This document shows positions 1-25,830 of a stretch of 25,830 nt of DNA, piece after piece (the first letter of the stretch is position 1; each line of letters begins with the position of its first letter). The notes below the pieces were generated by a model, which was not told the DNA's origin, searched no databases, and worked only from the letters and a program-made list of their open reading frames with translations. The stretch lies in IMG/VR virus record IMGVR_UViG_3300022927_000098, positions 1 to 25,830 of that record; one strand, given 5' to 3'. This DNA comes from a virus. A program made the translations under genes and the position numbers.

Positions 1-2
1 CG

Positions 3-143
3 TATGAATGGATGCAGTATCATCCCCATTTTCATGGGAATAACAAACATGCTATGCAAGAGATACGAGATAATCTCATCAAGACTAGTGAAGAATTGAA
101 AGTGATTATTGATTCTATCAATATAGGTATCAATAAAAACTAA
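3..143 (+). CDS. 3' end of a hypothetical protein (truncated by window edge)
   Basis: A reading frame is open from the left edge and stops at TAA 141-143, giving 46 visible codons that begin YEWMQYHPHFHG and end INIGINKN. The true start may lie outside the window; the first in-frame ATG is at 12 but no Shine-Dalgarno can be judged there. The last base of its stop codon is the A of the next gene's ATG (TAATG), the tight coupling seen all through this genome, which supports it being real. The C-terminal half looks helical and charged. No family is recognised. Confidence 0.6.
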   Translation, partial: YEWMQYHPHFHGNNKHAMQEIRDNLIKTSEELKVIIDSINIGINKN

Positions 144-331
144 TGGCCGTTTATTACTTAGCTGAATATATAAAATATACTCAGGATAAAATTGAGGAAG
201 CTAAAAAGAATTGGCGTAATGGGGAAGGTTGGGATGATGAGGAATACGAGAGATTAGAATTTTTAGAACAAACACTAAAACATCTAATACAAATGAGGGA
301 ACATGGGGAAATCTTTTATACTGACTTTTAA
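143..331 (+). CDS. small acidic hypothetical protein
   Basis: This encodes 62 residues, starting MAVYYLAEYIKYTQDKI. It is rich in Glu, Lys and aromatic residues and probably helical, with a DDEEYERLEFLEQTLKHL segment that could form a short coiled coil. The start is chosen because its ATG overlaps the stop of the preceding frame (TAATG), so translation is probably coupled. No signal peptide or known domain is visible. It is the last plus-strand gene before a convergent minus-strand gene at 405..578. Function unknown; probably one of the small early phage proteins. Confidence 0.6.
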   Translation: MAVYYLAEYIKYTQDKIEEAKKNWRNGEGWDDEEYERLEFLEQTLKHLIQMREHGEIFYTDF

Positions 332-353
332 ACCTGTGATAAAACATACACGA

Positions 354-370
354 GGGGTATCAAGTACCCC
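354..370. terminator. possible bidirectional terminator stem-loop
   Basis: A perfect 6-bp stem GGGGTA / TACCCC closes a 5-nt loop (TCAAG). It lies in the 73-bp gap between the plus gene ending at 331 and the minus gene ending at 405, where a shared terminator is expected. On the plus side only a short TTT run follows at some distance, and on the minus side TTTTAT follows. The stem is short and neither T-tract is ideal, so the call rests mainly on position. Confidence 0.4.
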
Positions 371-404
371 CTGTATGCTCTTTAAAATGGAAAAAAACTA
401 TCCA

Positions 405-578
405 TTATGCGACATGATTGAGTCTTTCAGCTTTATATTTCTCGAAAGCCCACTCCCTGTCATATGGTCGAAATTCGACTTCAACAAATTTCCTGATGCT
501 TGTTTCATTAACACGATTGCCACCAAACAAATTAATAAAAAAATTGATAGATTTTTCAGTAATACCATAAACATGCAT
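405..578 (-). CDS. small minus-strand protein, unknown function
   Basis: The ORF encodes 57 residues beginning MHVYGITEKSINFF and ending KAERLNHVA. It is backed by a strong Shine-Dalgarno, AAAGGGGGTG, 8 nt before the ATG at 578, and by a plausible sigma70 promoter (TTGTAA, 16 nt, TATAAT) about 30 nt upstream of the start. Composition is protein-like: a hydrophobic N-terminal third, then a charged segment (VEVEFRPYDREWAFEKYKAE). It is the only minus-strand gene in the left 10.3 kb, divergent from the 829 gene. Its position resembles that of a phage regulator or early host-takeover protein, but no helix-turn-helix or known family is recognised. Confidence 0.65.
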   Translation of the reverse strand: MHVYGITEKSINFFINLFGGNRVNETSIRKFVEVEFRPYDREWAFEKYKAERLNHVA

Positions 579-615
579 TTAATTCACCCCCTTTTTAGTA
601 GTGTATATATTATAT

Positions 616-643
616 ATTATAGTGTAAAACCCTTATTTTACAA
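616..643 (-). promoter_or_regulatory. candidate sigma70 promoter for the 405..578 gene
   Basis: Read on the minus strand, a -35-like TTGTAA (638-643) and a perfect -10 TATAAT (616-621) are separated by 16 nt. The predicted start near 609 leaves a leader of about 30 nt that contains the AAAGGGGGTG ribosome site. The -35 is imperfect, and the surrounding TATATA-rich DNA raises the chance of coincidental matches. Confidence 0.5.
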
Positions 644-689
644 GTGTTTTTACGGCATAGTAGCCATGCAAGTTTTGTACATTTTTTAC

Positions 690-718
690 TTGACATATGT
701 TTTAAATTGTGAGAGAAT
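690..718 (+). promoter_or_regulatory. candidate sigma70 promoter for the 829-1433 small-gene cluster
   Basis: A perfect -35 TTGACA (690-695) is followed after 17 nt by GAGAAT (713-718), a 4-of-6 match to the -10 consensus. The predicted transcription start, about 725, falls directly beside the left arm of the 15-bp inverted repeat at 727-741, so the mRNA would begin with that arm. The weak -10 could mean a host or phage activator is needed. Confidence 0.5.
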
Positions 719-726
719 GTACAAAT

Positions 727-817
727 GATAGGGAACAGTATATTTATTAACAAAAATTTAATAAAGAAAGGAATCCAAGTTTGTGTATATATTGAATCCG
801 AAATACTGTTCCCTATC
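727..817. repeat. 15-bp perfect inverted repeat in the divergent control region
   Basis: GATAGGGAACAGTAT (727-741) and ATACTGTTCCCTATC (803-817) are exact reverse complements separated by 61 nt. The pair lies between the predicted promoter (690-718) and the ATG at 829. As RNA it would be a 5'-terminal stem closing a large AU-rich loop that contains an AGAAAGG ribosome-site-like motif (765-771). As DNA it could be paired operator half-sites. Which of the two applies cannot be told from sequence alone. Confidence 0.7.
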
Positions 818-828
818 GGAATACAAAT

Positions 829-1017
829 ATGAATAAGTATAAAGTCTATGCTCATCTAGTGACAGTCAGGCATTATAATGTATTATCGGATACACCTGAA
901 AATGCTAGAGGGTTAGTAAAGAGTATAGCAAAAAAGATTTCACATCAAAATCCTGTCGTCACATTTGACAGGGAATATGTGAGAATAAAAAAAGTAGAAA
1001 GGATAAACAATGACTAA
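829..1017 (+). CDS. small hypothetical protein, resembles the 1242 product in layout
   Basis: This encodes 62 residues, MNKYKVYAHLVTVRHYNVLSD and onward. The predicted order is a beta strand (KVYAHLVTVRHYNVL), a helix (TPENARGLVKSIAKKI) and a strand near the end (YVRIKKVERI). That plan, with a 'strand, then acidic residue + alanine helix' pattern, is similar to the product at 1242..1433, so the two could be distant paralogues. No Shine-Dalgarno sits just before the ATG; the nearest AGAAAGG is at 765-771, inside the inverted-repeat loop. It is the first gene of a three-gene overlapping cluster. Function unknown. Confidence 0.65.
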   Translation: MNKYKVYAHLVTVRHYNVLSDTPENARGLVKSIAKKISHQNPVVTFDREYVRIKKVERINND

Positions 1018-1258
1018 AATAAAAATAGAATGTACGGAATGTGAAGGGTTGGGAAGAATACCCATATGCCCTGAGCCTAGGTATGATGAATGGGAAGAAT
1101 GCCCTGTATGTGAAGGACATGGTGCATGGTTAGAAGATGAAGAAACAGTAGAAAAATTAAGGGGTAGTTGTATCGTAGATGAAGAGATAGATATGATGTT
1201 CAATGACTACGAAATAGAAAAATTAACAGAAAGGAAAAACAATGGATACTATGACTAA
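1010..1258 (+). CDS. small DnaJ-like zinc-knuckle protein
   Basis: This encodes 82 residues with two DnaJ central-domain-type motifs, CTECEGLG (C8, C11) and CPVCEGHG (C31, C34), plus C20. Such CxxCxGxG pairs fold around zinc in DnaJ and bind protein or nucleic acid. There is no J-domain, so it is not a DnaJ chaperone. The C-terminal half is acidic (DEEIDMMFNDYEIEKL). The start at 1010 has AGAAAGG with a 7-nt spacing, and overlaps the previous stop by 8 nt (ATGACTAA). The same motif class is inserted in this phage's DNA polymerase, so a replication-related or host-binding role is conceivable but unproven. Confidence 0.75.
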   Translation: MTKIKIECTECEGLGRIPICPEPRYDEWEECPVCEGHGAWLEDEETVEKLRGSCIVDEEIDMMFNDYEIEKLTERKNNGYYD

Positions 1259-1433
1259 AGTTTATGTAGTTTATGTTAAGGAAACTAAAACTAAAAAGTA
1301 TTTTGTTAGTGCAGAATCTGAACAAGAAGCTGAGGACAAGTATGTCTTAGAAGGATTAACTTCAGCTTTATACGATAAGGAAACCGATAGAGAAATACTT
1401 TATGTAGGGTTAGCTAGTAAAGATAATGCTTAA
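1242..1433 (+). CDS. small hypothetical protein, DpnD/PcfM-like fold possible
   Basis: This encodes 63 residues, MDTMTKVYVVYVKETKTKKYF and onward. The pattern 'strand, strand, AESEQEAEDKYV helix' is like that of small DpnD/PcfM-type proteins, but the match is by eye only. Two starts are possible: ATG 1242 and ATG 1251. I chose 1242 because AGAAAGG lies exactly 7 nt before it, the same spacing as at 1010. It overlaps the end of the 1010 gene by 17 nt. It closes the small-gene cluster; a structured gap follows. Confidence 0.65.
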   Translation: MDTMTKVYVVYVKETKTKKYFVSAESEQEAEDKYVLEGLTSALYDKETDREILYVGLASKDNA

Positions 1434-1440
1434 TATATTT

Positions 1441-1490
1441 TCTACCTGTAGTAATAGTATATACTATATTACCCGTTGGCGACAGGTAGA
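1441..1490 (+). other. structured inverted-repeat element, possible terminator
   Basis: A perfect 9-bp stem, TCTACCTGT (1441-1449) with ACAGGTAGA (1482-1490), encloses a second palindromic block (GTAATA 1451-1456 with TATTAC 1467-1472, around GTATATAC). An unpaired CCGTTGGCG-like stretch remains on the 3' side. A TTTTT run lies at 1500-1505, about 10 nt past the stem, too far for a classic intrinsic terminator. It separates the small-gene cluster from the replication genes. Candidates are a terminator, a structured RNA or part of a replication origin. Confidence 0.45.
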
Positions 1491-1512
1491 TGTTATCATA
1501 TTTTTAACATTT

Positions 1513-1537
1513 TGTCAAGTTAAATTTTATCTTGACA
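1513..1537. promoter_or_regulatory. operator-like inverted repeat over the primase -35 box
   Basis: TGTCAAG (1513-1519) and CTTGACA (1531-1537) are perfect inverted 7-mers 11 nt apart. The right arm contains the -35 hexamer of the primase promoter. A protein binding the dyad would compete with RNA polymerase. The arms may also be similar simply because each contains a -35-like TTGACA in opposite orientations, so the operator role is a guess. Confidence 0.35.
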
Positions 1538-1559
1538 TTATCTAAAAAAAGTGTATACT
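1532..1559 (+). promoter_or_regulatory. strong sigma70-like promoter for the replication operon
   Basis: A perfect -35 TTGACA (1532-1537) is followed after 16 nt by TATACT (1554-1559), a 5-of-6 match to the -10 consensus. The transcript would start near 1565-1567, only 3 to 5 nt before the primase ATG at 1570, so the mRNA would be effectively leaderless. Confidence 0.7.
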
Positions 1560-1569
1560 GATTAAACAA

Positions 1570-2370
1570 ATGGAATACAAATACCAATTAAATAAAATAC
1601 AAGAGTTAAACATAAACTCAAACCAAGCATATCGTGGAGACTGTATTTTCTGTTTGAATCGTAATACACTATCAGTTAGAAATGAAGGTGGTAAACTGTC
1701 ATGGTACTGCTTTCATGCTAACTGTGGTGTTAAAGGCTCGTACTCTGTTGGGGCTACCGTAGACGACTTACAAAATTTCTTACACAGTAAGATGAACAGG
1801 TCAAGTTTGACTGATGACTTCATTATTCCTAAAGAATTTGTAACCGTCTACGGAAATAATAAAGCAAGAGAATTTATTTCTAAATATCAGCTAGAAAATA
1901 CCGAAGCTAGAATGATGTATGATGTGAAGCAAGATAGACTCGTGTTTCTAATTGAACAAGACGGCACTGTCGTGGGTGCAATCGGTAGAGGCCTGGCCGA
2001 GAACATAACTCCCAAGTGGTATAAGTATGGTACTTCATCATTACCTTTCATGGTAGGTACTAATAAATACATTGGCATTATTGTGGAAGATTGTGTCTCG
2101 GCCTGTAAGGTGGCTCTCGCTAACTTAACAGGCATTGCCCTTATGGGAACAAGATTACCTGATGATTATGTCATGCCTATTGCTGACAAAGTAGATAGAT
2201 GTTTTGTTTGTTTAGACAAAGATGCTACAGAAAAAAGTTTTAAGATAAGAGATACCATGTCTTATCATATTCCTAGTTATGTTGAAATGATTGAGAAAGA
2301 TTTGAAGTATTATAGTATTGACGAATTAAAAAAATGGGGGGATGAATTATGCAAGAAGATTGGTTTGTGA
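1570..2370 (+). CDS. DNA primase (zinc-binding and TOPRIM domains)
   Basis: This 266-residue protein makes RNA primers at the replication fork. An N-terminal zinc ribbon is given by C25, C28, C47 and C52 (CIFC, then CFHANC), as in T7 gp4-type primases. A TOPRIM core follows: IIVEDCVSACK with the acidic E173, and FVCLDKDA with D216 and D218 that would hold the metal ions. Unlike T7 gp4 it has no fused helicase; the helicase is separate at 3658. The start at 1570 lies 3 to 5 nt after the predicted transcription start and has no Shine-Dalgarno. The next in-frame Met is at residue 75, which would remove the zinc ribbon, so a leaderless start is likely. Confidence 0.88.
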   Translation: MEYKYQLNKIQELNINSNQAYRGDCIFCLNRNTLSVRNEGGKLSWYCFHANCGVKGSYSVGATVDDLQNFLHSKMNRSSLTDDFIIPKEFVTVYGNNKAREFISKYQLENTEARMMYDVKQDRLVFLIEQDGTVVGAIGRGLAENITPKWYKYGTSSLPFMVGTNKYIGIIVEDCVSACKVALANLTGIALMGTRLPDDYVMPIADKVDRCFVCLDKDATEKSFKIRDTMSYHIPSYVEMIEKDLKYYSIDELKKWGDELCKKIGL

Positions 2371-2447
2371 TTGCCTTGGTTATTATCGTATTGGCTATGA
2401 TATCTTATGTGTTTTTAAATTTACCTGTGTATGATTGGCATGTATAG
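2349..2447 (+). CDS. 32-residue single-pass membrane peptide
   Basis: The short ORF begins MQEDWFVIALVIIVLAMISY and continues VFLNLPVYDWHV. Residues 6-23 form an almost uninterrupted hydrophobic helix with an acidic N-terminus, typical of a tiny phage membrane protein. A GGGGGG run lies about 7 nt before the ATG and serves as ribosome site. It overlaps the primase 3' end by 22 nt and the next gene's start by 17 nt, so it bridges two genes that would otherwise be separated. Possible roles are inhibition of host membrane functions or superinfection exclusion; none can be assigned. Confidence 0.6.
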   Translation: MQEDWFVIALVIIVLAMISYVFLNLPVYDWHV

Positions 2448-2949
2448 TAATATATTAGAAAGGCACTACAAAAAAGGTAGTCGTAAGGGTAGATTTAAAA
2501 TATCAGAAGCTGTTACTGATTTTTATAAAAACAAATATGACCCTGTAGTTCACCATGAAGGTGAATACACTCAATACAATAATCAATTTTATAAAAATAG
2601 GAAAGGCAATGAGAAGTTTGGGTTAAGAAAACATGTAAGATTTATAAATAAATTAAATACTGTAGAGGAAATAGTAGATGTAAAAGATTATGTTCAACCT
2701 ATATATAAAAATAATTTTATAGGTATTGAATCTTTTATTCCGAGAAACAGTAATAGATTAAAATTTAAATTAAAAATACCTAGACTTACGCATTCAAGCA
2801 CAGGCAGTATGGTTTATTTTAGAGATAGAAAAAAATTTTTTGATAGTTATGGTTTGGCAAAAAAATATGCAGACATACTAGAGAAAGAACATGTTTCATA
2901 TGTAAAGAAAACATATGAAGAGTATTACAAAACGCATTCATACAAATAG
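2431..2949 (+). CDS. basic hypothetical protein
   Basis: This encodes 172 residues rich in Lys, Arg and Tyr, starting MIGMYSNILERHYKKGSRKG. The strongly basic composition would allow nucleic-acid binding, but no motif is recognised. The start could be ATG 2431 or ATG 2440; neither has a good ribosome site, and coupling to the 32-residue gene that it overlaps is likely. Within the replication operon between primase and helicase it could be an accessory DNA-binding factor, which is inference from position only. The stop codon TAG at 2947-2949 is part of the next gene's TAGAAAGG ribosome site. Confidence 0.7.
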   Translation: MIGMYSNILERHYKKGSRKGRFKISEAVTDFYKNKYDPVVHHEGEYTQYNNQFYKNRKGNEKFGLRKHVRFINKLNTVEEIVDVKDYVQPIYKNNFIGIESFIPRNSNRLKFKLKIPRLTHSSTGSMVYFRDRKKFFDSYGLAKKYADILEKEHVSYVKKTYEEYYKTHSYK

Positions 2950-2961
2950 AAAGGAAATAGA

Positions 2962-3402
2962 ATGGGATTGTTTGATAAGACTAAAAAATATTTAGTAGAC
3001 ATCATGGGGGTGGCTACGATAGTAAAAGTAGGTAAAGAAAGGTATGACGATATTTATGGTGAACCGACAGTCATGTATAGCTTAGAGTTTCATAACAAAG
3101 CACTTGAAGACTTAGGGGATAATGATGACCATACTTTTGAGCCGATGAAGATAGACAAGGCTAGTGGTTGTAGGATTGCTACATGGAAGAGATTAAAAGA
3201 ATATCAATTACCTTTTAGTGAAACAGGGTATCGTTCTGATTTTAGTAATATTATTAAGGAAGGTACATACGGTAGCTATGAAGAAGTAATTATGGACAGT
3301 GCCTTTAATAATCTTAAAGACTGTGGTATCACTAGAGATAAGTACTTCGATGCAGAAACGATGACTCAAGTACCTGCCGTAAGGATTGTTAAGGAATTAT
3401 AA
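2962..3402 (+). CDS. hypothetical protein in the replication operon
   Basis: This encodes 146 residues beginning MGLFDKTKKYLVDIMGVATI. It appears soluble, mixed alpha/beta and mildly acidic, with no transmembrane segment and no cysteine cluster (only two scattered Cys). AGAAAGG ends 7 nt before the ATG, an excellent ribosome site. It sits between an unknown basic protein and a lipoprotein gene, upstream of the helicase. No family is recognised and no function is proposed. Confidence 0.75.
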   Translation: MGLFDKTKKYLVDIMGVATIVKVGKERYDDIYGEPTVMYSLEFHNKALEDLGDNDDHTFEPMKIDKASGCRIATWKRLKEYQLPFSETGYRSDFSNIIKEGTYGSYEEVIMDSAFNNLKDCGITRDKYFDAETMTQVPAVRIVKEL

Positions 3403-3404
3403 AA

Positions 3405-3629
3405 ATGAATCCTCTTAATTATATTGTATTTATTGTCGCTTTAGTTTTCTTATTTACTATTAGTGGGTGTTCTTTTACTGTTGATAGAGATAGAAATGAT
3501 AATATTAAAATAGAAAAACTAAAACCTATAGTTGAAGAAACTAAAGTGAATTGTGATTCAGAGCGTTTAAAAGAATTAGAGATTGCTAAATGTAAAATGG
3601 AAGCAAGACTAATGGAGATACAATACTAA
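3405..3629 (+). CDS. small predicted lipoprotein
   Basis: This encodes 74 residues with a signal peptide: short polar start, hydrophobic core IVFIVALVFLFT, and lipobox ISGC with the lipidated Cys at residue 22. The mature part (about 53 residues) is charged and probably helical, ending in KELEIAKCKMEARLMEIQY. It would be anchored to the host membrane. Phage lipoproteins made early, such as T5 Llp, block superinfection by masking receptors; that role is an analogy from its place among replication genes. It starts 2 nt after the previous stop, with AAGGAA as ribosome site. Confidence 0.7.
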   Translation: MNPLNYIVFIVALVFLFTISGCSFTVDRDRNDNIKIEKLKPIVEETKVNCDSERLKELEIAKCKMEARLMEIQY

Positions 3630-3645
3630 TCTTACACAGTAAGAT
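3629..3645 (+). repeat. 7-bp hairpin ahead of the helicase ribosome site
   Basis: ATCTTAC-ACA-GTAAGAT forms a perfect 7-bp stem with a 3-nt loop, ending at the AGAAAGG ribosome site of the helicase gene. The core TCTTAC-ACA-GTAAGA occurs also inside the primase gene (1778-1792), and with a 4-nt loop inside the polymerase gene (5403-5418). A hairpin here could tune helicase translation or processing of the operon mRNA. Confidence 0.5.
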
Positions 3646-3657
3646 AGAAAGGTAAAC

Positions 3658-4914
3658 ATGGAAGACGGAAACCTAAGATTATATGTTCTCAAAATTCTAT
3701 TACAAAAAAAGAACTTTCTTAGAGTTAAAAAAATTATTCACAAAGATTTCTTCTCTAATGGAGTAAGAGATATTTACAATGCAATCTGTCAAATCTATGA
3801 GGACAATCCAAAGATAGAGCAGATTACATTTGAAGACTTACGAATTAGTTTCTTTGAAACATACTTCGCTAATCAAAGTGTTAATGCACAGCTTAATATT
3901 AAAAACATTATCAGCAGATTGGAGAGGTCATCACCGATGTCTGACACCATTGTGGAAAATGCTATCAAGAGTATGTACAAAATGGCTAAGGCAGATGAGA
4001 TGTCTAAACTTTGTATTGAATTAGGAAACAATCCTAGCAAACATTCTTTCCAAGAGATTAAAAGATTTCTTAATGAAGTGGATGAGGAAAACTTTGAAGA
4101 CAAAGATGACACCTTGGTTAGTAATGACTTTGATGAAATACTTTCCGTCAATCAACACAATGGCGAGTTCCAGTTTAACATTGATGAACTACAAAATTCA
4201 ACAGGTGGTATAGGTAGAGGTAACTTTATGGTTGTATTCGCTAGACCTGAAACAGGGAAGACTGCCTTTTGGGTTAGCCTTGTTGCAAAACAGAATGGCT
4301 TTGCATGGCAAGGACATAACTGTCATTCGTTTATCAATGAAGAACCCGCCAAACGTACACAGATGAGAATGATTAATGCTTGTAGTGACATCACAAGAAA
4401 AGAGGTGTACAATGGAAGTAGAAAATTAGCTGAGGAACAGTGGAATAAAATTAAGTCTAGAATCTTTACTCATGACAAAGTGGGGATGACTATGGAAGAT
4501 TTAGATACTTACTGTAAAGATAATAAAGTAGATATACTTGTCATTGACCAACTTGACAAAGTAAATGTTTCGGGTAAGTTTAATTCTTCTCATGAGAAAC
4601 TAAGAGATATTTATTTACAAGCGAGAGAGTTAGCTAAGAGACATGACTGTTTAGTTATAGGTATGTCACAGGCATCAGCCGAAGGCCATGGTAAACTTAA
4701 TCTTAGTTTTAATGTTATGGAAAATTCTAAGACAGGCAAGGCGGCGGAAGCTGATTTGATTATTGGTATTGGAAAGAATGATACAGATGAAGAGAATGTT
4801 AATGAAGGCAACACTAGAACAATATCTATATCCAAGAATAAGCTATCAGGAACTCACCCTGTATTTCAACTACATTTGATACCTGCACTATCACAATATA
4901 AATCAATTTTTTAG
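3658..4914 (+). CDS. DnaB-like replicative DNA helicase
   Basis: This 418-residue ATPase unwinds DNA at the phage fork. The N-terminal 150 residues are helical, like the DnaB N-terminal domain. The RecA-like core has a Walker A FARPETGKT (194-202), in which the usual first Gly is replaced by Ala; acidic INEEP (226-230) holding the likely catalytic Glu; Walker B VDILVIDQLD (291-300); and the sensor-type VIGMSQAS (333-340). A late basic stretch, SISKNKLSG, would correspond to the arginine-finger region. The length fits DnaB-family proteins (about 400-470). AGAAAGG lies 5 nt before the ATG. It partners with the separate primase at 1570 and the polymerase directly downstream. Confidence 0.88.
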   Translation: MEDGNLRLYVLKILLQKKNFLRVKKIIHKDFFSNGVRDIYNAICQIYEDNPKIEQITFEDLRISFFETYFANQSVNAQLNIKNIISRLERSSPMSDTIVENAIKSMYKMAKADEMSKLCIELGNNPSKHSFQEIKRFLNEVDEENFEDKDDTLVSNDFDEILSVNQHNGEFQFNIDELQNSTGGIGRGNFMVVFARPETGKTAFWVSLVAKQNGFAWQGHNCHSFINEEPAKRTQMRMINACSDITRKEVYNGSRKLAEEQWNKIKSRIFTHDKVGMTMEDLDTYCKDNKVDILVIDQLDKVNVSGKFNSSHEKLRDIYLQARELAKRHDCLVIGMSQASAEGHGKLNLSFNVMENSKTGKAAEADLIIGIGKNDTDEENVNEGNTRTISISKNKLSGTHPVFQLHLIPALSQYKSIF

Positions 4915-4926
4915 AAAGGAAGACAC

Positions 4927-6981
4927 TTGATTACAGTATTAGATATCGAAACCACTTTCACCAAAGACGGTGACCCAACACCTTTTAATCCTGAAAATAA
5001 ATTAGTTAGCATAGGGATTAATGATGAGTACTATTTCTTCTATCACAAAGATATGAAGGATATGAAAAAAATACAAGACAGTAAACAGAGAATACAACAA
5101 ATCTTAAATGCTTCTACTTTAGTAGTAGGACATAATCTAAAGTTTGATATGTCATGGATGTATGAGTTTGGCTTTACTTATAATGGTAAACTTTACGACA
5201 CTATGTTAGCTGAGTATGTTATGAACAGAGGCATTAAGAACAAATCTATATCTTTAAAAGAATCTTGTAAGAGAAGAGGATTAAGTGTTAAGTCTGATAT
5301 CTTAGCGACATACATGGAAAGTGGGTATGGCATTGACGAAATACCTATGGAAAAATTAGAAGAGTATGGTAAGCAAGATGTTATGATTACTAAACAACTC
5401 TATCTTACACAAGTAAGATTGTTCAATCAGCCCGGTAATAATACTTTAAAACCTACTCTTAATTTAATGAATGATTTTCTACGTGTTCTTATTGATATGG
5501 AATGTAATGGAAACTATATTGATTTAACAGAATTAGAAAATGTAGAGAAAGAATTAAACCAAGAGTACTACAGTTTAAAGAATAAGATTAACAGAATTAT
5601 TCAACAAGTTATGGGTGATACCCCTATTAACTTATCATCAACAGAGGACCTATCTAAAGTTATTTATTCTAGAAAGGTTCAAGATAAAAGTACTTGGGCT
5701 ACATTATTTAATATTGGTATTGACAAAAGAAGTCGTAAGCCAAAGAAAAGACCTAGAATATCAGAGAGAGATTTTGAACAACTTGTTTTAAAACATACTG
5801 ACCAAGTGTATAAAACTATAGCTGAGCAATGTAATATTTGTAGTGGTTTAGGGTTTATTAGAAGGATTAAAAAAGACGGCTCTCTTTATAAGTCAGATAA
5901 TAAATGTACTAAATGTTCTGCTCAAGGAATGTTATTTGTAGAGACAGAGGCTCGTGCAGGATTCAATTATAAAACAAGAATGGTTAGCGATGCGTCTCAA
6001 GGTGGATTTAAAACTGACAAAGAAACCTTAACTAAAATTAGTGCCATATCAGAAGGTGCATTAAAAGATTTTGTTGATAGTATTATTCGATACAGTGCGA
6101 TTGAAACATACCTAAATACTTTCCTGACAGGTATCAGAGATAACACAAGAGAGAATAATATCTTACACCCTTCATACAATCAGTATACTACTACAACTGG
6201 TAGGTTATCGTCTTCCAAACCTAACTTCCAGAATATGCCGAGGGGTGATAAGTTTCCTGTGAAACGAATAATTAAATCTCGTTTCGATGGTGGGCAAATT
6301 ATTGAGGTAGACTTTGCCCAATTAGAATTTCGTACTGCTGTTTTCTTGGCTCAAGATAAACAAGGTATGGAAGATATTAAGAATGGGGTTGATGTTCACC
6401 AATACACTGCAGATATCATTGGTTGTTCACGACAGGATGCAAAGGCCCATACATTTAAACCTTTATATGGTGGAACAATGGGCAAGAAAAAAGAAAAGGA
6501 ATACTATGATAAATTTTTAAAGAAGTATAAAGACATTGCTAAGTGGCATGACCAATTACAAGAGAAGGCTTATAAGACAAGTATTGTTAGATTACCAAGT
6601 GGTAGAGAGTATTACTTCCCTAATGTTTATAGAAGTATAGATAGATACACAGGTAAATATATGTATTCTAACGGTACAACAATTAAGAACTATCCTGTAC
6701 AAGGATTTGCAACAGCAGATATTGTTCCTATTGCATGTATTAATGTTTGGGAACTACTACGAGAAAGGAATCTAAAAAGTCTTATCATCAATACAGTTCA
6801 TGACTCTGTTGTTTTAGATGCTCATCCTGATGAGATAGATGAAGTACTTAGTATTATTAAAACTGGTTTTACTAATGTTAAGGATTCCTTGTTACACCGA
6901 TACGACTGTGAGTTAAACGTACCTTTAGACTTTGAAATAAAAAAAGGTAAAAATTGGCTTGACTTATCCACAGAAGTATGA
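4927..6981 (+). CDS. polA: family A DNA polymerase with DnaJ-like zinc-finger insert
   Basis: This 684-residue enzyme replicates the phage genome. The proofreading exonuclease is N-terminal: DIETT (D6, E8), HNLKFD (69-74) and YGKQD (147-151, DEDDy type). Polymerase motifs follow: A, VDFAQLEFR (461-469); B, RQDAKAHTFKPLYGG (502-516), with Phe510 at the E. coli F762 position; C, VHDS (624-627). Between them, C302/C305 (CNICSGLG) and C327/C330 (CTKCSAQG) form a DnaJ-like zinc finger, as recalled for HMO-2011-type phages. The start is TTG, chosen because AGAAAGG lies 7 nt upstream and an intact exonuclease motif I follows at once. The last codons hold the promoter for the next gene. Confidence 0.95.
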   Translation: MITVLDIETTFTKDGDPTPFNPENKLVSIGINDEYYFFYHKDMKDMKKIQDSKQRIQQILNASTLVVGHNLKFDMSWMYEFGFTYNGKLYDTMLAEYVMNRGIKNKSISLKESCKRRGLSVKSDILATYMESGYGIDEIPMEKLEEYGKQDVMITKQLYLTQVRLFNQPGNNTLKPTLNLMNDFLRVLIDMECNGNYIDLTELENVEKELNQEYYSLKNKINRIIQQVMGDTPINLSSTEDLSKVIYSRKVQDKSTWATLFNIGIDKRSRKPKKRPRISERDFEQLVLKHTDQVYKTIAEQCNICSGLGFIRRIKKDGSLYKSDNKCTKCSAQGMLFVETEARAGFNYKTRMVSDASQGGFKTDKETLTKISAISEGALKDFVDSIIRYSAIETYLNTFLTGIRDNTRENNILHPSYNQYTTTTGRLSSSKPNFQNMPRGDKFPVKRIIKSRFDGGQIIEVDFAQLEFRTAVFLAQDKQGMEDIKNGVDVHQYTADIIGCSRQDAKAHTFKPLYGGTMGKKKEKEYYDKFLKKYKDIAKWHDQLQEKAYKTSIVRLPSGREYYFPNVYRSIDRYTGKYMYSNGTTIKNYPVQGFATADIVPIACINVWELLRERNLKSLIINTVHDSVVLDAHPDEIDEVLSIIKTGFTNVKDSLLHRYDCELNVPLDFEIKKGKNWLDLSTEV

Positions 6982-6987
6982 TATAAT
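6959..6987 (+). promoter_or_regulatory. strong sigma70-like promoter at the 3' end of the polymerase gene
   Basis: TTGACT (6959-6964, 5 of 6) and a perfect TATAAT (6982-6987) are 17 nt apart, the best promoter in the window. The -35 lies within the last polymerase codons and the -10 just past its stop. The predicted start near 6994 gives a leader of about 29 nt with an AGGAGAA ribosome site before the ATG at 7023. Confidence 0.75.
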
Positions 6988-7022
6988 ACAGATACATAAA
7001 AACTATAATAGGAGAATATTAT

Positions 7023-7865
7023 ATGACAAACGACTTGACTACAGATATAGATAATTTATCCCCTGAAAAGTTAATGGCTCTGATAGGCCAAGAGACTGAA
7101 TCAGGTGGAGATAGTACCATACTATCAAGATTATCTATTAACTATGACTCTGAAGACGCTGACGGTAACCTTATAAAACGAGGATTATTTAAGGTTGATT
7201 CACAGCAACACGGAGTTATCTATGCTGAAAAGGTATCCTTTAGACCTTTCTTCAATACATTTCAGTATAAAAAATATGATGAAGAGAATGAAGAAAATAA
7301 TTATAAGTCAGTCATGTTTACAAGTTGGACTGATGCAAAGCCTGATACGAATGGTACAGAGGCTTGTGGTAGTATACCTAGGTCTATGCGAGATAACCTT
7401 GATATCGCTGTTAAGATAGAACAAGATAAGATTACATGTTTTAGAAATGTGTTTGGTTTAGTTACTATCAAAGGTAAAACTTCAAAAGGCGAAGATGCGT
7501 CTCTTGTAAATGAACCCGCTTTATATAGAGTAAGGGGAGTTAATTTCCTACCTATTGGCGACCAGTTAAAAAGTCTATCCAAAAGAAATAAGATTATGTT
7601 TAATACTGTCCTAGAGTTTTTTGGTACAGATAAACATACCAATGGTAGTGTAACTTATTTTGTTGCCAAGATAAAAGACTCTAATAAAGACGTTAAGTTC
7701 TCGGAAGAAGACAAGAAAGTATTTAACATGTTTAAAGAACATATTAAAACTGAGAATGATTATGTCAAGAAAGAGTATGCTGAGGCATTAAAGAGAAAAC
7801 ATAAATCATCTACTACGGCAGACGATTTAGATGATGAAATTATTTTACAGGAAATGTCAGCTTGA
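7023..7865 (+). CDS. hypothetical protein, candidate ssDNA-binding protein
   Basis: This encodes 280 residues with no family I can name. Three things suggest a single-strand DNA-binding role: it sits between polymerase and a Cas4/RecB-type nuclease, where many phages encode such a protein; the central part looks beta-rich (KVSFRPFFNTFQYKKY, YRVRGVNFLPIG); and the C-terminus is acidic (DDLDDEIILQEMSA), like the partner-binding tails of SSB and T7 gp2.5. A strong private promoter (6959-6987) and AGGAGAA ribosome site suggest high expression, also expected for an SSB. All of this is inference. Its stop overlaps the next gene's TTG start (TTGA). Confidence 0.75.
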   Translation: MTNDLTTDIDNLSPEKLMALIGQETESGGDSTILSRLSINYDSEDADGNLIKRGLFKVDSQQHGVIYAEKVSFRPFFNTFQYKKYDEENEENNYKSVMFTSWTDAKPDTNGTEACGSIPRSMRDNLDIAVKIEQDKITCFRNVFGLVTIKGKTSKGEDASLVNEPALYRVRGVNFLPIGDQLKSLSKRNKIMFNTVLEFFGTDKHTNGSVTYFVAKIKDSNKDVKFSEEDKKVFNMFKEHIKTENDYVKKEYAEALKRKHKSSTTADDLDDEIILQEMSA

Positions 7866-8776
7866 CTTTCTTAGAAGAAGTAAAATCATTTTTAGCACAG
7901 GCTCAAAACGAGCCTGTTGCTATACCCAAGGATATACTCAAAGAGTTTAAAGAGGATTGTGGTAAGGCCGTAGAAAAACAATTTACAGACACACGAGAAA
8001 AAGCGTTTAGAATTAGAATGTCTAATATTGGCAGACCTCTATGCCAATTACAAATGGAAAAAAAATACTTTGGTGATGAGTCACTAAAGAACCTAGACAA
8101 TTATAATTACAAGTTAAGAAATTTATTTGGTGACATACTAGAAGCAGTTGTAGTAATGTTATTAAAAACAGTTAAGGCAAACATCAATGGTTTACAGGGT
8201 GATGTGAAGTTAGAAACAGAATACTTCGATATAAAAGGTACATACGATATCATCATAGATGATAAGGTTTATGATATCAAGAGTGCATCACCGTTTGCCT
8301 TTGAAAAAAAGTTTGGTGAGCAAGGTGGCGGATTTGATAAGTTTTCAGAGGATGATATCTTCGGATACTTACCACAAGGTTACTTGTATTCGGAAGCCAC
8401 TTCCAAACCTTTCGGTGGTTGGATTGTTGTTAATAAATCTACTGGAGAATTATTATTAAGTAGTCCACCTGAAGAAGATGAACAGTATAGAAAAAAAGCT
8501 ATGGATACTGTTTATAAGAATATCAAAGCCTTGATGAAGGAAGAACCTTTTGAAAGATGCTTTGAACTAGTTGAAGAAATGTTCTATCAAAAGCCGACAG
8601 GTAATAAAGTTTTGGGTACTGTGTGTTCTTTCTGTGAGTATAAATATAAATGTTGGGGTGATAACATTCAATACTTGCCCCAACAACAGTCTAAAGCTAG
8701 AAACCCTAAGTTTAGTTGGTATGTAGAACTAAATAATGCTAAGGAGGCTTTAGATGAAACGAGTACCAATAGATAA
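7862..8776 (+). CDS. Cas4/RecB-type PD-(D/E)XK nuclease with Fe-S cysteines
   Basis: This encodes 304 residues of the Cas4/AddB/RecB nuclease class, DNA exonucleases used in recombination, replication or end processing. Visible motifs are GDILEAVV (90-97), GTYDI with D129, YDIKS (137-141) holding the D-x-K catalytic pair, and QGYLY (172-176), the QxxxY motif. Four cysteines match the Cas4/AddB Fe-S arrangement: C61 far upstream, then C255, C258 and C264 (C-x2-C-x5-C). The start is TTG overlapping the previous stop as TTGA, with no clear Shine-Dalgarno, so it is probably translated by coupling. No cas1 or cas2 is present, so a CRISPR role is not suggested. Confidence 0.85.
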   Translation: MTFLEEVKSFLAQAQNEPVAIPKDILKEFKEDCGKAVEKQFTDTREKAFRIRMSNIGRPLCQLQMEKKYFGDESLKNLDNYNYKLRNLFGDILEAVVVMLLKTVKANINGLQGDVKLETEYFDIKGTYDIIIDDKVYDIKSASPFAFEKKFGEQGGGFDKFSEDDIFGYLPQGYLYSEATSKPFGGWIVVNKSTGELLLSSPPEEDEQYRKKAMDTVYKNIKALMKEEPFERCFELVEEMFYQKPTGNKVLGTVCSFCEYKYKCWGDNIQYLPQQQSKARNPKFSWYVELNNAKEALDETSTNR

Positions 8777-9041
8777 CGACAGTGTTGTTATTATCATTAA
8801 GCCTTATGGCAACAATAAATTTGCCTGTGGTTTACATTCTAACTATGAACAAGATACCGAACAAAAAGCTATGTGTTATACTGTAGCAATGGGGCTTTGT
8901 CAAATAGCCCTTGATGACCCTGACATGGTCTACGAAATTGGGTTAAGTGTTGCTGAGATTGAGAATAAAAAAAAAGATATCGACAAAGACGGACTTGATA
9001 ATGTAGTAAATATCCAAGATTGGAGAAAGAAATTAAACTAA
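8754..9041 (+). CDS. hypothetical protein
   Basis: This encodes 95 residues, beginning MKRVPIDNDSVVIIIKPYGN. An N-terminal strand pair is followed by a helical, Cys-containing segment (MCYTVAMGLCQIALDD) and an acidic then basic tail ending DWRKKLN. AGGAGG lies about 6 nt before the ATG, the best ribosome site in this part, and the gene overlaps the nuclease 3' end by 23 nt. Its stop overlaps the next ATG (TAATG). It lies between two nuclease-like genes; no function is recognised. Confidence 0.75.
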   Translation: MKRVPIDNDSVVIIIKPYGNNKFACGLHSNYEQDTEQKAMCYTVAMGLCQIALDDPDMVYEIGLSVAEIENKKKDIDKDGLDNVVNIQDWRKKLN

Positions 9042-9415
9042 TGAAACATAATTCAGATTTTAGATACGACTTAGAGGTAGGTAAGAGTGGGGAAAAAATA
9101 ATAGGTGAAATATTAAAGGGTGATAATGTAGAAGTTAAGTCCGAGATAGACAAGTGGATTAAGAGTGGTAATCACTTTTGTGAATACAAAAGCAGAGGTA
9201 AAGATAGTGGGATAAATACAACAGAATCAAAGTATTGGACTATTAATTTGTATAGAGGAAAACAATTCTGTTTTGCTATTTCTTTAGAGACAGATAGATT
9301 AAAAAAGATTCTTGAAAAAAATAAGTATCGTTCTGTTCCAGGGGGAGATAGTAATACTTCATGGGGTTGGCTAGTTCCTCTAAAAGATTTATTGGATGTA
9401 GAAAACTATGGATAA
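9041..9415 (+). CDS. candidate PD-(D/E)XK endonuclease-like protein
   Basis: This encodes 124 residues from ATG 9041. A frame extends 21 nt upstream to a TTG, but the ATG forms the TAATG overlap with the preceding gene and has GGAGAAAG 11 nt upstream, so I prefer it. Motifs resembling small phage restriction-like or resolvase-like nucleases are GEKIIGEIL with E18, VEVKSEID (E31-x-K33), then GNHFCEYKSRGKDSGINTT and KYWTINL. A role in branch resolution or DNA cleavage fits the neighbouring recombination-type nuclease. The fold is assigned by eye, so the call is moderate. Confidence 0.65.
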   Translation: MKHNSDFRYDLEVGKSGEKIIGEILKGDNVEVKSEIDKWIKSGNHFCEYKSRGKDSGINTTESKYWTINLYRGKQFCFAISLETDRLKKILEKNKYRSVPGGDSNTSWGWLVPLKDLLDVENYG

Positions 9416-9602
9416 GATTAATCCGTCTTACTATAAAGAAGGAATTGAAACTGCTGATTATATAGAATCAAACAGCATGGATTATTTCCAAGGTAATGTG
9501 ATTAAGTATGTTACTAGATTTAAAAGGAAGAATGGTTTAGAAGATTTAAAGAAAGCAGAGTGGTATCTGCAAAGGTTGATAAAGCAGTATGAACAAGTAT
9601 GA
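9408..9602 (+). CDS. DUF3310 family protein
   Basis: This encodes 64 residues and matches the DUF3310 pattern, common in tailed phages: NPSYYKEGIETADYIES, GNVIKYVTRFKRKNGLEDL, then KKAEWYLQRLIKQY. The family is often labelled a nucleotide kinase in databases, but no P-loop is present, so that label should not be copied. It is a compact helical protein of unproven function, usually found among phage DNA-metabolism genes, as here. It overlaps the preceding gene by 8 nt (ATGGATAA). Confidence 0.85.
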   Translation: MDKINPSYYKEGIETADYIESNSMDYFQGNVIKYVTRFKRKNGLEDLKKAEWYLQRLIKQYEQV

Positions 9603-9834
9603 AATAAAAGAACCTGTTTGGAAAGATAATAGTATTGGTGTAGCTGATTTTAGATTAAATACAGATTTACTTATAGATATAACTTACAAAAATAAAAACA
9701 ATCAAAGGGTTTTTCCTGATACTTATATACTAAAAAATCCAAATTTAAATGGTAGAGAATATCAAAGTATAAAAGGTAGAAGGATTTATAAATTTTTAAT
9801 AGATGAACTAGAGGTGTATGATGAGAGTAATTAA
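9589..9834 (+). CDS. hypothetical protein
   Basis: This encodes 81 residues, starting MNKYEIKEPVWKDNSIGVAD. It is rich in Asn, Lys and Tyr and probably beta-rich, with segments IGVADFRLNTDLLIDITYKN and YKFLIDELEVYD. It overlaps DUF3310 by 14 nt and is followed by a 17-nt overlap with the next gene. An AAAGG is present about 12 nt before the ATG. No known domain is seen; function unknown. Confidence 0.65.
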   Translation: MNKYEIKEPVWKDNSIGVADFRLNTDLLIDITYKNKNNQRVFPDTYILKNPNLNGREYQSIKGRRIYKFLIDELEVYDESN

Positions 9835-10033
9835 AGACCCTTTTACAGGTAAACTGTTAGTGTCCTTAGATGCATTTGAAATGAAAAACGCTAAAGAGAA
9901 GAGTGTGTTTGAAACAACCTACGCTAATCTTAAAGTATTCTTTGATGATATATATAACATCATCAATATGGAAATAGAAAAAATTGAATTAGAAAAAGAG
10001 AGGAAAAGAAATGAAGAACTATTTGATAAATGA
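9818..10033 (+). CDS. small hypothetical protein with C-terminal coiled coil
   Basis: This encodes 71 residues, MMRVIKDPFTGKLLVSLDAF and onward. The first 25 residues look like a beta hairpin. From about residue 45 onward the sequence is a charged helix (NMEIEKIELEKERKRNEE) likely to form a coiled coil. GAGG lies 3 nt before the ATG, closer than usual; the second ATG, 3 nt on, may be the true start. It overlaps both neighbours, so expression is coupled. No function is recognised. Confidence 0.65.
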   Translation: MMRVIKDPFTGKLLVSLDAFEMKNAKEKSVFETTYANLKVFFDDIYNIINMEIEKIELEKERKRNEELFDK

Positions 10034-10169
10034 AGAACAAAGACAGGAAGTCTTAAAGTATTTGTGGACCAAACCTTATGGAGAAGTGTATAGAATTATG
10101 GAGACTATGTTAAAACTAGAGGGAGGAAAGGATGAGAGATTGGAAGAATTTAATAAGAAGAAAGTATGA
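10011..10169 (+). CDS. 52-residue small protein in nested overlap
   Basis: The ORF reads MKNYLINEEQRQEVLKYLWT and continues to KDERLEEFNKKKV. AGAGAGGAAAAG precedes the ATG at a good distance. The residues are typical of a soluble helical protein (EEQRQEVLKYL). It overlaps the preceding gene by 23 nt and the following one by 38 nt, filling what would otherwise be a 98-nt gap. Small phage proteins with a 'yLi-ee-q-vl-yL--kPy-eV' look are common, but I cannot name a family. Confidence 0.65.
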   Translation: MKNYLINEEQRQEVLKYLWTKPYGEVYRIMETMLKLEGGKDERLEEFNKKKV

Positions 10170-10392
10170 TTTTAAAATTGATATTGGATTCTATTCGTTA
10201 GGTATTAATAGAGATTTTAATTTAGTAATAGATGAACATACAGTAAACTCTAGGGTATTATATAAACATCTTAAAGAAGAGTACCCTGACTTCCAACACT
10301 CTAACATTCTTGTCGGCCTAGCTAATGAAACGAAGTTTAAGTTTGAAGAACTATCGGAAGATATGCAAAGGTTTATAAATCGTTTAAACTAA
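10132..10392 (+). CDS. hypothetical protein, last gene of the plus-strand half
   Basis: This encodes 86 residues, MRDWKNLIRRKYDFKIDIGF and onward, mixed alpha/beta, with a basic N-terminus and acidic C-terminal helix (EELSEDMQRFINRLN). GGAGG precedes the ATG by 5 nt. It is the rightmost plus-strand gene and its 3' end overlaps the convergent transglycosylase gene by 20 nt. The 38-nt overlap with the 52-residue gene upstream indicates coupled translation. No family is recognised. Confidence 0.65.
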   Translation: MRDWKNLIRRKYDFKIDIGFYSLGINRDFNLVIDEHTVNSRVLYKHLKEEYPDFQHSNILVGLANETKFKFEELSEDMQRFINRLN

Positions 10393-10954
10393 TATTCAAT
10401 CCTAATTTTCTTAGAGCATTACTATCTTCTTGTGGATTATCAGGACCTGCTTGGTGAAATTTTTTCCAAAGATAGAATGAATTAGTATTATTTTTATATC
10501 CTTTATTAGCTATATCCATAAGGTATTCTCTTGATTTTGTTTTTGGGTCTCTCATTATCATGTTAATAACAGTCAATGCTCTCTGAGAATCCCAGTCTAA
10601 TTCCATAGGAGTCTTTGCGGTGTATATCCAATTAGGTACTTTTTCTTTTGCTAAGTTTACATATCTATCCTTTGCATCTTGAAAAGAATTGTCAGACACC
10701 TTAAATTGAAATATACCTTCTGCATCTTTTCCATAAACATCTGTGCCACCGCTACTTTCTATATCTGCTACTTTATCTAAGTACTCTACTATATTTTTCT
10801 TTTGAGATGCAGATAAATCTTTTTCTATAAAATTTAATGCTTTTTCAGTTTCTGTTTTTTTTAATTTTTGTTCCTCTATTGTTCTTAAAACTTCGTTGTA
10901 TGTAGGTTTTTGTTCTTGTCTTTTTCTTACCGGTATTGTAATATCTAATGCCAT
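10373..10954 (-). CDS. lytic transglycosylase-like protein (cell-wall hydrolase)
   Basis: This encodes 193 residues. The segment VADIESSGGTDVYGKDAEGIFQFK resembles the active site of SLT-type lytic transglycosylases: E66 followed by SSGG (67-70), then GIFQF (80-84) in place of the usual GLxQ. Such enzymes cut the MurNAc-GlcNAc bond of peptidoglycan. The N-terminal 60 residues are charged and helical; no signal peptide is seen. It follows a holin-like gene, so it may be the endolysin; alternatively it is a virion enzyme for local wall opening. It is the last gene of the minus-strand cluster, and its 3' end overlaps the plus-strand gene. Confidence 0.75.
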   Translation of the reverse strand: MALDITIPVRKRQEQKPTYNEVLRTIEEQKLKKTETEKALNFIEKDLSASQKKNIVEYLDKVADIESSGGTDVYGKDAEGIFQFKVSDNSFQDAKDRYVNLAKEKVPNWIYTAKTPMELDWDSQRALTVINMIMRDPKTKSREYLMDIANKGYKNNTNSFYLWKKFHQAGPDNPQEDSNALRKLGLNISLNDL

Positions 10955-11400
10955 TATTTTTTCACTAAGCTCCCACCGAAGTATAGCCCCACTATTGATG
11001 ACATAAGGTGTGTATCGAGAGGGGTAATCACTACACCTGCAAATGCTCTGTCCATTAATACTTCTTTCTTCTCTATGAGAAACAAAAAACCTGGTTTAAA
11101 TTCTGTCCATGTTAAGATGACAGGAATATCCATAATTACAGGTACTATTTTAGGCCATGCAATAACAAAGAACACAGCCGTTAAAGCTATGATTCTTCTA
11201 GTCCATTGGAATCCTTTGTTCTCATAAGTCCTTGCACTCTCAACGGCTTTCATTTGAAATTCTGCCCGTGCTAATAACATCTTTTGTTCGTCTTGTTTTG
11301 CCTTAATGCTTTGCCCCCATATAGACATTACTCCACCGAGTAAGCTAGAGCCTAGCATTGTAATCATTTCTACTGGTAATCCCCCTAACATATTATTCAT
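10954..11400 (-). CDS. three-helix membrane protein, holin-like
   Basis: This encodes 148 residues. Hydrophobic segments are at about 10-29 (MITMLGSSLLGGVMSIWG), 69-90 (IIALTAVFFVIAWPKIVPVI) and near the C-terminus (SSIVGLYFGGSLV). A charged, helical linker lies between the first two. The pattern, with a TRRIIAL start to the central helix, resembles the 3TM holins known from phages and gene-transfer agents. Placed directly upstream of the transglycosylase-like gene, it would let that enzyme reach the wall. It overlaps the preceding gene by 8 nt. Confidence 0.65.
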   Translation of the reverse strand: MNNMLGGLPVEMITMLGSSLLGGVMSIWGQSIKAKQDEQKMLLARAEFQMKAVESARTYENKGFQWTRRIIALTAVFFVIAWPKIVPVIMDIPVILTWTEFKPGFLFLIEKKEVLMDRAFAGVVITPLDTHLMSSIVGLYFGGSLVKK

Positions 11401-14400
11401 CCCCCACTATGCCGTTCTTTTCGGCTTGTTCATATATGTCCATTTCTTGTTCTGTTATTCCACCTTTAGACATCTTATCAAAGAAGTCTTGTTGCATACC
11501 ACTTAATTGTCTCTTGATAGCATCGTGTAATTCTTTAGGATTCTTAAATCCTTTTTCTTCTGCTAGGTCATACATCCATTGTTGCCACGCTTGACCTATA
11601 TCACCTTGAAATTTTATAAAAGATTCTGCCATTAGTCTTGCTATATCGCTTTTACCCATAGACTCTTTTCCCATTTGTTGTTTCATCATGTAGGTAAATG
11701 TCATATACTTAGATTCTTTTAAACTTCTCATAGCCAACCATTTTCTAGCCCACCAATCTTCCTCATCTCTTTTGTAGTTGTCTACAGAATTTTTAATATA
11801 AAAAGGATTATCTTTACCTTGATACCAAGATTCAATCCAACCATGGTAAGATGTCGGTGTAACTTTTTTCCATGCATCTCTTACTTTAGATGGGGGAATA
11901 GGTGTTATGTCTAATAAAGGTTCACCTGTTAATTGCTCACCTAGTTTGTAATTAAGATAGTGTTTAGATAGTTCTAATATGCCCGATGCTGCATTAAAAG
12001 AAAACTCTAAACTAGGAAAAGTTATAAGTTCTGTTGGGTCTGTAGTTGGTGCCTGTAAAGAATTACTCATATCAGCATTTAGTACAGTAGAAGGACCACC
12101 AAAGAAGAATACATCCGGTAATCCCCATTTAATTAATAGGTCACTTAGGGTACTCATGTTTGTTAATCCTGTAGCATTTAATCCTTTAACTAAAGCATCA
12201 ATAAACGTAACTCCCACAACACCTTTTAGTCCACCAAATATAGCTTGACTTGCAACAAAGTTTGCTAATTGTGTTGTTTGTCCTTTAGGTATGGGGATAG
12301 GTAGTTTTTGTCTACCAATAGTTAATTGTTTAAACTCTGCCTTTTGAATAGCCTCTACCATTTGTGCATACCAATTGTGAGCATAAGTTTTGAACAATCC
12401 TGCTGGTCTAGATATCGCACCTGCCATACTGTAGATAAGAGGTCTTTGAGATGCGTGATATTCCACCATTAATTTATTTGCAAGATAAGGTGCTTGTTTA
12501 ATTACAAACTCTTTACTATATCCTAATGATAACATATGTTCACCGACTGTATTAACTGCTTGTAGTCGTGTAAATCTTTCCATAAATCCTGCAGGAACAG
12601 TACCTTTAACAGTACCCCATATCTTTTTACCCAATCCTTTAGGATTAATTTTCCCTTTAGAGTAATAAGTTTCCCCAAGATATTCTTTCAACATAGCCTC
12701 TGTAATAACGCCCTGTCTAACTGCAGATTTATTTAAAGCAATGTTAAACTCTGTAGGTTTAAATGTACGCATCATCCCTAAAGCAACAGAGTAGTAAGCG
12801 TGGGCAGTAGCATCAATCATATTACTACCTTTTATTTCTGCTGACATTCCTGCTAACTTTTGAGGCAACATTTGAAGAGGTTGTATTCCCTGTAACATTA
12901 AGAATCTAGGATTCAGTGCTAACAAGAACCAAGTATTAGCCAAGTTTGCGGATTTAATATACCATTTACTTATAGCAGATTCTAGCTGAGACCCTATTGG
13001 ACTTCCTCTCATTTGTTTTACAAGTTCATTAATAGGTAATCCTGTAGCATTTTTTCTTACAGTTTCTGCTAATTGGAAATCAGTAGGGTAAATATCCGCT
13101 ATTGTTTTTTGCCCTCTAATCCCTACATTATTGGATATAGGTGTTTTATAAAATGTTGTAAAGTCATTTGCTAACTTCATTCTAAATGCACTTTGAATAC
13201 CACCATTGATATACATAGTGATTGCTTTTTCAAAATCTTGTAATCGTTTTCTAGAACTTCCATATGTTCCCAAATATCCTTCAACAACCTTTCCTTTTCT
13301 AGTCATCTTACGGATATTGAATCCTTTTTCTCTGTATATATTAGTAACTAATTTATCAATAGCATCAATTGTTTTTTGATTTGTTTTATTTCTATTAGCC
13401 AGTTGCATAATGTCTTGAAACATTTCTGCAGAATAGTCTTTAACTTCGCTTACAGTTTTACTACGGACATTAATAGTTAATTCAGGATTATCTTTCATTA
13501 AGTCGTCTTTAATTCTGTTAGCTTGTTTTATATTATCTGCACCATATACGCCAACCAAATCCCCTTTACTAGTGTTTACAAATACTTTATAGTCACCTAA
13601 GTATATTTGTGGGAAATAGTTTGGTCTTTTATTTATTTTAGAAACATTCTTTCCGCCATAGTTAATAGCAAAATCATTATATATTTTTTGTATTCCATCA
13701 AAAGATTTTTGAATATCTTTCATGGCTACAATACCTTCTTGTGATAAGCCAAATGTACCTACATATCCTGGTGTAGCTTCACCTGTTTTATTATCAAACC
13801 TATCATCTTTTAGTCTTTCTTCTTTGTTTAATTTTCTATATAGAGTATACTCATCATTTAAAGTCTTCATTGTTTCAACTACTTTTAGTTGTTCATTTGT
13901 TGATAATCTTTTCCAACGAACTAACGCACCACCTTCGGATGGTGTAAGACTTGAATAACGCATTGGATTAAATCCCGATACCTTTTCTATCTTAGATGTT
14001 TGAAACGCTTTAGGATTTTCTAAAAATAATTGAGTCATGTAATTGACTTCCATAACATACTTACTTACTAAATCCACTCCATATTTTGCTACAGGATAAT
14101 CACCTAAAAACTTTGCAGGTAATGCCTGTCTTCTTCCACCTTTTGTAAAGAGATTCATAGCAGTTTCCCATAAAGTATCTGCCTTTATAGGTGTCATCTT
14201 TTTTGTATTAGCTACAGGGATAGTTATATTTTCTTCTACTATTTCATATTTACCTTCAGCATTTTTCTTCTTTCTATTTCTTGTAATTTCTTTACCACCA
14301 ACTAATACTAACTTAGCTTCTGTTGGTGTTAGTGATGCAACCATATCAAAGTCTCTCATAAACTTTGTAGAGAATAGTCCGTGGTCTCTTATGACAGCAC

Positions 14401-15529
14401 TAATACTTTCCATATCATCTTTTAATTTTCCTTTTTGAGAATTTAAAGAGTTTATTTCTGTACTAATATTTTTTATTTGTGTATCATATTCGTTTTTCTT
14501 TTCTTCACTTTTTGCTCTTTCTTTTTTTGCAGTGATACTGTTTTGTTGTACACTTAAATCCCCAACTTTCTTTTCGTATAAATTATATTGGTCAATAATT
14601 GCCGCTAGAGATTTCTCAGTATTGCTTATAGCTTTTTCTGCTTCTCTTATATTCTTTTGTGTTGTTAAAAATTCTTTTGTTTTATTACCAAAGTTTTCAA
14701 CAACAGTATCTATTTTACTTTGTGCTGTTAATTTAGGTCCTACTAAACCTAGAACAGCAAATGTTGTAGCATTGGCAATTCTTTCTTCTGCATTTTCTGC
14801 AGGTCCTGAAGCACCCATTAAAGCCATACCTGTTAATCTTGTAGGTATGCCAAACATATTTAAGCCTTGTAATAGTTTACCACTTAGCCCACCTTCTACA
14901 CCTGCAAGTCCTACTCTTTTTGCATATTCAAAACCTGTTTCGCCTTCTTTCTTTTCAGATTCTAATAACATATTCATACCTGCAAATCCACCAACAGGAC
15001 CGCCTGTTACTACTGCGGGTGCGTATAGAGCAATTGTTCCTGGTGTTTGTGCTAATCCTTGAATAACAGATTGTGTAAATCCTGTACCTGCTTTCTTTTT
15101 AGCTTCCACCATTTGTGCTTCGTCTTTTTCTTGTTGGTCTTTATGGAAGTCATACCATGATGAAAGCATAGCTTTAAATCTGCCACCCTCTTCTTTGGGT
15201 GCATCTTTTAGTCTAGCTTGTTTTTGTTCTTCTGCTGTTAAAAATAATCCGGGGATATTTGCAAAGGCTTGTTGTGCTGTAGATTCATAGGCGTTCCATC
15301 CTGATTCGATGCCATACCTATACATGTTATACACTCGAGAACCAAGTGTAGTAGATTTATCAGTTATTGATTCACCAATACCAATAGATTCATCATCAAG
15401 TTCTTTATCTTGATTGTCTTCTTTTTGTAGAGTTTTATACTTATCCTCTATTAATTTTTGTATTTCTTCCTTTGGCATATCGTCAGGAAATTTAACGACT
15501 ATACCATCGGGCATCCTTATATTAGGCAT
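11393..15529 (-). CDS. very large virion protein, probable internal ejection protein
   Basis: This encodes 1378 residues, the largest product in the window and close in size to T7 gp16 (about 1318). The N-terminus MPNIRMPDGIVVKFPDDMP, with a following EEIQKLIEDKY helix, is a short module often found at the start of large phage internal proteins. Glycine/alanine-rich hydrophobic stretches lie at about 155-185 and 205-265, and a long coiled coil spans about 285-378. The rest is mixed, with membrane-like segments in the last third. I see no transglycosylase or protease motif. Position upstream of the lysis genes and downstream of unknown virion genes fits an internal core or DNA-ejection protein. 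Ribosome site GGAGATACA. Confidence 0.75.
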   Translation of the reverse strand: MPNIRMPDGIVVKFPDDMPKEEIQKLIEDKYKTLQKEDNQDKELDDESIGIGESITDKSTTLGSRVYNMYRYGIESGWNAYESTAQQAFANIPGLFLTAEEQKQARLKDAPKEEGGRFKAMLSSWYDFHKDQQEKDEAQMVEAKKKAGTGFTQSVIQGLAQTPGTIALYAPAVVTGGPVGGFAGMNMLLESEKKEGETGFEYAKRVGLAGVEGGLSGKLLQGLNMFGIPTRLTGMALMGASGPAENAEERIANATTFAVLGLVGPKLTAQSKIDTVVENFGNKTKEFLTTQKNIREAEKAISNTEKSLAAIIDQYNLYEKKVGDLSVQQNSITAKKERAKSEEKKNEYDTQIKNISTEINSLNSQKGKLKDDMESISAVIRDHGLFSTKFMRDFDMVASLTPTEAKLVLVGGKEITRNRKKKNAEGKYEIVEENITIPVANTKKMTPIKADTLWETAMNLFTKGGRRQALPAKFLGDYPVAKYGVDLVSKYVMEVNYMTQLFLENPKAFQTSKIEKVSGFNPMRYSSLTPSEGGALVRWKRLSTNEQLKVVETMKTLNDEYTLYRKLNKEERLKDDRFDNKTGEATPGYVGTFGLSQEGIVAMKDIQKSFDGIQKIYNDFAINYGGKNVSKINKRPNYFPQIYLGDYKVFVNTSKGDLVGVYGADNIKQANRIKDDLMKDNPELTINVRSKTVSEVKDYSAEMFQDIMQLANRNKTNQKTIDAIDKLVTNIYREKGFNIRKMTRKGKVVEGYLGTYGSSRKRLQDFEKAITMYINGGIQSAFRMKLANDFTTFYKTPISNNVGIRGQKTIADIYPTDFQLAETVRKNATGLPINELVKQMRGSPIGSQLESAISKWYIKSANLANTWFLLALNPRFLMLQGIQPLQMLPQKLAGMSAEIKGSNMIDATAHAYYSVALGMMRTFKPTEFNIALNKSAVRQGVITEAMLKEYLGETYYSKGKINPKGLGKKIWGTVKGTVPAGFMERFTRLQAVNTVGEHMLSLGYSKEFVIKQAPYLANKLMVEYHASQRPLIYSMAGAISRPAGLFKTYAHNWYAQMVEAIQKAEFKQLTIGRQKLPIPIPKGQTTQLANFVASQAIFGGLKGVVGVTFIDALVKGLNATGLTNMSTLSDLLIKWGLPDVFFFGGPSTVLNADMSNSLQAPTTDPTELITFPSLEFSFNAASGILELSKHYLNYKLGEQLTGEPLLDITPIPPSKVRDAWKKVTPTSYHGWIESWYQGKDNPFYIKNSVDNYKRDEEDWWARKWLAMRSLKESKYMTFTYMMKQQMGKESMGKSDIARLMAESFIKFQGDIGQAWQQWMYDLAEEKGFKNPKELHDAIKRQLSGMQQDFFDKMSKGGITEQEMDIYEQAEKNGIVGDE

Positions 15530-15537
15530 TGTATCTC

Positions 15538-16422
15538 CTAAGTATTAGTGTCTGTGTAATTCGGTTTAAAATAATCTTGCCAATCTTCCGCTACATCGGG
15601 TTGGCCCGTTACTGCGGATGAGGTAGGTGATATTGGCACTTTAGTTTGATAAACTGGATAGTAATACTTCTGTACTACCCTAGCTTTAGATGCAGGGTCT
15701 CCTGTCACTAAAGTATTGTAGTCAGCTTCAAAGTTTGCTCTTGCTTCTTTATCACTAAAACCTAAGGTGTCAATTGTATTTTTTAAATATGATAGTATAT
15801 CTCCTTGGTCAATAGTGATAGCTGATGTTGATGGTCTAATAGCTTCATAGCCACCTGTTACGGGAGTAGGAGGTTGTATTTCAGGTTCTTGGAATCCTGA
15901 TACAACAGCTTCTTGTTTTTCTTTTATATCTTTAGGTGCTTCAAACATTAACTTAGATAAAAAGTTTGTAGTGTTTGTACCCATATTGTTTGTAACCTGT
16001 AATCCATTTTTAATCTTAGAAGAATTAATATCTGAAGAAAACTTTTGTTTAGATACTTTTGTATAGTCTTCAAACTTATCTCTTTCTTCTTTAGGTAAAG
16101 ATTCAAAATTTTTCTTTAATTCAGAAATAGCATCGTTTCTATTATCAGGAGCCATTTGTCCAAGAGCTGCGATATATTCAATATCATTTGTTCCAAACAA
16201 GAAATTAGCAAATGTTCCACCGCCAACAGATGCACCAACAGTTAAAGCAGAATCATAATTCTTTTTAATATTAGCTACTTCCTCATCTACTTCTTTTCTA
16301 GCTACTTTTAAATCTTCTAAACCTTGTTCACCACTTTTTCTAGCTTCATCCATACGATACGCTAATTGTGTTCCTGCACCTATAGCTAATTGCCTTAATG
16401 TTTTTGAACTAAGCAATCCCAT
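15538..16422 (-). CDS. hypothetical virion-associated protein
   Basis: This encodes 294 residues, beginning MGLLSSKTLRQLAIGAGTQL. A charged helical region (about 24-56, EARKSGEQGLEDLKVARKEV) precedes a Gly/Ala patch (VGASVGGGTFANFLFG, 62-77) that could contact membrane. The middle is Lys/Glu-rich and the last 100 residues are Pro/Thr-rich. It sits just upstream of the large ejection-type protein and downstream of another unknown, which suggests an internal virion component. Its ATG overlaps the previous stop (TAATG). No family is recognised. Confidence 0.7.
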   Translation of the reverse strand: MGLLSSKTLRQLAIGAGTQLAYRMDEARKSGEQGLEDLKVARKEVDEEVANIKKNYDSALTVGASVGGGTFANFLFGTNDIEYIAALGQMAPDNRNDAISELKKNFESLPKEERDKFEDYTKVSKQKFSSDINSSKIKNGLQVTNNMGTNTTNFLSKLMFEAPKDIKEKQEAVVSGFQEPEIQPPTPVTGGYEAIRPSTSAITIDQGDILSYLKNTIDTLGFSDKEARANFEADYNTLVTGDPASKARVVQKYYYPVYQTKVPISPTSSAVTGQPDVAEDWQDYFKPNYTDTNT

Positions 16423-16925
16423 TATTCATCTCCCTTCTTTGCCATTAAACCTTTTGGTTCTTCTTCTGATTCTTCCTCTTGTTTCTTTTTATTTTTTTCC
16501 ATATCGTTTATATCTCTAGCAAAGTTTCTTGTTTTATATAAATTCTTTAAGAGTTGTTTTGTCTCTTTTGCTTTTGGTTTACTTAATTTAATCTTCTCTA
16601 TACCTGCGGCTTTACCGATAGCTAGTACCATTTTTTGTACTACAGGTGTAATGATAATAGCTAAGTCTACATTAAACTCACCTTCTACGAATCCAGAAAA
16701 TACGATTACTCGTGTAATACTTTCTACAGACATACCTGTTTCTAACATTAAAATAATTTTTGTTAATGTAGGTTTTCGTTGAAGTCTTTGCCATATAAAA
16801 TTTGCCGCATCTTCTTTGTTGGTAAATCTTGGAGGATTTTCCCACACATAGTTCTTGGGTGTATCTGTTAAAGATTGCCCAGGAATAGGTGCGTCAAAGG
16901 GATTTTGTTGTCTTTCTAATGCCAT
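16422..16925 (-). CDS. conserved-looking marine phage structural-region protein
   Basis: This encodes 167 residues. The N-terminus MALERQQNPFDAPIPGQSLT, followed by NYVWENPPRF, is of a kind I recall in proteins from marine cyanophages and pelagiphages with no assigned function. A hydrophobic segment (VDLAIIITPVVQKMVLAIGKAAG, about 86-108) could be a membrane helix or buried core. The C-terminal tail is highly charged (EKNKKKQEEESEEEPKG). It lies within the virion/ejection gene set. Function unknown. Confidence 0.7.
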   Translation of the reverse strand: MALERQQNPFDAPIPGQSLTDTPKNYVWENPPRFTNKEDAANFIWQRLQRKPTLTKIILMLETGMSVESITRVIVFSGFVEGEFNVDLAIIITPVVQKMVLAIGKAAGIEKIKLSKPKAKETKQLLKNLYKTRNFARDINDMEKNKKKQEEESEEEPKGLMAKKGDE

Positions 16926-17188
16926 TATCCTATTATCCTTTTAGCCATTTCGGCATAATCGTTATTTAAAAAATTATCCCACGCTTGTAAAAACTCTGAA
17001 TACTGGGCTGAAGATTGTCCAAATTTAACAGGAACAGCTTGTTCAGGTTTTCCTACAGGCATTTTATATTCTTCAAAATCATAGGCTAGCTTTGCCTCTG
17101 CGGCAGTCATTCCTGATTTTGCACTAGCTGATGAGCGACCTAATATACTCGCCCCTATTCCTAATATTTCACCGATTCCTAAAGCCAT
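16925..17188 (-). CDS. small hypothetical virion-region protein
   Basis: This encodes 87 residues. The Gly/Ala/Ser-rich start MALGIGEILGIGASILGRSS could be a membrane-active or assembly segment. The rest is soluble and helical (AAEAKLAYDFEEYK; AWDNFLNNDYAEMAKRI). Ribosome site AAGGAG lies 7 nt before the ATG. It lies between a Q/A-rich structural protein and another unknown, with a 1-nt stop/start overlap on its 3' side. No family is recognised. Confidence 0.65.
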   Translation of the reverse strand: MALGIGEILGIGASILGRSSASAKSGMTAAEAKLAYDFEEYKMPVGKPEQAVPVKFGQSSAQYSEFLQAWDNFLNNDYAEMAKRIIG

Positions 17189-17197
17189 GTTTACTCC

Positions 17198-18691
17198 TTA
17201 TGATATTGCCTTACTAAATATTTCTAAACCTATTGCTCCGATAATAGTATTTAATTGTCCTTTAGATTCTTCGTCTAATAATTCTAATTCTGCTTCTCTT
17301 TCTAGAGCGGCCATCGCAATATTATGGGCCCTGTCTTTTGAATTTTCTGATGCTGTATTAATCCAAGAGGCCTCATCTCTCCATTGTTGCCATAGTGCAG
17401 ATAAACCGAAGTTAGATATGTTTAAAAGATTTTGTGCATCTGTTTGATTCGCCGCATTAATAGAGGCAGTGTTTGATGTATTAATACTACGTCTCCATGT
17501 TACGTTGGATTGGTCAATTAATCTCTGATTCTCTACATTGAATCTTTGTCTTTGGTCTTCTAGTTGAGCATTAAACTGATTGATAGTAGCTTCTCTTTGA
17601 GCATTGGCTTCTGATACACCAATTTCATTTTGTACATTTTGAGCGGCAATTTTATTAGCTTCAGCTAAAGTATACTGCTTCATTGCATCTTGTCTTGTCG
17701 CATTGTTAGTAGCAATTTGTGTTTGTAAACTCGAAAAGAATTGGTCTGTTTGTGCTTGACTCTGTGCATTGAATTGTAGTGAAGCATTTTCTGCTGCTTG
17801 GTTAGATAACATAGACTGTTGTCTTAATTGTATGTTTGTTAAACTTGCTTGTTGTCTATTGGATAAGTTGGCCATATCCATTTGGAAATACTGTTGAGCA
17901 TTTAAAACGGCAGCTTGTTGTCTATTGTTTAAGTTTTGAAATACTGCTTGTTGATAAAATTGTGCATCTTGTTGAGCAATTGGAATAGATGATTGTAAGA
18001 CACCTGTTGCTAAAGCCTCAGCGGCAATACTCGATGCACTTAAACCTCGCTGTTGCATGGCGGCATCGACTAATCTTTTTGCACCTTGAGCAAAAGCAGG
18101 TAAAGGTTTACCTTCAGATACAGATTGTTCTATGGCTTTGGAAATATTAGCGAGTTGACCTTGAACGGTTGCTTCCGGTGGTAAGGCTGTTAAGTCTTCT
18201 TGAGCCGCCACCATAGGTTGAGTTACAACACCTGTCTCTGCTACCATTTGAGGTACAGCACCAGTGGTGACTGCTTGATATTGAGGGGCAGTAGTTACTT
18301 GGGCTTGTTGAATTTGTGTAGCACTTGGGGCTTCTGTTGTAGGAATTGTTGGGGCTACAGTAGTTGTGGGAGTAACGGCCTGTACTTGACCTTCTAATCC
18401 AGGAGTTGTTTGTAATGTCTCAGGAGTAACTTGTTGTAATGCGAGATTAGGTAATACGGATGTACCTTGAGGTAATGTAGGTTGAGTAACTGCTGCACCG
18501 ACTTGGGCCTGTACATATTGAGAAGGGTCAGTTAAAGTTGTTTGTGGAGTTAAACCATTATTAGCATCCATTTGGTCTGAAGAAGGCATAGGCACAGGAT
18601 TGATTTGTTCCATAGCTTTTCTATACTCTTCTGCACTTCCAAACTTTTGCTGTAAATCATTTGGTAATTCCGTAAATTCTTTTAATGCCAT
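17198..18691 (-). CDS. Q/A-rich virion structural protein with degenerate repeats
   Basis: This encodes 497 residues. Residues 45-165 are a low-complexity Gln/Thr/Pro/Val linker. The motif RGLSASSIAAEALATGVLQS (215-234), followed by a Gln/Asn/Ala-rich helical half with NLNNRQQA (253-260) and NLSNRQQA (275-282) repeats, is a type I recall from structural proteins of marine cyanophages and pelagiphages. Long amphipathic Q/N-rich helices fit a rod-like or internal core component. The C-terminal part is more ordinary (EREAELELLDEESKGQL). It lies between small membrane proteins and the presumed ejection proteins. The role in the virion is inferred. Confidence 0.75.
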   Translation of the reverse strand: MALKEFTELPNDLQQKFGSAEEYRKAMEQINPVPMPSSDQMDANNGLTPQTTLTDPSQYVQAQVGAAVTQPTLPQGTSVLPNLALQQVTPETLQTTPGLEGQVQAVTPTTTVAPTIPTTEAPSATQIQQAQVTTAPQYQAVTTGAVPQMVAETGVVTQPMVAAQEDLTALPPEATVQGQLANISKAIEQSVSEGKPLPAFAQGAKRLVDAAMQQRGLSASSIAAEALATGVLQSSIPIAQQDAQFYQQAVFQNLNNRQQAAVLNAQQYFQMDMANLSNRQQASLTNIQLRQQSMLSNQAAENASLQFNAQSQAQTDQFFSSLQTQIATNNATRQDAMKQYTLAEANKIAAQNVQNEIGVSEANAQREATINQFNAQLEDQRQRFNVENQRLIDQSNVTWRRSINTSNTASINAANQTDAQNLLNISNFGLSALWQQWRDEASWINTASENSKDRAHNIAMAALEREAELELLDEESKGQLNTIIGAIGLEIFSKAIS

Positions 18692-18888
18692 TAATTACTC
18701 CCTTTAATTAAGTATGCTTCCATCCACATAATCTTTTCTTTTATTACTGCTATATCCTGTTGCATTTGGGTGACTGCATCGACTTTAGATTCGACTGCAT
18801 CGAGTCTTTCTGAAAACATACCCCAAGTCATACCAATCGTTACCAATAATACTAAATAAGGTAATACTGTTTTCAGGTCTAAGTTCAT
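18691..18888 (-). CDS. small membrane protein with coiled-coil tail
   Basis: This encodes 65 residues. One transmembrane helix is at about 7-24 (TVLPYLVLLVTIGMTWGM), followed by a coiled coil (RLDAVESKVDAVTQMQQDI, 28-46) with clear heptads. The layout, a single N-terminal helix plus coiled coil, occurs in small phage holin-accessory and spanin-like proteins as well as in structural scaffolds. Its ATG overlaps the previous stop (ATGA). The function cannot be chosen from sequence alone. Confidence 0.7.
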   Translation of the reverse strand: MNLDLKTVLPYLVLLVTIGMTWGMFSERLDAVESKVDAVTQMQQDIAVIKEKIMWMEAYLIKGSN

Positions 18889-19172
18889 CCGTTTGCCACC
18901 TTCATTTTAGATACACGTTCACTTTGTTCATCCCATGCTTTTGCTAATTCTTTTTCCTTAGCATAGTCAGGTTTATTTTTGTTAATTGCAATGACTTCAT
19001 CTACGGTCATGTTCATCCACTTTTGTCTTTCTTGAAAATTTCTTTCTGCCCATGTTTCTAATCTATCCAGTAGAAATTTATTATGTGTTTCTAATTCTTT
19101 ATTCTCTGCTCTCAATACTTTGTTATCTTTGCGAAGTTTAGAAACTTCTTCTTCTAGTTTTTTTAATGACAT
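18885..19172 (-). CDS. coiled-coil protein
   Basis: This encodes 95 residues from the ATG at 19172. The frame extends a further 30 nt to an ATG at 19202, but AAAGGAG lies exactly 6 nt upstream of 19172 and the longer start would overlap the upstream gene, so I chose the shorter form, MSLKKLEEEVSKLRKDNKVL. Residues 1-45 are a strong parallel-type coiled coil. The C-terminal half is charged and helical. There is no membrane segment. It lies between two single-helix membrane proteins that are also coiled-coil, so the three may form one complex. Confidence 0.7.
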   Translation of the reverse strand: MSLKKLEEEVSKLRKDNKVLRAENKELETHNKFLLDRLETWAERNFQERQKWMNMTVDEVIAINKNKPDYAKEKELAKAWDEQSERVSKMKVANG

Positions 19173-19188
19173 ACGTTTCTCCTTTAGA

Positions 19189-19617
19189 TTAATTAAGGGC
19201 ATTTAAGGGGTTATTCAGGGCTTTCTGGATAATCAGTTCAAGTTCTTTTTTTAGTTCCTTTAACTCTTTATCCTGTTCTCTTGAATCCTCTTTTACTCTT
19301 TGTTCTACGTCTTCTACAATTGTTTCAATACGTCTAACATCAGCTTTTAGGTCATTCTTTAATTCCTTAGCAACGTCAGCCACAATTGTTACTTCATCTA
19401 ACACACTATCAATCTCTGTTTTTAATACTGCTATTTCTTGTTCTATATATGTAAGGTCAGGTGCAGTATATTCTTGTATCTTTGCTTTCATATCTTGGTA
19501 ATCTTTATAGACTTCAAATGCACCATAAAGTCCACCGACAAGTGTAGATAGGGCAATAATAATACCCACCATTTTCCCACCTTTAAACTTTAATCCTGCA
19601 AATTCAATTTCTGCCAT
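19189..19617 (-). CDS. membrane-anchored coiled-coil protein
   Basis: This encodes 142 residues. A short polar N-terminus (MAEIEFAGLKFKGG) is followed by a transmembrane helix (MVGIIIALSTLVGGLYGAFE, 16-35), then about 100 residues of acidic coiled coil (VLKTEIDSVLDEV, ELKKELELIIQKA). I recall similar 'EFKGLKFxGGK' proteins in marine phages, without function. A bitopic protein with a long periplasmic or cytoplasmic coiled coil could be a spanin-like lysis protein or an anchor. No ribosome site is visible; its start is inside the 3' end of the preceding gene (14-nt overlap), so it is probably coupled. Confidence 0.7.
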   Translation of the reverse strand: MAEIEFAGLKFKGGKMVGIIIALSTLVGGLYGAFEVYKDYQDMKAKIQEYTAPDLTYIEQEIAVLKTEIDSVLDEVTIVADVAKELKNDLKADVRRIETIVEDVEQRVKEDSREQDKELKELKKELELIIQKALNNPLNALN

Positions 19618-21046
19618 ATTGTTGATTTACCATTTGTTCCATAATGTAGTCTTGTGCCATGCTATAAGGTTGGGCATAAGGGTCTACAAGTTGTTCATTA
19701 CCATACATAATTTCACTTATGTATAACTCAGCATCTTGTAATGCTTTAGCTTGATACTCACTAAATCCTTCGGTATCTGCTAAAGATGCCATGACTGCTA
19801 ATTTTGTGTTATTGATAGCAACAGTATCTGCAGTCTCCATTACTTTTGCCATTATTACTTCTGCTACTTTTTCTTTTGTAGACTTAGAAGTAGATTCTTT
19901 TTTAGTATCATCAGAAGATTCTTCGCTTTCTTCTTGCTCTTCCTCTGCTTCTTGTTCTTGTTGAGGTTCAGGTGAAGTCTCTTCCATTTCTACTTCAATG
20001 ACTTCTATTTCCATATCCCCACTTTCATCCATACTAGAGATTTCAATTTGCATATCGCCACTGTCAGATTCAGTAACTTCAAAATTCATTTCAAAGGAAT
20101 CAAATTCTGTAGAAACTTCTATTGTAAAATCTGCTACGGTTTCTATAACTGGTTCATACACATCTACCATAACAGGTGGTATATAAACAGAATCAGTTTC
20201 ATACTCTGTAGTCGTTAGAGATGTTTCAATCTGATTAGTAATAATCTGTTCAATCGTACTAATCACTTGAGCTAGTTCAAAGTAGTCTATACTCGTATAA
20301 AAGTTTGTTGGAGTAATAGTCCAGTTAATACCATTAACATCTGTACCATAAAATGTTGAGTATAATATGCTATTCGAACTATAATTATTTTCAGGTACTT
20401 CTAAGGTAACACTAAGATTATTGTTCCATCCTTGATTTAATAACCAACTATAGGATGTTTGCGTATCATTTCCTGTTGTAGGGTCAATAACTTTTAAAGT
20501 AATAGACCAGTTAGTTGTATTAGAACTGGTATACACATCATTAGAAGCTGTAACATCAAAACCATAATTGATTTCATCTTGTGTTAAATAGTTATCTAAA
20601 TCTGTTTGAAACTGAAATCCACCATCATTAGAGATATGTCCGTCATCCCAAATTCTAACATGACTTCCACATCCATTAGGGTCATAATAAACTCCTGTAC
20701 CTTGGGTTGTACAAGTAACACTGCCATCAGTTAGATTAGTGTTATTAATTATATCACCCGTAGTTTGTTCTACAGTTTCATAAGTCGTAGTTGTTACTTG
20801 TTGTGTTGTCTGTACATCTTCTACTACTGTTTCTGTATAAACATATGTGTAGGTTGTTTCTTCAAAGTCACCTACCATTTCCACAGAGGTATCGGATAGT
20901 ACTGAGTTTAATACAACACTCGTAACTGTTCCACTATTAGGTCCAGTATCACCTACGTAATATTGTTGTTCGTATGCGTTAGAGTAAAATGAGTAGCAAC
21001 AAAGAACCCAAAGTGATGCCACTAGTAATTTTATTTTTCTTATCAA
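19604..21046 (-). CDS. signal-peptide protein with acidic region, unknown function
   Basis: This encodes 480 residues. The start is a TTG at 21046 with AGAGAAAGAG upstream, chosen because it keeps a complete signal peptide: MIRKIKLLVASLWVLCCYSF, likely cut after YSNA (about residue 24). The middle (about 25-260) is Thr/Asn/Tyr-rich and beta-like; residues 300-380 are very acidic (EPQQEQEAEEEQEESEESS); the last 90 residues are helical and near neutral. This would be an exported or periplasmic phage protein, or a virion protein exposed outside. Its first 68 nt overlap the preceding gene, whose final hydrophobic helix is read from the same DNA in another frame. Confidence 0.7.
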   Translation of the reverse strand: MIRKIKLLVASLWVLCCYSFYSNAYEQQYYVGDTGPNSGTVTSVVLNSVLSDTSVEMVGDFEETTYTYVYTETVVEDVQTTQQVTTTTYETVEQTTGDIINNTNLTDGSVTCTTQGTGVYYDPNGCGSHVRIWDDGHISNDGGFQFQTDLDNYLTQDEINYGFDVTASNDVYTSSNTTNWSITLKVIDPTTGNDTQTSYSWLLNQGWNNNLSVTLEVPENNYSSNSILYSTFYGTDVNGINWTITPTNFYTSIDYFELAQVISTIEQIITNQIETSLTTTEYETDSVYIPPVMVDVYEPVIETVADFTIEVSTEFDSFEMNFEVTESDSGDMQIEISSMDESGDMEIEVIEVEMEETSPEPQQEQEAEEEQEESEESSDDTKKESTSKSTKEKVAEVIMAKVMETADTVAINNTKLAVMASLADTEGFSEYQAKALQDAELYISEIMYGNEQLVDPYAQPYSMAQDYIMEQMVNQQYGRN

Positions 21047-21488
21047 TTTTCTCTTTCTCTATGATTGCATGAGGTTTGTGGTGAGGATGACTATCCCATC
21101 CTGCTTGAGCCACTTCCCCTATTGTTCCAAAGTAAGGACAAGGTGTTCCTGCCATTTCCATCGCATCAAATACTCGAGGGTCTTGACAGAGTACGGATAC
21201 TGCGGCCACTTTCATACCCATACCATATAGACTTCTTGATAATTTTAGTCGTTCACAGTTCTCATCAGTATTCACTGTTGCACCTGCAATACCGAGTATC
21301 TGTGTTTGAACTGCGGCACTTGCACCTGTTGTACATACGTCTTGATTATTCACGATGACACTAGGTGCTGAAGCTGTGCTTGGTGTTTTGTCTACTGTTG
21401 TTGTTCCAGTAACGGTACTGGATACGGTATTAGTTTCACCATAAGCTAATCCACTTAATAGTATAAAAACTAATACTAAATATTTCAT
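20979..21488 (-). CDS. exported Cys-containing protein with C-terminal membrane helix
   Basis: This encodes 169 residues. A signal peptide MKYLVLVFILLSGLAYG is cut probably after G17. A Thr/Ser-rich linker follows, then a compact domain with C78, C101 and C117 plus C52 and the motif CERLKLSRSLYGMGMKVAAV and RVFDAMEMAGTPCPYFG, which I recall as conserved among marine phages. The last segment (ITSGITLGSLLLLILL) is a membrane helix. The Cys could form disulfides in the periplasm. A role in envelope passage or lysis is plausible only. It begins directly after the preceding stop with no ribosome site of its own. Confidence 0.75.
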   Translation of the reverse strand: MKYLVLVFILLSGLAYGETNTVSSTVTGTTTVDKTPSTASAPSVIVNNQDVCTTGASAAVQTQILGIAGATVNTDENCERLKLSRSLYGMGMKVAAVSVLCQDPRVFDAMEMAGTPCPYFGTIGEVAQAGWDSHPHHKPHAIIEKEKIDKKNKITSGITLGSLLLLILL

Positions 21489-21818
21489 TTATGATTTTGG
21501 ATTATCAGCTTTAATCTGTGCTACTTTAGTTTGCCATGCATCTAAACCATTCTCTGTTATGTACTCAATCTGTTCACCGATTGAGCCATAAAGAGATGTT
21601 CTAGTAGCCACTACTTGAGCATTAGCTTCAGCAGTATTAGCAGCAGATTCAACAGCAGATAAGTCGCTATCAGACGGCTTAGATACACCTGAGATATTCC
21701 ACTCTTTAATGTATGCACCTTGACCATCATCTTGTAAAAGAACATCAGTAGTAAAGTCCACCTCGTTTACTGAGTTAGCCTTTAGATACTCTTTTATTTT
21801 TGTACTTAGTTGTGCCAT
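21489..21818 (-). CDS. XkdW-like / tail-fibre-assembly-type protein
   Basis: This encodes 109 residues. The pattern KPSDSDLSAVESAANTAEAN, then TRTSLYGSIGEQIEYI and NGLDAWQTKVAQIKADNP is the one seen in XkdW-like phage proteins, which are small tail-region proteins of uncertain, probably chaperone-like, role. The N-terminal part (MAQLSTKIKEYLKANS) is helical. AAAGGAG precedes the ATG. It lies directly after a second fibre-assembly-type gene, so both probably help fold or attach the fibres encoded upstream. Confidence 0.75.
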   Translation of the reverse strand: MAQLSTKIKEYLKANSVNEVDFTTDVLLQDDGQGAYIKEWNISGVSKPSDSDLSAVESAANTAEANAQVVATRTSLYGSIGEQIEYITENGLDAWQTKVAQIKADNPKS

Positions 21819-21830
21819 TTGTTTTCTCCT

Positions 21831-22115
21831 TTAATTAGGTTTTGTTGGGAATACGACTGCTTCGACTTGTTCAACAGTAGTTAATCCATTGGTTATATCT
21901 CTCAGTTGAGTTCTATAAGTTTCCCAAGCAGTCTTATCTGCAATAGGACTGTCAGGTAAAACTACCCAATCTGTTTCTGCTAGTAGTTGATTTCTTTTTG
22001 CTCTTAAAATTTGCATATTAAAATTATAAGAATATTCTGCTGTATAAGTTGAATTTATTTCTGCAATTTCTGCATCTGTTAAATTTATTTCTATTCCATT
22101 TACATATTTAATCAT
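21831..22115 (-). CDS. tail-fibre assembly chaperone-like protein
   Basis: This encodes 94 residues. The motif RAKRNQLLAETDWVVLPDSP, followed by TAWETYRTQLRDITNGL, is the hallmark of phage tail assembly chaperone-type proteins (Phage_tail_APC / Tfa-like C-terminal region). These proteins usually lie just downstream of a fibre gene and aid its folding, exactly the arrangement here with four fibre genes upstream. GGAG precedes the ATG, which overlaps the stop of the preceding gene. Confidence 0.8.
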   Translation of the reverse strand: MIKYVNGIEINLTDAEIAEINSTYTAEYSYNFNMQILRAKRNQLLAETDWVVLPDSPIADKTAWETYRTQLRDITNGLTTVEQVEAVVFPTKPN

Positions 22116-22819
22116 TATTTAACTCCATACACTGATAGTATGGCTCCAGCTTTTACTCCTGTTTCAGGACTTCCAGCATTACTTACTATTGTAAATCTAA
22201 TTCCTGAAATAGCAGAGGTTGTTTGAATATTACCTGTTGTTATAGTGCTGTAATTATAAGTATTGGAAACTGCTCCTCCAGTTATAACTGACGTAAAACA
22301 ACTATATGATTTCCAAGAACTTGTTGAATGTGGTTGCTCTAGTGTAAGCATCAAACCATTACTTTTATCTGTATTTGCTCCTAATATTGCTATAAGATTT
22401 ATATCTCCTGTTGAACCAGCAGAATCATAGCCTGTTTCATATCCAATAGCACCTCCAGCACCTGAAGCATTATGATATGCTTGAGTAAAACAAGATGTTT
22501 TAGCTATATTATAATTTGCACCAACATCAGTAGAAACATTAAATTTTAAATTTGCATTATCTGTTGTAGTACCACTACCTTTCCAATTACTAAAATAAAA
22601 ATGAAGTTTTTTATAATCAGAACTGAATATATTAGGGGAACCACTTGATGTAAAACTAACATATGTTGCATCAGATGTTAAAACTGTTTCTGTAATTTTT
22701 ACATAATCACTCGCACCACTCACAGTACCAGTGAAGGCATAGTTAGAAGCTAAGTCTAGCTTTGTGTTATCCACTGCATCATCAGTAATGGAAGGTGTTA
22801 TAATCCGAGTTATTGCCAT
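22115..22819 (-). CDS. tail fibre / receptor-binding-type protein
   Basis: This encodes 234 residues. The N-terminus MAITRIITPSITDDAVDNTK is a short anchoring tag common in phage fibres of marine origin. The rest is Thr/Ser/Asn/Gly-rich beta structure with low charge, ending AGAILSVYGVK, typical of fibre tips. Its ribosome site (AGGAG) is formed by the last codons of the preceding C1q-like gene. It is the last fibre gene before the two assembly chaperones. Role: binding host surface or capping the fibre set, inferred from composition and position. Confidence 0.75.
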   Translation of the reverse strand: MAITRIITPSITDDAVDNTKLDLASNYAFTGTVSGASDYVKITETVLTSDATYVSFTSSGSPNIFSSDYKKLHFYFSNWKGSGTTTDNANLKFNVSTDVGANYNIAKTSCFTQAYHNASGAGGAIGYETGYDSAGSTGDINLIAILGANTDKSNGLMLTLEQPHSTSSWKSYSCFTSVITGGAVSNTYNYSTITTGNIQTTSAISGIRFTIVSNAGSPETGVKAGAILSVYGVK

Positions 22820-22820
22820 G

Positions 22821-23369
22821 TTATGCTCCTATTAATTTATATCCACCAAGAAATGTTTGACCTTCTTGTGCTTTCATTCCTGTATTTGCAGAAGCATCTG
22901 CTAAAAGAACATACGCTTCTATCGTATCTCCTACAGACAAATCCATTGTTATTCCAAGATAAACAGGGAAAAATATCAACTGATTATTTGCTGCTGATGA
23001 GTATTTTCCTTCTTTAAAAGAACTTGAATTTTTAAATATATTTAATTGTATTGTTTCACCATCGTTTCCACAGTCACTAAAGTTTGCAAATACTCCTGTA
23101 TAAATAAAATATTTACCAGCTTTACCACTAGGAACTGTAAAAGTAGTTCCGTCAAAAGCACTATCTGTATCTATTTCTTGTGCTGTCATACCAGTCAATT
23201 TAGTTTGAGTGTTTCTTGAAACAACTTGGCTTGATGCTAATTGACCATAAAAAGCTGGAGTATTCTGTAATCCACTTGCACTTGTTGTTACATTACCACT
23301 ACCATCAGATGAGAATAGAGCATTTCCGTTTGCGTCTTGAAATGTATTTACTTTTATTATGCTACTCAT
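22821..23369 (-). CDS. C1q-like tail fibre protein, cassette 3
   Basis: This encodes 182 residues. The N-terminal tag MSSIIKVNTFQDANGNALFS, with SSDGSGNVT, probably attaches or trimerises the fibre. From NTPAF onward is a C1q/TNF-type jelly roll: TKLTGMTAQEIDTDSAFDGT, FTVPSGKAGKYFIYTGV and the terminal FLGGYKLIGA, the last strand of that fold. It is paralogous to the genes at 23371 and 23869. The last codons (ATA GGA GCA TAA) also provide the Shine-Dalgarno for the next gene. It would bind host receptors as trimers. Confidence 0.8.
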   Translation of the reverse strand: MSSIIKVNTFQDANGNALFSSDGSGNVTTSASGLQNTPAFYGQLASSQVVSRNTQTKLTGMTAQEIDTDSAFDGTTFTVPSGKAGKYFIYTGVFANFSDCGNDGETIQLNIFKNSSSFKEGKYSSAANNQLIFFPVYLGITMDLSVGDTIEAYVLLADASANTGMKAQEGQTFLGGYKLIGA

Positions 23370-23370
23370 T

Positions 23371-23868
23371 TTATGCTCCTATAATTTTGTATCCACCCAT
23401 AAATGTAAAACCATATCCAGCAGCTATAGTTCCACTACTCGCTAGATAACATCTTAAATCATAATAATCAGTTCCGTTTGGTTCTATGATTCCACTAATA
23501 TTTTGAATACCAGCATTCGATGCATCAATTTGAGCCATTACTTGTTCTGTTGTTCCATTTTTGTAAATTGCAACATACATATAAGACATACCTGTAGATA
23601 ATCTAACTTGACCATTTATAACATATCTACCTGATGGAGGTGTCCATCTATAAGTAGAAGTATCAAAATAACTACCAATATCAAAATCTTCTGTAGCTAA
23701 AGAAAGAACAGTCCATGTTGAGCCACTTACTGATTGATTACTAGATAACCTTGCTCTAAATGCTGGAGTATTAGCCGCAAATGATTGTGTTAAATTACCA
23801 GCACCATCACTAGAGATAATAGTATTGCCACCCTTATCCTGTATTGTATTAACTTTTAATATGCTCAT
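23371..23868 (-). CDS. C1q-like tail fibre protein, cassette 2
   Basis: This encodes 165 residues, the shortest of the three paralogues. The N-terminal tag MSILKVNTIQDKGGNTIISS, with DGAGNLT, is closely like that of the 22821 product. The domain then starts at NTPAFRARLSSNQSVSGSTW, passes WTPPSGRYVINGQVRLS and ends FMGGYKIIGA. The middle strands and loops differ strongly from the paralogues while the termini are conserved, as expected of receptor-binding tips that vary. Ribosome site AGGAG lies within the preceding gene's final codons. Confidence 0.8.
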   Translation of the reverse strand: MSILKVNTIQDKGGNTIISSDGAGNLTQSFAANTPAFRARLSSNQSVSGSTWTVLSLATEDFDIGSYFDTSTYRWTPPSGRYVINGQVRLSTGMSYMYVAIYKNGTTEQVMAQIDASNAGIQNISGIIEPNGTDYYDLRCYLASSGTIAAGYGFTFMGGYKIIGA

Positions 23869-24417
23869 CTATGCTCCTATTAATTTAAATCCTGAAAGAA
23901 ATGTTTTTGAATTAGTTGTTGTGGTATTAGTTCCTAAATCATGTGAACCATAAAGTTTAACTGTATCGCCAGCAGATAAAGTAAGAATTACAGAACCAAA
24001 GCTATGTCCTGGAAAACCATTTGTAGGAAAAGATGTTTGTTGGCTTCTATATGAATAGTTATTTATAGAGCCATTTATATATAATGTAGATTCAGTCCAA
24101 TCGTGGTCATTCATATTTTCAAAAACTATTTGCCAAGTGAATAAATATTTACCACCTTTGCCTGTTGGAACAGTGAATGTATTACTAGAAAAAGCACTAT
24201 CTGTGTCATAGGAAACAGAGTTTAAAGTTATTTGTGTCCAAGTAGAATTACCTATTGTTGTTTGTGAAGAAGCTGTAGCAAAAAAACTAGGAGTATTAAC
24301 TCCACCAAATCCACTCTGTGTTGCACCACTGCCTAGTGTTACTGTATCTCCACTACCACCAATCGTAATAGTTGTTCCAGATTGAGGGTTAATTGTATTT
24401 ACTTCTAATGTACTCAT
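23869..24417 (-). CDS. C1q-like tail fibre protein, cassette 1
   Basis: This encodes 182 residues. The N-terminal tag MSTLEVNTINPQSGTTITIG is a diverged version of the paralogues' tag, with a Gly/Ser/Thr-rich linker. The jelly-roll part has NTPSFFATASSQTTIGNSTW, SYDTDSAFSSNTFTVPTGKG and ends FLSGFKLIGA. The ATGA overlap with the preceding gene's stop and a distant AGGGAG suggest coupled translation rather than the AGGAG-in-codons device used at the next three junctions. Its final codons do carry AGGAG for the 23868 start. Confidence 0.8.
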   Translation of the reverse strand: MSTLEVNTINPQSGTTITIGGSGDTVTLGSGATQSGFGGVNTPSFFATASSQTTIGNSTWTQITLNSVSYDTDSAFSSNTFTVPTGKGGKYLFTWQIVFENMNDHDWTESTLYINGSINNYSYRSQQTSFPTNGFPGHSFGSVILTLSAGDTVKLYGSHDLGTNTTTTNSKTFLSGFKLIGA

Positions 24418-24869
24418 GCGATTACGAATGTACTCCCTGATGCAATAGTCAATGTGCCTGATACTGTAATCGGTCCTGCGACTATAGCGTTTTTATTTGA
24501 TGTTACTGTAATGTCTGTAAAGGTCTGATTGTTGACGGAATAATATGTTGAACCTAAAGAGGAGGCTGTAACGGATGCATCACTGGGTGTACCAATATCA
24601 TAGACATTCCCTAAAACCACACCACTAAATGTATCACTGGATAATGGAGCGGATGTGAATGTTATTGTGCTACCGCTGATGGTGTATGCGTCATTCGGAT
24701 ACTGAACAACCCCTGAAATACTAATAATACAATTCTGTTCATTCTCAGGTAAAACATTGACTGCACCTGATTGTAAGGTGAAGGATGTTAATGAACCATT
24801 AAAGCTACCTGAGATATCATCCAAGAGGATGAATCTACCTTGTGTTGGACTTTTGCCTATGTATGCCAT
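24414..24869 (-). CDS. tail fibre connector-type protein
   Basis: This encodes 151 residues. MAYIGKSPTQGRFILLDDIS, then SFTLQSGAVNVLPENEQNCI, ISISGVVQYPNDAYTISGST and DTFSGVVLG form a pattern I recall as common at the base of tail fibres in marine phages. The C-terminal 40 residues are Thr/Ser/Val repeats (VAGPITVSGTLTIASGSTFV) like a beta-helix tip. It precedes the C1q-like cassettes and may be the part that attaches them to the tail. Its stop overlaps the next ATG (ATGA). Confidence 0.75.
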   Translation of the reverse strand: MAYIGKSPTQGRFILLDDISGSFNGSLTSFTLQSGAVNVLPENEQNCIISISGVVQYPNDAYTISGSTITFTSAPLSSDTFSGVVLGNVYDIGTPSDASVTASSLGSTYYSVNNQTFTDITVTSNKNAIVAGPITVSGTLTIASGSTFVIA

Positions 24870-25063
24870 TACTCACCACCCCCATTATCTGTAATTGTGT
24901 TTCCTTCCGCTACCCATTCTAGTATTTCTTGGTAGTGGCGGTTTTCTTCTGAATGAAAAACATATAAAACCTCACCATTTTCGTAAGTTACTTTGTAAAG
25001 ATTACTAAACTTTTTTGTTCCGTCATAATTATCTTCGTATTGTTTTTTAACTGTTTGTATCAT
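24869..25063 (-). CDS. small hypothetical protein in the fibre region
   Basis: This encodes 64 residues, MIQTVKKQYEDNYDGTKKFS to GNTITDNGGGE. It has a beta-rich start (LYKVTYENGEVLYVF) and a helix EILEWVAEGNTI, a combination I recall from small phage proteins beside fibre genes, without known function. It lies between two fibre genes, with a 1-nt overlap downstream and adjacent to the upstream stop. A chaperone or connector role would fit the position but is not shown. Confidence 0.65.
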   Translation of the reverse strand: MIQTVKKQYEDNYDGTKKFSNLYKVTYENGEVLYVFHSEENRHYQEILEWVAEGNTITDNGGGE

Positions 25064-25830
25064 TTATAACTCCGCATCTGCTATGAAGTATGAAGGTGTG
25101 GTACTTGGGTCACCTGTTATTAAAGCTGCATCTCTAGCTGCACCATAAGCTGAATGTGAAAATCTTACATGAACTCCATGACTATCTGTATAAGCTGCAT
25201 CAATATCTGTGCAATCTGCATCTGTAGATTGCCTATCAGTTGATACTAAATTACTAAAAGAAAAGGTTGGATTATTTGTTCTTTTTATTGTTCTAAAGAA
25301 AATATTTGTATATGTGTGGTCTGTATTAACTTTAACTCCAACCCCAATAGGTTTATATACTTCTCCATTAGTTCCAATTTTTTCATAGTATCTATAACAT
25401 CTTTGTAATTGAACATCATGAGGTATGAACTCAAAGTCACTAGCAGATGTACCGACTTCTAGTTGTACTCCTGTGATGTACCATTCGTTAGATGTACTGT
25501 CGGCTAGGTTTACTTGACCGACTGCTCTATCACCATTGGAGTCTGTTTGCCAATCAGTAGGTAAAGTTCCTGATGTGTATGTTGTACCCGCTGCTAAATA
25601 CCAATTAATTCTTAAACCGATACTGTTATTATTACTAAAACTAGAAGCAGTATCACCATTAATAGTTATTGTTTTCTTTTCCCAAGTATCAGCACTATCT
25701 ATTGTATAGGTTTTTGAAAATGATTTATTTCCTACATCTGCATAAAACCAAACTGCATAGGTTCCTGTTTTATTGCTTCTAACCCAAAAAGACAAAGTTA
25801 AACTTTCGGCACTGGATGTACCAAATTTTA
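25064..25830 (-). CDS. C-terminal part of a tail fibre protein (cut by window edge)
   Basis: The frame remains open to the right edge with no start codon needed inside the window; the visible 255 codons are the C-terminal part. The sequence SLTLSFWVRSNKTGTYAVWF, then WEKKTITINGD is typical of a carbohydrate-binding-module-like beta sandwich. It is followed by QLEVGTSASDFEFIPHDVQL and RCYRYYEK, a pattern I recall as common in marine phage fibres. The TTG at 25795 is not a convincing start because homologous sequence clearly continues upstream (FGTSSAESLTL). It is the first visible gene of the minus-strand fibre set. Confidence 0.8.
   Translation of the reverse strand, partial: KFGTSSAESLTLSFWVRSNKTGTYAVWFYADVGNKSFSKTYTIDSADTWEKKTITINGDTASSFSNNNSIGLRINWYLAAGTTYTSGTLPTDWQTDSNGDRAVGQVNLADSTSNEWYITGVQLEVGTSASDFEFIPHDVQLQRCYRYYEKIGTNGEVYKPIGVGVKVNTDHTYTNIFFRTIKRTNNPTFSFSNLVSTDRQSTDADCTDIDAAYTDSHGVHVRFSHSAYGAARDAALITGDPSTTPSYFIADAEL

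Follow-up and report, generated by a model that had tools for sequence, protein, structure and literature searches.

Background

Phages related to Puniceispirillum phage HMO-2011, which reportedly dominate and occur widely across the oceans (PMC9038755), possess a DNA polymerase whose exonuclease and polymerase domains flank a partial copy of the DnaJ central domain, in which two CXXCXGXG motifs are present (PMC6918029, PMC9038755). This partial DnaJ domain serves as a group criterion, while assignment of a phage to the HMO-2011 type is based on the DNA polymerase, the capsid and the large terminase jointly (PMC9038755). For the polymerase gene of HMO-2011, the GenBank entry of this phage already gives PF00684. 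The finger has so far been employed as an identifying mark, and how HMO-2011-type polymerases retain DNA is undescribed in the literature that we found. An earlier note on the DNA analysed here had regarded the function of the finger as undescribed, and our literature search likewise turned up no experiment on it, be it a zinc, DNA-binding or processivity measurement.

A second system for comparison is the T7 DNA polymerase, a phage family A replicase whose thioredoxin-binding domain is likewise a thumb insert with exposed basic residues. The processivity of this enzyme increases more than 100-fold with thioredoxin (PMC3997047), and molecular dynamics work describes the T7 thumb insert as clamping DNA via basic residues on the backbone (PMC5984650). 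Within family A, insertions in the thumb are, furthermore, a recurrent means of binding DNA or processivity factors (PMC7699545).

The DNA analysed here (the window) is a 25,830-base virus record representing a genome fragment, and it encodes a further member of the published architecture. Since this architecture is a known hallmark of HMO-2011-type marine phages it is not new in itself; what is new is the predicted placement of the finger at the thumb tip, distinct from the T7 insertion site, the conservation of its cysteines to the level of catalytic residues, and the constantly basic hairpin between them. Together, these features make a role in processivity directly testable.

Domain organisation of the polymerase

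The polymerase gene (4927-6981, + strand, as are all polymerase features below) begins with a TTG start codon and encodes 684 amino acids. Pfam matches to PF00476 (179 bits, residues 357-678) and PF01612 (34.5 bits, residues 20-159), both above cut-off, bear out the assignment to DNA polymerase family A made in the earlier note and add a proofreading domain, for which the exonuclease D/E/D/D and polymerase D/D residues are in place. The 3'-5' exonuclease domain (residues 1-165; 4927-5421) carries D6, E8, D74 and D151, and the palm and fingers (residues 411-684; 6157-6978) carry the catalytic D462 and D626; all six are invariant in every locus where they are present. In motif C, HDS replaces the canonical HDE, with serine at residue 627 (6805-6807) in all 416 loci that cover this position.

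The closest deposited polymerases are those of Pelagibacter phage HTVC033P (52%) and HMO-2011 (41%), followed by Roseobacter phages CRP-1, -2, -3 and their kin. The link to HMO-2011-type phages made in the earlier note is borne out, as this is the group for which the architecture was published. HMO-2011, HTVC033P, CRP-1, -2, -3 and others share an identical domain architecture with the window's polymerase, whose two-motif partial DnaJ domain also lies amid exonuclease and polymerase domains. There is no difference in kind; the identity to the nearest deposited sequence is 52%, and the second motif is degenerate in the window's polymerase. In Vibrio phages ICP2_2013_A_Haiti and VP41s3 and in Alcaligenes phage QDWS535 (loci L255 2896-4989, L089 1724-4054 and L267 380-2295), related polymerases are split into separately annotated N- and C-terminal genes.

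Motifs and conservation of the zinc finger

The four finger cysteines (302, 305, 327 and 330) had been described as lying in two DnaJ-like motifs, and this description is confirmed. The first knuckle, CNICSGLG (residues 302-309; 5830-5853), and the second, CTKCSAQG (residues 327-334; 5905-5928), are separated by the basic hairpin FIRRIKKDGSLYKSDNK (residues 310-326; 5854-5904). As the codon of C302 opens at base 5830 and that of G334 closes at 5928, the interval 5830-5935 spans both motifs. The second motif takes the form CxxCxAxG, with Ala332 in place of the inner glycine of DnaJ, which is a common variant within the HMO-2011-type group. PF00684, the DnaJ central domain, matches residues 299-337 with 18.5 bits in the whole protein and 24.0 bits in the finger alone, both short of the gathering cut-off of 32.7 bits. 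All 73 members of a representative alignment, in which identity to the window's polymerase extends down to ~39%, nevertheless match this profile individually at E<=0.1 (best 9.9e-9).

Seven finger positions, C302, C305, G307, G309, C327, C330 and G334, are invariant in the 73 representatives, among which the other five cysteines of the protein (114, 193, 500, 604 and 661) vary. When this was extended to 431 loci (386 distinct sequences), the four cysteines were found intact, the lone exception being truncated by a contig end: C302, C305 and G307 are kept wherever the residue is present, and C327, C330 and G334 in 431 of 431 loci. The finger cysteines are as constant as the catalytic aspartates. 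Loss of cysteines in close relatives, named in the earlier note as evidence that would speak against a finger, was encountered neither among viral contigs searched with six HMO-2011-type polymerases nor among GTDB genomes searched with the alignment. Invariance across 431 loci also rules out a chance motif.

The glycines are less strictly retained. At residue 309, eight loci have A, C or K; residue 332 may be G, A, K, T or S; and one locus (L257) has lost motif glycines with all four cysteines retained. As some motif glycines tolerate change while the cysteines do not, the metal ligands appear to be the main selected feature. The spacing of the CxxC pairs depends on the branch, at either 21 or 33-34 residues.

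Predicted fold of the finger

Models, profile matches and fold matches delimit the finger proper to residues 291-343 (5797-5955). The whole-protein AlphaFold2 model, built without DNA and without metal, has a mean pLDDT of 88.6, and ten-residue blocks of the finger region range from 82 to 94. The order of elements in this model (strand 295-301, knuckle, strand 310-314, strand 320-326, knuckle, strand 335-343) fits the arrangement expected for two CxxC knuckles facing one metal. A model holding the cysteines apart would have counted against the original proposal; instead, each of the two knuckles caps a hairpin in the model, an arrangement also known from DnaJ.

The best solved match to the finger profile is the Cys-rich domain of E. 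coli DnaJ (1exk, motifs 2-3, E 8.9e-6), followed by human DNAJA3 and by weaker matches to Q antiterminators and anti-TRAP. Motifs 2 and 3 of DnaJ jointly bind one of its two zincs. A finger-only model (pLDDT 81.7) returned DnaJA2, anti-TRAP and UvrA as top fold neighbours, with a Foldseek probability of 0.98 for 7zhs and a superposition of UvrA chains at ~2 Å over ~35 residues, although the scores of so small a domain remain low on an absolute scale, with a top Z of 4.2 and a Foldseek E of 0.33. A fold search with the whole model added little on the finger, as its list was filled by family A polymerases. Profile and fold similarity hence point to a DnaJ-type fold with a single site, and the finger is predicted to be a single-zinc half-module as opposed to a complete DnaJ domain.

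What the finger shares with the DnaJ central domain is the equivalent of PF00684 motifs 2-3, namely the CxxCxGxG knuckles and the intervening hairpin. In contrast to DnaJ, the window's polymerase and its relatives possess two motifs and not four, so that the four-motif, two-zinc architecture is absent and one zinc is predicted; there is, moreover, no J domain, the hairpin is basic and the setting is a polymerase. Small DnaJ-like two-knuckle zinc folds are likewise found in UvrA, the Q antiterminator and anti-TRAP, which also act in nucleic-acid processes but are unrelated host proteins with unrelated functions. These comparisons bear on the suggestion of a chaperone contact, in which the finger would bring in DnaK or proteins of host replication in the manner of DnaJ during lambda replication. 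PMC9038755 cites this lambda role of DnaJ when discussing the domain, and the DnaJ-like sequence and fold would agree with such a contact. However, a Pfam scan of the polymerase yielded no J domain, there is one zinc site where DnaJ has two, and UvrA, Q antiterminators, anti-TRAP and BSD2 use the same small fold for unrelated tasks. Given the missing J domain and the single zinc site, we consider a chaperone contact of this kind highly improbable.

Position on the thumb

The finger had been located between exonuclease and palm, which is right and can be sharpened. When aligned by profile to E. coli Pol I (E 2e-43), the polymerase shows an insert of residues 251-360 (5677-6006), flanked by the INLSS helix and GGFKTDKETL. 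This insert falls opposite a short E. coli loop (residues ~594-604) that connects the NLSSTKQL helix to GGAPSTSEEV. As this E. coli loop forms the thumb tip, the alignment places the finger in the thumb-tip loop.

Automatic alignments with T7 misplace the thioredoxin loop, for which reason the FNPSS/FNLSS/INLSS anchors were read directly. The T7 thioredoxin-binding loop precedes FNPSS (334), whereas the finger insert follows the matching INLSS (234). The two insertions flank one short helix on opposite sides; they would be neighbours in space, and their positions indicate that they are independent. Homology of the insert to the T7 loop is ruled out by the same anchors; in addition, the two share no sequence relation, and there is no evidence of a thioredoxin partner for the finger. 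The thioredoxin-like analogy drawn in the earlier note thus stands as far as a basic thumb-tip insert is concerned, but not for the site of insertion.

A basic hairpin and its possible role in holding DNA

The thumb-tip insert is the sole strongly basic part of the polymerase. Its net charge averages +8.4, whereas the exonuclease domain averages -11.2 and the palm and fingers +0.9. Between the knuckles, the hairpin carries a net charge of +3 to +11 in each of the 73 representatives, at least 90% of which have arginine or lysine at residues 313 and 315. Since the alignment places the finger at the thumb tip and its hairpin is basic in every representative, a role in holding DNA suggests itself. 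We consider it somewhat more likely than not that the finger is a thumb extension, stiffened by zinc, which holds on to the duplex behind the active site and thereby increases processivity. One zinc, held by both CxxC knuckles, would stiffen a hairpin that lengthens the thumb and runs along the primer-template duplex. The arginine and lysine residues of this hairpin would hold the nascent duplex by its backbone. Such a grip could raise processivity without a separate clamp, comparable to the thioredoxin-loaded T7 loop albeit from a different insertion site.

An internal processivity device is plausible because a Pfam scan of 18 left-arm proteins identified no clamp, clamp loader or thioredoxin among them, although such genes could lie outside the fragment that makes up the window. 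The further-reaching proposal, that the thumb tip contains a self-sufficient, zinc-stabilised processivity clamp that requires no accessory protein and sits at a site other than that of T7, is put forward tentatively and with rather less confidence than the grip as such. If true, processivity would have been solved independently in a phage group that ranks among the most abundant in the sea, and an autonomous clamp of this kind might be graftable onto Klenow- or Taq-type enzymes. The T7/T3 loop has reportedly been transferred to enzymes of these types (Bedford 1997 and Davidson 2003, cited in PMC5984650).

The main rival to DNA gripping is docking, as a basic charge at the thumb tip is equally suited to protein contacts. 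The finger would then bind the acidic tail of a partner and not DNA, like the basic loops of the T7 thumb insert, the candidate partners being the product of the downstream gene (7023-7865, + strand), the helicase, the primase or a host protein. A precedent is offered by T7, in which helicase, ssDNA-binding protein and thioredoxin reportedly all bind by way of a thumb loop (Hamdan 2005, cited in PMC3997047). The product of the downstream gene has an acidic C-terminal tail, with a charge over the last 20 residues of -10 in HMO-2011 and -8 in CRP-3, but this acidity is uneven within the group, being weaker in CRP-738 (-4) and HTVC033P (-3). Furthermore, the product of 7023-7865 belongs to no recognised family and has no solved relative, while the tails of the helicases are approximately neutral. 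We therefore regard docking as the less probable of the two, at perhaps one chance in a few.

A different question is whether the finger makes any contact of its own, as zinc may simply stabilise a long thumb-tip insert that was inherited from a polymerase already bearing an older insert in that loop. Polymerases of the ICP2 and KBC54 types do possess other, zinc-free inserts at the loop of the finger, as this would lead one to expect. On the other hand, polymerases of the StenR_269 and Vibrio 1.209.O types manage without any insert there, and it is not only the cysteines but also the basic hairpin that is conserved. A purely structural role thus seems improbable to us, more so than docking, and the duplex grip continues to be our preferred reading.

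Origin of the finger

A query consisting of the insert alone matched only 12 records at E<=1, all of the HMO-2011 type, among 50,697 phage records. Queries with the StenR_269 and Vibrio 1.209.O polymerases retrieved one relative each, in which the finger is absent. In a palm-domain tree the finger-bearing polymerases cluster, with the finger-less StenR/Vib1209 group nearby at weak support, and three changes are needed to account for the distribution of the finger. It may have arisen once or repeatedly, and the zinc-free insert that ICP2/KBC54-type polymerases carry may have been its precursor.

Genomic surroundings

The left arm of the window contains a primase-like gene (1570), a DnaB-type helicase (3658), the polymerase, the gene at 7023 and a Cas4-type exonuclease (7862). 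The gene at 7023-7865 is a conserved neighbour on the 3' side of the polymerase, and its acidic C-terminal tail, also present in HMO-2011 and CRP-3, would suit an ssDNA-binding protein. Upstream, an 82-aa protein (1010-1258, + strand) has two CxxCxGxG motifs of its own, CTECEGLG and CPVCEGHG. Its matches to PF00684 (18.7 bits) and anti-TRAP (18.0 bits) are below threshold, and deposited phages yielded weak partial matches only; judged by these motifs, it is a putative second, free-standing DnaJ-like finger close to the replication genes.

The largest protein on the virion side (11393-15529, - strand, 1378 aa) had no match in the 50,697 phage records, while the protein encoded at 22115-22819 resembles those of pelagiphages HTVC019P, HTVC034P and HTVC010P. 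Judged by these two observations, an HMO-2011-type replication module may be combined in this genome with a structural module unrelated to it. Finally, a 64%-identical polymerase with the finger (L256, 1-1148) is located on an 18.4 kb contig labelled "uncultured Alphaproteobacteria bacterium AG-899-M17", which provides a hint to the host group of this subgroup.

Follow-up and report, generated by a model that had tools for sequence, protein, structure and literature searches.

Slot-specific tags and exchangeable C1q-like heads in a candidate four-fibre array of a probable Pelagibacter podovirus

Pelagiphages have been reported among the most abundant marine viruses, and, to our knowledge, the determinants of their host range are largely unknown. 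A run of small tandem fibre genes in IMG/VR virus record IMGVR_UViG_3300022927_000098 (linear, 25,830 bases, analysed over its whole length and hereafter called the window) raises the question of what is exchanged at such a locus, whole genes or parts of genes, and what stays in place. The window's DNA polymerase shares 52% identity with that of Pelagibacter phage HTVC033P and 41% with that of HMO-2011, and a DnaB-type helicase and a primase are also encoded; on these grounds, the window is from an HMO-2011-type podovirus, with Pelagibacter, judging from the nearest relatives, as the probable host. The replication block also includes a Cas4-domain exonuclease (phrog_1990, window 7862-8776), a possible recombination enzyme, and positions 11393-15529 encode a 1378-aa probable internal virion protein that falls into no PHROG family and for which tblastn found no relative in phage records. 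The record terminates just upstream of the array.

The initial annotation described three tandem, paralogous fibre genes, and their open reading frames, minus-strand orientation and coordinates all proved correct: slot 1 (23869..24417, 182 aa, tag MSTLEVNTINPQSG... plus a C1q/TNF-like head), slot 2 (23371..23868, 165 aa, tag MSILKVNTIQDKGGN... plus a jelly-roll-type head; phrog_15750, E 3e-8) and slot 3 (22821..23369, 182 aa, tag MSSIIKVNTFQDANGN... plus a C1q/TNF-like head), with gaps to the next start of 0, 1 and 1 nt. Paralogy was borne out by local alignments, which scored z = 14, 29 and 27 relative to shuffled sequences, and a repeat finder picks up matching blocks in slots 1-3. The array does not end with these three genes, however: a fourth tagged gene follows at 22819-22115 (slot 4, minus strand, tag MAITRIITPSITDDAVDNTKLDLASNYAFTGTV), the head of which is of a different family (phrog_14820, E 3e-23) and unrelated to those of slots 1-3 (z about 0), and the 36-aa tag of which is 97% identical to the tag of a C1q-headed gene in L121 and L295 (L-numbers are the labels of relatives' sequences compared with the window). 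The array is preceded by a 151-aa tail-fibre family gene, termed the anchor (MAYIGKSP...VIA; 24414..24869, minus strand; phrog_18673 tail fiber protein, E 2e-44; 79-83% amino acid identity in relatives). It is followed on the same strand by a phage tail assembly chaperone gene (21831..22115; Pfam Phage_tail_APC, E 7e-14; PHROG tail fiber assembly) and then by an XkdW-like gene (21489..21818; Pfam XkdW, E 8e-10; phrog_9114), which is the last gene of the array in many relatives and has its own intergenic Shine-Dalgarno sequence (SD; AAAGGAG).

Conserved tags had been proposed for both ends of the three genes. At the 3' ends, this held: each gene closes on ATA GGA GCA TAR and so supplies the SD of the next gene (23869..23880, with TAG, for slot 2; 23371..23382 for slot 3; 22821..22832 for slot 4; all minus strand). 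The sequence ATAGGAGCATAR has exactly three copies in the whole window, all at these ends, against a chance expectation of 0.31 matches with one mismatch allowed, and three were reached in 0 of 100 shuffles, ruling out a junction arising by chance. A common end was thus confirmed, although not at the suggested length of 24 bp (12 bp are exact, and two of the ends agree at 22/24). At the N-termini, by contrast, there is no single common tag; the tags are similar across slots, but slot-specific. Slot 4 ends in ...TAT GGA GTT AAA TAA, and the GGAG within it serves the chaperone gene.

The designation of the heads as C1q-like stood by fold and not by Pfam membership, given that Pfam scores fell below the curated cut-offs (slot 3, TNF, 21.0 bits versus 23; slot 1, C1q, 20.8 versus 23.7, E 5e-4), with one relative, L294, barely over that for TNF (23.4 versus 23). 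A PDB profile search returned C1q chains at E 0.002-0.008, and an AlphaFold2 model of slot 3 (pLDDT 83.6), built with window and viral-contig sequences alone, matched C1QL3 in Foldseek (E 2e-8, TM 0.77 by target). Further matches were to other C1q heads, to TNF ligands, to a spike domain of Staphylococcus phage 812 and to numerous viral proteins annotated as C1q. The slot 3 head is accordingly modelled as a gC1q-type jelly-roll of the C1q/TNF superfamily. A second head type found among relatives, named MEVLA after its C-terminus, gave a model (pLDDT 84.0) resembling the TNF-like lectins PLTL and BC2L-C, and these predicted C1q/TNF and lectin folds together suggest that the heads may bind glycans. 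Tag regions were of low confidence in both models (pLDDT 54-71 for slot 3). C1q-superfamily heads are typically trimers, and the four fibre proteins are probably trimeric, the slot 3 model being that of a single chain.

To compare the locus among phages, relatives were gathered from viral contigs by anchor gene, slot proteins, junction DNA pattern and slot alignments, and open reading frames were classed on their first residues and then chained, yielding 67 non-redundant arrays. Between the window and L005, L007 and L011 (for slot 3 also L121 and L304), tags are 87-100% identical in amino acids and heads 33-38%; the diverged middles noted previously thus hold, as heads exchanged via recombination. 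L305 and L309 have 95-100% identical heads in slots 1, 2 and 4 and a matching right flank, but their slot 3 heads share only 42% identity, on tag DNA that is 97% identical; here, identity drops at about +110 nt and recovers in the last ~24 nt, so that one breakpoint falls at the tag/head border and the other in the final codons. Elsewhere, a single head is common to a pair of arrays (slot 1 alone in L310 and L318; slot 2 alone in L168 and L170). The recombining unit is therefore the head with its own 3' end, and not the whole cassette as first proposed, the tags staying in their slots; likewise, the junction is a recombination site on one side only, the other breakpoint being the tag/head border. 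Replacement in blocks, as in L305 and L309, speaks against pointwise hypervariation of the heads, as by a diversity-generating retroelement, and no reverse transcriptase was seen among the annotated open reading frames in the subset scanned of this partial genome. As judged from these alignments, a replacement affects a single slot, and heads are exchanged both inside a slot and from one slot to another, as well as from phage to phage. Two contig ends of IMGVR_UViG_3300021962_000286 (L006 and L011) both lie inside the array and differ in their heads (one MEVLA-type, the other C1q-type), as if the assembly had broken at head variants.

We consider it likely, with a probability of roughly three in four, that the locus encodes a slot-addressed set of four small fibres, each probably a trimer, in a probable Pelagibacter podovirus, with tags that are fixed to their slots and exchangeable heads that carry the SD of the next gene. 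Each tag would dock its fibre to a set position, either on the tail or on a neighbouring fibre, and the heads would bind host surface glycans or proteins. Exchange would proceed by homologous recombination, with the near-identical DNA of the tag as the upstream arm and, on the downstream side, the conserved 3' end and the next tag, and a new head would drop in with the assembly and translation of the following genes unbroken. The genes have the conserved N-terminus and exchangeable C-terminus of modular phage receptor-binding proteins, as read from sequence, and the array may act in host range.

The DNA around the slot-1 start bears on how such exchange might occur. Identity between the window and its relatives rises to ~97-100% about 95 nt before this start, lasts for ~200 nt and falls to about 20-65% in the head, delimiting an island (24299..24509, minus strand; sliding identity versus L005, L007 and L011) that comprises ~95 nt at the 3' end of the anchor, the slot-1 start and the slot-1 tag and is the probable upstream recombination arm; the homology usable for exchange is thus longer (about 200 nt) than the junction. 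Third-codon-position identity at conserved residues was 0.82 in tags versus 0.59 in the anchor gene (48 array pairs, which are non-independent; Wilcoxon p 2e-8). Because near-identity includes synonymous sites and the anchor's 3' end, the tags could be mainly recombination or translation-initiation sequences, slot-specific without any docking function. We regard this as unlikely, as the proteins retain their slot-specific tag character even in phages with differing tag sequences (slot-1 variants include MSTLEV, MSKIEV, MSKLET and MATLFV), and no comparable identity is seen over the first ~90 nt of the anchor itself. Tag order could persist simply because tag DNA itself guides recombination.

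Slot-bound tags with exchangeable heads account better for slot number and order than the mobility of entire cassettes. The tag order 1-2-3-4 was kept in 64 of the 64 simple arrays, with no violations, and the complete set was present in 27 of the 67 arrays, many contigs being fragments in which slots missing at the ends are uninformative. As tag classes were defined after inspection of some arrays and the arrays are mutually related, the corresponding log10 figure of −54.6 is not a fair probability, and weight is placed instead on the lack of exceptions. The initial annotation had envisaged self-contained units, tag and head together, being swapped or duplicated by recombination at the 24-bp junction, a reading that extends to their deletion and shuffling, and had called for a comparison of cassette number and order among relatives. 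Consistent with such mobility, slot 3 occurs twice in L313, with tag DNA identical at 86 of 87 positions and two different heads, and two fibre arrays are present in L095/L191, L170 and L273 (tags of the second array, MATLFVDKIDPQSG / MGTIKTTNIEPIAD / MASIIKANQLQDFG). However, L313 holds the sole doubled slot, the slot set is otherwise nearly constant, and moving whole cassettes would not place the same head on different tags or different head families on the same tag; shuffling was rejected on the unbroken order, and whole-cassette mobility in general appears quite improbable. Cassette number is thus nearly fixed, but divergence along the genes is far from uniform, given the contrast between tags and heads. 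In L027, L034-L037, L048 and L066, an anchor-type N-terminus (MAYIGKSP) is fused straight onto a C1q-like head in a protein of ~325-335 aa. A search of genome contigs with slot 3 gave no relatives and so turned up neither a cellular nor a prophage copy.

Heads also cross between slots. A ~97% identical head sits on the slot-1 tag in L095 and on the slot-2 tag in L357, the tags being unrelated, and one tag class occurs with different head families. In a tree of 115 C1q-type heads, made by a quick method and with most branches weak, there was hardly any grouping by slot (54 changes versus a shuffled mean of 59.7, with values as low in 13 of 200 shuffles). Such traffic is difficult to reconcile with three paralogous chains that must co-vary as a hetero-trimer, in the manner of vertebrate C1q A, B and C, an arrangement that the trimeric habit of the superfamily, the three adjacent C1q-like genes of the window and the triplets in L096 and both L170 arrays would otherwise favour; as slots are replaced independently, heads move across them and a slot may hold a head family unlike its neighbours', we rejected this explanation as very unlikely. 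Least probable of all is plain vertical descent of paralogues from an old duplication, with arms-race point mutation in the heads and strong protein constraint on the tags: tags are indeed conserved in protein between distant phages too, and receptor-binding domains often evolve fast, but sharp-edged block replacement between arrays otherwise ~97% identical refutes it as the sole process, and it is also opposed by nearly identical heads on different tags and by tags whose synonymous sites resemble each other more than the neighbouring gene would lead one to expect.

The 3' ends of 178 cassettes were surveyed, with head families assigned from patterns in the C-terminal sequence, a procedure that misfiles a few. 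With the next gene abutting, an SD-like core was located within the upstream coding sequence in 110 of 118 cases and was intergenic in none; where the gap exceeded 3 nt, it was intergenic in 40 of 51. C1q heads had Gly among their last two codons in 77 of 78 abutting versus 7 of 32 other cases (p 2e-17, a value inflated, as are the others of this survey, by phylogenetic non-independence, which lowers the effective number), and the terminal Gly codon was GGA in 83 of 84, compared with 34% in window genes. MEVLA heads end in GAG-GTA if abutting (GAG in 15 of 16) and otherwise in GAA with ATA, ATT or ATC (GAA in 9 of 10; p 3e-5), and RLGD heads, in small numbers, mostly in TTA GGA GAT if abutting, most of the non-abutting ones having GGT or lacking Gly. 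Slot is confounded with context in these comparisons, most gapped cases being slot 4, and an independent-pairs test of the Gly tail, in which nearly all pairs agreed, had only three well-supported usable pairs, too few for significance. In the slot 3 model, the last strand stops at residue 178, leaving IGA (180-182) outside the fold. Across C1q and MEVLA heads, and in fewer cases RLGD heads, whether the terminal codons hold an SD depends, on these sequence counts, on what lies downstream, and the 3' end that doubles as the next gene's ribosome-binding site is apparently under selection.

By inspection only, HMO-2011 (L361:11-6363, GU557055) has ~14 small tail genes, several of which end in GDLA with GGAGAC right before the next ATG, and GDLA may represent a fourth peptide solution for carrying the next gene's SD. 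A tentative extension, to which we would give slightly less than even odds, is that unrelated head families form a shared pool among marine phages, each having independently gained a C-terminal expression-signal peptide (IGA, MEVLA, RLGD or GDLA); compatibility with an array would then be set by the last codons, and the peptide would be there for RNA and not protein reasons. In slots 1-3, a short (~97-aa) open reading frame follows RLGD heads in 9 of 13 cases, whereas any short open reading frame follows C1q heads in 5 of 98 (p 2e-7). Members of this family (W.GW...LGL...EI.ALIG; L008:1567-1857, L168:2133-2432 and L347:3289-3576) matched no Pfam or PHROG entry among the families tried, and a comparable open reading frame after a MEVLA-type head (L264:5352-5621) matches phrog_9114. 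By its position, and given the Phage_tail_APC gene behind slot 4 of the window, the ~97-aa product is a putative chaperone.

If the heads bind hosts, the array would be a concrete and testable unit of host-range change, in which a pool of heads serves four fixed sites and could be read directly from metagenomes via the slot tag. It also offers an instance of protein C-termini apparently moulded by the start signal that the following gene requires. A control is inherent in it: members of one head family are without the signal where the following gene supplies its own.

Arrangements of this kind are already known. In the Ackermannviridae, up to four tailspikes occur, their N-termini conserved and their heads open to exchange (PMC11414711); for the branched tailspike complex (TSP1-4) of phages such as CBA120 and S117, that account describes a cluster of as many as four receptor-binding genes whose N-terminal structural parts are conserved and whose C-terminal receptor-binding parts vary, and homologous recombination at conserved 5' ends. 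The window array has the same clustering, with up to four genes and member-specific N-termini, and a presumed role in receptor binding; it may work like the Ackermannviridae tailspike complex, a likeness from which membership of that group does not follow. The Ackermannviridae tailspikes are joined by gp10-like XD domains, in contrast to the ~165-235-aa podovirus proteins with short tags in the window, and no gp10-like/XD family (as in TSP2 and TSP4) was among the Pfam and PHROG matches of the anchor and slots 1-4, although remote homology is possible; a head-encoded SD is not mentioned in the part of the account available (PMC11414711).

The pelagiphage metaviromic islands of Mizuno et al. 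2014 (PMC3909814) contain C1q-like putative receptor-binding proteins adjoining the tail fibre; the N-terminus recruits reads and the C1q domain under-recruits, according to the available part of that study. The words 'tandem' and 'recombination' are absent from its text, no tandem array is described, and slot-specific tags, between-slot head exchange and a dual-use 3' end do not appear in that part. In Skadi and other phages of the HTVC010P type, a lectin-like protein lies in a hypervariable region (PMC10504331). Puniceispirillum phage HMO-2011 likewise has successive small genes annotated as 'putative tail fiber', among them one for a C1q protein, with the GDLA ends noted above, but these have been annotated gene by gene only and differ in head families and tags; the literature searched contained no account of HMO-2011 together with C1q. 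A further counterpart is Pelagibacter phage HTVC115P (MN698247), which has slot 1-4 tags in the same order, C1q-like heads and the ATAGGAGCATAA junction, although its array genes are annotated as hypothetical proteins; as HTVC115P is an isolate on HTCC7211, the array is testable. What the window adds to these systems is the combination, within a compact podovirus, of short slot tags, heads that cross slots and SDs carried by the heads themselves.
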